A stretch of 64,000 nt of DNA, from contig JARGNZ010000007.1 of the NCBI GenBank assembly GCA_029209985.1, forward strand, positions 62,001 to 126,000, read 5' to 3'. The stretch is from Parvibaculaceae bacterium. Lineage in GTDB: Bacteria; Pseudomonadota; Alphaproteobacteria; Parvibaculales; Parvibaculaceae. The stretch's first letter is position 1, and every line of letters begins with the position of its first letter. Made by a program: the position numbers and the translations under genes. Below, in pieces: positions 1 to 64,000 of this stretch. The notes beneath the pieces are model-generated. The model was not told the origin of the DNA. It worked only from the letters and a program-made list of their open reading frames with translations, and searched no databases.

Positions 1-1482
1 GAAGATGTCAATACCAGCTGACAGGTTACGGTCCATGAAGTATGGCTCTGTAAAGCGCAGGTCAATGGTTTGACGACGCGCGGCCAATGATAGACCCAAG
101 CGCAGATACTGCCCCCGCCCCATAAAGTTCCGCTCGGTGATTGAGGCATCTGCAACTGCATTATCTACAGACGAGAAACCAAAGCCCAAGGACAGATCAC
201 CAGTTGACTGCTCTTGCACATCCACATTGATGATTGTTTTATCAGGAGAAGAACCCGGCTCTTCGATTACCTCGACAGAGGAGAAATAGCCCAGAGCGTT
301 GATGCGGCCTTCTGAAGATTTCAGAAGAATGCGGTTAAAGGCATCCCCTTCAGATAACTTCATTTGGCGGCGGATCACCTTATCGAGTGTCCGGGCGTTC
401 CCGTTCACATTGATCCGCTCCACATAGACCCGTGGGCCTTCAGAAATTTTATAGGTAATCGCAGCGGTCAGGGTTTCTTTATCGCGACGCACACGCGGCC
501 GCACTTCCGCAAACGCATAGCCTTGAATACCGGCAAGGAACGTCAACCCTTCAACTGTGTCATCGATAAAGTCGGCGTTGTAAATATCGCCTTCTTTGGT
601 TTTCAGCGTATTTTCTAACTCAGCCTCTTTGAGCTTTTCGAGTGTTGTATCAATTTCCATTGCGCCGAAGGTGTATTGTGGACCTTCTTCAACAGTGAAC
701 GTGATGTAGAACTCTTCGCCATCCCGGCTCAAGTCGGCCACGGCTGACACAACGGTGAAGTCAGCATAGCCTTTTGACAGATAGAACCGGCGCAGCAATT
801 CGCGGTCATATGTTAGGCGGTCAGGGTCGTAGCTGTCTGAGGACGACAGGAATTTCCACCATGCGGTTTCGCCGGTAGAAATAACGTCACGCAAATCGCT
901 ATCGGAATACACATCGTTCCCTAGGAAGTTGATGCCACCGATACCGGTTACAGGGCCTTCATCAATTTCAAATACCAAATCAATCCGGTTCTGGGGGAGA
1001 CGGATGATTTTTGGTTCCACTTTCGCGGAGAAACGACCTGAGCGGCGGTGCAAATCGATGATGCGCTGGGTATCGGCTTGCACTTTCGCGCGGGTGTAAA
1101 CCGTGCGCGGTGAGAGCTGAACTTCCTGCGTCAAATCTTCGTTGCTGATGGCATCATTGCCTTCAAATGCCACCCGGTTGATGATTGGGTTTTCTTGAAC
1201 CAAGACAGTAACCCGGCGGCCCTCTTGGCGAATGGTCACATCGGCGAACAGGCCGGTTGCGAACAAACGCTTGAGCGCCTCATCAATTTGAGCTGACGTA
1301 AGCTCTTGACCAACTTTCACCCGCATATAAGAGCGTACAGTCGTCGCTTCCACACGCTGATTACCGCTGACAATGATTTGCTCAACCACTTCGGCTGCAT
1401 AGGCAGTTTTAGAACTACCCGGCAGCGCAACCATCAAAGTTGCGAGTGCCAACAAACCTAATGCATAAAAACGTCTAGCCAT
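1..1482 (-). CDS. bamA: Outer membrane protein assembly factor BamA (C-terminal part missing)
   Basis: BamA is the central outer-membrane insertase that folds beta-barrel proteins. The frame stays open from the ATG at 1482 to the window edge, giving 494 residues of a protein usually near 770, so most of the barrel is missing. I translated it from the minus strand: a signal peptide (residues 1-29, ending TAYA) is followed by POTRA-type repeats with phrases such as VSGNQRVEATTVRSYM, FEGNDAISNEDL and INVNGNARTLDKVIRRQ. The barrel starts near residue 430 (LSLGFGFSSVDNAV). It sits 89 bases downstream of rseP, the usual alphaproteobacterial order. The family call is firm; the protein is truncated only by the window edge. 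Confidence 0.97.
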   Translation of the reverse strand, partial: MARRFYALGLLALATLMVALPGSSKTAYAAEVVEQIIVSGNQRVEATTVRSYMRVKVGQELTSAQIDEALKRLFATGLFADVTIRQEGRRVTVLVQENPIINRVAFEGNDAISNEDLTQEVQLSPRTVYTRAKVQADTQRIIDLHRRSGRFSAKVEPKIIRLPQNRIDLVFEIDEGPVTGIGGINFLGNDVYSDSDLRDVISTGETAWWKFLSSSDSYDPDRLTYDRELLRRFYLSKGYADFTVVSAVADLSRDGEEFYITFTVEEGPQYTFGAMEIDTTLEKLKEAELENTLKTKEGDIYNADFIDDTVEGLTFLAGIQGYAFAEVRPRVRRDKETLTAAITYKISEGPRVYVERINVNGNARTLDKVIRRQMKLSEGDAFNRILLKSSEGRINALGYFSSVEVIEEPGSSPDKTIINVDVQEQSTGDLSLGFGFSSVDNAVADASITERNFMGRGQYLRLGLSLAARRQTIDLRFTEPYFMDRNLSAGIDIF

Positions 1483-1571
1483 TTCGCCCCGTCCCATCAA
1501 TCGCACTTCTTTGTACATACCGCCCCCAATTTCGCGGGTCTTGTTGAATCTCAGACCACTATTCATCATCA

Positions 1572-2735
1572 TTAACTCAACAATTCAGAGAAGAACGACA
1601 CGACTTGCAAATGCTGTAGGTCGTTCCAAGTTGCAAAAATAGCCAGCATCATGACCAATGCCAAGCCAATACGGAAGCCAATTTCTTGGGCTTGCTCCCC
1701 AAGGGGGCTGCCTTTAATTGCTTCGATAGCATAGAAGAGCAAATGCCCGCCGTCCAACATTGGTACAGGCATCAAATTGAGCAGCCCAATACTAACGGAC
1801 AAAAGCGCGATCAGGCTGACCAATGAGGCAAAGCTGACTTGCGCCACCTGCCCTGTGATATCAGCAATGCCCAAGGGGCCGCGCAGTTGTGACGGATCTT
1901 CGCGCCCTGCGACCATGCCAATAAGATAGTCAACAGTACGCTCTAGAACGAACCATGTTTCACCTGCCCCCATCCATAAGGCGGTGATTGGATCGTAACG
2001 CTCTACTTTAATTTCTTTAGGTTGCGGACTGCGACTAATACCAAGCACGCCCAATTTTTGCGTGCCGCCAAAACCATCTTCGCGCACAACTTCATCCGGG
2101 GTTGCAAGAAGTACTTGCGTTTCTTCTCCCCGGCGCACGGTCACCGTCAACTCTTGCTCTGGACTGATAGAGACGATGCGCTGCATATCCGCAAAGCTGC
2201 CGATCGCATTGCCGTCAATATCAAGCACAATGTCGCCCACCACAAAGCCCGCGCGTTCAGCGGCACTGCCCGGCTGAACACCATCAACAGAGGGGAGAAT
2301 AATGGTTTGACCGACAAACATGAAAATGAGGGCGAAAACGACGGTCGATAAGAGGAAATTCGCCATAGGCCCTGCAACAGCGGTCGCCGCACGGCGCCCT
2401 ACAGTTGCCCCATGATAGGTTCCCTCTGGATTTGTAGGATCGGCGGAGGGCTTTTTGGCAGATGCACTGGCGGCATTTTCATCGCCGCGAAACTTAACGT
2501 AACCGCCGATGGGCAGCAGGCTTAGTTTCCAGCGCGTGCCGCGCTTGTCGGTCCACCCAAAAACTTCGCGGCCCATTCCAATCGAAAAAACATCCGCATG
2601 AATGCCGCACCAGCGACCGACCAGAAAGTGACCTAATTCGTGAAAAAAGACGACGATTGTCAAAACAAAGACGAAGGGCACAGCGTAAGAAAGCACGCCA
2701 GAACCAGCCCCCAAAATCCCTGTTAAAAATTCCAT
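1572..2735 (-). CDS. rseP: RIP zinc metalloprotease RseP (site-2 protease)
   Basis: Inner-membrane zinc protease that cuts within membrane segments, classically releasing an envelope-stress sigma factor from its anti-sigma factor. With the ATG at 2735 the protein has 387 residues. The zinc motif HELGH lies at 32-36 in the first membrane helix, a PDZ domain covers roughly 125-200 (VQPGSAAERAGFVVGDIVLDI), and the second conserved motif NLMPVPMLDGG lies near 320-330 in a C-terminal helix. An in-frame GTG 12 bases upstream is less likely as a start. It lies between dxr and bamA in the cell-envelope cluster. Its natural substrate here is not shown by the window. Confidence 0.95.
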   Translation of the reverse strand: MEFLTGILGAGSGVLSYAVPFVFVLTIVVFFHELGHFLVGRWCGIHADVFSIGMGREVFGWTDKRGTRWKLSLLPIGGYVKFRGDENAASASAKKPSADPTNPEGTYHGATVGRRAATAVAGPMANFLLSTVVFALIFMFVGQTIILPSVDGVQPGSAAERAGFVVGDIVLDIDGNAIGSFADMQRIVSISPEQELTVTVRRGEETQVLLATPDEVVREDGFGGTQKLGVLGISRSPQPKEIKVERYDPITALWMGAGETWFVLERTVDYLIGMVAGREDPSQLRGPLGIADITGQVAQVSFASLVSLIALLSVSIGLLNLMPVPMLDGGHLLFYAIEAIKGSPLGEQAQEIGFRIGLALVMMLAIFATWNDLQHLQVVSFFSELLS

Positions 2736-2828
2736 TTCGCCACCCACCCTTTAACTCAAAAACATATACGCTTAGACAGCGAAATGCGGTCGATCCGGTT
2801 TGTTTACCATCTCTTGGCCCAGACTATG

Positions 2829-4013
2829 TCAGCTCGCGTGCTTTTGCACCCATTCAGCTGCGTTTTTACGTGCTAAATGGTCGATTTCTTCGATTGCAGC
2901 CAAATCCGCCGCCGATTGCGCCCCATTTTGTGGGAAATCGCGTCGCAAGGTGGTTAAAGCAGCCTCGACGTTCCGCGCAATATCAGAGAATCCGATACGG
3001 CGATTCAGAAAGGCTTCGACGGCAATTTCATTGGCGGCATTCAAAATGGTTGGCATGACGCCCCCCATGCGCATGGCCTCACGCGCTAAGGCCAAGGCTG
3101 GAAACCGTTTATAATCAGGGGCTTCGAAGGTTAAGCTGCCAATTTCAGTGAGGCTCAGTCGTGGCACTGGCGTCGCCATGCGATGTGGCCAAGCCAGCAT
3201 ATAGGCAATTGGAATGCGCATATCTGGACTTCCCAATTGCGCCAACACCGATCCATCTTTGTAATCAACCATTGAGTGAACGATTGATTCGGGATGCACC
3301 ACGACATCAAGCTGCTCCACATCGACGGGGAATAGGTGATACGCCTCAATCAGCTCCAACCCCTTATTCATCAACGTGGCGGAATCGACAGAAATCTTCG
3401 CGCCCATATCCCATTTTGGATGGGCAACCGCCTGCTCTGGGGTCGCCTTTTCCATAAACTCGGTCGTCTTCTCCCGGAACGGGCCACCTGAAGCGGTGAG
3501 GATGATTTTCTCAATTTGCTCGGGATGCTGGCGTTCCAGCACCTGAAAAATGGCATTGTGCTCAGAATCAACCGGAAGCAATGTCGCCTTATGGCGGGCC
3601 ACTTCCTGCATGAAATAATCACCGGCACAGACAAGACATTCTTTGTTGGCCAGTGCAATTTCTGCTCCCCGGCGCACGGCGGCTAAGGTGGGGGCAAGCC
3701 CCGCTGCGCCAACGATCGCGGCCATCACCCACTGTGCCTCGCGGTTGGCAGCTTCAATCAAGCCCGCCTGCCCTGCGGCCACTTCAATGCCTGTGCCGCG
3801 CAACGCATCTTCCAAGTCGGCTTTGCACGTTTCATCCGCCACAACAGCCAATTCAACCTTTAACTTACGTGCTTGCGCTGCCAAGGCCGCCACATTGCGG
3901 TTGGCTGTCAGCGCCACCACTTTGTACAGATCACGGTTTCGCTCAATGAGGTCTATTGTTGAACAACCAACAGAGCCTGTTGAACCTAAGATGGTAATGG
4001 TTTTGGCGATCAC
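2829..4013 (-). CDS. dxr: 1-deoxy-D-xylulose 5-phosphate reductoisomerase
   Basis: Second enzyme of the MEP isoprenoid pathway: NADPH-dependent conversion of DXP to methylerythritol phosphate in the cytoplasm. The nucleotide-binding motif GSTGSVG is at residues 10-16; ASGGPF and HPKWDMGAKISVDSATLMNKG carry the substrate and metal-binding region. I prefer the GTG at 4013 (394 aa, normal family length) because AAAAGG stands 9 bases before it; an ATG at 4064 in the same frame has no ribosome-binding site and would add 17 unconserved residues. It follows cdsA and precedes rseP, so undecaprenyl phosphate synthesis and isoprenoid supply are encoded together. Confidence 0.95.
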   Translation of the reverse strand: MIAKTITILGSTGSVGCSTIDLIERNRDLYKVVALTANRNVAALAAQARKLKVELAVVADETCKADLEDALRGTGIEVAAGQAGLIEAANREAQWVMAAIVGAAGLAPTLAAVRRGAEIALANKECLVCAGDYFMQEVARHKATLLPVDSEHNAIFQVLERQHPEQIEKIILTASGGPFREKTTEFMEKATPEQAVAHPKWDMGAKISVDSATLMNKGLELIEAYHLFPVDVEQLDVVVHPESIVHSMVDYKDGSVLAQLGSPDMRIPIAYMLAWPHRMATPVPRLSLTEIGSLTFEAPDYKRFPALALAREAMRMGGVMPTILNAANEIAVEAFLNRRIGFSDIARNVEAALTTLRRDFPQNGAQSAADLAAIEEIDHLARKNAAEWVQKHAS

Positions 4014-4172
4014 CGATTTATGCCTTTTGGATGTTTGGGTCGGTAGAGGGCTGGCAGATAACATGCTGTGTCTACATGAGAGAGGAACGCGGTGTCGAGT
4101 CGCGTGCCCTTTAACCGCTATTTTACTGCGATCTGCCTCATTGGGACAGAGGCTATAGCACACGGGGCTGGT

Positions 4173-5033
4173 TTAAGGCCAAACAAGAAGGCTTGCGGCT
4201 GGGTTGTCGCCGCTTTGATGGTGCAGAAGCGCAATGAGCGCGGCGGCAACAGCGGCAAACAACAATCCATCCACCCGGTCAAGCAAGCCACCATGTCCCG
4301 GAATGATGTTGCCGGAATCCTTGACACCAGCTTGGCGCTTTAAGCTTGATTGTGTGATGTCGCCCGCCTGAGAAATAACGGCGAGCACCGCGCTTAACGC
4401 CGCCAGCAAAATGACGGGCGCAGAGCCGAGATAAAGCGCGCAGGCTGCGCCAAAGAAAGCGGCGCCAATGGAGCCACCAATCAGCCCCGCCCATGTTTTG
4501 TTGGGTGAAAGCACAGGTGCCAATTTTGGACCTCCAAACGTCTTCCCTGAGAAATAGGCAAAACTATCGGTCGCCCAAATGGTTACGAAGAGCCACACAA
4601 TAGCTGCCGTGCCCCAGGCCTCGTCGGCCCTCAGCCACACCAAAATCATTGCCGGCAAAACGATATAGGGAAAGCCCAACGCAATGCGTTTCAGGGACGT
4701 TTGCTTCCAAGCGGCGTAGGTCATCCCCAACATGAGGAAACCAGCGGCAAAGGCCACGCCAACAAGCTCAACGCCAAATTGCACCGCAGCGATGCCGATG
4801 AGGGATGCAGCGCTCATAAGCGTTTGCTCAACGCGCCCTCCCTGTGGGCCAAAAAGCAACCCGCGCCATTCGCTAGCCAGAATGAGGGCGGCAACTGCAA
4901 TTAAAATGGAAAAAGGCCAGCCACCATACCAAATAAGCCCGATGGCAACCGGGGCCAACACGAGGGCAGAAAGGATGCGAGGCACGAGTGAGCTTTTCGA
5001 CTTTTTAGGTTCGGATGCAATCTTTGCTGTCAT
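4173..5033 (-). CDS. cdsA: Phosphatidate cytidylyltransferase (CDP-diacylglycerol synthase)
   Basis: Integral membrane enzyme that makes CDP-diacylglycerol from phosphatidic acid and CTP, the branch point of phospholipid synthesis. The 286-residue protein is a string of hydrophobic helices and carries the family signature near its C-terminus: SLKRQAGVKDSGNIIPGHGG followed by LLDRVDG. The ATG at 5033 lies 4 bases after the uppS stop, so the two genes are probably translationally coupled; the open frame extends further upstream inside uppS but that part is not conserved-looking. Part of the uppS-cdsA-dxr-rseP-bamA envelope run. Confidence 0.94.
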   Translation of the reverse strand: MTAKIASEPKKSKSSLVPRILSALVLAPVAIGLIWYGGWPFSILIAVAALILASEWRGLLFGPQGGRVEQTLMSAASLIGIAAVQFGVELVGVAFAAGFLMLGMTYAAWKQTSLKRIALGFPYIVLPAMILVWLRADEAWGTAAIVWLFVTIWATDSFAYFSGKTFGGPKLAPVLSPNKTWAGLIGGSIGAAFFGAACALYLGSAPVILLAALSAVLAVISQAGDITQSSLKRQAGVKDSGNIIPGHGGLLDRVDGLLFAAVAAALIALLHHQSGDNPAASLLVWP

Positions 5034-5037
5034 GAGT

Positions 5038-5772
5038 CTAGCGCCCCCCAAAGCGGCGGTCGCGCTCATTAAAATCTTTGATAGCACCTGCTAATGCCTC
5101 ATCGTCAAAATCTGGCCAGAGCAAGTCCATGAAGACAAACTCTGAATAGGCGCTTTGCCAAATGAGAAAATTGGAAAGGCGTTTTTCACCGCTCGTGCGA
5201 ATGACCAATTCGGGGTCTGGTGTTCCAAAGGTGTCGAGGTGGGCGGCCACGGTTTCGCAATCGATTGCCTCTGGTGACAACTCCCCGGCGGCAACCTTGC
5301 GGGCAATGCGTTTTGTTGCGGCGACAATCTCATTGTGGCCGCCGTAGTTAAAGGCGATTGTTAAATGCAAGGCTGTGTTGTTTTTGGTGAGGTTTTCGGC
5401 TTCTTCTATATGAGCCAAAATATCATCGGATAATTCTTCACGCTCCCCAATGATGCACACTTTCACGCCGTTCTCGTGCAGCTCGGCAAGGTCTTTGCGT
5501 ATGAAGTGGCGCAAGAGGCCCATCAGGTCGGCCACTTCTTCAGCCGGTCTTTTCCAATTCTCAGATGAAAAGCCATAGAGGGTTAGAAATTCAACGCCCT
5601 GCTCGCCCGCCGCGCGCACAACTTTGCGCACCGCGTTGACACCGGCTTTATGCCCAGCCTTGCGTGGCAAAAAACGCTTGCTCGCCCAACGCCCATTGCC
5701 ATCCATGATGATGGCAATATGGCGCGGGATCACGAGATCCTTCGCTTGCGTTCTCGGCTTGCTTTTCAGCAT
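5038..5772 (-). CDS. uppS: Isoprenyl transferase (undecaprenyl diphosphate synthase)
   Basis: Cis-prenyltransferase that extends farnesyl diphosphate to undecaprenyl diphosphate, the lipid carrier for peptidoglycan and surface polysaccharides. The signature [13 protein letters not shown] holds the catalytic Asp24; the C-terminal region has [21 protein letters not shown] and then FMDLLWPDF, typical of the family. Length 244 aa is normal. It is followed by cdsA with a 4-base gap and preceded by a 200-base gap from frr that contains an inverted repeat (listed separately). Confidence 0.96.
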
Positions 5773-5904
5773 AAAAGCAGCATCCCCTGTGCATTCCGCG
5801 CGCCCGCCGACTTGTGATCCGGCGGGATGAACTTAAAACCTCTAGTGCAAAAGCAATTTGCAAACCAACTGTTTCAACAAATTACATCCGTGAGTTAGCG
5901 CACT

Positions 5905-5955
5905 ATGGATTAGGCCGAGCATATAGAGGTTCTCACCCAACCAAGCCTAATCCAT
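5905..5955. repeat. 11-bp inverted repeat between frr and uppS
   Basis: Perfect arms ATGGATTAGGC (5905-5915) and GCCTAATCCAT (5945-5955) flank 29 bases in the 200-base gap between frr and uppS. There is no T-run directly after either arm on the minus strand, so it is not a clear terminator. It could be an mRNA hairpin or processing site, or part of a promoter region for uppS. Confidence 0.5.
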
Positions 5956-5972
5956 CTCTTAATTCTATGCCT

Positions 5973-6536
5973 CTAAACCTGCATAATCTCTTCTTCTTTT
6001 GATGCCAAAGACGCATCAACCTCACCGATATGTTGATCCGTTACTTTCTGGACCTTATCTGAGGCAGCTTTATGTTCATCTTTGGAAATTTGACTTTTCT
6101 TTTCCATCAACTTCAATTCTTCCATGCCATCGCGGCGCACGTTACGGATGGCCACCCGTGCACTTTCAGCATATTTACCGGCAACTTTCGTCAACTCTGC
6201 GCGGCGTTCTTCATTCAACATTGGAATGGGAATGCGCACAAGCAGCCCGTCTGATGCGGGGTTGAGACCGAGGCCTGCGTTGCGGATTGCTTTTTCAGCA
6301 GCGCCCACATTGGCTTTATCCCAAATTTGAACCGTGATCATGCGTGGCTCTGGTACAGACACTGTGCCCACTTGCGCGATTGGGGTGGGCGTTCCGTATG
6401 CGTCTACGATAACAGTGTCCAAGAGAGCGGCTGAGGCGCGGCCTGTCCGCAAGCCACTAAATTCAGTTTTAAGGGAGCTTAAAGCACCGGCCATGCGGCG
6501 TTCGATGTCCTTAAAGTCTAATTCTTGGTCTGCCAT
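5973..6536 (-). CDS. frr: Ribosome recycling factor
   Basis: Splits post-termination ribosomes together with EF-G. The 187-aa protein is the usual size and begins with the typical helix ([31 protein letters not shown]) and contains [24 protein letters not shown] and a following [15 protein letters not shown], hallmarks of RRF. An SD-like AGGAG lies just upstream of the ATG at 6536. It comes after pyrH in the translation/envelope cluster, with 127 bases between them. Confidence 0.97.
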
Positions 6537-6663
6537 TTTTGTCTCCTAGTGCGTCGCCTGTGAGGCGACATATTTAAGCGCGCTCATTTTATGCGCGGAA
6601 TATTTCCAATTTGACTATACGTCTTAAATTCTCAAGGGGCTTGCATTCGGGTCCCGTAGGGAA

Positions 6664-7395
6664 TTAAGCCTCGCCTTTTTCGTCTACAACTGTACACCGG
6701 CCCGTGCCTTGAAGCACCTTTTGAAAGCCGCCTTCTTCGTGAATAGAAAATACGACAATTGGAATGTCATTTTCACGCGCCAAAGCGACGGCGGAGGTGT
6801 CCATAACCTTCAGATCCTTGGTGAGCACTTCCATGAAACTAATATTGTCATACCGCTGGGCCGAGGGGTCCAGCTTTGGATCGGCTGTATAGATGCCATC
6901 GACCTGTGTGCCCTTCATTAAGGCATCGCACGCCATTTCGTTGGCCCGCAACGCGGCAGCTGTGTCGGTGGTGAAAAAGGGATTGCCTGTGCCCGCTGCA
7001 AAAATCACAACACGGCCCTTTTCCATATGGCGCACGGCGCGACGGCGAATATATGGCTCGCATACATTCATCATGGGGATGGCCGACATGACCCGCGTTG
7101 GCACGTCCAGCCGCTCCAGAGAATTTTGCATTGCAAGGGCGTTCATGACCGTTGCGAGCATGCCCATGTAATCTGCGCTTGAGCGATCCATGCCTGCTGC
7201 AGCCCCGGACAAGCCCCGGAAAATGTTGCCGCCGCCGATGACCAAACACACCTCAGCGCCGAGCTTCATGGCGTTGCGCACCTGATTGGCGATTTGGTCC
7301 ACCGTGCGGACATCAATGCCGTATTGCCCTTCGCCCATCAATGCTTCACCAGATACTTTTAGGAGCACTCGATTGTATTTCAATTTTTCAGACAT
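6664..7395 (-). CDS. pyrH: UMP kinase
   Basis: Phosphorylates UMP to UDP in pyrimidine nucleotide synthesis; bacterial UMP kinases belong to the amino acid kinase fold. The ATG at 7395 ([21 protein letters not shown]) gives 243 residues, the family length; longer open frame upstream is not conserved. Motifs include [17 protein letters not shown], the UMP-binding [17 protein letters not shown], and [11 protein letters not shown]. It lies between tsf and frr. Confidence 0.96.
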
Positions 7396-7501
7396 ACGGC
7401 TCGTTCCCTCTGGCAGGTTGCTGGTTGGTCTGCCTGACCAAACCACTCTCGATCAGCGCGGCCCTCGGTGGGCCTTAGGCAAATGGCCTGTAGATACACC
7501 A

Positions 7502-7573
7502 AGGGCGCTTCAGACCCTCGCGCATTGCGAATCTCTGTAAGCGCCCTCGACAATAGCGCCCCAAAAGGGCGCT
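7502..7573. repeat. GCGCCC-based hairpins between tsf and pyrH
   Basis: Two overlapping inverted-repeat sets lie in the 196-base tsf-pyrH gap: AGGGCGCTT (7502-7510) with AAGCGCCCT (7539-7547), and AGCGCCC (7555-7561) with GGGCGCT (7567-7573). Because they share the same core, alternative pairings are possible. No T-tract follows on the minus strand, so a simple terminator is unlikely; an mRNA-stabilising or partial-termination hairpin after tsf is plausible. Confidence 0.5.
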
Positions 7574-7591
7574 GGCGATAGTTGAGTTGCC

Positions 7592-8518
7592 TTAGCCTTG
7601 TACGGCAGCTGCAACTTCGGCAGCAAAGTCAGCTTCTTCTTTTTCGATGCCTTCACCCAATGCGAAGCGGACAAAACCGACCACTTTGATTGGGGCGCCA
7701 ACGTCGCTTTCGCGAAGTTTTACAGCTTTTTCAACGGTGTTTTCGCCGTCGATTACGAAGGTTTGCGACAGAAGAACAACTTCTTCGTAGAATTTACGAA
7801 TACGGCCATCGATCATTTTCTCAATGATGTTCTCTGGTTTACCAGATTCTCTGGCTTCAGCCGTCAAGACAGCGCGTTCACGCTCCACAACTGCTGGGTC
7901 CAGTTCTTCTGGGTTGCATGCCAAAGGATTGACCGCTGCAACGTGCATGGCGATTTGACGGCCAAGCTCGCTCAATTTTGCGGCATCGCCTTCAGATTCC
8001 AACGCAACCAATACACCAATTTTGCCAAGACCAGGCGCGACTTGGTTGTGGATGTAAGAAACAACCACACCTTTGTCGACGCTCAGAGCAGCAGAACGAC
8101 GTACATTCATGTTCTCGCCGATTTTACCAACCATCGCAGTCACGTGGTCAGCTACAGACTTATCCGCACCGGGATAAGGTGTGGCGGACAACGCGTCAAA
8201 GTCACCATCAACAGACAAAGCAAGCGACGCGATTTCAGAAACCATTCCTTGGAATGTTTCGTTACGCGCGACGAAGTCTGTTTCAGAGTTGATTTCAACG
8301 AGGGCACCTTTAGTGCCTTCAGCTGCTGCGCCCACAAGGCCTTCAGCGGCCACACGGCCCGCCTTTTTAGCCGCTTTGGCTAGACCTTTTGTGCGCAACC
8401 AATCCACAGCAGCGTCCATGTCGCCGTCTGTTTCTTTCAACGCCGTTTTGCAATCCATCATGCCTGCGCCGGACGCTACGCGGAGTTCTTTAACTTTAGC
8501 AGCGGTGATTTCAGCCAT
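7592..8518 (-). CDS. tsf: Elongation factor Ts
   Basis: Guanine-nucleotide exchange factor for EF-Tu. The ATG at 8518 begins [13 protein letters not shown], the conserved N-terminal UBA-like helix region ([20 protein letters not shown]). The Tu-contact motif ETDFVARNE is present near residue 80. The 308-residue length is standard. Upstream in-frame residues to 8551 look like leader sequence. rpsB precedes it by 100 bases, the near-universal rpsB-tsf pairing. Confidence 0.97.
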
Positions 8519-8618
8519 CGCACTATTCTCCGTATCTATCACAAAGGACATATCTGTCCTGTTTCATGTGAAGAGAGTGTGACTCTCTAACTATTAAATT
8601 GACCAACTCGAGCTTAAT

Positions 8619-9422
8619 TTAAGCTTCTGTTGCCGGTGCTTCTGTCGCAGGTGCTTCAGCGGCTACTTCTTCCACTGGCAACTCTTCAGCGAGTGGCTCA
8701 ACAGCTTCACCAAGATCAATGCCCGCATCGCCTTGGCTTTGCGAAATGCCTTCAATCACAGATTTTGACAACAGGTCGCAGTACAGGTTGATGGCGCGTG
8801 CTGCATCATCATTGCCTGGCACTGGGTAAGTGATGCCATCTGGGTTTGAGTTGGAATCGATGATGCCGACGATTGGAATGCCGAGTTTTTTGGCTTCCTG
8901 AATGGCAATCACTTCTTTGTTGGTGTCGATCACAACCATGAGGTCGGGAATGCCGCCCATGTCTTTGATGCCACCAATCGCGTTCGTCAATTTGTTCTTC
9001 TCACGTGTGAGATTGAGCAATTCTTTCTTCGTCAGGCCGCGAGCCTCACCTTCGAACAGCTCTTCCAAGTGGCGCAAACGCTTGATGGAGTGTGAAATGG
9101 TTTTCCAGTTGGTGAGCGTGCCACCCAACCAGCGCTGGTTGATGTAGTACTGAGCGCAGTTTTCTGCGGTTTCAGCCACGATGGTTGACGCCTGACGCTT
9201 CGTACCAACGAAAAGCACACGACCACCTGAAGCAACAACATCGCGGGTAACAACCAGCGCTTGGTGCAACAAAGGAACGGTTTGTGCCAAATCAATGATG
9301 TGGATCCCGTTACGAGAACCGAAAAGGAATTTATCCATTTTCGGGTTCCAACGGTGGGTCTGGTGACCAAAGTGGACGCCTGCTTCGAGCAGCTGACGCA
9401 TGCTGTAATCTGGAAGTGCCAT
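8619..9422 (-). CDS. rpsB: 30S ribosomal protein S2
   Basis: Ribosomal protein of the small subunit body. Motifs of the S2 family are clear: [49 protein letters not shown] and [20 protein letters not shown]. The C-terminus (residues about 240-267) is an acidic Ala/Glu/Pro-rich extension ([17 protein letters not shown]). A ribosome-binding site AAGGAG lies 9 bases before the ATG and a compact hairpin lies upstream (listed separately), a common place for S2 autoregulation. Confidence 0.98.
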
Positions 9423-9438
9423 TACGCTCTTCTCCTTA

Positions 9439-9490
9439 TTCCGGTTATACCTCCGCAGGGGTGTGGTCTCTCACATGAGAAACACCGGAA
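9439..9490 (-). promoter_or_regulatory. Hairpin in the rpsB leader, candidate S2 autoregulatory element
   Basis: On the minus strand the 5' leader of rpsB can fold into one stepped hairpin. Outer arms are TTCCGGT (9439-9445) and ACCGGAA (9484-9490), an inner GGTGT/ACACC stem and a TCTC/GAGA stem sit above, and a second SD-like GGAGG lies in the internal loop. The hairpin ends directly before the true ribosome-binding site. S2 represses its own operon in other bacteria; that this hairpin does so is inference from position. Confidence 0.4.
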
Positions 9491-9586
9491 GCGACAGGAT
9501 CTATGAGGGCCAAAATGACCTGATCAAGCCGCATCCCTGCGTGTGTGATGAGGCGGGTTTTAGGCGCTGATTGGTGGAAAAGCAAG

Positions 9587-9606
9587 GCAAAACCGGCGGG
9601 TTTTGC
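9587..9606. terminator. Hairpin downstream of dnaE, weak terminator candidate
   Basis: Perfect arms GCAAAACC (9587-9594) and GGTTTTGC (9599-9606) around GGCG lie 55 bases after the dnaE stop. There is no good T-run on the minus strand, so this may be an mRNA 3' hairpin rather than a full intrinsic terminator. Confidence 0.35.
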
Positions 9607-9661
9607 ACAATATCAGCAGGTTTTTGGACAAAACCGCCTTTTGGGCACATATCGCCGGCTT

Positions 9662-12600
9662 TTAGAGCTCTTGAACCTCAACCACACCGGGAACTGATTT
9701 CAGCGCGCTGCGAATTTGGGGAGTGATGTGATAGCCCCCATTCAGGCTCATTTCGACCTCTTTCCCGTTCGACAAAACAATCAAAGAAACAATGCCCCGC
9801 CCTTTTTTCTCTAAACGCGATTGGATCGTGGATAGGGGATCCGTGCTTTCAATAAAGATGCGCAGGCCCGCAGCGGCATCGGCAGCCACAGAGGTGACAG
9901 ATTTCACGGCCACCAGACGCAACCGTACCTCGTCTTCTTCGCGGTTAATTTCCACGCTGGCAACCACGGCTTGACCGGCTTGCAGCAGATCATCGGCAGC
10001 GGTGAGGGTTTCGGAAAAGACGATGGCATCAAATTCGCCGTCTTGGTCGGTGAACGTGACAAAGGCGTATTGATTGCCCCGCGCGGAGCGACGGTCCCGA
10101 CGCAGTTTCACCAAACCTGCGATCCGCTCGGCATCATTTCCGCGCCGCACAGCTTCTTGATAGGACAAAACGCCAGAGCGTTTGAGGGCCGATTGATAAT
10201 CATCAAGTGGGTGCCCGGAGAGATAGAACCCGATGGCGCCAAACTCTTCGGTGAGGCGTTCCATCGCACTCCATGGATCGGCGGGTGTGAGGGCGGGATT
10301 GCTGAGGCCCTCCGCCTCTCCCATGCCCCCAAATAGGCTGTTTTGATTGCTCTCGCGTTCATGCGCGGCCTGGGAGGCCAGACCTTGAAGCAGATCCACA
10401 GAAGCAAGCACTTGGGCGCGTTGGGGGTTGAGGCAATCGAGAGCGCCCGCGCGGATCAGATTTTCCATTGCCCGCTTGTTGAGCAAACGCGGGTTCATAC
10501 GGCGCGCAAAATCATAAACATCCTTATACGAACCATTTTCTTCGCGTTCTTTGACGATATAGTCCATCGCGGCAGAGCCAACATTTTTAATGGCCGCGAG
10601 AGCGTATAAAATAGCGCCGTCTTTTACTGCGAAATCAGATTCTGAATTATTGACGCACGGGGCGCAGACTTTGATTTTAAGGCGATCGGCTTCCTGCTTA
10701 AAGATGTGCAACTTGTCGGTGTTGCTCATATCCAAGCTCATGGAGGCGGCCAAAAACTCAACCGGGTGATTGGCCTTCATGTAGGCGGTTTGGAAGGCGA
10801 TGTAGGCATAGGCTGCGGCGTGGGACTTGTTAAACCCGTAGCCCGCAAACTTGTTTACCAATTCAAAAATGCCGTCGGCCTGATCTTTATCAACGCCCTT
10901 CGCAACGGCCCCTTCCATAAAGCGGACTTTTTGTTTGTCCATTTCCGCTTTAATCTTCTTACCCATCGCGCGGCGTAGCAAATCCGCTTCCCCAAGGGAA
11001 TAACCCGACAGGATTTGGGCGATCTGCATTACTTGTTCCTGATAGATGATAACGCCGTAGGTTTCTTTCAGGATGGTTTCTAACCATTCATGCAGATAGT
11101 CCGGTTCGGCTTTGCCTGACTTGGCGGCGATGTAGGTGGGGATATTGTCCATTGGCCCCGGACGATAGAGAGCCACCAGCGCGATAATGTCTTCCAAGCA
11201 GTCAGGCTTCATTTGCTTGAGCACGTTGCGCATGCCCGTACTCTCCAACTGGAAGACCCCGACGCTTTCGCCTTTTTGGAGTAATTTATAGCTGGGTTCA
11301 TCATCCAGCGGTAACAGCTCCAGATTGACGAACACGCCCTTTTGTTCTGTGAACTTTACCGCCTTGGTGAGCACCGTCAGGGTTTTAAGGCCCAAGAAGT
11401 CAAACTTAACAAGACCGGCGGGCTCTACCCATTTCATGTTGAATTGAGTGACGGGCATATCTGAGCGCGGGTCCACGTAAAGCGGGACAAGTTCATCAAG
11501 CGGTCTGTCCCCGATCACCACACCGGCTGCGTGAGTGGACGCATGACGATACAGCCCCTCAAGTGAGGTGCCCACATCCAGTAGGCGTTGAACCACTTCT
11601 TCTTGTTTGGCCTCTTCTTTAAGTTTTGGCTCTTCCTCTAACGCCTCAACCAATGTGACCGGATTGGCAGGATTGTTGGGAATGAGCTTACACAAACGGT
11701 CCACTTGCCCGTAAGGCATTTGCAGAACACGGCCTACATCGCGCAGCACCGCGCGGGCTTGCAACTTACCAAAGGTAATGATTTGCGCAACTTGGCCATA
11801 GCCATATTTCTTTTGCACATAGCGGATGACTTCATCGCGGCGATCTTGGCAAAAGTCGATATCGAAATCGGGCATGGAGACCCGTTCGGGATTGAGGAAC
11901 CGCTCGAAGAGCAACCCAAAGCGTAACGGGTCCAAATCAGTGATGGTCAACGACCACGCCACCAAAGACCCCGCCCCTGAACCACGACCGGGGCCAACCG
12001 GAATGCCCTGATCTTTTGCCCATTTGATAAAATCAGCAACGATCAAAAAGTATCCGGGAAAGTCCATCCCGTTGATGACATCCAGCTCAAAGTCGAGTCG
12101 CTTGCGATAATTCTCTTCTGTGTCAAAGGTGGGGTTGTCTTCCAGCCTTTTGGTCAGGCCCTCGTGTGCCTGACGCCGCAGCTCATCGGCTTCTGGCATG
12201 CCTTCGGAGAAGGTCGGCAAAATGGGGGCATGGGTGCGGGGACGGAAGGCGCAGCGGCGCGCGATCTCAACCGTATTAGCAACCGCCTCAGGCAAGTCCT
12301 CAAATAGCTTGACCATCTCATCTTGAGATTTGAAATAATGCTCAGGCGTCATACGACGCCGGTCTTCCTCTGTGACATACCGCCCCTCGGCGATGCATAT
12401 CAGCGCATCATGAGCCTCATACTCATCCGTTTTGGTGAAGAACGGCTCATTGGTTGCCACCAAGGCCACATCCAATTCATAGGCCATCTGCACAAGCGCT
12501 GTCTCGGTAGACATTTCTTCTGCAACGCCGTGCCGTTGAAGCTCCACATAAAGGCAATCCCCAAACAGCGCTTTGAGGTTCTCTAATTCTTTGCGGGCTT

Positions 12601-13147
12601 CTTTCTTTTGCCCGGCAACCAATAGCCTATTAATGGGACCGGCTGGCCCGCCGGTGAGGCAAATCAGTCCTGCATGATTTTCCCGCAGCGCACTGATTGG
12701 AATGTGGGGATCTTCTGCGGAATCTGTTTCTAAAAAGGCTTTGGTGGACAGCTTCATCAACGAACGGTAGCCCTGCTCGTCTTTTGCAATCACAACCAAG
12801 GAGCCAGTGGCCTCATGGCGTTTATTTGGGTCTAACGGGTCAGGTTTGCGATCTTCAAGATCGATGGCAATGCTACACCCTGTAATAGGCTGAATGCCCG
12901 CATCAGACATGGTCTCGGAAAACTCCAACGCCCCGAAGAGGTTGTTGGTATCAGCAATGCCCAAAGCTGGCATTTTATGTTCTTTGCACAGGCCCGGCAG
13001 ATTTTTGATCCGCAGCGCCCCCTCCAGCAATGAATAAGCTGAATGAAACCGCAGATGGATAAACCGAACGGCATCGGGCACATCAAAATGATTGTCCGGT
13101 TCGGCTTCGGTGGCTTCAAGATCGATTGTGGGGGCTTTTTCTGACAT
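9662..13147 (-). CDS. dnaE: DNA polymerase III subunit alpha
   Basis: Replicative DNA polymerase catalytic subunit. The 1161-aa protein has an N-terminal PHP domain (RFHSAYSLLEGALRI, PALGIADTNNLFGALEF), the C-family polymerase core with the catalytic motif PDFDIDFCQDRR and GRGSGAGSLVAW, the HASTHAAGVVI region, a helix-hairpin-helix part (FNKSHAAAYAYIAFQTAYMK) and a C-terminal OB-fold (AGLVKLRRDRRSARGNQYAFVTFTD). Length matches DnaE1, not DnaE2. It follows lolC-lolD, the common alphaproteobacterial order, and a perfect DnaA box lies 85 bases upstream. Confidence 0.98.
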   Translation of the reverse strand: MSEKAPTIDLEATEAEPDNHFDVPDAVRFIHLRFHSAYSLLEGALRIKNLPGLCKEHKMPALGIADTNNLFGALEFSETMSDAGIQPITGCSIAIDLEDRKPDPLDPNKRHEATGSLVVIAKDEQGYRSLMKLSTKAFLETDSAEDPHIPISALRENHAGLICLTGGPAGPINRLLVAGQKKEARKELENLKALFGDCLYVELQRHGVAEEMSTETALVQMAYELDVALVATNEPFFTKTDEYEAHDALICIAEGRYVTEEDRRRMTPEHYFKSQDEMVKLFEDLPEAVANTVEIARRCAFRPRTHAPILPTFSEGMPEADELRRQAHEGLTKRLEDNPTFDTEENYRKRLDFELDVINGMDFPGYFLIVADFIKWAKDQGIPVGPGRGSGAGSLVAWSLTITDLDPLRFGLLFERFLNPERVSMPDFDIDFCQDRRDEVIRYVQKKYGYGQVAQIITFGKLQARAVLRDVGRVLQMPYGQVDRLCKLIPNNPANPVTLVEALEEEPKLKEEAKQEEVVQRLLDVGTSLEGLYRHASTHAAGVVIGDRPLDELVPLYVDPRSDMPVTQFNMKWVEPAGLVKFDFLGLKTLTVLTKAVKFTEQKGVFVNLELLPLDDEPSYKLLQKGESVGVFQLESTGMRNVLKQMKPDCLEDIIALVALYRPGPMDNIPTYIAAKSGKAEPDYLHEWLETILKETYGVIIYQEQVMQIAQILSGYSLGEADLLRRAMGKKIKAEMDKQKVRFMEGAVAKGVDKDQADGIFELVNKFAGYGFNKSHAAAYAYIAFQTAYMKANHPVEFLAASMSLDMSNTDKLHIFKQEADRLKIKVCAPCVNNSESDFAVKDGAILYALAAIKNVGSAAMDYIVKEREENGSYKDVYDFARRMNPRLLNKRAMENLIRAGALDCLNPQRAQVLASVDLLQGLASQAAHERESNQNSLFGGMGEAEGLSNPALTPADPWSAMERLTEEFGAIGFYLSGHPLDDYQSALKRSGVLSYQEAVRRGNDAERIAGLVKLRRDRRSARGNQYAFVTFTDQDGEFDAIVFSETLTAADDLLQAGQAVVASVEINREEDEVRLRLVAVKSVTSVAADAAAGLRIFIESTDPLSTIQSRLEKKGRGIVSLIVLSNGKEVEMSLNGGYHITPQIRSALKSVPGVVEVQEL

Positions 13148-13231
13148 GAGGCATTGTCTCGACTTTCGAGGCGCCTGTCACGTCAGCGCCGGTCCGCCCC
13201 ATCGAAATCTGTCAAAAAACAGTCGAATAAC

Positions 13232-13240
13232 TGTGGATAA
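13232..13240 (-). promoter_or_regulatory. Perfect DnaA box upstream of dnaE
   Basis: TTATCCACA on the minus strand, an exact match to the DnaA consensus, 85 bases before the dnaE ATG. A single box in a replication gene's promoter region could let DnaA set dnaE expression; chance occurrence of one 9-mer cannot be excluded. Confidence 0.45.
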
Positions 13241-13281
13241 GCACATTCCGGCCCCCGCCGGCGTGCAGCCTAAGCTGTGGC

Positions 13282-13503
13282 TTACCCGGCAATGAAGGCT
13301 TCTGCCAACGGCAACCAATTGATGGCAACCCAGCCCATGGCTGTGACAGATGCCAGACCTGCAATGTCTTCTACCCAGTCCAGCATGTCAGAGTCTGTGA
13401 GACTTGAAAGCAACGTCCGCATGATGATGTCCTCTAGCTGTGTGTTTAGATCTAGAGTGTTCATGTTTTGTTCTATTTCGTCAAGAGCTAATATTTGGCT
13501 CAT
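13282..13503 (-). CDS. Small hypothetical protein
   Basis: A 73-residue frame between lolD and dnaE. The first 45 residues are polar and acidic (LDLNTQLEDIIMRTLLSSLTDSDMLDWVEDIAG); the last part is hydrophobic (LASVTAMGWVAINWLPLAEAFIAG) and could be one membrane-associated helix. An SD-like TTAGGAA lies immediately before the ATG, which is close. I do not recognise a family. The gap between lolD and dnaE would otherwise be about 420 bases, larger than its neighbours, which favours a real gene. Confidence 0.45.
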   Translation of the reverse strand: MSQILALDEIEQNMNTLDLNTQLEDIIMRTLLSSLTDSDMLDWVEDIAGLASVTAMGWVAINWLPLAEAFIAG

Positions 13504-13567
13504 TTCCTAAGGTTTTGAAAATTGAGTCTGATTTTTTCTGATTTGAGGCGGTATCTGTTGGAACGGC

Positions 13568-14278
13568 TTAGAAGCTCACATGCTCTTTGGCGATGTCTGC
13601 CCCTTCCCGCAATGTGCCGTTTTGGATGAGCAAAAGCCGATCCATTTTTCCGGCTAATTGCAGGTTATGCGTGGCAATAAGAGCGGCCACTTTTTCCGAC
13701 CGGGTGACATCCAGCAGCGCTTCAAAGACGGCCTCAGATGTTTTCGGGTCTAAGTTTCCGGTTGGTTCATCGGCCAACAGAAGCTTTGGTTTATTGGCCA
13801 AAGCACGGGCGATGGCCACTCTTTGCTGCTCGCCCCCTGACAGTTCAGCGGGACGGTGGGTCAACCGATCGGCCAAGCCGAAGCGTTCTAATAAATCTGC
13901 AGCGCGTTCATTTGCTTCTGCTTTTGCTTTGCCGGTGACAAGCTGAGGCAAGGCCACATTCTCAAGGGCTGTAAATTCGGCCAGCAGATTATGGAATTGA
14001 TAGACGAAGCCGATGTCATAGCGGCGAATTTCCGTCATTTCTTTGTCGCTCAAGCCAGAGGCTGCAAAGCCATTGATAATGGCTTGCCCGCTTGTTGGCG
14101 TTTCCAGCAACCCTGCAATGTGCAGGAGAGACGATTTACCCGACCCAGATGGGCCGACCAAGGCGACCATTTCGCCGCTGTTGATCGTCGTGCTCAAATC
14201 ATCAAAGACCACTAATTCATGGTCCCCTTCTGGATAGGCGCGGCGTACATGATCGAGAACGAGAACTGGATTACTCAT
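13568..14278 (-). CDS. lolD: Lipoprotein-releasing ABC transporter ATP-binding protein LolD
   Basis: ATPase of the LolCDE complex, which extracts outer-membrane lipoproteins from the inner membrane. The 236-residue protein starting at the ATG at 14278 has Walker A GPSGSGKSS, the Q-loop in FVYQFHNLLAEFTALENV (LolD/MacB type), ABC signature LSGGEQQRVAIARAL and Walker B LLLADEPTGNLD. The start overlaps the last 8 bases of lolC, so translation is coupled. The extra frame upstream of 14278 lies inside lolC and is not part of the gene. Confidence 0.95.
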   Translation of the reverse strand: MSNPVLVLDHVRRAYPEGDHELVVFDDLSTTINSGEMVALVGPSGSGKSSLLHIAGLLETPTSGQAIINGFAASGLSDKEMTEIRRYDIGFVYQFHNLLAEFTALENVALPQLVTGKAKAEANERAADLLERFGLADRLTHRPAELSGGEQQRVAIARALANKPKLLLADEPTGNLDPKTSEAVFEALLDVTRSEKVAALIATHNLQLAGKMDRLLLIQNGTLREGADIAKEHVSF

Positions 14279-15578
14279 ACCGCAGAGCCTCCACAGGATC
14301 GAGAGATGCCGCGCGCCATGCAGGATACAGCGTGGCGGCAAATGACAGCACAAGCGCCATGAGCACAACAGACGCCACTTCGGACACTTCCATTTGCGCA
14401 GGCAGATGGGCCAGAAAGTAAACTTCGGGGTCAAAGATTTTGGAATTTGTGAGGCTGGACACGGCCTGACGCAGGGTTTCGATGTTCGCGCAAAAAACTG
14501 TGCCTAAAATGAACCCGGCCAGCGTTCCCACCGTGCCAATGCTGGCCCCGGCGATGAAGAAAATGCGCATGACAGCCCCCCGAGTGACGCCCATTGTGCG
14601 CATCACGGCGATGTCCCTGCCCTTGTCTTTCACCATCATAATGAGGCCCGAAACAATGTTGAGGGAGGCCACAATCAAGATAAGGGTGAGGATGAGGAAC
14701 ATCACATTACGTTCAACCTGTAGCGCGTTAAAAAAGCTCGCATTGAGCTTTTGCCATGTATAGAGGCGCGTCATCGGCCCGGTTACATCTCCCACGGGGG
14801 TGAGGAACTGGTCCACCTGATCGGGGTCTTCAATCATAATCTCTAAGGCTGTCACCCGGTCGCCCGTTTTGAAAAACTTCTGGGCAACGCTGAGCGGTAG
14901 AAACACAAAGGAGCTATCATACTCCGTCATGCCGACCTCAAAAATGGCGGTGATTGGATATGAGCGCACACGCGGCGCGGTGCCGAAGGGGGTGACAGAC
15001 CCACGCGGCGAGAGCAAGGTGACTTTATCGCCCAACTTGAGATAGAGGCTTTGGGCCAGACGTGTGCCAATGGCAATGCCGCCTGAGGTGTCAAACCCCT
15101 GCAAAGTGCCCGCTTGCAAATTACCTGAAACTTCTGGAATGGCGTTGAGGTCTTTTTCCCGCATACCACGCACAAGAACGCCGGAGCCGTTAAATTGACT
15201 GGAGGCCATGGCTTGGCCTTCCACCATGGGGGCCACACGCACGACGCCATCAATCAGGCTGACCTCATCAACAAAGGCATCGTAATTGGCAAGGTTTTCT
15301 CCTATGCCTCGCACCATCATATGACCATTAAGGCCCAAGATTTTTCCCATCAGCTCGATGCGAAAGCCATTCATGACCGACATGACGATAATGAGTGTGG
15401 CGACCCCCAACATGATGCCTGCAAAGGAGAACCCGGCGATGACAGAGATGAACCCCTCCTTACGCCGCGCGCGCAAGTAGCGCATGGATAGGCTCCACTC
15501 AAACCCTGCGAAGGGCATGGTTCCCTTGCGTGACTTTGGTTTAGATTGGGAGAGATCTTGCGTAGATATATCGCTCAT
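14271..15578 (-). CDS. lolC: Lipoprotein-releasing ABC transporter permease LolC/LolE
   Basis: Membrane subunit of the lipoprotein release system. With the ATG at 15578 it has 435 residues: a first membrane helix after FEWSLSMRYLRARRKEGFISVIAGFSF, a long periplasmic domain (about 60-275) and three C-terminal helices, the FtsX-like permease layout (MVKDKGRDIAVMRTMGVTRGAVMRIFF; final YPAWRAASLDPVEALRYE). Only one permease gene is present next to lolD, as in many alphaproteobacteria that use a LolF-like homodimer instead of LolC plus LolE. Confidence 0.93.
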   Translation of the reverse strand: MSDISTQDLSQSKPKSRKGTMPFAGFEWSLSMRYLRARRKEGFISVIAGFSFAGIMLGVATLIIVMSVMNGFRIELMGKILGLNGHMMVRGIGENLANYDAFVDEVSLIDGVVRVAPMVEGQAMASSQFNGSGVLVRGMREKDLNAIPEVSGNLQAGTLQGFDTSGGIAIGTRLAQSLYLKLGDKVTLLSPRGSVTPFGTAPRVRSYPITAIFEVGMTEYDSSFVFLPLSVAQKFFKTGDRVTALEIMIEDPDQVDQFLTPVGDVTGPMTRLYTWQKLNASFFNALQVERNVMFLILTLILIVASLNIVSGLIMMVKDKGRDIAVMRTMGVTRGAVMRIFFIAGASIGTVGTLAGFILGTVFCANIETLRQAVSSLTNSKIFDPEVYFLAHLPAQMEVSEVASVVLMALVLSFAATLYPAWRAASLDPVEALRYE

Positions 15579-15667
15579 CTTGCCTCTGATCACTTTTCTC
15601 AGTCGCTTTAACTGCGCCCTCAGTACCTATCGGATTTGCCCTGCACCCGTGTGACTAGGCTATGAGA

Positions 15668-16987
15668 TTATGCCCCAAGACGGGTTAACGCTTCTTGTGT
15701 GCTGACTTCAACCTTTTCACCGGTGGCGCGATTTTTCAGCTCAACTACGCCATTTTTAAGGCCGCGTGGCCCCACGACCAATTGCCACGGCAGGCCGATC
15801 AAATCCATGGTTGAGAACTTGGCACCAGCGCGCTCATTGCGATCATCATAGAGCACATCAACGCCAGCCGATTGCAGCTTGGCGTAAATGTCAGCGCATG
15901 CGGCGTCTGTGGCTTCATCACCGGATTTCAGATTGATCAAGCCCACATCATAGGGGGCCACGGATGCTGGCCAGATGATGCCGTTTTCGTCGTGACTGGC
16001 TTCAATGATGCCGCCGAGCAAACGCGAAACGCCGATGCCATAAGAGCCACCGTGCACGGGGGCTGGTTTGCCATCTGGCCCTGCGACCACGGCATTCATG
16101 GCTTCTGAATATTTAGTGCCAAAGTAGAAAATATGTCCCACTTCAATGCCGCGTGCAGACAAGCGTTTATCTTCTGGCACTTGGGCCTCAAAGGCAGCTG
16201 CATCGTGCATTTCATCGGTGGCGGCATACATATCCGTCCGTTTACTGACGAGCGGCATGAGGTCGCTTTGATAGTCGATGTCATCGCCGGGCACATCCAT
16301 GTCCACCAGATCAGAGTGGCAGAACACTTCTGACTCACCGGTTTCTGCAAGGATGATAAATTCGTGCGACAAGTCCCCGCCAATAGGCCCCGTGTCTGCG
16401 GCCATGGGAATGGCTTTAAGGCCTAAGCGATTGAAGGTGCGCAGGTAAGCGATGAACATGCGGTAGTAAGATTTGCGGGCGCTGGCCTCATCCACATCAA
16501 ATGAATAGGCGTCTTTCATGAGGAACTCACGGCCCCGCATGATGCCGAAACGGGGGCGGATTTCGTCGCGGAACTTCCACTGAATATGATAGAGGTTCAT
16601 CGGCAGGTCTTTGTAGGACCGCACGTCGCGCCGGAAAATGTCGGTGACCATTTCTTCGTTGGTGGGACCATAGAGCATGTCGCGATCATGGCGATCGACG
16701 ATGCGCAGCATTTCTTTGCCGTAGCCGTCATAGCGCCCAGACTCTTTCCACAGGTCAGCAGATTGCAGCGTTGGCATGAGCAGCTCAACCGCCCCTGCTC
16801 TGTCCATTTCCTCGCGCACAATTGCTTCGATTTTACGCAGAACCCGCAAGCCCAACGGCAACCAGCTATAAATACCCGCGCTGTTTTGGCGGATCATGCC
16901 CGCGCGCAACATCAACCGGTGGGAGACGATTTGTGCTTCAGCCGGATTTTCTTTGAGGACGGGGAGGAAAAAATTGGTAAGACGCAT
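15668..16987 (-). CDS. proS: Prolyl-tRNA synthetase (short alphaproteobacterial form)
   Basis: Class II aminoacyl-tRNA synthetase charging tRNA-Pro. The start [34 protein letters not shown] and motif 2 region ([25 protein letters not shown]) and [18 protein letters not shown] (motif 3) are typical. At 439 aa it lacks the large INS editing insertion of the E. coli enzyme, the form common in alphaproteobacteria. The C-terminal anticodon-binding domain covers roughly 345-439. lolC follows after 89 bases. Confidence 0.96.
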
Positions 16988-17201
16988 GGATTTGCCAGAT
17001 CTGGTTGGGCTTTGTCGGCCATCGTTAAACGGAATCGAAGAGCCAGACGGCCCCTCCCCTCCGTTTTACGGGGTGGAGGGACGGCTGGCAATGCTTGTGG
17101 GCCGGTTCAGGAAAGATTGGCGAAATTATCAGCCCCTCTCCCTCAAACAGTGCGGTTGAACGTCTTTACTGGCGCGTTCTATGTGTTGCCGTGCTCACCG
17201 T

Positions 17202-18911
17202 TTAGTCGGATACGGGGGCCGCAGCACTTTGAGACGTTTTTTGCGATGAAATGCCTTTTGGCAGGCTCATCAGATACGCCTTCAAATCCACATCTGGGGC
17301 CTTTTCCAGCCCTTTGCCGGAGGTGATGCTGTAGGGCCCGTTTTCCAGTTCGGCGACGGAATAGCCCATAAAGACATCATATGTGCGGTCCATCTGGTTC
17401 CGTAGATTGGCTTGCGCATGATACCAACGACGTTTGACGGGGCCGTCTGGGCAGGCGTTCAGCTCGGCTGGGTCGCTTGAACCCCAACGCCGGGCTACGC
17501 ACTGATAGGGATCAAAAGACATGTTGAAAAGACGCTGGATCACATCATCAACCGTTAGGGTGATCCGGCGGCCATTGTTACTGGTATAAGACGTTCGGCA
17601 GGCTTGGCTTTCTTCCTCATAGGCTTGCAACAAATCTGCGGCCACATCTGTGCCCTCATAAACCACGCTGCTGGTGCCTGCCTGCACAGATTCAACCAAC
17701 ATTTGAATGTGATCGCGCAGCTCTTTGAAATCGGTTTTCAACCGCGCGTCCCGCGACGGCGTTGAGTACATTTCCCAATATCCATATGTGCCGTAAATGT
17801 TGTCTGGCAGCTTAGCGGGGGGCGACATATTTTGGAGGCCATTGTTAATGGCGCGATCAACTGCGTCTTTGCGGTTTCTAATGTCGGTGCAAATATTACG
17901 CACCATTGAGCGCAACTCAGGCACCGGACGCAGAGTGAGGTCGCCAATCGCCATGGCAGCACGGAGATAGTGATAATAATCCAGCGCTTCGCCGTTATGG
18001 CTGTAGGTTGCCGTGCGCCATGTCGTACCGGGCTGCGGGTCTGTGCCCAGGTATTGAGCTAGTGAATAATCTGCGATCTCGCTGTTGCGTTTGGCTTGAA
18101 TGTGGCCGCCCACATAAACCCCTTGGGCGTTTTGGGTGGCATTGACCAGCTTAATGGGGCGCCAGTTTTTGAACCCTGTGCCAAGCGCTGGTTTGGTGCG
18201 CAGAAAATTGCGTCCATAAAACGAACGAGAAATAGAATTATCCGGGTGCGCGGAGATTGTCAGTATACGTCCTGTTTTGTCAACTCGCCACACCATGGCC
18301 ACATGGCCGTTCACATCATAGGCAATGGTGCCGGGGCGAATGGCGTCGCGGTTAAGTGCGGGGGAATACATATCGGTGAAATTGATCGGATCATCTGCAC
18401 TGGCGGAATGACGGAACATGGCGGTTGAGACAGAAGACCGCAAACCAAAAAGAATGGGGATGGCGGAGACGCCTGCGCTGGTGGCGGGCACATCATCGCG
18501 GGACACAACGCGGTTGCCATTGCGGGTGTAGCGGAAATCTCGGCTGCGGCCACTTGCAGGCACAACGCCGTTTTGATGGCTAAATGGCAGGCCATTTTTC
18601 CACGCGAAATAGGCGCGCAATAGATATGGCAAGTCGGCACAGTCTGAACGCCAACGCATCCGTTTAGGATCACTGGCGCGGTACGGATTAGACGGGCTTT
18701 TGAGGCACTCATCCATGGTCCAGCAATCTTCTGCGCCAAGCCCTTCGATGAAGTCGCTATAGGCCTGCTCATCAGCGGGGGACCATTCGGTTTTCGTGAT
18801 TGTCCACGGGGCGGTCCGCGCTTGGACGGGACTGCTGGAGAGCAAAACTATGGGCACTAATAATGCCGTTAGTAGTGCCCACATCATTAACCCTGTTGTC
18901 CGCTCACTCAT
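17202..18911 (-). CDS. Exported protein of unknown function with a cysteine-peptidase-like N-terminal half
   Basis: The 569-residue product (ATG at 18911; an in-frame GTG lies 12 bases earlier) starts with a signal peptide (residues about 1-32, ending SPVQA), so it is probably periplasmic or secreted. Two features suggest an NlpC/P60- or transglutaminase-like fold: a Cys in a helix-like segment (SDCADLPYLLRAYFAWKNG, Cys91) and a downstream NGHVAMVWRV segment (His203) followed by AHPDNS. The C-terminal half (about 300-569) is rich in charged residues with several Cys and no family I recognise. It stands alone upstream of proS. Peptidase activity is an inference from two motifs only. Confidence 0.75.
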   Translation of the reverse strand: MSERTTGLMMWALLTALLVPIVLLSSSPVQARTAPWTITKTEWSPADEQAYSDFIEGLGAEDCWTMDECLKSPSNPYRASDPKRMRWRSDCADLPYLLRAYFAWKNGLPFSHQNGVVPASGRSRDFRYTRNGNRVVSRDDVPATSAGVSAIPILFGLRSSVSTAMFRHSASADDPINFTDMYSPALNRDAIRPGTIAYDVNGHVAMVWRVDKTGRILTISAHPDNSISRSFYGRNFLRTKPALGTGFKNWRPIKLVNATQNAQGVYVGGHIQAKRNSEIADYSLAQYLGTDPQPGTTWRTATYSHNGEALDYYHYLRAAMAIGDLTLRPVPELRSMVRNICTDIRNRKDAVDRAINNGLQNMSPPAKLPDNIYGTYGYWEMYSTPSRDARLKTDFKELRDHIQMLVESVQAGTSSVVYEGTDVAADLLQAYEEESQACRTSYTSNNGRRITLTVDDVIQRLFNMSFDPYQCVARRWGSSDPAELNACPDGPVKRRWYHAQANLRNQMDRTYDVFMGYSVAELENGPYSITSGKGLEKAPDVDLKAYLMSLPKGISSQKTSQSAAAPVSD

Positions 18912-19038
18912 ACTTAACCCCACCGGCTTTTAAGCCACAGCAATTGCCCCATCTAGGCCAGCAGGGTGCGGATGGGAGAGGAATTTGTCAACAAAGTCAG
19001 GGGAAACTCGCGTGGTTATCGCGAAAAAGTGAGTGCTT

Positions 19039-19512
19039 CTAACCGCGACCGTGGCGTTTGGCACACGCTTTGGCAAGGGCTGCGCGGTGCAACCAGATGC
19101 GGTTTTCACCATTTAAGGTTACCTCACCCAGCACCGGGTCAAATGTAACCGTTGTGGCGACAAACTCGGATTGCTCCAAATTAGGCCGATCTGACAAGGG
19201 AGAAAAGACCACGTCAAATTCATAAATTGGAGACAAAAAATGCTCGGTGGCAAGTGCGGTCAATGACCCGCCGACATCTGCGCTGACAACGGGTGTGCCA
19301 TTGACGCTGACGCCGGGTTGATAAGCCACATCGGGACTGGCCATATGATCGGCTAAGAACTGACACGTGCTTTCACTGATATCGACAATATGTGGCTTTT
19401 GGCGGGAACCTTGTTCCAAGATGGACCCCGTAACCAACGGCATTTCTGCCGGCTGACCGTTTCCCACAAAGCCTGCCAATATGGCGGCGACTAATTGTCC
19501 TGAACCATTCAT
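19039..19512 (-). CDS. Hypothetical protein
   Basis: A 157-residue frame from the ATG at 19512, 127 bases upstream of the cysteine-peptidase-like gene and on the same strand. No signal peptide or membrane segment is clear. The middle (VAYQPGVSVNGTPVVSADVGG) looks like beta strands, and the C-terminus is basic (ENRIWLHRAALAKACAKRHGRG). I do not recognise a family. The sequence has normal codon texture for the region and no competing frame, which supports it being a gene. Confidence 0.6.
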   Translation of the reverse strand: MNGSGQLVAAILAGFVGNGQPAEMPLVTGSILEQGSRQKPHIVDISESTCQFLADHMASPDVAYQPGVSVNGTPVVSADVGGSLTALATEHFLSPIYEFDVVFSPLSDRPNLEQSEFVATTVTFDPVLGEVTLNGENRIWLHRAALAKACAKRHGRG

Positions 19513-19694
19513 GTCCACAGGCTACCGCAAAGCTGTTAATGCCTCGTTTAGCTCAATAAGAAATTTTCGGCTCTATCTAAGTGAATTTTAATCAAATTCC
19601 ATGCCCTAAAACACGCTTCTTACCCCTTGAAAAATGAATAACTTCCCTTACGTTTTCTGCCATTTTTATTGACCTGACAAAAACTCATTTTTGA

Positions 19695-19725
19695 TTGGAC
19701 AGGCATAGTGTGAATGCCCTATATT
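19695..19725 (+). promoter_or_regulatory. Candidate promoter for the 19731-19901 small RNA
   Basis: A sigma-70-like pair: TTGGAC (19695-19700) and CTATAT (19719-19724) with an 18-base spacer, or TATATT one base later. Transcription would start about 19731, just before the first hairpin. The -10 is reasonable, the -35 is a fair match; this is inference from sequence. Confidence 0.45.
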
Positions 19726-19730
19726 CTCCT

Positions 19731-19901
19731 TAATAAAGAGGGGCCGCGTTTAAGTGGCTCAGGTTTAGGGAGGCAATCTGACTTGATACGACCCACATCA
19801 CGTATCAAGGACAGTGTCGCAAGACACTTTCAGCAGTAATTGCTCAATAATAATAAAAAAATACTCAGCAAGGCCGCGGGAACGCGCCTTGCTTTCTTTT
19901 T
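19731..19901 (+). ncRNA. Candidate trans-acting small RNA with five hairpins and an intrinsic terminator
   Basis: About 170 bases on the plus strand with no open frame or downstream plus-strand gene. Hairpins in order: GGGCCGC/GTGGCTC (19741-19760, with G-U pairs); TCAGGTT/AATCTGA (19759-19781) exposing a purine-rich loop TAGGGAGGC; CTTGATACG/CGTATCAAG (19782-19809, 9 perfect pairs, 10-base loop); AGTGTC-GCAA-GACACT (19813-19828, GNRA tetraloop); then an A/U-rich single strand (about 19845-19865), and a terminator stem AGCAAGGCCGCG/CGCGCCTTGCT (19867-19893) with TTCTTTTT. The first two hairpins share two bases. The A/U tract before the terminator is the usual Hfq-binding arrangement. I cannot match it to a named RNA family. 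Confidence 0.65.
19867..19901 (+). terminator. Intrinsic terminator of the candidate small RNA
   Basis: GC-rich stem AGCAAGGCCGCG (19867-19878) and CGCGCCTTGCT (19883-19893) with a one-base bulge, GGAA loop, followed by TTCTTTTT on the plus strand. It is directional: the opposite strand has an A-rich stretch in place of the T-run. Confidence 0.75.
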
Positions 19902-19951
19902 GCCTAAACGAACCTCAAAGCCCCTTTCCCACCAATGCAACGCGAAACAAA

Positions 19952-19972
19952 CAAAGCCCCAAAGGGGCTTTG
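19952..19972 (-). terminator. Terminator downstream of the DUF1467 gene
   Basis: Perfect arms CAAAGCCCC (19952-19960) and GGGGCTTTG (19964-19972) with an AAA loop; on the minus strand the stem is followed by TTTGTTT. It would end the transcript running from nuo/birA/RNase J into the DUF1467 gene. Confidence 0.6.
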
Positions 19973-20002
19973 ACTGTCGGAGATGTATTGAGTTAGGGCG
20001 TT

Positions 20003-20275
20003 CTACCGCTCACTAAACGTTGGAAAGAACGGCACGTCCGCCAAGGTCAGGCCGGAATACATCACCGTCCAATAGAACGCGGCAAAAATGACCAGTGACA
20101 CCCCGGTCGTGACGAGCAGTTTCAATTGAATATGTGGGTTTTCAGGCGCACTGCCCCGCGTGCCCGCATTATACGCGGCGGAATCTTCGTGCGGTTTCAC
20201 CCCGAAAGGCAACACCACGAATAAGGTTAGCCACCAAAAAATGACGTAAATTGCCATTCCAGCTCCGAAGCTCAT
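20003..20275 (-). CDS. DUF1467 family small membrane protein
   Basis: A 90-residue protein with two membrane helices (about 5-27 and 55-80) and the family phrase FWWLTLFVVLPFGVKPHEDSA. DUF1467 proteins are known mostly from alphaproteobacteria and usually sit between RNase J and proS, as here. Function unknown. It starts 69 bases downstream of the RNase J stop and is probably co-transcribed. Confidence 0.9.
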   Translation of the reverse strand: MSFGAGMAIYVIFWWLTLFVVLPFGVKPHEDSAAYNAGTRGSAPENPHIQLKLLVTTGVSLVIFAAFYWTVMYSGLTLADVPFFPTFSER

Positions 20276-20344
20276 GAGACACCCTTTCTCTCGATTACGA
20301 TCCGTTGCGCCATAGTGCGCTTGATTACGGATTAATTCAAAATT

Positions 20345-22048
20345 TTATTCATTTTCCAAACGGGAGACAGCGACTTCAACGGCTGTCTTTTTACCCCATT
20401 GGCGGCGGACAACGCCGCGCACACCGCGCCGTACAAGCTCGGCAACAACGCTATCCTCTTTACGCTTGCGCAGGGGCAAACGGTCCAATGTGTCATCAAT
20501 CGCATCGTGGATCAGGTTGATAAACTTTTCACCCGCCCCATCCCGCTCTGGCAAACCCATCACACGGATTTGTGGCTGGCCTAAATCGTGGCCTTTTTCA
20601 TCCAACACAATCGCGACAAAAACCGCGCCGCCAACAGCAAGACGACGCCGGGCTTGGATGGACGGATCCCAAGAAGGGATCAGCACGTCACCGTCCAGAT
20701 ACAAACGCCCGCTTTCTACTTCTGCAAAAATTTCTGGCTCGCCGGGGGCAAGGCGTAGCATGTCACCATTGGTCAGCAAGGCAGAATGCGGAACCTGTAG
20801 CTCGTCTGCCAAGTCGGCGTGCTCCAGCAGATGTCGGGCTTCACCATGCACGGGCACTGCAATCTGGGGCTTAATCCACCCATACATCTGCGTCAGCTCA
20901 CCACGACAGGGGTGGCCGGACACGTGCACCATATGATCTTTTTCGGTGATGATCCGAATGCCGCGTTCGGCTAATTGGTTTTGCAACTCATAGATTGCCA
21001 CATCATTGCCCGGAATGATTTTGGAGGAAAAGATCACAGTATCCCCCTCTTCCATGACCACTTGTGGGTGGGTATCATTGGCAATGCGAGAGAGCGCGGC
21101 CCGTGGCTCCCCTTGAGATCCCGTGCAGAGATAGAGCACTTTGTGCTTTGGCAATTTACGCGCTTCATCATCGCGCAGGAAAGGCGGGATGTTCTCGAAA
21201 TAGCCACATGCCCGCGCCGCAGAAATGATGCGGTGCATAGAACGCCCTGCCAAAACCACATGACGTCCACATTCTTCGGCAGCGCGTATGATGCTTTCCA
21301 AGCGCGCAGCATTGGAGGCAAAGGTGGTGATGGCCACGCGGCCTGTTAGCTCTGGTAAAAGCTGTTTCAACGTGGCCGCAACTTCGGCCTCAGAACCTGA
21401 CGTGCCGGGGCTAAACACATTGGTGCTGTCACACACCATGGCCAAGACGCCCTCTTCACCGATTTGGCCCAAGCGGGTGATGTCGATGTCTTCCCCCAAT
21501 TGCGGGGCTTCGTCGATCTTCCAATCGCCAGTATGAAACACCATGCCGAGCGGAGTGCGGATGGCAAGGGCATTTGGCTCCAAAATTGAATGGGTCAATG
21601 TGACCAGCTCAATATCGAAGGGACCAATTTGGAAACGGTCGCTTAAATCCACAATATGAAACGGCACCACATCATCAAGGCCAGCTTCAATAAGCTTTCC
21701 CTTGACCAGTTCAGCTGTGAAAGGTGTGGCGTAGACAGGACACTTCAACCGAGGCCACAGATGGGCCACGGCACCAATGTGATCTTCATGACCGTGAGTT
21801 AACACGATCGCCAAAAGATCATCGACATGCTCTTCAATAAAAGCAGGATCGGGCATGATGACATCAACGCCAGGTGTGCGCCCGTCGGAAAACGTCACGC
21901 CCAGATCAACCATCAACCACTGTCGTTTTTTAGCTGGCCCATACCCAAACAAATTTAGGTTCATGCCTATTTCGCCCGTGCCGCCTAGGGGCAGAAAAAC
22001 CAACTCATCGCCTTTTTGAGCCGTAGTCATTTTTTTTGTTTCTTTCAT
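20345..22048 (-). CDS. rnj: Ribonuclease J
   Basis: Metallo-beta-lactamase/beta-CASP ribonuclease with 5' exonuclease and endonuclease activity in RNA processing and decay. The zinc motif THGHEDHIGA places His85, His87, Asp89 and His90; HTGDWKID and FASNAARLESI continue the core, and the beta-CASP part includes LCTGSQGEPRAALSRIA and VHVSGHPCRGEL. Length 567 aa is normal. A second ATG at 22030 is an alternative start (561 aa). It lies 43 bases after birA. Confidence 0.94.
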   Translation of the reverse strand: MKETKKMTTAQKGDELVFLPLGGTGEIGMNLNLFGYGPAKKRQWLMVDLGVTFSDGRTPGVDVIMPDPAFIEEHVDDLLAIVLTHGHEDHIGAVAHLWPRLKCPVYATPFTAELVKGKLIEAGLDDVVPFHIVDLSDRFQIGPFDIELVTLTHSILEPNALAIRTPLGMVFHTGDWKIDEAPQLGEDIDITRLGQIGEEGVLAMVCDSTNVFSPGTSGSEAEVAATLKQLLPELTGRVAITTFASNAARLESIIRAAEECGRHVVLAGRSMHRIISAARACGYFENIPPFLRDDEARKLPKHKVLYLCTGSQGEPRAALSRIANDTHPQVVMEEGDTVIFSSKIIPGNDVAIYELQNQLAERGIRIITEKDHMVHVSGHPCRGELTQMYGWIKPQIAVPVHGEARHLLEHADLADELQVPHSALLTNGDMLRLAPGEPEIFAEVESGRLYLDGDVLIPSWDPSIQARRRLAVGGAVFVAIVLDEKGHDLGQPQIRVMGLPERDGAGEKFINLIHDAIDDTLDRLPLRKRKEDSVVAELVRRGVRGVVRRQWGKKTAVEVAVSRLENE

Positions 22049-22091
22049 GACGCCATCATACCCGCTTTAACTCGGTTTACCAAAGGTGCCA

Positions 22092-22871
22092 TTACTTTGG
22101 TTGACCAAAGAACACATCACCTGCGGAGATGGCGCGGCTGGAGCCATCATCTAGCCTGAGGATCAATGCCCCCTCGCCGTCTAATGCTTCAAAAGTACCC
22201 TCTAGCTCAACATCACTTAACCGCACAACAATACGCTGCCCCACGCCTTTGGCCCGTGCCAACCATGCTGTACGAATGGCCTCGAAACCGCCGGGGGCTT
22301 GCCACACTTCATGCCAATGAGCAAACGCATTGGCGAGCCGGGTGAGCCCTTCTTGGGGAGAGACTATTTGGCCGGTTTCGGCGCGCAAAGAGGTTGCAGG
22401 ATAAGGCGTATCTTTTGGAAACACCGCTAGATTGAGGCCAATGCCAATGGCCAACCAACTGACTTCACCGGCGCCCTGCGTGGCACTTTCCAACAAAATG
22501 CCCGACATTTTTTTGCCGCCCAATAAAAGGTCATTGGGCCATTTCAACCGAGCGTCGGCTTGGCGATCTTGCGGCAACATTTGAATAACCGCATCATGGA
22601 TGGCCAAACCAGACACAAAGGAAAGCTCTGCCGCCGCCGATGGGCTACAGGCGGGGCGCAAAAACAACGTGCACATGAGATTGCCAACAGGCGACACCCA
22701 TTCACGCCCGCGCCGTCCGCGCCCTGCTGTTTGACTATCAGCCCGCAACCAAACAGACGCAGCCGCCGAGGTTTCCCCACGGCGGCGTGCTTCGGTATTT
22801 GTGCTGTCTATTTCTTCAAAATGTTCTTGGCCATACCCGTGCGGCCAAACATTTGATCCTGGTGCGGCCAC
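22092..22871 (-). CDS. birA: Biotin--[acetyl-CoA-carboxylase] ligase
   Basis: Attaches biotin to acetyl-CoA carboxylase carrier protein. The 259-aa product has only the ligase and C-terminal domains, no N-terminal DNA-binding region, so it is a class I BirA without repressor function. Motifs: DSTNTEARRRGE, TAGRGRRGREWVSP (biotinyl-AMP loop) and KWPNDLLLGGKKMSGILLE. The GTG start directly follows the nuoN TAA, so it is translated from the nuo transcript. In many alphaproteobacteria coaX follows birA; here RNase J comes next. Confidence 0.93.
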   Translation of the reverse strand: MAAPGSNVWPHGYGQEHFEEIDSTNTEARRRGETSAAASVWLRADSQTAGRGRRGREWVSPVGNLMCTLFLRPACSPSAAAELSFVSGLAIHDAVIQMLPQDRQADARLKWPNDLLLGGKKMSGILLESATQGAGEVSWLAIGIGLNLAVFPKDTPYPATSLRAETGQIVSPQEGLTRLANAFAHWHEVWQAPGGFEAIRTAWLARAKGVGQRIVVRLSDVELEGTFEALDGEGALILRLDDGSSRAISAGDVFFGQPK

Positions 22872-24341
22872 TTAGTGACCCACAACGGCAACAGCGCCGC
22901 TGCTTAACGAAGCCGCCGCAGTGGTTGCCAGCGAAATCAACGTTGAAGGATGAACGAAGAAGAAGATTGTGAACAAGCTTGAGAGTGTCAACACGATCGA
23001 CACTTCGCGCGCCAAGGGCACTTCAAACGGTTCTGCTGGTTCGTCAAAGAACATGATTTTGACAATACGCAAATAGTAGAATGCCCCCACAACAGAGGAG
23101 AGAACGCCGATCACTGAAAGCGCATAAAGGTCTGCATCGATGGCCGCCACGAAGACATAAAACTTCGCAAAGAAGCCTGCCAACGGTGGAATGCCTGCCA
23201 ATGAGAACATGAACATGGCAAAGACAAATGCAAGAACGGGCCGCTCTTTTGACAGACCTGCAAGTTCGTCAATGTTTTCAACCATGCCTTCTGCCCGGCG
23301 CATGGCCAAGATGCAGCAGAACACACCCGCGTTCATGACCAGATAGATGGACAGATAAATGAGGACGCCTTGGATACCTTGTGCGGTGCCTGATGCCAGA
23401 CCAACCAACGCAAAACCCATGTGGCCAATAGAAGAATATGCCATCAAGCGTTTGATGTTACGCTGACCAATGGCCGCGAAAGCACCAAGCACCATTGAGG
23501 CAATCGAAATGAAGACCACGACTTGCTGCCATTGGGCGACGGCTTCGGGGAAGGCCCCCATCATAACGCGAATGAACAAAGCGATGGCTGCGATTTTTGG
23601 TGCGGCGGCAAAGAAGGCTGTCACCGGTGTTGGCGCGCCTTCATAAACGTCTGGGGTCCACATGTGGAATGGCACAGCGGAGACCTTGAAGGCAAGACCC
23701 GCCAGAATGAACACCATCCCAAACAGGATGCCCAAAGGCATGCCATGACCGGTTGCGGCCTCGGCAATGGATGGGAAGTTTGTGGTGCCTGAGAAGCCGT
23801 AGACCAATGAGGAGCCGTAGAGCAACATGCCGGATGCCAAGGCGCCCAGAACAAAATACTTCAAGCCAGATTCAGTTGACCGCAAGCTGTCGCGGTTAAA
23901 TGAAGCGACGACATAGAGCGCCAAGCTTTGAAGCTCCAGCCCCATATACAGCGCAAGTAGATCGTTCGCTGACACCATCATCAACATGCCCAATGTCGCA
24001 AAGACAATCAGCACAGGATATTCAAAGCGATCGAGCTTTTCTTGTTCCAAGTAGTTCAGCGACATGATGACGGCAACAGCAGACCCAATAAGGATCAACA
24101 CCTTCATGAACTTCGCGAAGGGGTCCATGATAATAGCTCCATGGAAACCCAAGACAGTTTCATTTGGCTGCCCGATGACCAGCACTGCCGCCAGACCAAA
24201 GAGCAAAACCGCTCCGTAGCCGACAAGACGCAATGCGCCATCTCCTCGAAACGCCCCCAACAGGAGGAGAGCCATGCCGCCAATTGCCAGCGTAAGCTCT
24301 GAGGCAATGGGGCCAAGGTCTGGAAGATTTGCGATTTCCAT
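22872..24341 (-). CDS. nuoN: NADH-quinone oxidoreductase subunit N
   Basis: Antiporter-like membrane subunit of complex I. The 489-residue protein has about 14 hydrophobic helices and family phrases [38 protein letters not shown] and [18 protein letters not shown]. It is the last nuo gene, 20 bases after nuoM, and birA begins immediately after its stop. Confidence 0.96.
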
Positions 24342-24361
24342 AACTCTATCTCCGATCCCGC

Positions 24362-25936
24362 TTAATGATGGCCAGCAGCGGGAGCTGGCGGTGTTGTTGT
24401 AAGAGGCTCAAACGTGAAAGCTGGCTCAGGCACGATACCTAGGCTTGCGTTATGCGCTTGAAGTGCTGCGTCGTAACCCGATACCAAATGCTCGATCGAC
24501 ACTTGCGTGACTTCGAAAATTGGAAGCGGATAGACACCAAAGAAGAGCGTTGCCACAACCAGCGGTGCAATGGTGAGTACTTCCCGGCGGTTGAGGTCTG
24601 TAATCGATTTCAGCGTGTCTTTATCCAACTCACCGAAAATGACGCGACGGTAGAGATAGAGTGCGTAACAAGCTGAGAAGATCACGCCGGAAGCTGCCAC
24701 AAAGGCTGTGGTGGTGCTGACTTGGAATGTCCCAACGATGGTCAAGAACTCGCCAACAAATCCTGAGGTGCCGGGCAAGCCAACATTGGCCATGGTGAAG
24801 AGCATAAAGACAGCGGCATATACCGGCATCCGATGAACCAACCCGCCATATGCGGCAATTTCTCTTGTGTGCATCCGGTCATAGACCACGCCGACACAGA
24901 GGAACAAGGCCCCAGAAATCCAACCGTGTGAGAGCATTTGGAAAACAGCCCCCTGCACACCTTGTTGGGTGGCAGCAAACAAGCCCATGGTCACGAACCC
25001 CATGTGCGCGACGGAAGAATAAGCGATGAGCTTTTTCATGTCTTCTTGCACGATGGCGACGATGGAAGTGTAGACAATCGCGATAACCGACAAAGTGAAC
25101 ACCATCGGCGAGAAGAAGTCAGAGGCGATGGGGAACATCGGCAAACAGAACCGAATGAAACCGTAACCGCCCAACTTGAGCAAGATCCCCGCCAAGATGA
25201 CCGACCCTGCCGTTGGCGCTTCAACGTGGGCATCTGGCAACCACGTGTGCACCGGCCACATTGGCATTTTCACCGCAAAGGAAGCGAAGAATGCCAACCA
25301 CAGCCACATTTGCACATCGGCGGTAAAGTCAAATTCCATCAGCGTTGGAATGTCTGTCGTACCTGCCTCGTTATACATGTACATGATGGCAAGCAGCATC
25401 AACACAGAGCCGAGCAAGGTGTAAAGGAAGAACTTGAAGCTTGCATAGATGCGGTTGGAGCCGCCCCACACACCAATGATCAAGAACATTGGGATCAAGC
25501 CACCTTCAAAGAACAGATAGAACAGCACCAAGTCTTGCGCACAGAAGACACCGATCACCAATGCTTCCAAGACGAGGAAGGCAATCATGTATTCTTTGAC
25601 ACGCTTGGTGATGGACGTCCAGCTTGCCAAGATGCACAGCGGCATCAAGAAAGTGGTGAGGATGATGAACAGCATTGAGATGCCATCCACGCCCATGTGA
25701 TAGTTGATTGCGCCGCCGAGCCAGTCGTATTTTTCGACCATTTGCAGGTCAGCGGTTGTGCTATCGAATGTCACCCAAATGTAAAGCGAAATGAGGAAGG
25801 TGAACGCCGTGGTCCACAACGCCATAGAGCGTGCACTGCGGGCGCCCGCCTCTTCATCATTGGGACCTAAGAAGATCAACAATGCGCCGATGAGGGGCAG
25901 GAACGTAACCAGCGAAAGAATAGGTACTTCTGACAT
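24362..25936 (-). CDS. nuoM: NADH-quinone oxidoreductase subunit M
   Basis: Antiporter-like proton-pumping subunit of complex I, 524 aa, about 14 helices. The conserved [18 protein letters not shown] region holds the key glutamate, and [22 protein letters not shown] and [19 protein letters not shown] follow. The C-terminal tail is Thr/Pro-rich and ends in His-His. Its ATG overlaps the last base of nuoL. Confidence 0.97.
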
Positions 25937-27867
25937 TAGTGCGCTCCCCCGAACATGAAGTATGTGATCAAGGCGGCGACGCCGAGTAACATTGCAAATG
26001 CGTAGTGATAAACAAAGCCAGTTTGGATGCGGTTGAGACCACGTGTGACATCAAGCACCCGAGCGGCAAGACCGTTAGGGCCGAAGCCATCGATGATGCG
26101 GCCATCCCCTATTTTCCAGAGCAAGCGGCCCAACCAGAATGTTGGTTTGACGAAGACCACATTATAGATCTCATCGAAGTACCATTTGTTGAGCAGGAAC
26201 CGGTAAAGCGGCGCATGTGTTTCTGCCATTTCTTTTGGAAGCTCTGGACGGGCAATGTAGAAATACCACGCACCCACGAAGCCAAGCACCATCATAACGA
26301 ATGGGGACAAGACCACCCATTGCGGCACATCGTGGAAATCATGCATCACATGATTTGTCGGATTGTGCACGATGGCTGTTTGCCAGAAGGCTTCAAAATT
26401 ATGGCCAACAAAGCTGCTGCTGAAGAAAGCACCGGCGGCCAATGCGCCAACAGCCAAGATGATCAACGGAATGGTCATCACTGACGGGCTTTCATGCACA
26501 TGTGAAAGCACCTCTTTTGATGCGCGTGACGGACCGTGGAAGGTTAAGAAAACCAAACGCCATGAATAGAAGCTGGTGAACAACGCCGCAATCACCAACA
26601 ACGCGAATGCGTACATATGAGCTGGGTTGTGGGCTGCATAAGCGGCTTCGATGATGGCATCTTTTGAGAAATAACCAGACGTGAATGGGAAGCCTGTCAG
26701 CGCCAAGGTGCCGATCAACATCATGAAATAGGTCAATGGGATCATTTTGAAGAGCCCACCCATTTTACGCATGTCTTGCTCGTGGTGCATCGCGTGGATG
26801 ACCGAGCCGGAGCCTAAGAACAACAGCGCCTTAAAGAAGGCGTGTGTGAACAGGTGGAACATGGCGGCTTCGTAAGCGCCCACACCTGCAGCCACAAACA
26901 TGTACCCCAACTGAGAACATGTTGAATACGCCACCACTCGTTTGATGTCGTTTTGCACCAAGCCGATGGTTGCCGCAAAGAAGGCTGTTGTTGCGCCGAT
27001 AACCACGACGAAGGTAGAGGCAAATTCGGTGAACTCAAACAAAGGTGAGAAGCGCACGACAAGGAAGACACCGGCAGTCACCATGGTAGCAGCGTGGATC
27101 AACGCCGACACTGGTGTGGGGCCTTCCATCGCGTCTGGCAACCATGTGTGCAACATGAATTGGGCTGACTTACCCATCGCGCCCATGAAGAGCAACAGGC
27201 AAATGGTTTCGAGCAATGGCACGGTGTAGCCAAGGAAGTTGAAGGTGCCCAATGCCAAAGCCGGGCCTTGAGCAAAGATCGTATCGAACTCAACCGAGCC
27301 TACGGTGAGGAAGATGGTCGAGATACCCAGAATAAGGCCAAAGTCCCCTACCCGGTTGACGATGAAGGCTTTCATAGCCGCCGCATTTGCGGTTGGCTTT
27401 TTGTACCAGAAGCCAATCAACAGGTAAGACGCAAGGCCCACACCTTCCCAGCCGAAGAAAAGCTGCACCAAGTTGTTGGCTGTCACCAGCATCAACCTGG
27501 CGAAGGTAAAGAGAGACAGATAGGCGAAGACCCGCGTTTTGTGCGGGTCGTCGTGCATGTAGCCATTTGAATAGACATGCACCAAGGCCGACACTGAGTT
27601 GACCACCACCAGCATCACGGCGGTGAGTGTATCAATGCGCAAGGTCCAGTCGGCTTCAAAAGCGCCGCTGTCAATCCAGGTCAGAACATGGATTGTGGTC
27701 CAATTGCCGCTGATGGCAACTTCGAAGAATGCGACCCATGAGAGAAGCGCTGAAATGATCACAAACCCTGTGGTGATCATGCGCGATGCTTTGTCGCCGA
27801 TTGAGCGGCCAAAGAGGCCGGCAATCAAAGCGCCTAACAACGGCAAAAAGACAATTGCTTGGTACAT
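25936..27867 (-). CDS. nuoL: NADH-quinone oxidoreductase subunit L
   Basis: Largest antiporter-like subunit of complex I with the long lateral helix. 643 aa. Clear motifs: [60 protein letters not shown] and [20 protein letters not shown]. Overlaps nuoM by one base and follows nuoK by 7 bases. Confidence 0.97.
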
Positions 27868-27874
27868 TTAGTCC

Positions 27875-28183
27875 TCAGCCCTTCATCATGTTGATGTCTT
27901 CAACCGCGATAGACCCACGGTTGCGGAAATAAACCACCAAGATGGCAAGACCGATGGCAGCTTCCCCAGCCGCGACGGTCAAGACCAACATCGCAAAAAT
28001 CTGTCCTGTCAGGTCCCCCAAGTGCGTGGAGAACGACACAAGGTTGATGTTTACCGCGAGCAGCATCAGCTCGATCGACATGAGAATGATGATGACATTC
28101 TTTCTATTGAGAAAGATGCCGAAGATTCCCAATGTGAACAGCATTGCTGCAACGGTGAGATAATGTGCGAGGCCGATTTCCAT
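27875..28183 (-). CDS. nuoK: NADH-quinone oxidoreductase subunit K
   Basis: Small membrane subunit of complex I, 102 aa with three helices. [17 protein letters not shown] carries the conserved glutamate of the proton path, and [22 protein letters not shown] the second. 17 bases after nuoJ and 7 before nuoL. Confidence 0.97.
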
Positions 28184-28200
28184 GTTTCTTAATCCTATGC

Positions 28201-28824
28201 CTAAAGCTCTGAAATGCCTTGGCCGGGTTCGACTTTACGAATTTCAAGTGCATCTTCTGCGCGGCGGCCAACTTGTGCCGTGATCGATTGACGTTGAACG
28301 CCTTCCCGGTGACGCAATGTCAACACGATGGCCCCAATCATTGCGACCAACAAAACCATGCCCGCTGCTTGGAAGAAGTAAATGTATTGGGTGTACATGA
28401 CCCGACCGATGGCTTCGGCATTGGTCACATCTCCCAATGGTGGAATGGGGCTTTGGGCCAGATGAGCTGTTTCCGGTGCAATGACCCAGGTGCCAATGAC
28501 CATGACCATTTCAAGAAACAAAACAAACCCAACCAACGCGCCAATGGGTAGGTACTGAAGGAACCCTTCACGCAAGCTTGCGAAGTTGACGTCTAGCATC
28601 ATCACCACAAACAAGAAGAGCACCGCAACCGCACCCACATATACAATGAGCAAGATCATGGCGAGGAATTCAGCCCCCATCAGAACAAAGAGTCCTGCTG
28701 CACTGAAGAATGTCAGGATCAAATACAGGACGGAGTGAACTGGATTGCGTGCTGCAATAACCATGAACGCCGCTGCCACTGCGATGCCTGCGAAGATATA
28801 AAAAGCGATTGCCGCAACAACCAT
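28201..28824 (-). CDS. nuoJ: NADH-quinone oxidoreductase subunit J
   Basis: Membrane subunit of complex I, 207 aa with five helices. [21 protein letters not shown] and [20 protein letters not shown] (the latter with the pi-bulge region) identify it. The soluble C-terminus (about 175-207) is polar. Between nuoI and nuoK in the operon. Confidence 0.97.
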
Positions 28825-28865
28825 TGATCTGCCTCGATCTTTACGTTTCTAACAACTCTTACCGC

Positions 28866-29357
28866 TTAGCGGTACGGAGCATCCAATTCTAAATTCTTAG
28901 CAATGGCCCGCTCCCAACGGTCGCCATTTTCGAGCAACCGTTCTTTTGTGTAGAACAGCTCCTCGCGTGTCTCTGTGGCGAATTCAAAATTCGGCCCTTC
29001 AACAATCGCATCCACGGGGCACGCCTCTTGGCAGAAACCGCAATAGATGCATTTTGTCATATCGATATCGTATTTCACGGTGCGCCGTGTGCCATCATTG
29101 CCGCGTGGTCCTGCTTCAATGGTGATGGCTTGTGCTGGGCAAATGGCCTCACACAATTTACATGCGATGCAGCGCTCTTCCCCATTTGGATAACGACGCA
29201 ATGCATGTTCCCCGCGAAAGCGTGGTGAGAGCGTATTTTTCTCAAATGGGTAGTTGATGGTCGGTTTGGTTTTGAACATGTACTTCAAGCCAAGAAAAAA
29301 GCTCGAGACAAACTCCGCCAAAAAGAGCGACCGAATAGACTGAGTTAAGGTAGACAT
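28866..29357 (-). CDS. nuoI: NADH-quinone oxidoreductase subunit I
   Basis: Carries iron-sulfur clusters N6a and N6b that pass electrons toward quinone. Two ferredoxin motifs are complete: [16 protein letters not shown] and [16 protein letters not shown]. 163 aa, the normal size for the alphaproteobacterial protein with its N-terminal membrane-facing segment ([19 protein letters not shown]). Follows nuoH by 24 bases. Confidence 0.97.
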
Positions 29358-29381
29358 CGTTCAGTTCCTTTCGCTCGCCGC

Positions 29382-30401
29382 TTATTGCGGCACGGTTCCA
29401 GTGAAAACAAGAAAACTTGCAGTCGCGACAACCCAGAAGAGGGAGATTGGCAAGAAGACTTTCCAACCCAAGCGCATCAATTGGTCATACCGGTAACGCG
29501 GCACAATGGCTTTGATCACTGCAAAAATGAAGAAGAGGAAGATGACTTTCGCCCAGAACCATACGAATGGCGGGACCCATGTCAGTGGCGCAATGTCGAT
29601 CGGTGCGTGCCAGCCACCCAAGAAGAGAATGGTGGTTAGGGCACACAAGGACAAGATTGCCACGTACTCAGCCATGAACATCATCATGTACGGTGAGGAA
29701 GAATATTCCACAGCATACCCGGCAACGAGTTCAGCTTCCGCTTCTGGCAAGTCAAACGGTGGCCGGTTTGATTCAGCCAATGTTGAGATAAAGAAAATCA
29801 CGAACATTGGGAAATGAGGAAGGAAATACCAATTCCAGAAGCCACCTGCCTGTGAGTTTACAATGTCGGAGAGATTGAGCGAGCCAACCGTCATCAACAC
29901 ACACACAATGACAAAGCCCATCGACACTTCATAAGACACCATTTGAGCCGCAGACCGAAGAGCGCCCAAGAATGGATACTTCGAGTTGGATGCCCACCCG
30001 GCCATAATGATGCCGTAAACTTCCAATGAGGAGATCGCAAAGATAAACAAAATGCCGACGTTGACGTTTGAAATCACCACGCCGTCTGCCATGGGAATAA
30101 CAGCCCACGCGGACAAAGCCAGTGTGGTGGAAAGCAATGGCGCGATCAAAAACACGCCTTTGTTTGCCCCGGCCGGAATGATCAATTCCTTGAACATGAA
30201 CTTCGCCAAATCGGCAAAGGATTGCAGCAGCCCGAATGGACCGACAACATTTGGACCCTTACGGTATCCGACAGCGGCCCAGACTTTACGGTCTGCATAG
30301 AGAATGAAGGCTACGAACACCAACAAGCACACCAACAGAAACACGCTTTGTGCTGCAATGATGGCGGCGGGAATGCCGTATGTCACGAGGATATCAACCA
30401 T
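29382..30401 (-). CDS. nuoH: NADH-quinone oxidoreductase subunit H
   Basis: Membrane subunit that forms much of the quinone site. The ATG at 30401 (339 aa, overlapping the nuoG stop by 8 bases) is favoured over further upstream codons inside nuoG. Motifs: [53 protein letters not shown]-like ([20 protein letters not shown]) and [17 protein letters not shown]. Confidence 0.96.
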
Positions 30402-32457
30402 GAGTGCCGGTAGCTCCCTTGTCGGTGTCGTTTGCAAGGGCGGCGCAATCTGCCATTACCTTGCTCGCGCGGGCGATCGGGTTGGTCATATAGAAGTCTT
30501 TAATTGCATTGGAGAATGGCGTCGCGGCCATGGTCCCTGTTGCTGCACCCTCTGGCACATCAGCGGAGGTCAATTCATCCAACGTTGCAAGGTGAGGCAC
30601 CTCTTCGTAAAGAGCGGCCCGCAAATCGCGCAAGCTGTCATACGGCAAAACCTTGCCAAGCGTGGCAGAGAGCGCGCGCAAAATGGCCCAATCTTCGCGT
30701 GCATCGCCCGGAGGGAACGCTGCTCGTTTCGCCATTTGCACACGGCCTTCCGTGTTTACATAGAGACCGCTTTTCTCAGTGTATGCAGCCCCTGGCAAAA
30801 TCACGTCGGCGCGGTGTGCGCCTGCATCGCCGTGTGTGCCTTGATAAACGACAAAGGCATTGCCCAAATATTTGGTTTCGATTTCATCAGCACCGAGCAA
30901 GAACACAAGGTCCAAGGCCCCAGCAGATGCGCCATCGAGAATGCCTTGCGTATCCCGACCTTCTTCGCCCGGCAGGAAGCCAAGGTCGAGACCGCCCACA
31001 CGTGCGGCGGCTGTGTGAAGCACGTTGAACCCATTCCAACCGTCTTTAATGACGCCGGCTGATTTTGCATAGGCGATGGTGGCGGACAATACAGCCTCGC
31101 CATCTTCGCGGGTGAGCGCTCCTTGACCCATAATGATCATTGGGTTTTCAGCCACGTCCATGACCCGTGCAAATGGGTGTGAGCCATCAATGATTTGCTT
31201 GAGCGTATCAGTGCCTGCACCCAAATAATCTGTTGGGTAGGTTAGATCTGCGTCTTCGCCGATCACACCGATTGGGAAGCCACCTTTTGTCCATTGCTTG
31301 CGAATACGCGCATTCAAGACGGGGGCTTCTAAGCGTGGGTTTGACCCGATGACGAGAAGAGCGTCTGCTTCTTCAATGGCTTCGATGCCTGAATTGAAGA
31401 TGTATGAGCCACGGCCAGCCGTGCCAATTTTGGCCCCATCTTGACGACAGTCCAAGTTGGTCACACCCAAAGACACCATCAGGTCTTTGAGGGCCTTCAT
31501 GCTTTCCACGTCTGCTAGATCACCTGCGATCGCTGCCATTTTATCTGGCGTGGTGCTGGCCACTTTCTCAGCAATTTTTTCAAACGCTTCGTCCCACGTC
31601 GCAACACGTAGCTTGCCGTCTTCGCGCACGTAAGGGCGGTCTAGGCGTTGGGTTTTAAGACCATCCCAGATGAACCGCGTTTTGTCGGAAATCCATTCTT
31701 CGTTGATGGCTTCGTTCACCCGTGGCATGACGCGCATGACTTCACGGCCCCGGCTGTCCACCCGAATGTTGGAGCCCATAGCATCCATCACATCAATGGT
31801 TTCGGTTTTTTTCAATTCCCACGGACGGGCGGTGAAAGCATATGGTTTCGAGGTCAAAGCACCCACTGGGCACAGGTCAATCACGTTACCTTGCAATTCG
31901 GAGCTGAGCGCTTTTTCAAGATAGGTGGTGATTTCCATATCTTCGCCGCGACCGGTTGCGCCCAATTCAGGCACGCCGCTCACTTCGGTAATGAAGCGCA
32001 CACACCGCGTACAATGAATGCAGCGCGTCATGGTGGTCGAAATCAACGGCCCCATGTCTTTGTCTTCAACAGCCCGTTTATTCTCGCCGTAGCGATTACT
32101 ATCGATGCCGTAGCCCATGGCTTGGTCTTGCAAATCGCATTCGCCGCCTTGGTCGCAAATTGGGCAATCGAGAGGGTGATTGATAAGAAGGAATTCCATC
32201 ACCCCTTCACGTGCCCGCTTCACCGCTTCGGTTTTAGTGTGAACGACCATGCCATCATTTACAGGCTGCGCGCAGCTTGCAACGGGCTTAGGCGCACGTT
32301 CGACTTCCACCAAACACATTCGGCAGTTACCAGCGATTGAAAGGCGCTCATGGTAGCAGAAGCGCGGAATTTCCGCACCCGCTTGCTCACACGCTTGCAG
32401 CACGGTGGCGCTTGCGTCTACTTCAACTTCAATTCCATCTACAGTCACTTTAGGCAT
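30394..32457 (-). CDS. nuoG: NADH-quinone oxidoreductase subunit G
   Basis: Large iron-sulfur subunit of the complex I peripheral arm, 687 aa. The N-terminal 2Fe-2S ferredoxin motif ([21 protein letters not shown]), the His/Cys cluster region with [13 protein letters not shown], the 4Fe-4S motif [10 protein letters not shown] and the molybdopterin-oxidoreductase-like remainder (about 215-610) are in order. Its start is 3 bases after the nuoF stop and its end overlaps nuoH. Confidence 0.97.
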
Positions 32458-32460
32458 GGT

Positions 32461-33756
32461 TTACTCCGCAGCGACTTGTACCAAGCGCCCTGCTTTTTGG
32501 GCGGCGATACGTTCTTCGATTACAGGACGGAAGTGCTTGATCAAGCCTTGAACAGGCCATGCAGCAGCGTCACCCAACGCACAGATCGTATGACCTTCAA
32601 TGCGCTTGGTAACATCGAGCAGCATGTCGATTTCCTCGACCTCTGCTTCTCCCTTGGCTAAACGTTCCATCACACGCCACATCCACCCAGTACCTTCACG
32701 GCACGGTGTGCATTGACCGCAGCTTTCATGCTTATAGAAAGCAGAAAGGCGGGCGATGGCTTTGATGATATCAGTAGATTTATCCATCACGATGACGGCT
32801 GCTGTGCCGAGGCCAGAGCCAACTTCTTTGAGGCTGTCGAAGTCCATCAAGATGTCGTCGCAAACGGACTTAGGCATCAAGGGCACAGAAGAGCCGCCGG
32901 GAATAACCGCCAGCAAATTGTCCCACCCGCCGCGCACGCCGCCGCAGTGTTTGTCGATCAATTCCCGCAATGGAATGCCCATCTCTTCTTCCACGTTACA
33001 CGGATTGTTCACGTGGCCGGAGATGGAGAAAAGTTTAGTGCCCGCATTGTTGGGGCGGCCCAGACCTGAGAACCAAGATGCGCCGCGACGCAGAATGGTT
33101 GGTGCAACCGCGATGCTTTCCACGTTGTTCACTGTGGTTGGCGCACCGTAGAGGCCCGCATTTGCAGGGAATGGAGGTTTAAGGCGTGGCATGCCTTTTT
33201 TACCTTCCAAGCTTTCCAGCAAGGCAGTTTCTTCGCCGCAAATATAAGCGCCTGCACCGTGGTGCACGTACAACTCAAAATCCCAGCCGCTATCGGCTGC
33301 ATTTTTACCGAGAAGACCGGCTGCATATGCTTCGTCGATCGCAACTTGCAAAGCTTCACGTTCGCGAATGAATTCACCGCGCACGTAGATGTAACCTGCA
33401 TTTGCGCCCATTGCGAAACCTGCAACCAGACACCCTTCGATGAGTTTTTGGGGATCATGACGCATGATCTCCCGGTCTTTACATGTGCCCGGCTCTGACT
33501 CATCGGCGTTCACGACAAGATAGTGCGGACGCCCATCGCTTTCTTTGGGCATGAAGGACCATTTAAGACCGGTCGGGAAACCCGCCCCGCCCCGGCCACG
33601 CAAGCCGGATGCTTTCATCTCATCGATGATCCAGTCTTTACCCTTAGCGATCAGATCTTTTGTGCCACTCCAATCCCCACGGCGCTGCGCGTCTGCCAAA
33701 GTGCAGCCGTCCAGCCCATAGAGATTGGTGAAAATACGATCTTTATCCTGCAGCAT
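32461..33756 (-). CDS. nuoF: NADH-quinone oxidoreductase subunit F
   Basis: NADH- and FMN-binding subunit. [20 protein letters not shown] is the NADH-binding loop, [20 protein letters not shown] and [19 protein letters not shown] belong to the FMN site, and [12 protein letters not shown] with a later [10 protein letters not shown] gives the N3 4Fe-4S ligands. 431 aa. Its ATG overlaps the nuoE stop by one base. Confidence 0.97.
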
Positions 33757-34370
33757 TATTCAGCCCCCTCAGCGGTGATGGGCGTTGTCAGTGAGGTTAG
33801 CGTGCCCAGCGGTTCAGAGCCTTTACGGTCTGTCTGTGGTCCCGGCTTAACCTCGCGGCCAGCGCGCAGGTCTTCGAGGATCTGAGCAAAATTTTCAGCT
33901 GTCAGATCTTCGTAATAATCATCATTGATTTGAACCATTGGAGCGTTTGAACACGCGCCCAAACATTCAACTTCCATCCAAGACAATTGCCCGTCATCGG
34001 ACACCGTGTTTGGATCTCCGATGTGTTTACGGCATACGTCTTTCAAATCATCGGCACCGCGCAACCAACACGGGGTGGTGCCGCAGAGCTGAACAAAGTG
34101 TTTGCCGACTGGTGACAGGTTGAACATGGTGTAAAACGTGGCCACTTCGAGGACGCGAATTTTTGCCATGCCGAGCATGTCCGCGATCACTTCGATGGCA
34201 GGTTCACTGACCCAGCCCTCTTGCTTTTGGGCTTGCCACAGCATTGGGATGACCGCAGACGCCTGACGGCCTTCTGGGTATTTTTCCATTTGCTTTTTTG
34301 ACCATTCGATATTTTCGGGCGTGAACTCGAAACTATCGGGTTGGTTTGCATCTAATCTTCTAACACTCAT
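33756..34370 (-). CDS. nuoE: NADH-quinone oxidoreductase subunit E
   Basis: Thioredoxin-fold 2Fe-2S subunit (cluster N1a). Cys ligands are in [10 protein letters not shown] and [15 protein letters not shown]. The N-terminal helical part ([22 protein letters not shown]) is typical. 204 aa; overlaps nuoD by 4 bases and nuoF by one. Confidence 0.96.
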
Positions 34371-35545
34371 CGGTCGACCTCCCCGAACACGATGTCGAGC
34401 GACCCAAGAATGGCCGCGACGTCGGCGAGCATGTAGCCTTTACAAAAATGATCCATCGTTTGGAGATGGGCAAAGCCTGGCGCGCGAATTTTGCAGCGAT
34501 ACGGCTTGTTTGATCCGTCAGATACGAGGAACACCCCGAACTCTCCTTTTGGTGCTTCTACAGCGGCATACACCTGACCTGCAGGGACATGATACCCTTC
34601 CGTGTACAGCTTAAAGTGATGGATGAGCGCTTCCATTGAGCGTTTCATCTCAGCACGTTTTGGCGGCACAATCTTGCCGTCTAAGGACGACACGGGGCCG
34701 GGCTTCATCTTCTCGATGCATTGCTTGATAATTTTCAAGGACTGGCGGCACTCTTCCATGCGCACCAGATAACGATCATAACAGTCGCCATTTTTGCCGA
34801 TTGGAATGTCGAATTCTAAATCGCTATAGCATTCGTATGGCTGCGAGCGACGCAGGTCCCATGCCAAGCCAGATCCACGCACCATGACGCCAGAAAAGCC
34901 CCACTCTTGCGCTTCTTGTTGGCTGACAATGCCGATGTCAACATTCCGCTGTTTGAAGATCCGGTTTTCAGTGAGAAGACCCTCGATGTCATCCAAAGCC
35001 TGATCACACGGATCGCAGAAATCATAAATGTCTTGCAGCAATTGTTCTGGCAAGTCCTGGTGAACACCGCCGGGACGCACATAAGCTGCGTGCATACGTG
35101 ACCCACAGGCGCGCTCGTAGAACACCATCATTTTTTCGCGTTGCTCAAATCCCCATGTCACAGGTGTCATCGCACCCACGTCGAGGGCTTGCGTTGTGAT
35201 GTTGAGGATGTGGGAGAGCAGGCGGCCAATTTCTGAATAGAGCACGCGGATCAGCTGCCCCCGGATTGGCACTTCAATGCCAAGCAGGCGTTCGACGGCC
35301 AAAGCATAAGCATGCTCTTGGTTCATCGGGGCCACATAATCAAGGCGGTCAAAGTAAGGAACGGCCTGAAGATAGGTTTTGCTTTCGATCAACTTTTCGG
35401 TGCCACGGTGCAGCAAGCCGATATGAGGGTCGCAGCGTTCCACCACTTCCCCGTCCAACTCCAGCACAAGACGCAGCACACCGTGGGCCGCAGGGTGCTG
35501 CGGTCCAAAGTTGATATTGATATTACGGATCTGATTTTCTGCCAT
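34367..35545 (-). CDS. nuoD: NADH-quinone oxidoreductase subunit D
   Basis: 49-kDa-type subunit at the quinone-binding site, related to NiFe hydrogenase large subunits but without the metal-binding Cys. Motifs: [51 protein letters not shown] and the C-terminal [13 protein letters not shown]. 392 aa. Separate from nuoC (3-base gap), not fused. Confidence 0.97.
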
Positions 35546-35548
35546 GAC

Positions 35549-36160
35549 TTATCCCTCATCTCCTGAGGCTTTTTCATCGCCCGGCAAAATGTATTCAGCG
35601 CCTTCCCACGGGGAGGCAAAATCGAAGTTGCGGAATTCCTGGACCAGTTTAACCGGCTCATAGACGACGCGCTTTTGCTCGTCATCATAACGCACTTCGA
35701 CATACCCCGTTGTTGGGAAGTCTTTGCGGAGCGGATATCCAGAAAAACCATAGTCGGTCAAAATCCGACGCAAGTCTGGGTGATCAGCAAACAGGATGCC
35801 GTATAGATCGAAGGCTTCGCGCTCAAACCAATTGGCTGCCGGATACACACTACATGCGCTCGGCACGGATGTGTCTTCGTCGGTCGTCAGCACAACCCGA
35901 ATGCGTTGATTTTGGAACATCGATAGCAAATGATAGACGACTTCAAAACGCTCCGGGCGCTCTGGGTAATCGACACCACAGATATCAATCAAACTTGTGA
36001 ACCGGCACGAGCTGTCATCACGTAAAAACTTGAGAACTTGTAGGACATGGTCCCGTTCTACGTTGATACATAGCTCACCATAGGCGACATCAACACTCTT
36101 TACGCACTCGCTAAGGAGAGACTGAATGTGTTCACCGAGATCTTGCAGACTTTCGTCCAT
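35549..36160 (-). CDS. nuoC: NADH-quinone oxidoreductase subunit C
   Basis: 30-kDa-type subunit of the peripheral arm. The ATG at 36160 ([16 protein letters not shown]) gives 203 aa. The signature [29 protein letters not shown] is complete, followed by HPLRKDFP-like [20 protein letters not shown]. nuoB lies 96 bases upstream, the largest gap within the operon. Confidence 0.96.
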
Positions 36161-36256
36161 GAATTTGCTTCTCGAATAATGCGGGATGAAACACCCCTGA
36201 GGTCGATTTGGTTCCAAGCGAACCCGTCTGGTAGGTCGTCGCGACTCGGCGCTGTG

Positions 36257-36838
36257 TTACCGGTCGAGTGTGCCTGTACGGCGAATTTTCTTTTGCAATG
36301 CCATCACACCGTAGAGCAAGGCTTCAGCCGTTGGAGGGCAGCCGGGAATGTAGATGTCTACAGGAACAACCCGGTCGCACCCACGCACAACTGAATAAGA
36401 ATAGTGATAATAGCCGCCGCCATTTGCACATGACCCCATTGAGATCACATAGCGTGGCTCTGGCATTTGGTCATATACACGACGCAATGCAGGGGCCATT
36501 TTGTTGGTCAGCGTACCTGCAACAATCATCACATCAGACTGACGTGGGGAAGCGCGGGGTGCGGTGCCAAAGCGTTCAAGGTCATAGCGCGGCATGGACA
36601 CGTGAATCATTTCAACAGCGCAACACGCCAAGCCGAAAGTCATCCACATCAAAGAGCCTGTGCGCGCCCAATTCACAACATCTTCAAGCGGCGCGACAAG
36701 GAAACCCTTGTCGGCCAACTCGTCAGACACGTGTTGGAAGAACGGATCATCGGCACCAACTGGTTTGCCGGTGGCCGGGTCTAAGACGCCGCGCGGCGCT
36801 TCCGTCACAATGGTTTGATTGTTTGACTGTACTGACAT
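36257..36838 (-). CDS. nuoB: NADH-quinone oxidoreductase subunit B
   Basis: Carries cluster N2, the last iron-sulfur centre before quinone. The tandem Cys motif LACCAVEM, then [20 protein letters not shown] and [21 protein letters not shown], and [14 protein letters not shown] hold the ligands. 193 aa from the ATG at 36838; the longer frame reaches into nuoA and is not used. Confidence 0.96.
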
Positions 36839-36864
36839 CGAACCTGTCTCTCCTTGACCCGCAC

Positions 36865-37230
36865 CTATTCCCATTCCAACGCGCCTTTTTTCCACTCATA
36901 GGTGAAGCCGATGGTCAAAACACCTAGGAAAACCATCATAGACCAGAAGCCGAGCATCCCCACGTCCCCGAGCGACACAGCCCACGGAAACAGGAAGGCA
37001 ACTTCCAGATCAAAAATAATAAATAGGATCGCGACCAGATAGAACCGGACGTCAAACTTCATACGCGCATCATCGAAGGCGTTAAACCCACACTCATAAG
37101 CGGACAATTTGGCGGCATCTGGCTTAGACGGTGCAGCGAAGTACGGAATGACCAACAACACCAGGCCAATAATCCCAGAAATTCCCATGAAAATGATGAT
37201 GGGTAGATATTCTAGTAATAGATCTTCCAT
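36865..37230 (-). CDS. nuoA: NADH-quinone oxidoreductase subunit A
   Basis: First gene of the operon: a three-helix membrane subunit of 121 aa. The conserved loop [44 protein letters not shown] is spread over residues 44-87 and includes the SxYECG motif. The ATG at 37230 is preceded by AAAGGTG at a good distance. The large region upstream must hold the operon promoter. Confidence 0.96.
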
Positions 37231-37315
37231 TTCAGCACCTTTGTCTGCGACCGTGCGCCCTTGCACTACGTGTGATCGCGCTTACATAGCAGCTAGTGAT
37301 CCTGTTACGACGCAG

Positions 37316-37345
37316 AATCCGCATGTGTCAGGCGATGATCGTCAA
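37316..37345 (-). promoter_or_regulatory. Weak promoter candidate for the nuo operon
   Basis: On the minus strand TTGACG (37345-37340) and CGGATT (37321-37316) stand 18 bases apart, about 85 bases before nuoA. The -35 is good but the -10 is poor, so this is only the best match seen in the stretch. Confidence 0.25.
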
Positions 37346-37477
37346 TTCAAAGCCATCAAGGCTTCCAATTGCTTCAATCTCCGACCCTTAAACTAGCGCA
37401 AGGTTCTAAAGGTTGCGTTTACCGCGCTTTAGAACATGCGCCGGACAGTTAGCGGATGCAGCTCCCCGGCCTTTAAT

Positions 37478-37495
37478 CTTTCACCTAGGTGAAAG
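37478..37495. promoter_or_regulatory. 18-bp perfect palindrome upstream of the nuo operon
   Basis: CTTTCACCTAGGTGAAAG, a perfect palindrome with no spacer, 248 bases upstream of the nuoA start. Length and symmetry suit a dimeric repressor or activator site. The regulator is unknown; distance from nuoA is long for simple repression. Confidence 0.45.
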
Positions 37496-38101
37496 CGGTT
37501 AGCCTGAGAGAGGTATTGCCTCATGTCGGTCGGTTATCAAAGGAAGTCGCATCGACGTGATGCTGCCCCATTTGATCTTCGTCTTACACATCGGCTTAGT
37601 CACCGTCCGTTTTAGTGCGTGAAATATTCAGCCCAAACACACGGTGATTCTTAAAACCGATAGCCCCTCGAAATCGGGCGCAGTATAGCCCTCGATATTT
37701 TATTTTCAAAGGAAGGATTGCCGCAGTTTGTGCGGAAAAACAGCGTTAATTAGGAGTGGTTCTTAACTAGGGTGCGCTGCAACATCGATATTGCCAATCT
37801 ATAGGTAAAGTGTTGGTTTTTGTCCATTCTTTCAGCTACCCACCCCTCCCCCTTAGAGATGATTAAGTCCTTGCGGTCCCCGGCGATAGAATCAGTCAGG
37901 CGCCATGCATATCAAAAATGAGAGAGCGTGAATGGGAGAGCATGCGCGCGCACGGCCCAAGATATATTTGGCTCATGCGGGATGCAGACTTGCAGCATTT
38001 GAAAAATTTGGATTAGATTATTCTTCGTGCCAAATCTTCATTGCCCTCCTCGGCGGAGGGGGAAGATTTCGCCATTTTCATCCAACATACTTTGGAGAAA
38101 A

Positions 38102-38178
38102 TGGCGAGAGTGACGAGACTCGAACTCGCGACCTCTGGCGTGACAGGCCAGCGCTCTAACCAACTGAGCTACACCCCC
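38102..38178 (-). tRNA. tRNA-Asp (GTC)
   Basis: A complete 77-base cloverleaf: acceptor GGGGGTG with CACTCTC (two G-U pairs), D arm GCTCAGTTGGTTAGAGC, anticodon stem CTGGC/GCCAG around the loop CTGTCAC (anticodon GTC), T arm GCGAG-TTCGAGT-CTCGT and encoded CCA. Single gene, on the same strand as nuo. Confidence 0.95.
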
Positions 38179-38494
38179 GTGATGTGGAACGCTGTAGCGC
38201 CCCGGAAGTGGGAGCTGTTTACGCCGCAGCCCTTGGACTGTCAAGCGAGGAGTGACGCATTTTCTTTGCAATGCGAAAGAAAATGCAAGAGAGGCAGTTT
38301 TTTGTGGAAAAAGCCTATTCTGAAGAGGTTCAAATCGATTATTTCGGAAAATTAAGGGGGGCTAGCCCCTTGAGATTAAAGGCGGAACCCGATTCCCTTC
38401 CCGACTCATGGCGCCCCTCTGCTGAAAAGCCCCATTTCCCAATTAAAGGATTCGCGACGGAGGCTGGTCAAGCTATACACCAGCCTCCCCACGA
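38179..38494. other. Intergenic stretch between tRNA-Asp and the permease gene
   Basis: About 316 bases with no gene seen. Near the permease stop a hairpin GGAGGCTGGT (38459-38468) / ACCAGCCTCC (38479-38488) could mark the 3' end of the permease mRNA; it lacks a T-run. Confidence 0.5.
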
Positions 38495-39460
38495 CTAGAG
38501 ACCGCTTGGCGAGGCAAGTGTTATCTCCCCCATATTGCCAAGAGGTGTGAGGGCATAGACAAACCCGGCCAGCATTGCCATGCCAATCACAACAATCAGG
38601 AAAGCCGCGATCATTTGGAGTTTGAAAATTGACCGCAAAAGTATGACCTCGGTTAGGCTTGCCCCTGCGCTCCCTATAATCAGCGCCATCACAGCCCCAA
38701 GGGACATGCCCTTAGCTGCAAGGGCTGCGCTCAACGGGATGACCGCTTCGGCACGGATATATAATGGAATGCCGATGATCGCGGAGACCGGGATTGCGAA
38801 CAAATTATCATTCCCCGCATATTTTCCGATGAACTCGGTCGGTAAGAATCCATAAATCGCCGAGCCGACTAGAATGCCCGCCAACAGGTAAGGCACGACG
38901 CCTTTGAAGTCTTTCCAGGTTGCACGCCAAATCCGTACCCAACGGTTCTCACGCTTTGGGGCAATGTCCGCGCAAGCGGTGCTGCACCCCTTTGCGGCTG
39001 GAACCTCATAGGTGGTTGGTTCGACATATTTTTCAAAGCCAAGCTTTTCAAGCACATAACCGGCACTGATCGATACGCCGAGCGCGATCAGAAAATATAC
39101 AAGTGTGACTTGAAGACCAAAGGTCACCACGAAGAGACCAATGATGATTGGGTTCAAAAGCGGGCTTGAGAACAAAAAGACCATCATGGGGCCAAACCCC
39201 GCACGGGCACGGAGCAACCCTTTGAGAAATGGAATGGTCGAGCAGGAGCAAAAGGGAGTGATTGCACCCAACATGGCAGCAATCACGTAGCCCCTGCCGC
39301 CCCGAGAGCTTAGAATTGATTGAATGCGTTCTGGCGGAATGTATTCCTGTAAAATACCGACGCCGTAACTGATCAACAAAAAGAGAAGCGTTAGCTCAAA
39401 GGCTAAGAAGACAAACATATGTGCGGCTTCTTGGAAGCCAGATAGGAATTCAGGGAACAT
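38495..39460 (-). CDS. Permease of the ArsP / UPF0718 (DUF318) family
   Basis: Integral membrane protein of 321 aa with about eight helices. The signature AITPFCSCSTIPFLKGLL (Cys71, Cys73) and LFSSPLLNPIIIGLF identify the DUF318 permease family; some members (ArsP) export trivalent organoarsenicals, others have unknown substrates. A central cytosolic loop carries another Cys pair (GCSTAC, Cys159 and Cys163), which may bind a soft metal or metalloid. The ATG at 39460 is chosen over a TTG at 39472. It is divergent from an ArsR-type regulator, across a large inverted repeat, so metal or metalloid control is likely, though the substrate is not shown. Confidence 0.88.
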   Translation of the reverse strand: MFPEFLSGFQEAAHMFVFLAFELTLLFLLISYGVGILQEYIPPERIQSILSSRGGRGYVIAAMLGAITPFCSCSTIPFLKGLLRARAGFGPMMVFLFSSPLLNPIIIGLFVVTFGLQVTLVYFLIALGVSISAGYVLEKLGFEKYVEPTTYEVPAAKGCSTACADIAPKRENRWVRIWRATWKDFKGVVPYLLAGILVGSAIYGFLPTEFIGKYAGNDNLFAIPVSAIIGIPLYIRAEAVIPLSAALAAKGMSLGAVMALIIGSAGASLTEVILLRSIFKLQMIAAFLIVVIGMAMLAGFVYALTPLGNMGEITLASPSGL

Positions 39461-39468
39461 GAGATTAT

Positions 39469-39508
39469 CCAATACTATATTACCGGTTTAACGGTAATAT
39501 AGTATTGG
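39469..39508. promoter_or_regulatory. 17-bp-arm inverted repeat, probable operator of the permease/ArsR pair
   Basis: Perfect arms CCAATACTATATTACCG (39469-39485) and CGGTAATATAGTATTGG (39492-39508) with a 6-base spacer (GTTTAA), 8 bases before the permease ATG. The inner ATTACCG/CGGTAAT core recurs in the next site. AT-rich -10-like words (TAATAT, TATAGT) lie inside the arms, so bound repressor would block the promoter. Size and symmetry fit an ArsR/SmtB dimer. Confidence 0.75.
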
Positions 39509-39526
39509 CCCTTTCCAAGTCAACAT

Positions 39527-39538
39527 ATTACCGGTAAT
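39527..39538. promoter_or_regulatory. Second operator-like palindrome before the ArsR gene
   Basis: ATTACCGGTAAT, a perfect 12-bp palindrome repeating the core of the large inverted repeat without its spacer, 25 bases upstream of the regulator's start. It would allow autoregulation of the regulator. Confidence 0.6.
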
Positions 39539-39563
39539 GTGGTAATTATTTATAGCGAGGAAA

Positions 39564-39890
39564 ATGATGGACTTTGATGAAGTTGCAAGCGTTCTAAAGG
39601 ACCTTGGCCACCCCCACAGATTGAGGATATTCAAACGCCTTGTGAAGGCTGGCTTCAACGGCCTGCCTGTTGGGGTGCTGCGTGAGGATTTGGGGATTCC
39701 AAACTCCTCAATGACCCATCACATCAGTAGCCTTGTGAAGGCTGGACTGATCGTGCAAGAGCGCCGTGGCCGCGTATTACAATGCGTTCCAAAGTACGGC
39801 CGCCTATGGGATGTCATATCGTTTTTGCAAAGTGAATGCTGTGTAGATGAAACTGAAATCATCCAAGAGACCGAGATCGCCAACAAGTAA
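39564..39890 (+). CDS. ArsR-family transcriptional regulator
   Basis: A 108-aa winged-helix protein. The ArsR pattern is plain: LKDLGHPHRLRIFKRLVKAG, then the recognition helix in IPNSSMTHHISSLVKAGLI and the wing VQERRGRVLQCVPKY. It lacks the CVCDL metal site of classic ArsR but has Cys74 in the wing and a Cys-Cys pair at 92-93 near the C-terminus, a possible alternative sensor site. GAGG precedes either of two adjacent ATGs (39564 and 39567). Divergent from the permease gene, which it probably represses. Confidence 0.88.
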   Translation: MMDFDEVASVLKDLGHPHRLRIFKRLVKAGFNGLPVGVLREDLGIPNSSMTHHISSLVKAGLIVQERRGRVLQCVPKYGRLWDVISFLQSECCVDETEIIQETEIANK

Positions 39891-40012
39891 GACTGGCGCT
39901 TCGGCGCTTCTGGTATTTTGGGAGAGGTTGTTTCAACCAATGCGAGATACGCACATGCAGGTCGGGTCAGAAGGCGAACCTTCTGGCAATAATCCTGATC
40001 CATTTTGGTGAA

Positions 40013-40088
40013 TGGTGGGCGGTGACAGTCTCGAACTGCCGACCCTCTCGGTGTAAACGAGATGCTCTACCAACTGAGCTAACCGCCC
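40013..40088 (-). tRNA. tRNA-Val (TAC)
   Basis: A 76-base cloverleaf: acceptor GGGCGGT/ACCGCCC, D arm GCTCAGTTGGTAGAGC, anticodon stem TCTCG/CGAGA with loop TTTACAC (anticodon TAC), T arm with GTTCGAGAC, and encoded CCA at 40013-40015. Confidence 0.95.
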
Positions 40089-40234
40089 TATCCGTGTGAA
40101 GCGCTAGTGATGCGCCCCGTCGGTGAGCGGTTAGATAGCGAAGATATGAAACGAATGCAATCCCCGAAATACAATTGTCCCCTCTTATTTTGCTTTTTTT
40201 GTGAATAAGCTGTGTTTTCCCAGTTTTGAGGCAT

Positions 40235-40252
40235 TTTTCCACAGTTTCCACA
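40235..40252 (+). promoter_or_regulatory. Two adjacent DnaA-box-like sequences
   Basis: TTTTCCACA (40235-40243, fits TTWTNCACA) is followed without gap by GTTTCCACA (40244-40252, one mismatch). The pair stands in an AT-rich patch next to tRNA-Val. Too few boxes for an origin; a minor DnaA-binding site is possible. Confidence 0.35.
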
Positions 40253-40523
40253 GATGCACTGCTCTGTTTTTCGCAACGCTCTTCCCATCCGCTCTTTTAT
40301 TGGATGAGTGATTCCTCTGGCGTTTTGATTCTGCTCCGCACATCGCGCCCCCCTCACCTGTGGCTCTGGGAAGGCCGGTATCAGTTGCTGGAAGGTTTGC
40401 CCGTAGATGCGAGCCAATGCCCTACGCTCACCACGCAGAGCCGATAGAGGATGGTAGACGCCGGGAGCGTGCGCCTCTCTCTGCGCCCTTGCCGCTGTTG
40501 TTGTTATGGGCGGCGGCCAAACA

Positions 40524-40551
40524 AAAAGGCCGGTCCAACGACCGGCCTTTT
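40524..40551 (-). terminator. Terminator after hup
   Basis: Perfect 11-bp arms AAAAGGCCGGT (40524-40534) and ACCGGCCTTTT (40541-40551) with loop CCAACG, 23 bases after the hup stop. T-runs on both sides make it usable in either direction. Confidence 0.85.
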
Positions 40552-40574
40552 CATATTTTCATTTCTGAAATCGC

Positions 40575-40850
40575 TTACGCGTTTACAGAGTCCTTCAAGC
40601 CTTTGCCTGCTTTGAACTTAGGCTGCTTGGAGGCTGGAATTTGAATCTTCTCACCTGTACGCGGGTTACGACCTTCGGTCGCAGCGCGTTGGGACACTGA
40701 GAAGGTACCAAATCCGACCAACCGGACTTCGTCGCCATTCGTCAGCGTTGAGGTAATTGTTTCGAAGACGCAGTCAACTGCTTTGGTCGCATCTGCCTTA
40801 GACAGTTCAGTGGCGTCAGCCACATGAGCGATGAGATCATTTTTATTCAC
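40575..40850 (-). CDS. hup: DNA-binding protein HU
   Basis: Small histone-like nucleoid protein that bends DNA as a dimer. The 91-aa product begins with a GTG at 40850 ([25 protein letters not shown]); [29 protein letters not shown] is the DNA-binding arm and [11 protein letters not shown] the C-terminal helix. The longer upstream frame lacks HU similarity. It follows lon, as in many alphaproteobacteria, with its own terminator and a promoter-like sequence in the gap. Confidence 0.97.
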
Positions 40851-40892
40851 ATCGGGCCCCTTTTTCCGGGTGGATCGTTGGTTAGGCCCTGA

Positions 40893-40921
40893 CTCTAACC
40901 CTCTCTTTTCCCTTGGGTCAA
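40893..40921 (-). promoter_or_regulatory. Candidate hup promoter with inverted repeat over the -10
   Basis: On the minus strand TTGACC (40921-40916), 17-base spacer, TTAGAG (40898-40893), about 45 bases before the GTG start. An inverted repeat GGTTAG (40880-40885) / CTAACC (40895-40900) overlaps the -10 and could be an operator or a leader hairpin. Confidence 0.5.
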
Positions 40922-40996
40922 AAGAAAATCCCGGAATTCCGCCGTTTTCACCCTTAACCCCCCTGTAAATTCTGTGGATGAAATGCAAACAGACGT

Positions 40997-41034
40997 AAAA
41001 AGCCCCCGAACACAAAGGTGTTCGGGGGCTTTTT
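40997..41034 (-). terminator. Terminator after lon
   Basis: Perfect 17-bp arms (40997-41013 and 41018-41034; core AGCCCCCGAACAC) around AAAG, with T-runs on both strands. It begins 19 bases after the lon stop and separates lon from hup. Confidence 0.9.
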
Positions 41035-41053
41035 ATCTAACGATTATAAGGGA

Positions 41054-43522
41054 TTAGTGAGCGGTGACATTCTTAGAGGCTGCACTGCCCTGCGCGGCAG
41101 CAGCTTGCTGAGCCGCATAGGCTTCTTCATCCCATTCGATCGCCTCAGGCATGCTTGTCAGCGCATTTTTGAGCACTTCGTCCACTGTAGAGACGGGAAC
41201 GATCTCCAACTGATTCTTTACGTTGTCGGGAATATCGACCAAATCTCTCGCATTATCCTCAGGAATCATCACTTTTTTGATCCCTCCGCGCAGCGCCGCC
41301 AACAGCTTTTCTTTCAAGCCACCAATCGGCAACACACGTCCGCGCAAGGTGACCTCACCTGTCATGGCGATATCTTTGCGAATGGGAATGCCCGTAAGCA
41401 CAGACACCATTGCCGTTGCCATTGCCACGCCTGCAGATGGACCATCTTTGGGCGTTGCCCCTTCGGGCACATGCACGTGAATGTCTTTGCGATCAAACAG
41501 CGGAGGTTCGATACCAAATTGAGTGGCCCGAGACTTCACATATGAGTTTGCTGCTGAGATGGATTCCTTCATCACATCTTTCAGGTTACCCGTGACAGTC
41601 ATCTTGCCTTTACCCGGCACTTCGACGGCTTCGATGGTCAACAACTCACCGCCCATCTCTGTCCACGCCAGACCGGTGACAACACCTACTTGGTCTTCGC
41701 GCTCCGCCTCGCCGTGCCGGAATTTGGGCACGCCTGCAAAGTCAGCCAAATTGTCCACTGTCACCACAACATTGGTCACATCGTCCTTGGTCAGGATTTC
41801 CTTCACAGCCTTACGCGCAAGATTATTGATCTCACGTTCCAAGCTCCGCACACCAGCTTCACGGGTGTAAGTCCGCACCAATTCAAGAAGTGCTTCATCG
41901 GTTAATTCCCATTCGCCATCGCGCAAGCCGTGGTTCTCACGTGCTTTGGAAATCATGTACCGGCGGGCAATTTCTTGCTTCTCATCTTCCGTGTACCCCG
42001 CAATGCGAATGATCTCCATCCGGTCCATTAACGGCGCTGGAATGTTGAGCGTGTTCGCTGTGGTCACAAACATGATGTCTGACAAGTCGTATTCGACTTC
42101 CAGATAGTGATCGACGAATGTGCCGTTCTGTTCAGGGTCAAGAACCTCCAACAACGCAGCAGAAGGATCCCCACGCATGTCAGCCCCCATCTTGTCGATT
42201 TCATCGAGCAAGAAGAGCGGGTTCGTGTGCTTTACCTTTTTCATCGACTGAACGACTTTACCCGGCATCGACCCAATATAGGTCCGACGGTGTCCGCGCA
42301 CTTCAGCTTCATCGCGCACGCCGCCCAAAGAGAGACGCACAAATTCACGACCCGTCGCTTTCGCGATGGATTTACCCAAGGAGGTTTTACCCACACCAGG
42401 AGGGCCAACAAGGCACAGGATGGGGCCTTTAAGCTTATTGGTACGTTGTTGTACCGCAAGATACTCAAGGATCCGCTCTTTGACTTTTTCAAGGCCATAA
42501 TGTTCCGCATCAAGAATTTCTTCCGCGGCGTTGATATCTTTTTTCACGCGGCCGCGCTTCTTCCACGGAATGGACAACATCCAATCGAGGTAGTTGCGCA
42601 CAACCGTTGCTTCGGCAGACATTGGGCTCATTTGCTTGAGCTTTTTAACTTCGCCGATTGCTTTTTCGCGTGCTTCTTTGGTCAGCTTTGTTTTTTCAAT
42701 GCGCTCTTCGAGTTCAGCAATATCGTCTTTGCCGTCTTCGCCGCCGTCACTGCCCAGTTCTTTCTGGATCGCTTTAAGCTGTTCGTTGAGATAATACTCG
42801 CGCTGTGTTTTTTCCATCTGGCGTTTCACACGGCTGCGGATTTTCTTCTCCACTTGAAGGACAGAGATTTCGCCTTCCATCAATGAATAGACCCGCTCCA
42901 ACCGTTCGGAAGTGCGGTGCATTTCCAGAAGCTCTTGTTTCTCTGAAATTTTGATGTTGAGGTGGCTGGCAATCGTATCGGCAAGTTTGGAGTGCTCGTC
43001 AATTTGAGCCACCGAACCGATCACTTCTGGCGCGACCTTTTTGTTGAGTTTTACATAGCCTTCGAACTGCCCCACGACGGTGCGGGCAAGCGCTTCAATT
43101 TGCTCGCTCTCAGGCTCATCATCCACCACCGGGTCTACGATGGCTTCAAAAAACTCTGTGTTCTCGGTGAAGCTATCAATGCGCGCACGGGCGACCCCTT
43201 CGACCAGCACTTTCACTGTCCCGTCAGGTAGCTTGAGAAGCTGTAGAACTTGGCCAACGGTGCCCAGCTCATAAATTTCATCTGCGCTTGGGTCGTCATC
43301 GGACGCATTTTTTTGTGCAACGAGCAAAATTTGCTTGTCGTCTTGCATGACCTCTTCCAATGCCCGCACTGACTTCTCCCGGCCCACAAAGAGCGGCACG
43401 ATCATGTGGGGAAAGACCACAATGTCGCGTAGAGGGAGTACAGGCAGCGGCCCAGCGGAAATGGTTTTCTTAGGTCCGTCTTCGTCACTGCTTGCAGGGA
43501 ATTGGTCTTCACGATCCGTCAT
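41054..43522 (-). CDS. lon: ATP-dependent protease La (Lon)
   Basis: AAA+ serine protease of the cytoplasm degrading damaged and regulatory proteins. 822 aa: N-terminal LON substrate domain (PVLPLRDIVVFPHMIVPLFVGREKS), coiled middle, AAA+ module with Walker A GPPGVGKTSLGKSIA and FLLDEIDKMG, and the protease domain with catalytic Ser696 in PKDGPSAGVAMAT and Lys739. The C-terminus is Ala/Gln-rich. Gene order clpP-clpX-lon-hup is standard for the class. Confidence 0.98.
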   Translation of the reverse strand: MTDREDQFPASSDEDGPKKTISAGPLPVLPLRDIVVFPHMIVPLFVGREKSVRALEEVMQDDKQILLVAQKNASDDDPSADEIYELGTVGQVLQLLKLPDGTVKVLVEGVARARIDSFTENTEFFEAIVDPVVDDEPESEQIEALARTVVGQFEGYVKLNKKVAPEVIGSVAQIDEHSKLADTIASHLNIKISEKQELLEMHRTSERLERVYSLMEGEISVLQVEKKIRSRVKRQMEKTQREYYLNEQLKAIQKELGSDGGEDGKDDIAELEERIEKTKLTKEAREKAIGEVKKLKQMSPMSAEATVVRNYLDWMLSIPWKKRGRVKKDINAAEEILDAEHYGLEKVKERILEYLAVQQRTNKLKGPILCLVGPPGVGKTSLGKSIAKATGREFVRLSLGGVRDEAEVRGHRRTYIGSMPGKVVQSMKKVKHTNPLFLLDEIDKMGADMRGDPSAALLEVLDPEQNGTFVDHYLEVEYDLSDIMFVTTANTLNIPAPLMDRMEIIRIAGYTEDEKQEIARRYMISKARENHGLRDGEWELTDEALLELVRTYTREAGVRSLEREINNLARKAVKEILTKDDVTNVVVTVDNLADFAGVPKFRHGEAEREDQVGVVTGLAWTEMGGELLTIEAVEVPGKGKMTVTGNLKDVMKESISAANSYVKSRATQFGIEPPLFDRKDIHVHVPEGATPKDGPSAGVAMATAMVSVLTGIPIRKDIAMTGEVTLRGRVLPIGGLKEKLLAALRGGIKKVMIPEDNARDLVDIPDNVKNQLEIVPVSTVDEVLKNALTSMPEAIEWDEEAYAAQQAAAAQGSAASKNVTAH

Positions 43523-43705
43523 GCTTTGATCCTATTTACAAATGTAGGCCTTCACGTCTCTTGTAGCGCATTTTTACATATGATTGCTGAATGAATGTTG
43601 AGCAAAACTGTGCATAAAGCGCCTTTTATGCGTTATTTTTGTGCTTTTCGGCCTTTTTCTCTCGAAACGCGCCTACGCGATAAAAAGTTATCATTGATAA
43701 GAAAA

Positions 43706-43735
43706 TGGCCCTGAAAGCATTTGCTTTCAAGGCCA
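43706..43735 (-). terminator. Terminator after clpX
   Basis: Imperfect stem TGGCCCTGAAAGC / GCTTTCAAGGCCA around ATTT, followed on the minus strand by ATTTTCTT, about 60 bases past the clpX stop. lon therefore probably has its own promoter in the rest of the gap. Confidence 0.65.
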
Positions 43736-43797
43736 CTTGAAAATGTTTCGACTTAAAACTCACCATTTTTTCAAATAGTTAGCCGACAAATCGGGTT

Positions 43798-45072
43798 TTA
43801 TGCGCTGCTTTCCACATCTTTGGAGCGTTCTGCATAAATATATAGGGGGCTGGCTGATCCTTCGACCACTTCTGCGCTGATCACAACCTCTTCGACGCCT
43901 TCCATGGCTGGAAGTTCGAACATTGTATCGAGCAGAATTGTTTCCAGAATCGAGCGAAGCCCACGGGCGCCTGTTTTACGCTCAATCGCCTTTTTCGCGA
44001 TCGCTCTGCGTGCTTCGTCTGAGAAAGTCAACGTGACATTCTCCATGTCGAAAAGACGCTCGTATTGTTTTGTCAGCGCATTTTTTGGCTCGGTCAAAAT
44101 GGTGACCAATGCGTCTTCGTCCAAATCTCGCAAAGTGGCAAGAACAGGCATCCGACCCACGAACTCTGGGATCAGGCCAAACTTGAGCAAGTCTTCCGGC
44201 TCCAACTCAGCCAACACATCGCCTGTGCGACGGTCGTCTGGCGCTTCTACTTTGGCGCCGAAACCGATGGATGAACCTTGGCCCCGTTGAGAAATAATCT
44301 GGTCGAGACCGGCAAAGGCACCGCCACAGATGAAGAGGATATTTGTGGTATCCACCTGCAAAAACTCTTGCTGAGGATGCTTACGCCCCCCTTGCGGCGG
44401 CACAGAGGCAACGGTGCCTTCCATGATTTTCAGCAAAGCCTGCTGCACACCTTCACCCGATACATCACGGGTGATGGAGGGATTATCTGATTTGCGAGAA
44501 ATCTTATCGACCTCATCGATGTAGACGATCCCGCGCTGAGCGCGCTCGACGTTGTAGTCGGCAGCTTGGAGCAGCTTGAGAATGATGTTTTCAACGTCTT
44601 CCCCAACATACCCAGCTTCGGTCAATGTTGTGGCATCTGCCATGGTGAACGGCACGTCAATGATCCGCGCTAGGGTTTGGGCAAGAAGTGTTTTACCGCA
44701 CCCTGTTGGGCCAATCAGCATGATGTTGGATTTAGCCAGCTCGACATCATTGTTTTTCGTCGCATGTGCAAGGCGCTTGTAGTGGTTATGCACCGCTACG
44801 GCCAGAACACGCTTGGCTTCCACTTGGCCGATGACGTAGTCGTCCAGAACTTGTTTGATTTCTTGTGGTGTCGGTACACCATCACGCGATTTTACGAGGG
44901 AGCTCTTGTTCTCTTCACGGATAATATCCATGCAAAGCTCAACACACTCATCACAGATGAATACTGTTGGGCCTGCAATCAATTTGCGTACTTCGTGCTG
45001 ACTTTTCCCGCAGAAAGAACAGTAAAGAGTGTTCTTGGAATCGCCGCCGCTGCCGCCGCTCACCTTGCTCAT
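43798..45072 (-). CDS. clpX: ATP-dependent Clp protease ATP-binding subunit ClpX
   Basis: AAA+ unfoldase that feeds ClpP. 424 aa with the N-terminal zinc-binding domain (Cys18, Cys21, Cys40, Cys43), Walker [23 protein letters not shown] (Walker B), and sensor-2 region [13 protein letters not shown] strong AAGGAG lies 6 bases before the ATG. 340 bases separate it from clpP, so it may have a separate promoter. Confidence 0.98.
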
Positions 45073-45412
45073 GCATACTCCTTGGCTCGAAAGCCAGTCT
45101 CTGTCCCCAAATGGCGCAATGCCAAAGGGTTCTAATTTTGAAAGGCCTCACGGCCCGCGCCTAAAATCTAAGTTTGGTGCCTTAACACCTAGGGATGCAC
45201 CCCTTTAGACCTAACCACTCTACATATATTACAGGATTATTCAGTTGAACAATCCGTGTTCTCGTCTTGTACCCATACCCTGCGCGAATTTTACGCGATT
45301 CTTCGTCTTTTCGGGCTTTTGAACTCTTATGTTAGAGGCCTGAGGATCAAGAATCCATTAATTCAGGCCGAATGCAACAATTGGGTGGTGCGTACACCAC
45401 CCAATCCTCACT
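45073..45412. other. Gap between clpP and clpX
   Basis: About 340 bases without a gene. It holds two hairpins after clpP: a strong one at 45380-45405 (listed) and GGCCTGA (45337-45343) / TCAGGCC (45363-45369) with nested GGAT/ATCC. The clpX promoter should be here; no clear match was seen. Confidence 0.5.
45380..45405 (-). terminator. Hairpin directly after clpP
   Basis: Perfect 11-bp arms ATTGGGTGGTG (45380-45390) and CACCACCCAAT (45395-45405) with loop CGTA, 7 bases after the clpP stop. The following minus-strand sequence TGTTGCATT is only weakly T-rich, so termination may be partial. Confidence 0.5.
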
Positions 45413-46051
45413 TTAAGCGCTCGGCGTCTCTGTGCCGAAATCTTCGCGGGTTGCCCCGACTTTATCAATCAAGCCAAATTCCAGCGCCTGTTCTGGTGAC
45501 ATGAAGTTATCACGCTCTAGCGCTTCTTTAACTTCGTCATAGGTTTTGCCAGTGTGTTTGACGTAGATGTTATACAAACGGTCCCGAATGGCGACGGTTT
45601 CACGGGCATGGATTTCAATATCCGTGGCTTGGCCTTGGTATCCACCGAGTGGCTGGTGAACCATCACCCGCGCATTTGGCAAGGCAAAGCGCATGCCTTC
45701 AGCGCCTGCGGTCAACAGCAAGGACCCCATGGAAGCGGCTTGACCGGTGCACACTGTGGACACTTTCGGGCGGATATATTGCATTGTGTCGTACATCGCC
45801 AGACCTGATGTCACCACACCCCCGGGAGAGTTGATGTACATGAAGATCTCTTTATCTGGATTTTCAGCTTCCAAAAACAGCAATTGAGCTGTGACCAATG
45901 TGGCCATGTGATCTTCTACTTGGCCGGTCACGAAAATGATCCGCTCTTTGAGAAGGCGCGAATAAATGTCGTAAGACCGTTCGCCTCGGCTCGTCTGCTC
46001 GACAACCATCGGCACCAACGTATTCATAAATGTATCGATCGGGTCTTTCAT
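45413..46051 (-). CDS. clpP: ATP-dependent Clp protease proteolytic subunit
   Basis: Serine protease that forms the 14-mer chamber served by ClpX (and ClpA). 212 aa; the catalytic triad is visible as Ser107 (GQAASMGS), His132 ([10 protein letters not shown]) and Asp181 (LERDNFMSP). [19 protein letters not shown] is typical. A divergent lipoprotein gene and an 8-bp inverted repeat lie upstream. Confidence 0.98.
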
Positions 46052-46357
46052 GGCTTAACGTCCTGCGTGTAATTTCGGTCCAACTGGTGCCATAGAATAA
46101 TGGCGGCTTTGTGCCACCTTAAATGGCTATTCGAATATCATTAACCATTGTAATCAAATGGTTATAAACAATCCTCTGGTCTTCTACTTAATCTGATTCG
46201 GTAAATGGAGTGTTGAGTAACTATACCGTATGGGGAATTTGGTGCGCTGGAAATGCGACGGAACATGTCCAATTTGCCGTACCTATATGTGAGACGAGGA
46301 ATCTCAGCTATAAGACATATGCGTTTTGTGGAGGCATACAAGGTGGTGCAGGCTTTA
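46052..46357. other. Divergent intergenic region between clpP and the EF-hand lipoprotein
   Basis: About 306 bases with an inverted repeat at 46142-46164 (listed). The open frame of the lipoprotein extends back to 46253 but the conserved part begins at 46358. Confidence 0.5.
46142..46164. promoter_or_regulatory. Inverted repeat upstream of clpP
   Basis: TAACCATT (46142-46149) and AATGGTTA (46157-46164) with a 7-base spacer, 90 bases upstream of the clpP start and in front of the divergent lipoprotein gene. Operator-like; the regulator is unknown. Confidence 0.45.
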
Positions 46358-46933
46358 ATGAACAAGAAACAACATTCAATTAGCGATTCAACTCCCCAGA
46401 CCCGGCTCAGTCGGCGTCTTCTTGCGGGCGGCGTGGTGAGCCTCGCCTTGGCTCTTTCAGCCTGTGGCGGCACCCAAGGCCCCAAAGGCTCTGGTGGCGG
46501 CGAATTTCGCAAAAACCCGGTTCACCCGATGGCGCGTGAAGTTAAAAGCTGGGACCTCAACAATGATGGGGCCGTCACTTTGTTGGAATATGATTCCTAC
46601 CGGGTCGCGTTTTTTAATGCCGCAGACACCGATCAGAGCGGCACCCTATCGGAAGATGAGTGGGATGCTGTTCGAGATGGTGCCACAACCGGATTTGGCC
46701 GCGCGGGCTTTGGCGCCCTAGACTTGGACGGCAATGGAGCCGTGAGCATCAGCGAATTTCAAGGGCTGCCACGATTTGGTTTTCGTCGCCTCGATGAAGA
46801 TGGGGACAGCGTTATTTCAAAAAATGAAATTCGCGATGGCATCCCTACCATTATTTCACCGGACAAAAAGAAGCCGAAACGGCCTGATGGCTTTGGGACT
46901 GGTAAAGACCGCAACCCGGACAATGCGATTTAG
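46358..46933 (+). CDS. Lipoprotein with four EF-hand calcium-binding loops
   Basis: From the ATG at 46358 the product has 191 aa. A signal peptide with an Arg-Arg pair (RLSRRLLAGG) ends in a lipobox LSAC, Cys36 being the lipidated residue. Four 12-residue EF loops follow: 66-77 (DLNNDGAVTLLE), 90-101 (DTDQSGTLSEDE), 122-133 (DLDGNGAVSISE) and 146-157 (DEDGDSVISKNE; position 6 is Ser, not Gly). The C-terminal tail is Lys/Pro/Asp-rich. Calcium binding is predicted from the loops; the cellular role is unknown. The gene has its own terminator and is transcribed against its neighbours. An upstream start (46253 or 46319) is less likely. Confidence 0.85.
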   Translation: MNKKQHSISDSTPQTRLSRRLLAGGVVSLALALSACGGTQGPKGSGGGEFRKNPVHPMAREVKSWDLNNDGAVTLLEYDSYRVAFFNAADTDQSGTLSEDEWDAVRDGATTGFGRAGFGALDLDGNGAVSISEFQGLPRFGFRRLDEDGDSVISKNEIRDGIPTIISPDKKKPKRPDGFGTGKDRNPDNAI

Positions 46934-46951
46934 CCGCCCCCTTCAATCAAC

Positions 46952-46981
46952 AAAGGCCCGGATCCTAGGATCCGGGCCTTT
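46952..46981 (+). terminator. Terminator after the EF-hand lipoprotein
   Basis: Perfect 14-bp arms AAAGGCCCGGATCC / GGATCCGGGCCTTT around TA, followed by TTTG on the plus strand, 18 bases after the stop. Confidence 0.85.
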
Positions 46982-46996
46982 TTGTATGCGGTACTA

Positions 46997-47026
46997 AAAA
47001 GGGCTCGATTTGCATCGAGCCCTTTT
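46997..47026 (-). terminator. Terminator after tig
   Basis: Perfect 13-bp arms AAAAGGGCTCGAT / ATCGAGCCCTTTT around TTGC; T-run on the minus strand. It stands 23 bases after the tig stop, back to back with the lipoprotein terminator. Confidence 0.85.
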
Positions 47027-47049
47027 AGATATTCTCCGGCGTGACGCTT

Positions 47050-48570
47050 CTAGTCAGCGTCTTTTTTAGTGGCCGTTTTCTTTTTTGCTGCGGTCTTTTT
47101 AGCAGCCGTTTTCTTTGTGGCTGTTTTCTTCGCAGCGGTCTTCTTCGTCGCGGTTTTTTTCGCAGCTGTCTTTTTTGTTGCTGTTTTCTTAGCCGCAGCT
47201 TTTTTCGCTTTTGGCTTATCCGCAGCTGCCTCTTCTTCAGGGGCATCAGGATCTTTCATCAGCTCATCTTTGCTGATGGTCACATCCGTCACGGTTGCAA
47301 GTTCGGCAATGAAATCAACAACTTTCTCTTCAAAGAGCGGCGCACGGACTTGAGCCATTGCTTGCGCATCTTTGGTGAAATATTCGTAGACTTGTTTTTC
47401 TTGGCCAGGGAACTGGCGCGCACGCTCAGCGATCGCTTGGTTCAGCTCCATGTCAGACACTTGAATTTGGTTTTTCTCGCCAACTTCAGCCAAAACCAGA
47501 CCCAAACGCACGCGGCGCTCTGCAATCACTTTATAGTCTTCACGCAATTTTTCTTCTGACTCGTCAGCATCAGCAATCGTTTTGCCTTGCTCTTGCAGCT
47601 CTTGCTCGAACTGCTGCCAGATTTGGCCGAACTCTTGCTCAACAAGTGTTGGTGGCAACTCGAATGAGTGCAAGCCGTCCAACTCGTCAAGCATAGCGCG
47701 CTTCATGCGTGCCCGTGAGAAGTTGTTGTAGTCAGAACCAATTTGATCGCGGACCGCATCTTTCAGCTTGGAAAGGTCTTCCATGCCGAATTTCTGCGCG
47801 AATTCGTCGTCGATCACAGCTTCACCAGCTGCTTTAACTTCGTTCACTTTGACCGCAAAGACAGCGTCTTTACCAGCAAGCTCTTCGGAACCGTAATCGG
47901 CAGGGAATGTGACGTTTACAGATACGTCATCGCCAGCAGATGCCCCGATAAGTTGCTCTTCAAAACCTGGGATAAATTGGCCAGAACCAATTTCTAGGCT
48001 TGCACCTTCAGCGGTGCCGCCTTCAAAGGCCACATCATCCACAGTGCCAACAAAGTCGATAACAACCAGATCGCCGTCTTCAGCTTTGCCTTCTTTGGTT
48101 TCGAAGGATTTTTGCTGAGACGCAAGGCGCTCAATGGATTCTTCAACTTCTGCGTCATCCACTTCAGCGACGGGGCGCTCAAGTTTCAACGTAGAGAAAT
48201 CTGCCAGTGTAATTTCTGGAATGATTTCGAATTTCATATTGTAGACAAGATCGTCTTTACCCTCGACCACACCGTCAAGACCGCCTTCAAAATCGATGGC
48301 AGGTTGCATCGCCGGGCGCAGGTCTTTGTCTTGCAAAGCCTTTTGGCTAGATTCACCAATCATTTCCTGAATGATTTCAGTCATGACTTGCTTGCCGTAG
48401 GTATTACGCAAATGAGCTACAGGCACTTTACCGGGACGAAACCCTTTAAGACGCACTTGGTCTTTCATTTCGTCTAGCTTTGCAGCGAGCCGTGTTTCAA
48501 GGTCTTGGGCTGCAACTGTTACTGACAGTTCCCGCTTCAGTCCTTCAGCGCTTATCTCTGTGACTTGCAT
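47050..48570 (-). CDS. tig: Trigger factor with lysine-rich C-terminal tail
   Basis: Ribosome-associated chaperone and peptidyl-prolyl isomerase. The 506-aa protein has the N-terminal ribosome-binding signature (LKGFRPGKVPVAHLRNTYG, residues 40-58), a central FKBP-type PPIase domain (about 155-250: VVIDFVGTVDDVAFEGGTAE) and the C-terminal chaperone domain to about residue 438. It then continues with an acidic linker (DPDAPEEEAAAD) and a 55-residue Lys/Ala/Thr tail (452-506) made mainly of the 10-residue repeat KTATKKTAAK, three exact copies in 462-491. Ordinary trigger factors end near 430-450, so the tail is extra. It resembles histone H1/AlgP-type tails and could bind nucleic acid. Confidence 0.96.
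   Translation of the reverse strand: MQVTEISAEGLKRELSVTVAAQDLETRLAAKLDEMKDQVRLKGFRPGKVPVAHLRNTYGKQVMTEIIQEMIGESSQKALQDKDLRPAMQPAIDFEGGLDGVVEGKDDLVYNMKFEIIPEITLADFSTLKLERPVAEVDDAEVEESIERLASQQKSFETKEGKAEDGDLVVIDFVGTVDDVAFEGGTAEGASLEIGSGQFIPGFEEQLIGASAGDDVSVNVTFPADYGSEELAGKDAVFAVKVNEVKAAGEAVIDDEFAQKFGMEDLSKLKDAVRDQIGSDYNNFSRARMKRAMLDELDGLHSFELPPTLVEQEFGQIWQQFEQELQEQGKTIADADESEEKLREDYKVIAERRVRLGLVLAEVGEKNQIQVSDMELNQAIAERARQFPGQEKQVYEYFTKDAQAMAQVRAPLFEEKVVDFIAELATVTDVTISKDELMKDPDAPEEEAAADKPKAKKAAAKKTATKKTAAKKTATKKTAAKKTATKKTAAKKTAAKKKTATKKDAD
47063..47210 (-). repeat. 30-bp coding tandem repeat in tig
   Basis: The DNA under the lysine-rich tail repeats with a 30-base unit (AAG/AAA, ACT/ACA and GCT/GCA codons), so the tail length could vary by slippage or recombination in whole units without a frameshift. 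Confidence 0.7.
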
Positions 48571-48652
48571 TTTGTCTCATTTCCGTTGTCTTTGATCGGT
48601 AAGCCTTGAAGCCACCTAATTGAAGTTGCTCCCTAATGGGGGCAATTCAGGA

Positions 48653-48737
48653 TGGTGCGGGCGGAGGGACTTGAACCCCCACGCCTCGCGGCACAAGAAC
48701 CTAAATCTTGCGTGTCTACCAATTTCACCACGCCCGC
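48653..48737 (-). tRNA. tRNA-Leu (TAG)
   Basis: An 85-base gene with a long variable arm: acceptor GCGGGCG/CGCCCGC, D arm with TGGTAGACAC, anticodon stem CAAGA/TCTTG with loop TTTAGGT (anticodon TAG), T arm GGGGGTTCAAGTCCC, encoded CCA. Upstream of tig on the same strand. Confidence 0.95.
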
Positions 48738-49089
48738 ATGTAAACAGAAGCAAAAGCCTCTTGGGTCCCGATTACTCGGAAGCCTTACTTGAGAACCATC
48801 CTTGAAATTTGGCGACCTCTATAGCAAGCGTTTGTCAGATTGGAAACCCAATGTTGTGATATTTCTCACAAATTCACAGCTTTTCTGTCCAAATCTGATT
48901 TTAGGGGCTGTTTCAGCTGAATACAGGCCCCGGCCACTGGGCTTGCAAATGATGCTCTCATGAGCATTCTACATTAGAGAACAAACGCAAGCCTTTGATA
49001 ACAATTGAACTTCCCAACAAAAGAGCTGCGGCAAGACGCGCGGCCCCTTTTGGCGTGATTTGTGCTACCGATGAGGCAAGGAGAATACT
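48738..49089. other. Intergenic region with two palindromes upstream of the truncated haemoglobin gene
   Basis: About 350 bases without a gene. A 28-base imperfect palindrome at 48904-48931 (GGGGCTGT, core TTCAGCTGAA, then ACAGGCCCC) and ATGCTC (48952-48957) / GAGCAT (48962-48967) could be operators for the plus-strand gene. The promoter of tRNA-Leu also lies here. Confidence 0.5.
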
Positions 49090-49548
49090 ATGTCCGAGTC
49101 ACCTATCCCCCCTGCCGAGTCAGCCCCTCACCCTTTGGGACCGCTGACAGGAAAGATTGATGAAGCCACAATCACTGAACTGATTCAGCGCTTCTACGGC
49201 AAGCTGCGGGTGGACCCTACTTTGGGACCTATATTTGAACGCCAAATTGGCGCGACGTGGGATGAGCATCTCGTCACCATTGCGGACTTTTGGTCGAACA
49301 TGGCGTTACGCACGCGCCGCTATATGGGCCGCCCCATGGGTGCGCACTTCAAAATCCCCGACATTGCCCCGGAGCATTTTGCCATTTGGTTGGCCGCTTG
49401 GTTTGAAACTGTTGAAGAAGTGTGCCCGCCAGAAGCACAAGAGTTTCTAAAAGCCCGCGCAGCCCAAATTGCCGAAAGTTTTAAGGCTGGGCTGTTCTAC
49501 CGCCCCGCCCTCCATGATCCGCATGCGAAAGCGCCAGAAACGAAATAG
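49090..49548 (+). CDS. Group III truncated haemoglobin
   Basis: Small haem globin of the 2-over-2 fold. 152 aa; ELIQRFYGKLRVDPTLGPIFERQI, WDEHLVTIADFWSNMAL and RRYMGRPMGAHFKIPDIAPEHFAIWLAAWFETV match the group III pattern, with the proximal His86. AAGGAG is placed 5 bases before the ATG. Members are linked to oxygen or nitric oxide chemistry but the role varies. It is a single gene with palindromes upstream; the convergent VOC gene follows. Confidence 0.9.
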   Translation: MSESPIPPAESAPHPLGPLTGKIDEATITELIQRFYGKLRVDPTLGPIFERQIGATWDEHLVTIADFWSNMALRTRRYMGRPMGAHFKIPDIAPEHFAIWLAAWFETVEEVCPPEAQEFLKARAAQIAESFKAGLFYRPALHDPHAKAPETK

Positions 49549-49611
49549 AGGCATCGGCGATTTACGCCCATGCCTCTATCTGTGGTTCTTCAATTTAGGT
49601 TGTCACGCGGC

Positions 49612-49980
49612 TTAGACGTAGCAGAACAAATTGATTTTGTTGCCGTCAAAGTCGCGGAAGTATGCGCCATGGAAACTGCCGCCCCGATCGCCCGGCGCGC
49701 CTTCATCGGTTGCGCCCAGCTCGATTGCTTTGGCATAAAGCTTTGCAATGGTTTCTGGATTGGTGCCATTGAGAGCCACCATGGTGCCGTTCCCGCCGGT
49801 TGCCGCTTCGCCGTTATGGGGCTTAATGATGATGAGCATGGCCGTGTCTTTGCCGAAGCTCCACGCAATAAAGCGCTCATTCTCCATGGCGCGTACCGCA
49901 CCCATTTCCCCCAAAAATGCGTCATAGAATTTCGCAGATTTATCAATGTCATTCGTGCCGAGCATAATGTGGCTGATCAT
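49612..49980 (-). CDS. VOC (glyoxalase/bleomycin resistance) family protein
   Basis: A 122-aa single-domain VOC protein with paired beta-alpha-beta-beta-beta modules: MISHIMLGTNDIDKSAKFYDAFLGEMG at the start and GGSFHGAYFRDFDGNKINLFCYV at the end. Possible metal ligands are His4, His103-like and Glu/Asn in the second module. Substrate unknown; such proteins range from lyases to binding proteins. Confidence 0.85.
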   Translation of the reverse strand: MISHIMLGTNDIDKSAKFYDAFLGEMGAVRAMENERFIAWSFGKDTAMLIIIKPHNGEAATGGNGTMVALNGTNPETIAKLYAKAIELGATDEGAPGDRGGSFHGAYFRDFDGNKINLFCYV

Positions 49981-50122
49981 TTGTGTTTTCCTTTATGTGA
50001 GCCTGTCTGAAAGGTAGGCAGTAAATGTAGAATTTGAAAGGACCACTCTTCAGCGCATTCAGACCGATTGGATGCATTTGCTGCCATATTACGCAAACAC
50101 ATGACTGCAGGCGTAACACAGA

Positions 50123-50626
50123 CTAGCGCATGAACTTTCTGGCCACCCAGCGAACATCCCAAAACTGGCCGAACTTATTGCCAACCTCCTTGAACGTGCC
50201 CTCTTCTTCAAAGCCTAGTTTTTCATGAAGACGGTTTGAGCGTACGTTGGGCTGTGTAATGGCGGCAAAAATTTTGTGAATTTTTGCGCTGTCGTGTGCG
50301 GCAAAAAGCGATTGATACAAATCTGGACCTATGCCGCGTCCGCGCGCAGCCCCGCCCAAATATATGCTGGTCAAGATGCTCGTCTGATAGGCCTGTTTTT
50401 CAGCTACTGGGGCGCTCCATGCCACGCCTAAAAGCGTGTCGCCTTCCACGGCTGCCCGGGCGTGATAGAGACCCGATTGGGTGAGCCTCTCAAACCAAGC
50501 TTGCCACCACGCAACAGACTTTGGCTCAATATCAAATGTCGCCGGGGTTTCGCGAATATAATAATTATATAACTCGCACAGAGCTGGCAGGTCGCTTGAG
50601 TGCAAGGGGCGTATATCAATTGTCAT
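50123..50626 (-). CDS. GNAT N-acetyltransferase, phosphinothricin acetyltransferase-like
   Basis: A 167-aa acetyl-CoA-dependent acetyltransferase. IRPLHSSDLPALCELYNYYIRETPATFDIEP is the typical start of the Pat/Bar-like subgroup, the acetyl-CoA motif is GGAARGRGIGPDLYQSL, and NVRSNRLHEKLGFEEEGTF follows. Substrate uncertain; such enzymes often act on small amino-acid-like compounds. It starts 9 bases after the nnr gene and is probably co-transcribed. Confidence 0.88.
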   Translation of the reverse strand: MTIDIRPLHSSDLPALCELYNYYIRETPATFDIEPKSVAWWQAWFERLTQSGLYHARAAVEGDTLLGVAWSAPVAEKQAYQTSILTSIYLGGAARGRGIGPDLYQSLFAAHDSAKIHKIFAAITQPNVRSNRLHEKLGFEEEGTFKEVGNKFGQFWDVRWVARKFMR

Positions 50627-50635
50627 TTTTAGCCC

Positions 50636-52129
50636 TTACTCGTCCATCATGCCTTTAAGCGCCCAGAGTACCTCGGGCACCTCTTCGGTCAAGTCTTCGG
50701 CGATGAGGCCCGGCCCAAATTGCTGGGCGGCTTCGGCATGGACCCACACGGCCGCACAGGCGGCTTCAAAGGCTGGCATTTGCTGGGCTTGAAGACCCGC
50801 GATCAACCCGGCAAGCACATCACCTGATCCAGCTGTTGCAAGCTCGGGCACCCCATTTGCATTGATGGCAGTGCGTCCGTCTGGGCTGGCAATGAGAGTA
50901 TCAGGGCCTTTGAGAACAATAATAGCACCGCTGAGCTGGGCCGCCTCTTTGGCCCGTTGCAGTTTGTTCCCAGTGACAGAGGGAAAGAGCCGCTTAAATT
51001 CGCCCTCGTGCGGGGTCATGACAACTGGCCCCGTAAAGTAGCTCTGAATGGCGACAAAAAGATCGCGGGGAGTTGCCTCAAAAGATGTCAGGGCATCGGC
51101 ATCCAAAACAGTCGCGGCACCTGAGAGCAGAACTGTGTTGACGAGATCGCGGGTTTTAGAGCCCACGCCTGCGCCGGGACCGATCAAGACGGCATTATGG
51201 CGTTTGTCCTCCAACAACTTGGCCAGAGCATCACTATCTTCAAGCTTGGCGAGCATGATTGAAGTGAGGTGAGCTGCATTGGTCATCATTGCTGACGGGG
51301 GTGACGCGACGGTCACTAAACCTGCCCCAACACGCAAGGCCGCGCGGGCGCCAAGCCGGGCGGCACCGGTGCTTGACATGCCGCCGCTCACAACGACCGT
51401 ATGACCACGGGTATATTTGTGCCCCTGTAACGTGGGCCACGGAAATACATGCAACCAATTGCCGGGCAGGTTTTCGGCGTGCATTGGTTTGATCTCGCTG
51501 AGGGCGTTGTCATCGATGCCAATTTGGGAGATGACCAATTCCCCACATAACGCCCGACCGGGAAAAATGAGATGGGCTGGTTTTTGCCGAAAAAAGCTTA
51601 CGGTGAGCGCAGCATCAAATGCCCCGCCGGTGTTTTCACCGGTGTTGCCCTGCACGCCTGATGGCACGTCAACGGACACCACCGGAATTTTGAGGTCCTT
51701 GCAAGCCCGAGAGAGCGCCAAAGGAATGCCTTCTAATGGTTTTGATAAGCCCGCACCGAAGAGCGCATCAACCACCAAGCCACACCCACGCAAAGCATCT
51801 GCCGTGAGCGGATGGATGGCCCCATTCCAACGATGGGCCATTTCGGCGGCATCGCCTTTAAGCTTATCTCGGTTGCCCAATAAATAAAGATTTACGGCCC
51901 AGCCAGCGGCTGCCAAATGACGCGCGACGACAAACCCGTCGCCCCCATTATTACCCGGTCCGCATAAGACCGCGACGCCCGTGCGCTCAAACCGTTGAAC
52001 AAGGGCTTTTGCGACTGCATCGCCCGCGTTCTCCATCAGCGTCAGGCCGCTCACCCCTTGGGTCATCGCCCAACGGTCTGCGGTGTACATTTCCTCAACG
52101 GTGAGGATTTCAGCTTCGGTACTTATCAT
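50636..52129 (-). CDS. nnr: Bifunctional NAD(P)H-hydrate epimerase / ADP-dependent dehydratase
   Basis: Metabolite repair enzyme that restores damaged, hydrated NAD(P)H. The N-terminal epimerase domain (about 1-215) has AVLCGPGNNGGDGFVVARHLAAAG and VVDALFGAGLSKPLEG; the C-terminal ribokinase-like dehydratase domain (about 225-490) has VMTPHEGEFKRLFP and ATAGSGDVLAGLIAGL. 497 aa, usual fused length. Between the GNAT gene and a phosphatase gene. Confidence 0.95.
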   Translation of the reverse strand: MISTEAEILTVEEMYTADRWAMTQGVSGLTLMENAGDAVAKALVQRFERTGVAVLCGPGNNGGDGFVVARHLAAAGWAVNLYLLGNRDKLKGDAAEMAHRWNGAIHPLTADALRGCGLVVDALFGAGLSKPLEGIPLALSRACKDLKIPVVSVDVPSGVQGNTGENTGGAFDAALTVSFFRQKPAHLIFPGRALCGELVISQIGIDDNALSEIKPMHAENLPGNWLHVFPWPTLQGHKYTRGHTVVVSGGMSSTGAARLGARAALRVGAGLVTVASPPSAMMTNAAHLTSIMLAKLEDSDALAKLLEDKRHNAVLIGPGAGVGSKTRDLVNTVLLSGAATVLDADALTSFEATPRDLFVAIQSYFTGPVVMTPHEGEFKRLFPSVTGNKLQRAKEAAQLSGAIIVLKGPDTLIASPDGRTAINANGVPELATAGSGDVLAGLIAGLQAQQMPAFEAACAAVWVHAEAAQQFGPGLIAEDLTEEVPEVLWALKGMMDE

Positions 52130-52165
52130 GGTGAACTATAGGCATCCAAATATGGCAAAAGAGAG

Positions 52166-52750
52166 TTAGTTGACTTTAGTGTCTGCTTCGCCGCCAAGGG
52201 AGATCAACGACAGGTTTTTTCCATCCGTCTCAAATGTGGTGATGGAGCCGTTATCTGGCTTAAAGCAGAGCACACGATTGTCCTGTTGTGCGTGACCGAC
52301 TGCAACATTTATAGCAATGAAATGTGAAAAAATGACTGTATCTTGAGTGCAACCATTCAAAGCAGTGACAATACCGGCCCGCCATTCGTCCAGCGTTTTT
52401 CCATAATCAGGATGCGCGCCTTGCGCAGGGATTGCTTGATCCCATGTACCGCCCATGACACCGCGCAGCCATTCGCCCCGTTGGGTCAAGTCTTCCATCG
52501 GGGATGGCAGTTCGGCCACACGCGGGTCGATCAACGGCGTTGCTGCCCACCGACTGGCCAATGGCACGGCGGTTTCTTGGCAGCGTTTTAGAGGGCTTGT
52601 GAGCACTGGGATGGGTGTGCTGATCTGGGCTTGAATGTTGTCAGCGGCCTGCTCAGCTTGCGCCCGACCTGTGTCATCAAGACCAGGGTTTTTGTCTTCG
52701 CCCCAGCCTGCGGCGGCTTTACCATGCCGGATCATATAGATGCGTGCCAT
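52166..52750 (-). CDS. Histidine phosphatase family protein (SixA-like)
   Basis: A 194-aa member of the RHG phosphatase superfamily. The RHG motif is at residues 8-10 (YMIRHGKAAAGWGEDKNPGLDDTG); SPLKRCQETAVPLA holds the second Arg, and VIFSHFIAINVAVGHA the second His. The exact substrate (phosphohistidine, phosphosugar or other) cannot be told. It ends 36 bases before nnr begins. Confidence 0.88.
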   Translation of the reverse strand: MARIYMIRHGKAAAGWGEDKNPGLDDTGRAQAEQAADNIQAQISTPIPVLTSPLKRCQETAVPLASRWAATPLIDPRVAELPSPMEDLTQRGEWLRGVMGGTWDQAIPAQGAHPDYGKTLDEWRAGIVTALNGCTQDTVIFSHFIAINVAVGHAQQDNRVLCFKPDNGSITTFETDGKNLSLISLGGEADTKVN

Positions 52751-52836
52751 TTAACTTTCCTCTGTGCGTCAATATCGTTGCTTGAGTCATACTGGCTTAT
52801 GCACAAAAGACAAGGACTGTGATGGGCCGTTAGCCA

Positions 52837-52865
52837 AAAGGCCCGATCGCAATGACCGGGCCTTT
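52837..52865 (-). terminator. Terminator after malate synthase G
   Basis: Arms AAAGGCCCG (52837-52845) and CGGGCCTTT (52857-52865), loop of 11 bases, 27 bases past the glcB stop. The following minus-strand TTGG is a weak U-tract; probably still the 3' end of glcB. Confidence 0.6.
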
Positions 52866-52892
52866 CATTCATTCATCTATTGCTTCGTTGCT

Positions 52893-55079
52893 TTAAGCCC
52901 GTGAGGCTTTCAACTCGCGGCGGCGGGCGTGCAGCAATGGCTCTGTGTAGCCATTTGGTTGCTCTTTGCCTTTAAGCACAAGATCAAGTGCAGCTTGGAA
53001 CGCGATGGAGTTGTCAAAGTCTGGTGCCATATTTGTGTAATCTGGATCACCCGCGTTTTGCTTGTCCACAACCGCTGCCATGCGCTTCATGGTTTCAATG
53101 ACTTGCTCTTGAGTGCAAATGCCGTGGTGCAACCAGTTGGCGATGTGCTGGCTGGAAATGCGCAATGTTGCACGGTCTTCCATAAGGCCCACATCATTGA
53201 TGTCTGGCACTTTAGAACAACCCACGCCCAGATCGATCCAACGCACAACATAGCCCAAGATGCCTTGTGCATTGTTATCAAGCTCGGCCTTCACATCGTC
53301 CGATGACAGATTAACACCTTTGAGCAAAGGCAATGTCAGGATTTTGTCAATGTCTGCACGCTCGCGGTTTTCAAACTCAGCCTGAATTTCAGCCACGCTG
53401 ACCATGTGGTAGTGCATGACGTGCAAGGTTGCCGCTGTTGGAGACGGCACCCACGCGCAGCTTGCGCCAGCTTTAGGGTGGCCAATTTTGGCTTCCATCA
53501 TTTGTTTCATTTCATCAGGCTTTGGCCACATGCCTTTACCGATTTGAGCTTTGCCACGCATCCCCGTCTCAAGACCCATGTCGACGTTCCAGTCTTCATA
53601 AGTCAGGATCCACGGTTCGTTTTTCATCGCTTCTTTGCGCACAACAGGAGCGGCCAACATGGATGTATGGATTTCATCACCGGTGCGATCAAGGAAGCCT
53701 GTATTGATGAAGACAAGACGTTCGCTCACAGCGCGGATGCACTCTTTCAAGTTCACTGTTGTGCGGCGCTCTTCATCCATCACACCAATTTTAATGGTGT
53801 TGCGAGCAAGGCCCAGCATGTCTTCAACCCGTGAATACAGTTCATTGGTGAAAGCAACTTCTTCAGGCCCGTGCATCTTTGGCTTCACGACATAGATCGA
53901 CCCGGCACGGCTGTTTTTCAGGCCTTCTGTTTTGGCCAAGTCGTGCAATGAACATGCACATGTCAAAACAGCATCCATGATGCCTTCTGGAATTTCATTA
54001 CCTTGCGGGTCCATGATCGCATCGATGGTCATCAAATGACCTACATTCCGCACCAACATCAAAGAGCGACCGTGCAAGGTCATATCTGAGCCATCAAGCG
54101 CCTTGAAGGTACGGTCCGCATTCAGTTTGCGTGTGATAACCCGGTCGCCTTTGGCAACGTCTTCTTTCAAGTCGCCTTTCATCAGGCCAAGCCAATTGCT
54201 ATACACCACGGCTTTGTCTTCCGCATCAACGGCAGCAACAGAGTCTTCGCAGTCTTGAATGGTGGTCAGTGCCGATTCCATGCAGATGTCTTTCACGCCT
54301 GCTGGATGGCTTTCACCGATTGGATTGGTGCGGTCTACTTGGATTTCTAGGTGCAGGCCATTGTGGTGCAACAAAATAGAGCTTGGCGCATCCGCCTCGC
54401 CCAAGTAGCCCACGAATGAAGATGGGGCGCTCAAAGTGGTGGTGTCACCAGATTTGAGTTTTACAACAAGCGTCTTTTTGCCCGCTTCTTCGCCCAAGGT
54501 GTATGCGGTGACGTCGCCGTGGGACGCGCCCTGCAATGGCAAATTGTTGTCGAGGAATTCTGTACCATATGCGATGACTTTATTGCCGCGTGCGGGGTTA
54601 TACCCGCCAGCCCGGTCAGCGCCGCCGTCTTCGGAAATGATGTCTGAGCCATAGAGCGCATCGTAGAGGCTGCCCCAACGTGCATTCGCCGCATTCAGCG
54701 CAAAGCGTGCGTTCATTACCGGCACCACCAATTGTGGGCCTGCAAGGGCGGCAATTTCCTCATCAACATTCTGTGTGGTAATGGCGAAATCTGCGCCTTC
54801 TTCCACCAGATAGCCGATTTCTTTGAGGAAGGCTTTGTACTCAGCAAAATCGAAGTCTGAGCCTGGGTGATCTGTGTGCCATTGGTCAATGGACACCTGC
54901 AACGCATCGCGTTTCGCCAACAAGGCTTTATTCTTCGGGGTCAAATCGGCCAAAAGCTGGGCGAAATCGCTCCAGAAAGCGTCTTCTTTGAGCGCTGTGC
55001 CGGGAAGAATTTTCTCGCTGACGAGAGAATAGATTTCCTCGGCAATGCTGAGGCCGTGTTTTTCGATGCGTTGAGACAT
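52893..55079 (-). CDS. glcB: Malate synthase G
   Basis: Condenses glyoxylate with acetyl-CoA to malate (glyoxylate/glycolate metabolism). From the ATG at 55079 ([20 protein letters not shown]) it has 728 aa, the normal monomeric G-isoform length. Motifs: [56 protein letters not shown] and [18 protein letters not shown]. Residues upstream of 55079 are not conserved. No isocitrate lyase gene is in the window. Confidence 0.97.
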
Positions 55080-55245
55080 GATGATCGCCCTGTTACTTAT
55101 TTTTGAACGTGGGTGGTTCGTATATAAAAGCGGACCGGAAATCAATTCCGATCCGCCATAATTTGCACGCAAATCGTCGCGTCTGTCTGGATTTTCCATC
55201 TATTGGCCTATTCTGGCCGTCAAAATGGCTCGACTTTGGACGATG

Positions 55246-56781
55246 TTAGCCGAGGGAGAGGATGTTTTTGCCCTTTTCGCCCGCTCCAACGGTGCCTGCC
55301 CGCCCTAAGCTGTCGATGTCTTTTAGGCTCAAAATATCGGCTTGGTTGGTGACATGCGCCACAAAGCGCTTATTGTTCTCGTCCAGACGTCCCATCACAA
55401 GGCCAAACTCTGGCCCGTTCCGGCCATGCATCACTGCATAGGTTTCGATTTTAGCTGCACCTTGTGGCTTCTCTTCCACTTCCGGGTGGGCTTCATTATC
55501 GATTTCAACCTGATAGTTGGCCGGGTTCTCGCGCTCCCATTTGCCTTCTTTTGGTGTGGTTGAATAAAGCCCAATGCCGTGCTTGGTGACGTACCACCCG
55601 TTTGAGGTGCACATGCCTTTTGAGCCGGGCTTAGCCCGCAAGCGGTCCATCAATGTGGCAATGGAGTGCGTGACGTAGTTGTTGCCCGCCCCCCCAAAGT
55701 ATGGCAAGCCGCCCGTGACAGTGAGCGCGCGTGGGTCGTCTTCAGCGATGCCCAATTCTTTGCGGCCAATTTGCACGGCAGACGGGAAGCAAGAGTAAAG
55801 GTCGATTTCTTCAATTTCATCGACGGTCCATCCGGCCATGTCGAAAGCTTTACGGCCCATTGTGCGAATGGCTGGTGAAGAATGATAGTTGACCCGCTCG
55901 CTCAGATACCAAATGTCGTTTGCATCCCCGCACCCATGCAGGTAAACCCATTTATCTTCTGGCACACCAAGCTCTTGTGCTTTGCCGACAGACATCATCA
56001 CCAAGGCGGCACCCTGATCGACCTGCATGATGGCGTTCATATACTTCGTGTACGGATAGCCGACGTAGCGGTTCTGTGCTGTTTCTGTTGCAATCTCTTC
56101 GGGAGAACGTTCAATCGGGAACCATGCTTGCGGATGCTGGGCAGCCACTTTGGAGAACGGTGACATTAATTTGCCGACGTATAATTGCTGTTCAGCAATG
56201 GTACGGCCTGCTTCACCGCGCAGAGCATTTTCAAACAGCGGGTAGCAATTTACTGGATACTGAAGTTTGTGGGCGCTCTCCACATCAGTCACACCAATAC
56301 GCTCATTGCCAATATCAATGCGGGTGCCCTCAGGGTCCCCGCCCCAATCCAAAATCTCACCTTGGCCTAACGCACGCATCATCGTGCCAAAGCACTCAGC
56401 GCCCGCAATCAAGACAACTTCTTGGTCGCCTTGCGCAATTTTTTCAGCGGTGTAGTTGACCAAATACTGTGGGGTGTTGCCGCCAGTTGGGCCGTAACAT
56501 GTGTTGGCTGGATTTGCGCCCAGTTTGGTTGCGAGAGATTTGGCAACATTCCCATAACGTCCAAACGGCAAGCGGGCAGAATCTGGGCTGTCAGTGATGA
56601 ACCGGACAGACGTGATGGTGTCGACTTCGTCCCATAGCTTAGCGCCGAGACCGGTGTCTTGAGCGGCCAACTCTGAGGCTTGGGCCATCAAAGCGAGGGG
56701 CGACTTTGCAATATGAATATCTTTTTCTTTTTGGACCAATTGGCCGCAACCCACCAAAATCGGCGTGCGTGGATCTACCAT
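55246..56781 (-). CDS. Acetyl-CoA acetyltransferase-like (thiolase superfamily)
   Basis: A 511-residue thiolase-fold protein from the ATG at 56781 (MVDPRTPILVGCGQLVQKEKD). It belongs to the long acetyl-CoA acetyltransferase group related to SCP-x: CYGPTGGNTPQYLVNYTAEKI, DLYSCFPSAVQIGRKELGI, GGLPYFGGAGNNYVTHSIA and CTSNGWYVTKHGIGLYST are typical, and a C-terminal extra domain (about 410-500) is present. The ordinary thiolase catalytic pattern is altered, so the reaction is uncertain. Likely roles are in fatty acyl or steroid-like beta-oxidation. Confidence 0.85.
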   Translation of the reverse strand: MVDPRTPILVGCGQLVQKEKDIHIAKSPLALMAQASELAAQDTGLGAKLWDEVDTITSVRFITDSPDSARLPFGRYGNVAKSLATKLGANPANTCYGPTGGNTPQYLVNYTAEKIAQGDQEVVLIAGAECFGTMMRALGQGEILDWGGDPEGTRIDIGNERIGVTDVESAHKLQYPVNCYPLFENALRGEAGRTIAEQQLYVGKLMSPFSKVAAQHPQAWFPIERSPEEIATETAQNRYVGYPYTKYMNAIMQVDQGAALVMMSVGKAQELGVPEDKWVYLHGCGDANDIWYLSERVNYHSSPAIRTMGRKAFDMAGWTVDEIEEIDLYSCFPSAVQIGRKELGIAEDDPRALTVTGGLPYFGGAGNNYVTHSIATLMDRLRAKPGSKGMCTSNGWYVTKHGIGLYSTTPKEGKWERENPANYQVEIDNEAHPEVEEKPQGAAKIETYAVMHGRNGPEFGLVMGRLDENNKRFVAHVTNQADILSLKDIDSLGRAGTVGAGEKGKNILSLG

Positions 56782-56966
56782 CACATTAAACTCCCGCGTA
56801 TCGTTCGTGTTCCTAACTAATGCGTGAGCATATTGATCCCACCCGGCTTGTCCAGCACCGGGATTCACTTAAAAGGCCCCGCAATATTTTACGTAGGGGC
56901 GCGGTCATCGTTTGTTGTAATGGGGGCGCTTTGGAAGCGTGGCTTTGCCGTCCTCCGGCAGCTTGA

Positions 56967-58145
56967 TCAGGCAGCCTGACGCTTTTCCTGCCAATGACGC
57001 AGGCGGTCCAGAGCACTTTTCAGCACATCTTCTTGTTTGCAAAAACAAAACCGGACAAAATTTTTGGGAGCTGTTTTGGAATCTCCGTAAAAGGCGCTGA
57101 TTGGAATTGCCGCGACACCGGCTTGCGTAATTAATTGCCGACAAAAAGCATCATCGTCGCCGTCAAACCCCAGCGAGGTGATGTCTGTGGTGAGGAAATA
57201 TGTCCCGCCACTTTCCACAACATCAAAGCCGATGTCGCGCAAGCCGTCGCCTAAAAGGTCGCGGCGTTGCTCCATCTCTTGGCGCAACCCTGTGAAATAG
57301 GCATCTTCTTGGCCAAGCCCCCATGCCACAGCCATTTGAAACGCTGGTGGCGTGGTGAAGGTGACAAATTGGTGCGCTTTCGCGATCACATCGATAAGGG
57401 CTGGCGCGGCGGTAATGTATCCAACTTTCCAGCCAGTGAGCGAAAAGGTTTTGCCCGCAGACCCCACTCGCACGCACCGCTCTCGCATGCCCGGCAATGT
57501 CATCAGCGGAATATGGCTATGGCCTGAAAAGATAAGATGCTCATAAACCTCATCACATACGGCATATGCGTCATAGGTTTCTAACAGCCGCGCGATTGCT
57601 TTGAGTTCGCGCTCAGAAAAAACATAGCCTGTCGGGTTCATTGGACTGTTGACAACAAGCAATTTGGTTTTATCGGTGAAGGCGGCACTCAAAGCCTCAA
57701 CATCCAAGCGCCACTCGGGGGCCATCATCGTAACAGGCACGGGGGTCGCACCGGCTGCTTTGATGATTGGATGGTAACAATCATAGGCTGGCTCTAGTAC
57801 AATCGCCTCGTCGCCCGGCTCAAGCAAAGCAAATAAGGTGTCGGTGAGGGCTTCGGTTGCCCCTGAGGTGACCAACACCTCGCGGTCCGGGTCCACCACC
57901 AATCCGTAAAAACGCTTATTGTGGGCTGCAACCGCTTGGCGCAGTTCAGGCATGCCCTTCATAGGTGGATATTGGTTTGGGCCGCGCATAACGCTGTCGG
58001 CCGCACGGCGGCGAAGCTCTTCAGGCCCCTCATCATCTGGGAACCCCTGCCCCAGATTGATCGCGTCATGCTGAAGCGCCAGCGCAGATATTTCTGCAAA
58101 GATCGTTGTACCTAACCCGGCAAACACTTGGTTGGATGACCGCAT
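56967..58145 (-). CDS. Pyridoxal-phosphate aminotransferase, class I/II (MtaN/YbdL or kynurenine-type)
   Basis: A 392-aa fold type I aminotransferase. AINLGQGFPDDEGPEELR is the class I gamma pattern; PLP contacts are Asn170 (NSPMNPTGYVF), Asp198 and Tyr201 (CDEVYEHLIFSGH) and the Schiff-base Lys232 (VGSAGKTFSLTGWKVGY). The subgroup includes methionine- and kynurenine-using enzymes; I cannot choose among them. Upstream of a 475-base gap leading to glnB. Confidence 0.9.
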   Translation of the reverse strand: MRSSNQVFAGLGTTIFAEISALALQHDAINLGQGFPDDEGPEELRRRAADSVMRGPNQYPPMKGMPELRQAVAAHNKRFYGLVVDPDREVLVTSGATEALTDTLFALLEPGDEAIVLEPAYDCYHPIIKAAGATPVPVTMMAPEWRLDVEALSAAFTDKTKLLVVNSPMNPTGYVFSERELKAIARLLETYDAYAVCDEVYEHLIFSGHSHIPLMTLPGMRERCVRVGSAGKTFSLTGWKVGYITAAPALIDVIAKAHQFVTFTTPPAFQMAVAWGLGQEDAYFTGLRQEMEQRRDLLGDGLRDIGFDVVESGGTYFLTTDITSLGFDGDDDAFCRQLITQAGVAAIPISAFYGDSKTAPKNFVRFCFCKQEDVLKSALDRLRHWQEKRQAA

Positions 58146-58959
<814 letters not shown>

Positions 58960-59131
58960 TGCGTCTCACTGTAGACGCCGGAATTTGCGTGATTACGGTG
59001 GGGCGCATTGTTCTCCACCACTTGGACACAAAATTGGGCAACTGATTTTGCGGGAATATCTGAAATGAAAGCACGTTCCTTTCGCAGATATTTCATGAAG
59101 ACAACTTTGTAAGGCACAGGGATATAGAAAC

Positions 59132-60538
59132 ATGGCAGACGCCAAAGCTGTTCTTGATTTTATCAAGGAAAAAGACGTCAAGTACGTCGATCTACGTTTC
59201 ACCGATACGCGCGGTAAAATGCAGCACCTCACATTCGACGTCACAATTTGTGACGAGGACCTCTTCAATGAGGGCACAATGTTTGATGGTTCTTCTATCG
59301 CTGGTTGGAAACCAATCAACGAGTCAGACATGGTTCTTTTGCCTGACTGCGATACCATCGAAATTGATCCGTTCTATGCGCAGACCACAATGTCGATCTT
59401 CTGTGACATCACAGAACCATCTGGCGAACTGTATGACCGTGACCCACGTGCCACTGCAAAACGCGCTGAATCATACCTGACCTCTACAGGCATTGGTGAC
59501 ACTGTTGTGTTTGGCCCAGAAGCTGAATTCTTCATCTTTGATGATGTTCGCTTCTCTGCGGATCCTTACAACACAAGCTTTGTTGTCGACAGCGTTGAGC
59601 TGCCTACAAACACTGGCACTGAATATGAAGTTGGTAACTTGGGTCACCGTCCACGTACAAAAGGCGGTTACTTCCCAGTCAACCCAACTGATAGCGCGCA
59701 AGACTTGCGTGGCGAAATGCTTGCTGCGATGGCGTCTATGGGCGTTGAAGTTGAAAAGCATCACCACGAAGTGGCTGCCGCTCAGCACGAATTGGGCATG
59801 AAATTCCAAACGCTCACAAAAGTTGCTGACCATCTGCAACTTTACAAATACGCGATCCACAACGTGGCGCACGCCTTTGGGAAATCTGCTACTTTCATGC
59901 CGAAGCCTGTCTTCGGTGATAACGGCACAGGCATGCACTGTCACCAGTCTATCTGGAAAGACGGCAAGCCCCTCTTCGCAGGTAACAACTACGCTGACCT
60001 GTCTGACGAGTGCCTGTACTATATCGGTGGAATCATGAAGCACGCGAAAGCATTGAACGCTTTCACAAACGCTTCTACGAACTCTTACAAGCGTTTGGTG
60101 CCTGGTTACGAAGCCCCTGTATTGCTTGCATACTCTGCACGCAACCGTTCAGCTTCTTGCCGTATTCCATACGGTAACTCACCAAAAGCTAAACGGATTG
60201 AAATCCGCTTCCCTGACCCAACCGCTAACCCATACTTGGCATTCTCTGCCATGTTGATGGCTGGCCTTGACGGGATCCAGAACAAAATCCACCCAGGCGA
60301 ACCAATGGACAAAGATCTGTACGATCTACCAGCTGAAGAATTGGCTGAAATTCCAACGGTTGCAGCTTCTTTGCGTGAAGCTCTTGAGGCCCTGCAAGGC
60401 GATCATGACTTCTTGACCAAAGGTGGCGTGTTCACTGCGGACCAAATCGAAGCTTACATCGACCTTAAAATGGAAGAAGTGGTGCGTTACGAAATTACGC
60501 CGCACCCAGTTGAGTACGATATGTACTACTCTTGCTAA
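59132..60538 (+). CDS. glnA: Glutamine synthetase, type I
   Basis: ATP-dependent ligase that makes glutamine from glutamate and ammonia. 468 aa. Motifs: [53 protein letters not shown] and [20 protein letters not shown]. Tyr397 in [11 protein letters not shown] is the site of adenylylation, so activity is likely controlled by GlnE/GlnB. Downstream of glnB, as in most relatives, and closed by a terminator. Confidence 0.98.
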
Positions 60539-60560
60539 GCGATCGCTTTGTAAAAACACG

Positions 60561-60592
60561 AAGGCCGGAACACTCTGTTCCGGCCTTTTTGT
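60561..60592 (+). terminator. Terminator after glnA
   Basis: Perfect arms AAGGCCGGAAC (60561-60571) and GTTCCGGCCTT (60577-60587) with loop ACTCT, followed by TTTG on the plus strand, 22 bases past the stop. Confidence 0.9.
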
Positions 60593-61143
60593 TGGGCGCA
60601 TGGCTGAAAGCCTCCCCTTGCTTGCTTGGAGTGTATTTTTATTTTTTTCAGCACCGTGTAACCACGCAATGCAAGCCCCTGATTTGACTCAGAAAAAGGC
60701 CTTCCACCCAAAATGATAGGTCATCTTGACTGACTGTGTTGGGTGTATTTTCCCGTCATTTCAATTGACAGCATACAGATTATTTGAGAGCCTTAACTCA
60801 CACCAACGATGGGAGGTTTAAGATAATGACGCCACCTACACAGGGTAGTTTCTTTGAGTGATTTCTATAAATTATTTGAGGACACAACCAAATTTCTACG
60901 ATGCGAAGATCTATAAATCGACAACTTGAAAAGCATGGACGTGGACCCTTCGTGATTGAAAGCGGCTACGAAGCTGAAGGATTATAGGCCAGATAGCGCA
61001 GGAGAAACCTTTCTCTTCGTAAGCGGACATCCCCTACGATGTGACGTTTCTTGAGACAGAGTTGCTAGAAGACCCAACACGCAGGCACCATTCCACTTGA
61101 AAAGCCCGGCTCATAAGTACGGGCGTGCCACAGGCACATTTAT

Positions 61144-61187
61144 AGCAACCCCGCACGGATACCCCCACATCCGTTGACGGGGTTGCT
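61144..61187. repeat. Nested perfect hairpin
   Basis: Outer arms AGCAACCCCG (61144-61153) and CGGGGTTGCT (61178-61187) enclose inner arms ACGGAT (61155-61160) and ATCCGT (61169-61174) with small unpaired joints. Sixteen pairs in all, with no T-run on either side. It could be a transcript-protecting structure or the remnant of a palindromic element. Confidence 0.55.
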
Positions 61188-61246
61188 TCGCTTCCAAATG
61201 CTTACCGCCTGAATCTTTGACGTTGATATTCATCAGCATACAAATA

Positions 61247-61276
61247 AACCCCACCACTTGAAAGTGATGGGGTTTT
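61247..61276 (-). terminator. Hairpin after the Glyoxalase_8-like gene
   Basis: AAACCCCACCACTT pairs with AGTGATGGGGTTT apart from one mismatch; the minus strand then reads ATTTGTATG. Thirty bases after the stop of the minus-strand gene at 61307, so probably its terminator. Confidence 0.55.
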
Positions 61277-61306
61277 GGGCACGTCAATTCTACCGTGCTT
61301 TCTACG

Positions 61307-61747
61307 TTAAAGGTGCAATTGCACTTGTGGGCGACCATCTGAGGTTTTCTCAATGGTTTTGCCGGACGCATCGACGTTACAATGCACACGTTGGCGCATT
61401 GCCGAAAAGCTCTCAAACGTCACCACGTCCACCGGTTCATCGAAGTGCAATGTGAGCCGGTAACGATCCGGTCCTAGCGTCTCTATGCCGCGCACCTCTG
61501 CCTCAAATTCTTGAGAAAGGTAGCGCCCACTGACGTGATCGCCCATTTCTACGGGGCATTCAGGCGGGCGATTGCCGATCGCGGCATGCAACACGTTCCA
61601 ATCTTTGAAACCATATTGATGGGCGAGAATTTCGAGCGACTGACTATGAGAGACAGCCTCCCCGTTCGCTTCCAACAAGGTTGTTCGGAGACGCTTGGCT
61701 TGGTCCTTAATAATATCCAAGTTAGGGATTTTTGGTTTTTTCATCAT
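61307..61747 (-). CDS. Small protein with Glyoxalase_8-like N-terminal domain
   Basis: About 146 aa from the ATG at 61747 (61744 is also possible). The N-terminal part (IIKDQAKRLRTTLLEANGEAVSHSQSLEILAHQYGFKDWNVLHAAIG) has the pattern of short proteins that databases label Glyoxalase_8 or glyoxalase superfamily in alphaproteobacteria; no catalytic role is known to me. The C-terminal half is beta-rich (GDHVSGRYLSQEFEAEVRGIETLGPDRYRLTLHFDEPVDVVTFESF). Isolated, between two sparse stretches. In the longer frame, residues upstream of 61747 look non-conserved. Confidence 0.75.
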   Translation of the reverse strand: MMKKPKIPNLDIIKDQAKRLRTTLLEANGEAVSHSQSLEILAHQYGFKDWNVLHAAIGNRPPECPVEMGDHVSGRYLSQEFEAEVRGIETLGPDRYRLTLHFDEPVDVVTFESFSAMRQRVHCNVDASGKTIEKTSDGRPQVQLHL

Positions 61748-62000
61748 CTTTGGCCTTACATAACTTGCATACGGAAGATGAATGGAGCTCGCATTGCCAT
61801 CCGACCGCATGCGGAGCATGTTGAGGCGGAAAGAGATAAATCGATTTCACCGTGGCTTGCGCCCGCGAGCGGCAGGGACCGACACCCTTGGCTGATATAT
61901 AGAAAGACGGCCCGCCCCTGTCAACTACCACGCAATGAGAAATTCTGGCTGCGTAGGTATGAGGCACAAGGGGGTAAGGGGTACGAAGATAATGCGAGAG

Positions 62001-62036
62001 GCGAAGGTGGTGCGATAGGCGAAGATGAGGCGATAG
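62001..62036. repeat. 18-bp degenerate tandem repeat
   Basis: GCGAAGGTGGTGCGATAG (62001-62018) is followed directly by GCGAAGATGAGGCGATAG (62019-62036); 15 of 18 positions agree. A related word, GCGAAGATGACGC, recurs at 62238-62250. Confidence 0.65.
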
Positions 62037-62065
62037 GCCCCGCAGGACGCCTCCCCCACCCGCGC

Positions 62066-62223
62066 GTCATTGCCGGACTTGTTCCGGCAATCCAGCTCTC
62101 GGCAAGGATGGTGTTTCGGGGAAGCTGGAATCTCGCGTTGGGATGCTAGAGGTAAGCATAAGCGAGATACGCGCGGCCTCCCCTGCCGCCCCATGGATCT
62201 CCGGGACAAGCCCGAAGATGACG
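62066..62223. repeat. Pair of palindromic intergenic repeat units in opposite orientation
   Basis: Unit A (62066-62094) contains ATTGCCGGA-CTTG-TTCCGGCAAT, itself a hairpin. Unit B (62193-62223) reads ATGGATCTCCGGGACAAGCC and then CGAAGATGACG, close to the reverse complement of unit A. This is the common alphaproteobacterial intergenic repeat type (GTCATTGCCGG.../...CCGGGGATGAC). The two copies could form a longer cruciform. Confidence 0.7.
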
Positions 62224-62255
62224 CAGAGAGTGAGAGGCGAAGATGACGCAGAGAG
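62214..62255. repeat. 17-bp direct repeat at 25-bp spacing
   Basis: GAAGATGACGCAGAGAG occurs at 62214-62230 and again, exactly, at 62239-62255, overlapping the end of palindromic unit B. It suggests a duplication inside the repeat region. Confidence 0.7.
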
Positions 62256-62310
62256 GTTGGGCCGAAAGGCTGAGGGCACCGTTGGGGGCTAACCCCAGCG
62301 GTGGGTCCTG

Positions 62311-63615
62311 TTACCAGCTGCGGTTCAGCTGTTGTGACGCCTTCTTTTCGTTGCTTTGATATTCGCGGAAGGCTTTGAATACGCCAAGGCTCAAGTTTGG
62401 CTTTTTACCCATGCCCATATAAATGAGTTGAAGGCAGAACCAGCCCTGTTGTCCCCAGCCGTTCAAGCCTTTGATCAACATGAAAGGACTTTGTGCACTC
62501 AACCAGCCGGGGCCGATGCGGAGGGTTTGTTCAAAAGCGGGGGCTTGGGTGACGTCGCCGCTCAACATTTTTGCGGAAATGGCGGGATCCACACATAGAG
62601 GGCGGCCAATGCCGATGAGGTCAGTTTGGCCGGAGGCCAGCGCCGCGTTCATGCCCTCCACCGAACGGAAGCCACCGGTGACCATCAACGGCATGGTTGT
62701 GACGGCGCGGATGTCGCGGGCATATTCAAGGAAATAAGCTTCGCGAGCGATAGTGCTTTGGGACCGGATTTCTTTGCGTTCAGGATTGATGTTGAGGTCA
62801 TCCATGCCGCCCATGCGCGGGGCTTCATAGGTGCCGCCGGACACTTCCAGTAGATCAATTTTTTCGTCGTTCAACCACTTAGCCACCTGCAAAGAGTCTT
62901 CGTGGGAGAAGCCCCCTTTTTGGAAATCTGCTGAGTTGAGTTTAACGGAGACCGGAAACTCTGGACCAACAGCAGCCCGCACAGCGCGGACAGTTTCCAA
63001 AAGCAACCGCGCTCGGTTCTCAAGCGACCCACCCCATTCATCTGTTCGGTTATTCACATCAGGGGACAGGAATTCAGAGATAAGGTAGCCATGCGCCCCA
63101 TGCACTTGGACCCCGGTAAAGCCGACGTCCTTGCAGGTTTTCGCGGCAAATGCGAACCGTTGAATGACATCCAAAATGTCGTCATGACTTAAAGCGCGCG
63201 GCACGCCAAATTGCCCCCCGGGCATGACCAATGGAATCTCGGAAGGGCCAGCGGGGTTTTCGTTGACGAGTGCAGGGGTTTGACGGCCAGCATGGGACAG
63301 TTGCGCCCAAATATGGGTGCCCTCTTTTTTGCCTGCTTCGGCGAATGCACGTAACCCGGCCAGAGCTTCTGGTGACTGCGGGTTTTCGATGGCGACATTG
63401 CCGGGGCGCTCCATATAGCGACGGTCCACTTGAATGTTGCCCGTGAGAAGCATGCCTGTGCCGCCTGCTGCCCAATCAGAATAGAGCGTCGCATGCGCTG
63501 CAGTGGCTTTATTGTCTGGGTCGCCCAGCCCTTCCGTCATTGCGCCTTTTGCCAAGCGATTTTTTAGAACGGCACCGCACGGCAATTTTAGTTCGTCAGA
63601 AATTGTAGCTGTCAT
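62311..63615 (-). CDS. NADH:flavin oxidoreductase (old yellow enzyme family)
   Basis: FMN-dependent ene-reductase-type TIM barrel. 434 aa from the ATG at 63615 (MTATISDELKLPCGAVLKNRLAKGAMTEGL). Motifs: IWAQLSHAGRQTP, DVGFTGVQVHGAHGYLISEFLSP, NNRTDEWGGSLENRARLLLE and GIGRPLCVDPAISAKML. Family members reduce activated double bonds or act on unusual electrophiles; the substrate is not clear. The C-terminus (about 385-434) extends beyond the barrel. Single gene with no partner close by. Confidence 0.92.
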   Translation of the reverse strand: MTATISDELKLPCGAVLKNRLAKGAMTEGLGDPDNKATAAHATLYSDWAAGGTGMLLTGNIQVDRRYMERPGNVAIENPQSPEALAGLRAFAEAGKKEGTHIWAQLSHAGRQTPALVNENPAGPSEIPLVMPGGQFGVPRALSHDDILDVIQRFAFAAKTCKDVGFTGVQVHGAHGYLISEFLSPDVNNRTDEWGGSLENRARLLLETVRAVRAAVGPEFPVSVKLNSADFQKGGFSHEDSLQVAKWLNDEKIDLLEVSGGTYEAPRMGGMDDLNINPERKEIRSQSTIAREAYFLEYARDIRAVTTMPLMVTGGFRSVEGMNAALASGQTDLIGIGRPLCVDPAISAKMLSGDVTQAPAFEQTLRIGPGWLSAQSPFMLIKGLNGWGQQGWFCLQLIYMGMGKKPNLSLGVFKAFREYQSNEKKASQQLNRSW

Positions 63616-63909
63616 TTTATCCCCTTTGCGCACGTCTTTATAGACGCCACTGCATGACCCCAATATTGGCTGGGTTAAATATGGGAGGCAATTGCGCACT
63701 CTTCAATATTTAGTTCTCAACTTTCACAACATCACGAGACCCCCGGATCGCTGGGTTTAAGGGCTGGCATAATGCGCAGACTATCCCCAGCCCTCTTTGT
63801 CAGGCCCATTGCCGCTTCTGGGTTGGCAAGACTACAATTCAATTGATTCGCAGGCTTATTGTGCCCGCCCCTCTGTTTTCACGCGTTTGACCCTTACGAG
63901 TTCGCCCCC

Positions 63910-64000
63910 ATGACCGCTTCTAAAAAAACGACCGCCAAAAAAACCGCCCGTTCCTCCAAAGGTTCGAGCGATGCTGATTTGTTTGGAAGTGATCCGGCCC
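63910..64000 (+). CDS. Partial protein, start only; possibly ParE (topoisomerase IV subunit B)
   Basis: Thirty codons are visible: a Lys/Thr/Ser-rich start (MTASKKTTAKKTARSSKGSS) followed by DADLFGSDPA. An N-terminal DLFG motif is common in alphaproteobacterial ParE just before the ATPase domain, which is the reason for the guess; no catalytic part is in the window. No good ribosome-binding site precedes the ATG. Cut by the right edge. Confidence 0.35.
   Translation, partial: MTASKKTTAKKTARSSKGSSDADLFGSDPA

Follow-up and report, generated by a model that had tools for sequence, protein, structure and literature searches.

Almost all Alphaproteobacteria have the small RNA MmgR/αR8 (Rfam suhB/MmgR, RF00519), which, in the handful of species examined, governs carbon storage and transport. 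αr9/SmrC9 has been known in rhizobia since about 2007, with no function assigned. To our knowledge, CrfA is the only known αR8 sponge, and it was reported from a single species in 2025. How does CrfA act on its partners? In Caulobacter crescentus, RIL-seq, probing and compensatory mutations (Vogt et al. 2025, PMC12559287) demonstrated that a G/A-rich stem-loop of CrfA pairs with SisA-D, the siblings of αR8. CrfA lowers SisA-D levels, freeing their mRNA targets (PMC12559287). The published start (TSS) of crfA is at 3,781,500 (PMC5988900). As for αr9 (also SmrC9, SmelC289 or Sra32; RF02343, Rhizobiales), Northern blots detected SmrC9 in S. meliloti between SMc01933 and proS (SMc01933< smrC9< proS>; PMC2573895), and the SmelC289 relatives, with one exception, adjoin a prolyl-tRNA synthetase gene (PMC3927594). 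The literature searched, which covered few subscription journals, yielded neither a function for αr9 nor a link between αr9/SmrC9 and MmgR.

How does the locus described here compare with these systems? The whole stretch of DNA analysed (the window) is 64 kb of a Parvibaculaceae genome, and it carries a predicted sRNA gene on the plus strand (Table 1). The original prediction had placed a structured RNA in a gap between two oppositely facing minus-strand gene groups. Both flanking groups are indeed minus-strand groups, and the RNA between them has the antisense orientation; ‘oppositely facing’ was wrong. The promoter-like pair proposed at the same time is there, and its arrangement recurs upstream of the homologues as a GTGAC(A)/TGGACA ... 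TATA(G/T)T layout; the -10 is TATA-type in 34 of the 39. The start of the sRNA was placed from the position of the -10 element and from the alignment to the αr9 5' end. The locus appears to be an independently transcribed sRNA gene, and we infer that it is transcribed in this organism. The rnj-DUF1467 gene group has a strong terminator (19952-19972, minus strand), tail to tail with that of the sRNA. On the other side, two minus-strand genes separate the sRNA from proS; these ORFs (19039-19518 and 17202-18923) are without any Pfam family. The 159-aa ORF of the two is kept in the sister species, and so is the start of the 573-aa one, at which point the contig of the sister species stops. Elsewhere in the window, an rpsB sRNA (RF01815) scores 45.7 bits, barely over the cut-off, at 9428-9545 on the minus strand.

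Table 1. Positions in the window of the sRNA gene, its parts and the neighbouring marker genes
Feature	Positions	Strand	Basis or remark
proS (prolyl-tRNA synthetase), left-hand syntenic marker	15668-16987	-	tRNA-synt_2b + HGTP_anticodon
Promoter-like pair TGGACA (-35) / TATATT (-10), 18-nt spacer	19696-19725	+	equivalents upstream of homologues
sRNA gene, predicted, about 169 nt	19733-19901	+	ends at terminator T-tract
Hairpin 1, GGGCCGC / GTGGCTC, 3' arm overlapping the αR8-pairing box	19741-19760	+	centroid structure
αR8/MmgR-complementary box GTGGCTCAGGTTTAGGGAGG	19754-19773	+	20 consecutive pairs (4 G-U) with own-genome MmgR
Hairpin 2 (weak), TCAG/CTGA, TTTAGGGAGGC in loop	19759-19762/19778-19781	+	sequence
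Hairpin 3, 9-bp perfect stem, loop ACCCACATCA	19782-19809	+	sequence + fold
Hairpin 4, GCAA (GNRA) tetraloop	19813-19828	+	sequence + fold
Small hairpin AGCA/TGCT	19832-19844	+	
A/U tract AATAATAATAAAAAAATAC, candidate Hfq site	19845-19864	+	sequence only
Intrinsic terminator GCAAGGCCGCGGGAACGCGCCTTGC	stem 19868-19892, then T-tract to 19901	+	
DUF1467 gene, right-hand syntenic marker	20003-20275	-	PF07330, 89.9 bits
Ribonuclease J gene, syntenic marker	20345-22048	-	PF22505, 140.6 bits

The region 19731-19901 folds with -59.7 kcal/mol (z = -5.8), and none of 200 shuffles was as good. The ordered plus-strand hairpins of the original prediction are present, but the second is weak: it has 4 bp and is missing from both the minimum-energy and the centroid structures, and the Shine-Dalgarno-like (SD-like) box is ~50-80% unpaired in the fold ensemble. 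The predicted GNRA tetraloop, 9-bp perfect stem and terminator with its T-run were all confirmed, and so was the A/U tract as a sequence feature. Are the stems kept in relatives, a check that the original prediction had named? The sister species retains the RNA at 96% identity together with its hairpins, and between the two species hairpin 4 has changed in a compensatory manner (AGUGUC/GACACU in the window, AAUGUC/GACAUU in the sister). The terminator stem is kept with compensatory pairs in relatives (g5), within which some middle-hairpin pairs are compensatory too. Between genera MAFFT does not align the middle hairpins correctly, and our claim of structural covariation is therefore limited to the g5 terminator, a few g5 middle-hairpin pairs and hairpin 4 in g1. 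The 5' hairpin, TAGGGAGG and the terminator are kept in genus g3; the hairpin 3 loop motif CCACATCA is found in the g1 sister species and in six of the seven g3 species, the remaining one having TTCACATCA.

Of the 40 genomes in the GTDB family, 39 yielded the neighbouring DUF1467 protein, and every one of these 39 has the RNA beside DUF1467 on the opposite strand. A covariance model built from family members, with the window's genus left out, matches the window RNA at 19733-19900 (52.7 bits, E 2.5e-9) as well as 16 other loci of the class at E < 0.02, all on the expected strand; these E-values are rough owing to a shortened calibration. The same synteny and strand recur in about 15 more families, and among 40 regions downstream of DUF1467 in other families many have a GGCCCAAGTTTAGGGAGGAA-like box and a terminator opposite the DUF1467 strand. 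Across families the box is the most conserved part, and the middle hairpins vary between genera. The plasmid collection and viral contigs searched gave no match. The locus is a genuine small-RNA gene with wide conservation.

Which RNA is it? The original prediction did not recognise the family and suggested an Rfam scan. In agreement, the scan of the window RNA returned no family at cut-off, and a permissive scan gave chance matches only. RF02343 does not match the window RNA. Among the family relatives its best score is 27.1 bits (L025) against a gathering cut-off of 45 bits, and this weak score is not relied on alone because the noise of RF02343, seen as scattered matches in class and order genomes, control genomes included, reaches 20-29 bits. 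The window RNA is therefore, by Rfam's own cut-off, not an RF02343 member. In the reverse direction, the αr9 of Sinorhizobium saheli (L225, 1518-1649), which scores 139.3 bits with RF02343, is matched by the family-relatives model, containing no αr9, with 26.7 bits and a rough E of 0.0018. Like the window RNA, αr9 has proS on one side and DUF1467 on the other, on the opposite strand. The order in S. saheli (rnj< mce< DUF1467< [αr9 >] proS<) and its strands are those of the window except for mce and the window's two extra genes before proS. Both RNAs have several hairpins and a terminator, an A-rich start and a box (AAGUCUUGGGAGGA in αr9, AGGUUUAGGGAGG in the window RNA), whereas their middle hairpins are unlike. 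Since position, strand, terminator, box and model agree, we regard the window RNA as a positional counterpart of αr9 that has diverged, within what would be a superfamily wider than the Rfam model. The earlier thought that it might be a known alphaproteobacterial RNA was half right: it is related to αr9/SmrC9 by position and model, but it stays below the RF02343 cut-off.

And what does the box pair with? It contains AAGUCUAGGGAGGA, the reverse complement of the exposed MmgR (αR8) core GUUUCCUCCCUAGACUU, and the MmgR of the same genome lies at G000:C1:137921-137995 (L098). The 20 bp of uninterrupted pairing compare with 9.7 +/- 1.3 bp (maximum 15) for 500 dinucleotide-shuffled RNAs, and the next best αR8 site in the 64-kb window, the space searched, reaches 14 bp. 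RF00519 matches in every family genome, over the cut-off in 38 of 40, and the run between box and MmgR spans 13-28 consecutive bp in all 37 family genomes with both RNAs. The box is thus complementary to the αR8 core UUUCCUCCCU beyond chance. In the three Rhizobiales genera examined (Sinorhizobium, Bradyrhizobium, Microvirga) the pairing has one central mismatch. The full duplex needs partial opening of hairpin 1 and of the αR8 terminator stem. The original prediction had proposed that an SD-like loop sequence might bind CU-rich targets; a CU-rich partner does exist in αR8/MmgR, by predicted pairing, but the paired stretch extends beyond the loop. In the window genome there is also a second, 8-nt complementarity between 19833-19840 and the MmgR 5' end (GCAGUAAU / AUUACUGC).

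The resemblance to αR8 in reverse has a consequence for annotation. RF00519 has no match on the window RNA locus, and this RNA does not belong to αR8. In relatives, the Rfam scan reported suhB/MmgR (RF00519) on the strand opposite the RNA; a second gene there was rejected, as the box is the reverse complement of the αR8 core. RF00519 at times scores on this strand because the 5' half of the relatives' RNA resembles antisense αR8. At L114 (G019:C3:34268-34341, plus strand) the opposite strand scores 42.0 bits, over the cut-off, and this is an antisense false positive which annotators should expect at this locus.

The two RNAs co-vary in trans. With αR8 sequences added from further genomes, 23 cognate pairs were obtained; their score is 468.0 against 442.7 +/- 4.4 for re-paired sets (0/20,000). 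Taking one genome per lineage (n = 16), the pair count is 322.5 against 304.5 +/- 4.0 (2/20,000) and the duplex energy -1069 against -964 +/- 19 kcal/mol (0/20,000); in all three comparisons the species tree was not modelled, and re-pairing permutations remove shared ancestry only in part. Within the family αR8 reads CUAGACUU or CUAAACUU, and a C in the box stands only opposite G, never opposite A. Column 9 of αR8 forms A-U, G-C or G-U but never A-C, and column 13 forms U-A, C-G or U-G but never C-A. Two-sided changes occur in family f60 (GGCCUGAG / CUCAGGCC), in f29 and f126 (GGCCCGAG / CUCGGGCC) and in Sinorhizobium (GCGGUCAAGUC / GACUUGACCGC).

Is the window RNA then CrfA under another name? 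Both have a G/A-rich segment complementary to the anti-SD core of αR8, and CrfA too is a trans-acting, stand-alone sRNA (PMC12559287). The locus of CrfA, however, is elsewhere than DUF1467-proS. Three Caulobacter genomes have no box RNA between these genes, proS following directly after DUF1467 (the gene order was read completely in one, L289). A CrfA-like RNA elsewhere in Caulobacter carries GGGGAGGAAACGCCC, whose length and end bases equal the published footprint G49-C63, and is a candidate CrfA. Within the αR8 core its strong hairpin pairs with the 5' half (GGGCGUUUCCUCCC), the window RNA with the 3' half, and the family-relatives model run on the CrfA-like loci (L295, L307, L316) found no match. 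Orthology was rejected on these grounds: different locus, different pairing register, no model match. The Caulobacter and rhizobial genomes were found with a composite protein query, the window DUF1467 joined to stretches of Caulobacter RsaA and rhizobial NodA, which served only to locate genomes; no conclusion rests on those protein matches.

Given the precedent of CrfA, and since complementarity of the same kind extends further here, we favour the reading that the sRNA is a sponge (decoy) of αR8 in its own cell, with a probability of roughly 0.78. The box would pair with the exposed αR8 core CCUCCCUAGACUUGGGCC, the same anti-Shine-Dalgarno stretch with which αR8 binds mRNAs. αR8 would thereby be blocked and its decay probably accelerated, and its mRNA targets would be released. 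Hfq may assist the pairing. The pairing alone is silent on which RNA is the regulator, and the direction proposed follows the proven CrfA-SisA case.

Could the action be reverse or mutual, with αR8 silencing or destroying the RNA, which in turn would regulate mRNAs through the hairpin 3 loop CCACATCA and the 5' hairpin? Caulobacter CrfA is itself reduced in level by SisA (PMC12559287), and parts other than the box are kept here, namely the CCACATCA loop in g1 and most of g3 and GAGGGAA..ACTA in g5. But the greater conservation of the box across families, with middle hairpins differing between genera, makes such a role unlikely. We consider it far less probable still that the box is a Shine-Dalgarno mimic for the 16S anti-SD or CU-rich RNAs generally, with αR8 incidental: GGGAGG does lie within the box and the αR8 core is itself anti-SD-like (PMC12559287), but the complementarity continues through GGCUCAGGUUUA, which an anti-SD does not explain, and the box follows lineage-specific changes of αR8. 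Hardly more credible is an ordinary trans-acting sRNA, for all that mRNA targeting is usual for stand-alone sRNAs, or a short ORF of 18 codons from a TTG at 19784, 10 nt after the SD-like box, as the αR8 pairing is well above chance; the ORF was rejected, since in the sister species a stop closes its frame after 9 codons and g5 has no counterpart.

Returning to the sponge, where might it come from? A tentative and rather doubtful scenario is that sponge and αR8 are an ancient, co-evolving pair of sRNA and anti-sRNA dating from the early Alphaproteobacteria, the sponge being an inverted copy of αR8 that was lost in Caulobacter and replaced there by CrfA. On this account the 5' half of the RNA in the window's family (AAAGAGGGGCC...GGCTCAGGTTTAGGGAGG) would be antisense to αR8 as far as the U-tail, terminator stem included, and the seed could be masked along with the tail that binds Hfq. 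In genome G275, an apparently real αR8 copy with its own terminator (L166:3561-3638, minus strand; RF00519, 47.1 bits) is found 1.6 kb from DUF1467 and on the same strand as that gene, a placement that fits an inverted-copy origin.

The sponge reading predicts a conserved αR8 sponge at one fixed locus in most lineages. With it, αr9/SmrC9 would gain a specific partner, MmgR, and a pairing site, both directly testable.
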